From Defluviitaleaceae bacterium (lineage in GTDB: Bacteria; Bacillota; Clostridia; Lachnospirales; WRAX01), in contig WRBU01000073.1 in the NCBI GenBank assembly GCA_009784355.1, positions 1 through 6,265 of the forward strand: a DNA stretch of 6,265 bases, in the 5' to 3' direction. Below the pieces are notes generated by a model that worked only from the letters and a program-made list of their open reading frames with translations, was not told the DNA's origin and did not search any database. Below, piece by piece: positions 1 through 6,265 of the stretch. Made by a program: the position numbers and the translations under genes. Within the stretch, counting starts at the first letter, position 1. Each line of letters begins with the position of its first letter.

Positions 1-1736
1 GTATCATTCCAATATGCAAGCAAAACTTGATAAACATCATATTTATCAAGCAATGTTATGGGTTCAAATTGGCACAAAATTTCTTCTGCTAGTTCGTTTA
101 TCAAGGCTTTTATGTTTGTGTCGTTATTAATTCCTGTGAGTTTGTTCCACGCAAAAGACTTCCACGCTTCCGTTGCGTCATCAATGCGGTCAGCATACGC
201 AGAAAACTCGCTATCTGCATAGATAGTATGAGATATTTCTTCTTTGGGAAGAGCCGATGAACAGAAATCATCGCGCAATGGCGTGAACAGTACGCGGTTA
301 AGGTTTGGAAACAGCTCCCAATACTTTGACAAGCTATCCACATCAACGGAAGGAATGCCACCATTCAAATGCCCGTCGATGTTTTGCAAATCCTCGGCGG
401 TGCTACTGTCAATATAGCGAGGAATATTGAGATTGTAATCGTTGCGCTCGATTTCAGAAAGGGGCACAAAGCGAGAAAATTTTTCATCTTCTCGCCATTC
501 AAGAAATGCGCTGACAATTTTGTATATATCACGTTCACGAAGTCGGTTTTTGTTACCGTCTTTCATAAAGCCGCGACTTCCGTCAATCATAAAGATGCCG
601 CTTCTGCTCCCTGCACCTTCTTTGTCAAGAACAATTATGCAGGCAGGTATGCCTGTTCCATAGAACAGGTTGGCAGGCAATCCGATTATCGCTTTGATAT
701 AACCTTTTTTGATGAGTGAAGCCCGAATAGTTGCCTCGGCATTGCCGCGAAACAGTACCCCGTGCGGCAAGATACACGCAGCTTTGCCGCTTGACTTCAT
801 AGACTTGACTATGTGCATAAGCCAAGCATAATCCCCGTTTTTTTCAGGAGGAGTCGCACCATAACCATCAAAACGACCATACTCATTGCCAACGATTCCA
901 GCAGTCCAGTTTTTCATAGAAAATGGAGGATTTGCAACGACATAATCAAATTGTTTTAGCTCTGTATTGTCAGCATTTTTGAAATATTGTGGGTCTGAAA
1001 ATGTATTCGCATTGCCAACAACATCGGCAGACGCTTTATTGTGCAAAACGAAGTTCATTTTCGCCAAACCAGCGGTTGCGATGTCTTTTTCTTGCCCGTA
1101 AATAGTGACTTCAACTGGGGCAACATCAGCAGCCCTTATTAACAGAGAACCTGAGCCGCAAGCTGGGTCGTATACAGTTGTTTCTGTGCTTTTCGCCTTG
1201 TCTATTCCGATAATATTTGCAATAATACGCGACACTTCGGCAGGCGTGTAAAACTGACCTTTGCTTTTGCCACTTTCTGTGGCAAAATTTCTCATTAAAT
1301 ATTCATAGGCATCGCCAATAATATCATCCCCATCGGCCCTATTGCGTGAAAAGTCTAACTCTGGACGCTGAAAAATTGCAACAAGTCCAGTGAGCTTATC
1401 CACCTGCTCCTTGCCTTTACCGAGTTTCGTTTCATCATTAAATTTTGCATTGGTTATAACATTGCGCAACCCGTTTGCTTCGGCAAGTTTGCTGATAACA
1501 ACATCCATTTCCTCGCCAATGTTATCCTTGCCTTTTACTGCAACAATATCGTCAAACGAGCCGCCGTCTGGCACGATGATGTCAGCCCACTGTTGCCCTT
1601 TGTACCTATCCGACACATATTTTACAAACAACATCGTAAGAATATAATCCTTATACTGCGATGCGTCCATACCGCCACGCAGTTTATCGCAACTCGCCCA
1701 GAGGCTGCTGTATATTTCGCTTTTCTTTACGGCCAT
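1..1736 (-). CDS. hsdM: Type I restriction-modification system, DNA adenine methyltransferase subunit M (partial, 3' end outside window)
   Basis: HsdM transfers a methyl group from S-adenosylmethionine to adenine N6 in the bipartite site chosen by HsdS, protecting self DNA from HsdR; the M2S core works in the cytoplasm. The frame is open for 578 codons from ATG at 1736 and leaves the left edge without a stop. The N-terminal helical HsdM_N domain covers about residues 5-140 (begins MAVKKSEIYSSLWASCDKLR). The N6-Mtase domain follows, from about 150 to 460: GQFYTP at 160-165, SAM-binding motif I DPACGSGSLL at 190-199, and catalytic motif IV NPPF at 269-272. All key residues are present and nothing is broken. 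A GGAG ribosome binding site lies 9 bases upstream. The family usually exceeds 600 residues, so the missing part is C-terminal. The hsdS and hsdR partners are expected further left. It diverges from the nuclease-ATPase gene. The subunit assignment is firm; the target sequence cannot be read from M alone. Confidence 0.96.
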   Translation of the reverse strand, partial: MAVKKSEIYSSLWASCDKLRGGMDASQYKDYILTMLFVKYVSDRYKGQQWADIIVPDGGSFDDIVAVKGKDNIGEEMDVVISKLAEANGLRNVITNAKFNDETKLGKGKEQVDKLTGLVAIFQRPELDFSRNRADGDDIIGDAYEYLMRNFATESGKSKGQFYTPAEVSRIIANIIGIDKAKSTETTVYDPACGSGSLLIRAADVAPVEVTIYGQEKDIATAGLAKMNFVLHNKASADVVGNANTFSDPQYFKNADNTELKQFDYVVANPPFSMKNWTAGIVGNEYGRFDGYGATPPEKNGDYAWLMHIVKSMKSSGKAACILPHGVLFRGNAEATIRASLIKKGYIKAIIGLPANLFYGTGIPACIIVLDKEGAGSRSGIFMIDGSRGFMKDGNKNRLRERDIYKIVSAFLEWREDEKFSRFVPLSEIERNDYNLNIPRYIDSSTAEDLQNIDGHLNGGIPSVDVDSLSKYWELFPNLNRVLFTPLRDDFCSSALPKEEISHTIYADSEFSAYADRIDDATEAWKSFAWNKLTGINNDTNIKALINELAEEILCQFEPITLLDKYDVYQVLLAYWND

Positions 1737-1791
1737 AGTTGTGGTCTCCAAAATTTATTTTTAGTTGTCTTGATTAAACACTTTCACTATA
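1737..1791 (-). promoter_or_regulatory. hsdM leader: ribosome binding site and tentative -10 box
   Basis: Read on the minus strand, TGGAG (GGAG at 1749-1746) lies 9 bases before the hsdM ATG and is a credible Shine-Dalgarno site. A TATAGT hexamer (plus-strand ACTATA, 1786-1791) matches the -10 consensus at five of six positions and would give a leader of roughly 45 bases. I see no good -35 box at the proper distance, so the ribosome binding site is well supported and the promoter only tentative. Confidence 0.4.
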
Positions 1792-1872
1792 TTTAGGTGT
1801 TTCCAGTAGAATTTCTATATCTCTTGCCTCGCAAAAGCCAAAAACTTTTATGGTCTAACAGGTTGGCGAAAT

Positions 1873-2598
1873 TTACTTTTTGTCTCTGTAAGAAGCGAAT
1901 AAACTCAAAACCCCGATAACCCTAACAACATATTTTCTAGGGTATATCTCGCTCTCAAATGGCTCCACATCATAAGTGACCTCTCACAAGCATTTACTTA
2001 TATAAACTTCTTTATTAGTTGGTCGTAGCATAGCAAGAGTTTCTTGCAAATATTCTTGTCAGTCCTGACTATTTAGTTTGCCGATTTTGTAATGAATAGC
2101 ACTATTGCCTTTAATTGTCTGCTCAATCTATTTTAAGACTTTCGGGAGCTTCAAGCACAGGTTCAAACCAGCAAAGGTTTTGTGACATTTCGTTGTAGCC
2201 CTTTTAGTGCTTACCAGCATTCTTGTGGGGAAGCTATTTCAGTCTCCCCCTTGCCATCGAGTCCTTTTCAAGATATTTCAAAACATCCTGCTTTGGTTGC
2301 AGTGCGCCAAAAGATGTCCTGCTTTTCGCTGCAAAACTCGCAGTGCATAACAACGTTAAGTTAAACTGCAATAAATCAAGCGACAAAACGGCTTGTTTCG
2401 CACCGTCATTCGAATTTACACCTTTTCCTACATTTAATTCTACACCATAATAACGTTCTTTGTCAATAATTGACCACAAACATTTTTTCTAGCAAATAGG
2501 AAAAGAACTTGCAGGATTTTTAAGTGTTTCGCTACTTCTTCTCGAATAAAAACTTTATCGCCAACTGATTTGTTGTCGTTTTTAGTTATATTTTTCAT
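1873..2598 (-). pseudogene. Decayed protein-coding gene of unknown family
   Basis: Several neighbouring minus-strand segments read like protein but sit in different frames or are cut by stops. From ATG at 2598 a 52-codon piece contains SVGDKVFIREEVAKHLKI and stops at 2440. A second frame reads QPKQDVLKYLEKDSMARGRL, passes stops at 2234-2236 and 2204-2206, then reads NEMSQNLCWFEPVLEAPESL up to a stop at 2123-2125. Near 2130 the protein-like reading shifts frame to IEQTIKGNSAIHYKIGKL, crosses TGA at 2059-2061 and TGA at 1984-1986, continues with EVTYDVEPFESEIYPRKYVV and ends at TAA 1873-1875. If joined, the ancestor would be about 240 residues long and co-directional with hsdM. There is no Shine-Dalgarno site before 2598. 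I recognise no domain. The link between the 2598-2440 piece and the rest is the weakest part and could be chance. Confidence 0.5.
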
Positions 2599-2739
2599 TT
2601 ACAATAAGATGGTCGAGCCTAATGCAAGGAAGTTCTGTCATTTCAAGCATCTTTGCTAGCCAATTTTAGATGTTAGCGTTAGGGATATTGATGAAACGTT
2701 AAGTTCTTATGTGGAGTAAGTAACTATATACTAGTGATT

Positions 2740-2767
2740 AAAGCAGGCATAATATCGCCTGCTTTTT
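2740..2767 (+). terminator. Rho-independent terminator hairpin
   Basis: AAAGCAGGC (2740-2748) and GCCTGCTTT (2757-2765) form a perfect 9-bp stem around an 8-base loop and are followed on the plus strand by a T-rich run (TTTTTC, then ATTTT). In the opposite direction the run after the stem is poorer, so plus-strand use is more likely. No intact plus-strand gene lies upstream, only a short open tail ending at TAA 2717-2719. It may insulate the right-hand promoter from upstream transcription. The same bases also lie inside a 49-codon open stretch on the minus strand (2873-2724), so a coding origin of the symmetry is not excluded. Confidence 0.65.
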
Positions 2768-2868
2768 CATTTTGGAGTTTTGTGGAATTTTTTACAATAT
2801 AGTTTTTATCCGTATTGTTATGTATGGATTCATCAGCAAGACCAGCAAAACATCCTTCTACCAAGTTT

Positions 2869-3070
2869 CTAAATCAGGATTTGACCCGCTACCCCTTTGC
2901 GAGAGCCCGAAAAATCACGAACCTTATAACCAAAATGCTCTAAAAGGGTTATGATAGGTGGATTAAAAAGCGATTCTATGCCGCGATGTAAAAACTCTTT
3001 TACTGATTTGCGGTAGGCTTGGATGTGGTTGGTTATGGTGGTTTTCTTCGTGTTTTAAAGATATTTCCAT
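2869..3070 (-). pseudogene. Decayed small gene of unknown family
   Basis: Minus-strand frame 3054 to 2869 is open for 61 codons and reads naturally as protein, for example NHIQAYRKSVKEFLHRGIES, then FNPPIITLLEHFGYKVRDF and SGSRKGVAGQ, ending at TAG. It is closed on its 5' side by TAA (3057-3055) and contains no ATG, GTG or TTG start. The only nearby ATG (3070, reading MEISLKHEEN) lies in another frame, so at least one frameshift is needed to join them. Just downstream a third frame is open from 2873 to 2724 (NLVEGCFAGLADESIHNNTD) and may be the shifted C-terminal part. I recognise no family. The stretch lies back to back with the nuclease-ATPase gene, which transcribes away from it. Confidence 0.4.
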
Positions 3071-3137
3071 AATTGTGTATCATTTTAATTAGCAAATCAA
3101 GTCTTGATGTGAAAATAAATGTAATACACAAAATTTC

Positions 3138-3166
3138 TCGACTTTGCTGTCTTTTTGTGGTACAAT
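3138..3166 (+). promoter_or_regulatory. Sigma-70-type promoter with extended -10 for the nuclease-ATPase gene
   Basis: TCGACT at 3138-3143 matches TTGACA at four of six positions. After a 17-base spacer comes TACAAT at 3161-3166, matching TATAAT at five of six, and it is preceded by TG at 3158-3159, giving the extended -10 pattern TGnTACAAT. Transcription would start near 3173 and leave a leader of only about 27 bases before the TTG start. The upstream region 3060-3135 is AT-rich. No operator repeat or riboswitch fits in so short a leader. Confidence 0.6.
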
Positions 3167-3185
3167 TATTTTATATGTTTATGAT

Positions 3186-3190
3186 GGGAG
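3186..3190 (+). promoter_or_regulatory. Ribosome binding site that selects the TTG start at 3200
   Basis: GGGAG at 3186-3190 is followed by nine bases and then TTG at 3200. An in-frame TGA at 3182-3184 rules out any earlier start. The first in-frame ATG (3257) has no Shine-Dalgarno site and would remove the N-terminal segment GGRANKAGNTYEYKW, of a kind typical for the start of this nuclease family. TTG 3200 is therefore the best start. Confidence 0.7.
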
Positions 3191-3199
3191 CGGATATTA

Positions 3200-6100
3200 T
3201 TGGGCGAAAGCGGCGGACGCGCCAACAAAGCGGGCAATACTTATGAATATAAATGGATGCTTTTGCAGGTCTTGGAAGTTTTAAATGAGAGAATTGACTA
3301 TGTAACTATAGAGCCGCTTGGAGATGATGAAAATGGCGTTGATGCTATAATTGGATTTGAGGACTCTATAGAATTCCAGCAATGCAAAAGTAGATGCGCA
3401 AATAACGTAAATTGGAGTTTTAGTGCAGCAAAAAAATATGATTTTTTTGCTAAATGGAAGTTGCACTTGGATAGGAATCCTTCGCATAAGATACGTTTGG
3501 TGACGCAAATAACATTTTTGAAATTACAGGAACTTACCGAAAGAGCGAGAACAACAAGCGATAATCTTGTTGATTTTATTGAACAGACAAATACTAGCGA
3601 CTTACGACCACTTCGAGAAAATCTGTGTGCAGAATGGGGTTTGGATATTGGAGCTGAAAAAATCGAAAAACACGACGAAGGACGACACCCTTCTGTTTTA
3701 TTGGAAGAGAATGAGTATTATGAAGTTGATAGGGGTAAATTTGTAAACTTGCTCAAAAGAATTTATGTGGAGCAAACATCAGAAGAAAGCATTGATAGGC
3801 ACGTAAATAACGCAATTAGACACCTATTTGTGGGCAACCCAAAAGATGCACGCGATGTCCTTTGGTCGTGGATTCAAGAGGGTGAACGATGGTCGAAAAA
3901 GATTGATGTTACAGCTATTCGTAGTTTTATTAAGCAGAGGGGATTACAGCTTCAAGATTTAGCAAATGACGATAAAATTTTTCCAGCTATCGAAACGCTA
4001 AATGAACAGTTTCGCAGTAGTTATTATTCATTGGAAGGCAATATTTTTCAACGTGAAGAGTTTGCAAAATGCCAAGAATATATCAAGAATGGAAAATCTA
4101 TCATAGTACACGGCAAGGCAGGTAGTGGCAAAAGCGGGTGCGCTCGATATATTGCCAATTACTGCGAGGATAATGACATCCCATATGTCGCGGTTAGGCT
4201 TGACCATAGAATTCCAAAAGATAATTCTAAGGCTTGGGGTATAAGCCTTGGCTTGCCAAACTCATTGGCTCATTGCATAAATGCAATATCTAAAAACCGA
4301 AATGCAGTTATCATATTAGACCAACTTGACGCTTTACGATGGACAGCATCTCGCTCGCCCGAAGCCGTTACTGTCTGTAATGAAATCATTGAAAGTGTCA
4401 AATGCTTTAATACGATACGCAATCACAACATATCCGTTGTGCTAGTTTGTAGAACAAGCGACTTGGAGTTCGACAACAGGATAAAGAAATTGATTACTAG
4501 CGACACACATAAGCAAGATAACGAGGTTTGGATGAAAGTAGATATTGGTGAGCTTTCTAACGAGTTTGTAGGGAATTTTGTTGGCGATACATATGCTGCT
4601 TTTCCGATACGTCTGAAAAATCTCCTAAAAACAGTGAGCAATTTACAGATTTGGAGCAAGCTGAAGTCAAATAAGAAAGATAGTAATATCACAACTACTT
4701 TGAATCTTGTAAAAGCGTGGTGGAATCAAATTCTGGAGGATTGTGTTGCTACGGAATTTTCTAGCAATGAAATGAGTTTGGCTAAAAATGAATTTGTAAA
4801 ACTTTGTGAGAGTCGAGGACGTACGTCAATACGCTATGACTTGATGAATAATTATAAGAATGCAGTCGAATATTTGATTTCAAACGGATTTATCAGAAAT
4901 AATGACGATACACTTTCTTTCGCACATCAAACAATATTAGACAGTTTTTTTGCAGAAAAAATGGAGAGTGACTATTTTGAGCAAAAGAAATCCGTTATTG
5001 ACACAATAGGCTTAAAGGTTAATCAAACGCCCACTAAACGATTTCAAGTGCAAATGCTTTTACAAAACCTTGTAGAAAGCGGGACATCAGAGTTCCTAAG
5101 ATTTGGAGAAGCGATGCTTGAAAGCGACAATATACGCTTTATGATTAAATCGCTGTTTTTCGAGATTTTTACACAGCTGCCAGAAGGTGATAAAAGTGCA
5201 GAAGCCTTTGTTATAAATTATGTCGAAAAAGGTACATATGCCATTCAATTTATTAACAATGTTTTATTTTCAAGACCAGACTTCGTCCGCATATTGATGC
5301 ATACAGGAATATTAGATAAATGGATGAAAGAAGATGCAGAAAAAGCCAATTCGACTGCTCGCTTGGTATCTTCAATAGGTAGCAATTACACAACAAGCGA
5401 GATTGCATTTATAAGAAAACACGCAACTTCTGCCGAAGACGCAAAGCGTTTTGAATGGGCTTTTTCTCGTGGCATTGAAAACGATAGCGATGATTTCTTT
5501 GAGCTAAAACTTGAACTTTTTTCACAATTTCCAAATTTGAATATGCTACCATTTTTTGACCTTAGAAATACAATAAGTGTATGTCCTATAAAGTCAGCTA
5601 AACTTATGTCTCTAGCTCTTAAAGATAAATTCAAAGGCAGGGGCAGGCGTAAGGATTATTTTGTTGAAGGTTATTTAGAAAAGCTCGGTAAAAACATATT
5701 TTTAGGCAAAGGACTGCAAGTGGTTGAAATTCTTCTACCTCTTCTGCCCATTAGAGACGAAATTTCGTATGATTGGCGGCAAAATGGCAATGACTACAAC
5801 GGAAGTCTTGAGCGTGCTTGTGTTGATATTATTAAATATGCTGGAATAGAGGCGTTCACGAATGACCCGAATGTCTTTTGGAGAGTTTTTGAAAAGTATT
5901 TGGGGTTGGGGAGTTGTCTGCATAACGAAATAATCTTGTATATGTTTGCAAATGTTCCGAATCTCAATAGTGACAGAATTATTGCGTATTTATGCAAAGA
6001 CTTAGACAAAAGCGTTTTTGAAAAAACAAGTGGCGGTGATAGCTTTTTGTCATCCGCTAAAAATGCAATTAGCATTCACTCGCAACTTTGCAATGATGAA

Positions 6101-6265
6101 TCATACAAGGTTTTAGAAAAGACTATTGCTAACTATATAGCCCCAAATTCAAAATGGCATTTAGAGAGCAGGATTGAACGTAACAAAAATGCAGTCAAAA
6201 ATGGATATCGGATATATTGGAGTTTTTGGGGAGACTTGCAACACGAGCTACTCTCTTTCTTGCCA
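3200..6265 (+). CDS. Avs-like antiphage protein: N-terminal DUF4297/Cap4-like nuclease fused to a STAND NTPase (partial, 3' end outside window)
   Basis: This is a probable intracellular phage sensor and effector. The frame runs from TTG 3200 for 1022 codons and leaves the right edge open. Residues 1 to about 215 look like a PD-(D/E)xK nuclease of the DUF4297/Cap4 type: an N-terminal GGRANKAGNTYEYKW helix, D48 in NGVDAII, and IEFQQCK with E58, Q61 and K63 as likely metal and catalytic residues. The P-loop ATPase follows: Walker A GKAGSGKS at 305-312, Walker B VIILDQLD at 370-377, VLVCRTSD with R418, and a winged-helix-like segment SFAHQTILDSFFAEKM starting near 573. From about 600 onward the chain looks helical without recognisable motifs, as in the target-sensing halves of Avs proteins. 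Known Avs2/3 sense the phage terminase and Avs4 the portal, then oligomerise and cut DNA; transfer of this to the present protein is inference. There is no signal peptide or membrane segment. The Avs type cannot be set without the C terminus. Cap4 itself is unlikely because an ATPase stands where SAVED would be. Confidence 0.85.
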   Translation, partial: MGESGGRANKAGNTYEYKWMLLQVLEVLNERIDYVTIEPLGDDENGVDAIIGFEDSIEFQQCKSRCANNVNWSFSAAKKYDFFAKWKLHLDRNPSHKIRLVTQITFLKLQELTERARTTSDNLVDFIEQTNTSDLRPLRENLCAEWGLDIGAEKIEKHDEGRHPSVLLEENEYYEVDRGKFVNLLKRIYVEQTSEESIDRHVNNAIRHLFVGNPKDARDVLWSWIQEGERWSKKIDVTAIRSFIKQRGLQLQDLANDDKIFPAIETLNEQFRSSYYSLEGNIFQREEFAKCQEYIKNGKSIIVHGKAGSGKSGCARYIANYCEDNDIPYVAVRLDHRIPKDNSKAWGISLGLPNSLAHCINAISKNRNAVIILDQLDALRWTASRSPEAVTVCNEIIESVKCFNTIRNHNISVVLVCRTSDLEFDNRIKKLITSDTHKQDNEVWMKVDIGELSNEFVGNFVGDTYAAFPIRLKNLLKTVSNLQIWSKLKSNKKDSNITTTLNLVKAWWNQILEDCVATEFSSNEMSLAKNEFVKLCESRGRTSIRYDLMNNYKNAVEYLISNGFIRNNDDTLSFAHQTILDSFFAEKMESDYFEQKKSVIDTIGLKVNQTPTKRFQVQMLLQNLVESGTSEFLRFGEAMLESDNIRFMIKSLFFEIFTQLPEGDKSAEAFVINYVEKGTYAIQFINNVLFSRPDFVRILMHTGILDKWMKEDAEKANSTARLVSSIGSNYTTSEIAFIRKHATSAEDAKRFEWAFSRGIENDSDDFFELKLELFSQFPNLNMLPFFDLRNTISVCPIKSAKLMSLALKDKFKGRGRRKDYFVEGYLEKLGKNIFLGKGLQVVEILLPLLPIRDEISYDWRQNGNDYNGSLERACVDIIKYAGIEAFTNDPNVFWRVFEKYLGLGSCLHNEIILYMFANVPNLNSDRIIAYLCKDLDKSVFEKTSGGDSFLSSAKNAISIHSQLCNDESYKVLEKTIANYIAPNSKWHLESRIERNKNAVKNGYRIYWSFWGDLQHELLSFLP

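Follow-up and report, generated by a model that had tools for sequence, protein, structure and literature searches.

A Cap4-type nuclease/STAND ATPase gene of a Defluviitaleaceae bacterium as a probable Avs-like phage sensor with effector-swapped relatives

What is the function of a large protein that carries nuclease motifs at its front, a P-loop ATPase in its middle and a long C-terminal half of no named type, encoded back to back with a type I restriction-modification gene? The DNA analysed here (the window, 6265 bases) is the entire contig C73 of a Defluviitaleaceae genome of 1.43 Mb in 257 contigs, 68% complete. We propose that the protein is probably an Avs-like phage sensor that would cut DNA in the infected cell. 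The gene and its flank contain the following features.

3..1751, minus strand: hsdM, type I DNA methyltransferase subunit, divergent from the STAND gene and truncated by the window start
2740..2765, plus strand: terminator-like stem-loop between hsdM and the STAND gene, from a consensus scan
3138..3166, plus strand: promoter-like site, TCGACT, 17 nt, TG-preceded TACAAT, from a consensus scan
3186..3190, plus strand: Shine-Dalgarno-like GGGAG, 9 nt 5′ of the TTG start, read directly from the sequence
3200..6265, plus strand: gene for a predicted Cap4-type nuclease, STAND ATPase and HEAT-type putative sensor, codons 1-1022 of 1541, open at the contig end

The open reading frame at 3200-6265 begins with TTG and runs without a stop over 1022 codons, as far as the window and with it the contig extend. 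A stop-free frame of this length has a chance of about 10^-35 at the base composition of the window. The consensus scan found 8 promoter-like sites in 1700-3300 against 5.2 expected from shuffles, and 3 terminator-like sites against 1.5 expected, the stem at 2740-2765 being the one clear case. The C terminus missing from the window, which the initial annotation had wanted recovered, was obtained from a near-identical database protein (P0001). This protein is complete, ends at residue 1541 and differs from the window protein at one of 1022 residues (A319S), so that it provides a complete copy of the window gene to work with.

The adjacent hsdM, also proposed by the initial annotation, is genuine: it lies on the minus strand, divergent from the window gene, and is matched by TIGR00497 (274 bits) and by the PADLOC type I methyltransferase model (940 bits). 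Its listed start is the TTG at 1751, with the ATG at 1736 as an alternative. HsdS- and HsdR-type matches lie on other contigs of the same genome, the former once (C199) and the latter twice (C27 and C53). The 1.45-kb gap between the divergent genes (1752-3199) has a G+C content of 35.6%, compared with 43.3% in hsdM, and the largest open reading frame wholly within it is at most 81 aa long. Repeats in this gap were considered as a meaningful element and rejected, being short, two-copy and chance-like, and an Rfam search of the window found nothing.

The protein itself falls into three parts, for which conservation was counted in an alignment of 227 untruncated Cap4-type relatives.

3200..3949, plus strand: predicted Cap4/DUF4297-type PD-(D/E)xK nuclease domain, residues 1-250 (AlphaFold2 model), the part swapped in some relatives
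3341..3343, plus strand: D48 codon, predicted nuclease active site (D in 220/227, E in 5, gap in 2)
3380..3388, plus strand: Q61-C62-K63 codons, predicted nuclease active site (Q61 and K63 each 225/227, gap in 2)
3977..4999, plus strand: predicted STAND NTPase and winged-helix region, residues 260-600 (AlphaFold2 model), nearest solved sequences 9n00 and EfAvs5
4112..4135, plus strand: Walker A, G305-S312 (G305, G308, G310 and K311 in 227/227; S312 in 226/227, T in 1)
4319..4330, plus strand: Walker B, D374-Q-L-D377 (D374 and D377 each 227/227)
4925..4930, plus strand: H576-Q577 of the winged-helix motif F-x-HQ-S/T-I-L-D (H 227/227, Q 225/227)
5009..6265, plus strand: predicted HEAT-type superhelix, putative sensor, residues 604-1022 (models and fold searches); residues 1023-1541 lie beyond the contig

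The three-part order and the conserved catalytic and P-loop residues are observed directly, as are relatives with swapped effectors. The nuclease motifs D48 and Q61-x-K63 and the ATPase motifs G305-S312 and D374-Q-L-D377 sit where they had first been read from the window alone, and all are nearly invariant. In the predicted models, which are confident (pLDDT 86), the protein folds into a nuclease of the Cap4/DUF4297 kind, a STAND ATPase and a superhelix of HEAT type. The PD-(D/E)xK core, whose absence would have told against the initial annotation, is present in the predicted N-terminal domain and is of the Cap4/DUF4297 type. The nuclease-domain model matches structures of HerA-DUF4297, Cap4, Hachiman and LmuA chains, and the Pfam family PF14130 (Cap4/DUF4297) matched one of 30 family members (best E 9.4e-4). 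Motifs and predicted models thus bear out the order of nuclease, ATPase and long C-terminal half that had suggested Avs sensors, and together they give the broad Avs/AVAST architecture of effector, STAND NTPase and C-terminal arm in one chain, with the arm as putative sensor.

The nSTAND3 family PF20720 scores 20.3 bits on the window protein against a curated cut-off of 27.2; it matches 15 of the 30 members at E <= 0.01 (best 3.8e-7), and the family protein P0193 reaches 27.6 bits. A profile of the STAND region alone, searched against the PDB, took the place of an ATPase tree that includes Avs1-Avs5. Its nearest match was 9n00 (E 4.1e-12) and its nearest named Avs was Avs5, while no Avs3 or Avs4 match appeared up to E 10 among the 49 sequences listed, so kinship with those two types rests on fold. 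The complete predicted helical arm spans about 940 residues. The initial annotation had found no named Avs type in this half, and the sensor half indeed has no sequence relative in the PDB up to E 10. When the arm was compared by structure, the top matches were generic HEAT/ARM proteins, and the 50 rows listed did not include Avs4 and Avs3, a result that still leaves room for them.

The protein belongs to a sizeable family that goes by generic names. The first homologue search returned 179 proteins at E <= 1e-3; of the 120 listed, 110 are 1500-1550 aa long. Where names are given they are hypothetical protein, ATP-binding protein or AAA/ATPase-type, and when the window protein was searched as a single sequence, neither the PDB nor NCBIfam supplied a useful name. 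Among the named sources are Paenibacillus, Sporomusa, Cohnella, Lactococcus and Clostridium; Fusobacterium and one Mycoplasmatota bacterium are sources from beyond the Firmicutes. A literature search found nothing about the family in the titles and starts of abstracts listed, a scope that supports no claim of absence from print.

Distribution is patchy across genome samples that overlap. Among 96 near-relative genomes searched, the source genome is the sole carrier and the family is missing in the 95 others. It occurs in 5/398 genomes of the phylum sample and 6/391 of the class sample (own genome counted in each), and in 2/51, 2/113 and 11/225 genomes of three orders. Several copies are disrupted by stops or splits. 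The phage records searched contained no relative, and of 47 pattern matches in viral contigs one was a true relative. Plasmid records gave 10 relatives, all below 60% identity and one with at least 80% query coverage. Six of these plasmid hits (H5-H10) are Cyanobacterial and Herpetosiphon proteins matched in the STAND part only, at 20-22% identity, and are annotated as ATP-binding, caspase family, pentapeptide-repeat or hypothetical.

The most informative relatives are those with a different N-terminus. We sorted 269 proteins (256 listed proteins and 13 locus proteins) with class profiles built from members of each class, and found 230 Cap4-type, 26 with a third domain, 6 with an Avs4 nuclease and 7 truncated; these shares are not natural frequencies, as the lists favour near relatives. 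In the order searched with the family member P0041, 4 of the 11 genomes with the family carry chimeras (L044, L045, L046 and L047). Their match to P0041 starts at about residue 239, the border of nuclease and STAND region, and their bodies are 52-54% identical to it. Over 166-171 aligned residues, the front domains of the four chimeras checked share 63-68% identity with the Avs4 nuclease of 8dgf, an E. coli protein. For L044, the front domain matches 8dgf at E 2.2e-63. The whole L044 protein matches 8dgf alone in the PDB, best over residues 7-127, and the remaining 1277 residues of the body of this one chimera match no PDB chain at E <= 1. Another of the four, L047:7843-12723 (1626 aa), has a tandem-duplicated P-loop segment; its DNA copies are 79% identical over 527 bases, and the duplication is therefore not a simple assembly repeat.

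Applied to three of the chimeras, the PADLOC Avs4 model PDLC02169 detects each with an E value no worse than 4.1e-76, and its best-matching segment runs from the nuclease to residue 236, 242 or 496 of about 1460-1630. This model thus matches strongly via the nuclease despite a different sensor body, and Avs4 counts made with it may be inflated, mixing two specificities.

The third N-terminal domain came in with a search using the arm of another member, P0004 (410 proteins, 120 listed), which added members from Bacillales; its hosts are Bacillus safensis, B. altitudinis, Planococcus, Exiguobacterium and Sporosarcina. The domain has about 187 residues, appears helical as far as the sequence can be read, and starts with a hydrophobic, glycine-containing stretch (in six proteins, hydropathy averaged over 19 residues peaks at 1.3-1.8). 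Residues 1-190 of five proteins matched no Pfam family above cut-off. Candidate solved relatives were discarded as chance-like, mostly coiled-coil matches (best E 0.005). The domain is apparently a non-nuclease effector, and a membrane role is our guess.

Effector labels were followed on a FastTree tree of 258 bodies, from which the 7 truncated proteins, L047 (for its internal duplication) and three proteins below 1200 aa were excluded. The labels need 4 changes in total, compared with about 30 when shuffled, and none of 200 shuffles was as low; the shuffles speak to label clustering only. All 5 Avs4-nuclease rows fall in a single clade nested with Cap4-type rows, with support of 100 (FastTree support, which is not a bootstrap value, on a tree warned of for many long end branches). 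The third-domain rows account for 3 changes, and three Cap4-type rows lie within the third-domain clade. This natural exchange of effectors is the strongest new evidence, and as read from these sequences the body most likely drives its effectors as an Avs-type phage sensor. That one body is joined at the same interdomain point to an Avs4 or a Cap4-type nuclease would most simply mean that it serves the two nucleases in one and the same way. Since variation of the effector is a feature of Avs families, the exchange is less surprising than it would otherwise be.

We read the flanks of 21 loci, including the window, as open reading frames (L029, almost without flank, is additional) and searched selected neighbours in 10 of the 21 with family models. 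A defence family was nearby in 7 of these 10, a count made without a random-gene control. Type I restriction-modification genes lie near the family gene in the window, L022 and L050. L011 has a retron II-A and a Fic gene, L012 has Wadjet JetA, a type IV restriction enzyme in two open reading frames and an AbiH match barely above cut-off, L020 has a ThsA-like SIR2 protein, an FRG protein and Fic, and L021 has AbiD. The other three model-searched loci have NYN (L002), RhuM (L004), and a trypsin-EAD7 protein with a ThiC-like protein (L019). The surroundings of the four Avs4-nuclease chimeras were, by eye, mostly ordinary genes.

Some neighbours merit a separate record. In L019:3135-6917, 3′ of the STAND gene and on the same strand, there is an unusual combination: a trypsin-like protease that weakly matches an EAD7 adaptor, a radical SAM-like protein of the ThiC family, and a protein of 208 aa with no family assigned. 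A Fic gene lies directly upstream on the same strand, at about 70-165 bases, in two lineages (L011:6701-7768, L020:12311-13351 and, by eye, L022:4520-5560). We rejected it as a constant partner: it holds this position in those three loci only, two of which (L020 and L022) belong to one genus. Similar zeta-toxin-like kinase frames were seen by eye downstream of a chimera (L047:15351-15926) and of a Cap4-type member (L048:5374-5937). By eye, too, the family genes of L004 and L013 are close to contractile-tail (sheath-like) phage genes, and such copies may be carried by prophages.

On the preferred reading, the C-terminal superhelix would bind a phage protein, upon which several copies would come together through the STAND ATPase in an ATP-dependent manner. 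Assembly would bring the N-terminal Cap4-type nucleases together and switch them on, the activated nuclease would cut host and phage DNA, and the infected cell would die or arrest. A wider proposal, which we hold tentatively, is that the family is a major class of Avs-like sensors, patchy in Firmicutes, whose HEAT superhelix recognises a phage protein outside the triggers of all known Avs and which is fitted interchangeably with a Cap4 nuclease, an Avs4 nuclease or a small helical effector that would attack membranes. The family could instead be a diverged relative of a named Avs type that responds, through a reshaped arm, to the trigger of that type, either the large terminase subunit or the portal. 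The portal-bound Avs4 and terminase-bound Avs3 are the top structural matches of the whole model, and some members bear the Avs4 nuclease itself. We nevertheless find this doubtful: the sensor half is without a PDB sequence relative, the arm by itself resembles generic HEAT/ARM proteins best, and the PADLOC Avs4 model detects no Cap4-type member among the 30 and is confined in the chimeras to the stretches given above.

Sensing might also be indirect, mediated by a host chaperone or by a host protein that the system guards, by analogy with bNACHT25. This seems unlikely, as the superhelix of about 940 residues resembles the direct-binding arms of Avs3 and Avs4 more than the sensing domains of bNACHT proteins, which are shorter than those arms. 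According to PMC12169576, bNACHT25 and bNACHT32 likewise combine a PD-(D/E)xK DNase (inactivated by D48A) with a STAND-type switch, and the nuclease-bearing bNACHT25 is described as DnaJ-dependent and triggered by a phage coat protein without direct interaction. A STAND-controlled nuclease directed mainly against plasmids or other mobile DNA, or one serving regulated cell death unrelated to phages, is very unlikely. Copies near phage tail genes, as in L004 and L013, could serve a prophage's own ends, and since Wadjet is itself an anti-plasmid system the neighbourhood is compatible with a plasmid target. Two observations speak against this reading: the family has exchanged its effector with Avs4, and some members have retron, Wadjet, AbiD or type I restriction-modification genes nearby.

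The immune receptors of animals and plants are related to the STAND sensors of bacteria, whose activators are hard to find. With one kind of sensor on three effectors, a trigger can be searched for with the effector of easiest read-out. Relatives with the same switch and arm but an Avs4 nuclease make the sensor idea directly testable. If the family is indeed a major class, nature has already performed the effector swap that separates sensing from killing.

Among known systems, Avs4 (AVAST type 4, 8dgf, portal-bound) has the same order of nuclease, STAND region and long arm, is of similar length (1587 aa in the PDB, compared with 1541 aa for P0001) and is the top structural match of the whole model. 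The window protein differs from it in its Cap4-type nuclease and predicted HEAT-type arm, yet the Avs4 nuclease sits on a family body in four genomes of one order. Neither the window protein nor the family profile (E <= 1) matched 8dgf by sequence, and PDLC02169, which is able to match since it detects chimeras in the same library, matched none of the 30 Cap4-type members at E <= 0.01 and left the window protein unmatched at E <= 1. Avs3 (8dgc) is longer, at 2004-2028 residues in the library; family, STAND and arm profiles gave no sequence match to it in the PDB, and its resemblance is one of fold, among the top matches of the whole model. No PADLOC model for Avs1, Avs2 or Avs3 was listed for the window protein or the 30 members, which counts against these types only insofar as the library includes such models. 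PMC12931631 describes nucleases of Avs1-Avs4 that cut the DNA of both host and phage after the sensor has encountered a phage protein such as terminase or portal, and gives Avs5 (SIR2-STAND, 9jap) an nSTAND3-type switch. The STAND profile matches the P-loop region of Avs5 at E 1.6e-4, and the structural comparison gives 22% identity over 177 aligned residues. Avs5 differs in its SIR2 effector, its shorter chain (869 aa) and its arm; no SIR2 family was among the matches of the 30 members at E <= 0.01, and the Cap4-type fold is present instead.

Over nuclease and STAND region the nearest solved sequence is that of 9n00, 9n01 and 9yix, an ‘AAA family ATPase’ of 1523 aa (9n00 against the whole family profile, E 1.8e-8). 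Its arm does not match the family arm, and a literature search found no paper naming the entries. HerA-DUF4297 and CBASS Cap4 are alike in the nuclease domain only, their partners being HerA and SAVED rather than a STAND ATPase; SAVED is absent from the family's matches, and a STAND ATPase and helical arm are in its place. As described in PMC11291478, DUF4297 acts together with HerA as a nuclease on dsDNA, its PD-(D/E)xK residues being important for activity, and abortive-infection phage defence by the pair needs both ATPase and nuclease sites. The nearest PADLOC model is PDC-M54A, a candidate defence family that matches 30/30 members weakly. Its models (1144-1657 residues) are covered in part only: the best stretch in P0001, in the STAND region, takes in 382 residues of a 1621-residue model, and another model of that name covers 67 residues of the arm. 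By the sequence tests made the family is not Avs4, by its effector it is not Avs5, and no named Avs type matched. It is an unnamed Avs-like family, and what is new in it is a HEAT-type sensor not yet placed, a direct exchange with Avs4 and a third, apparently non-nuclease effector.
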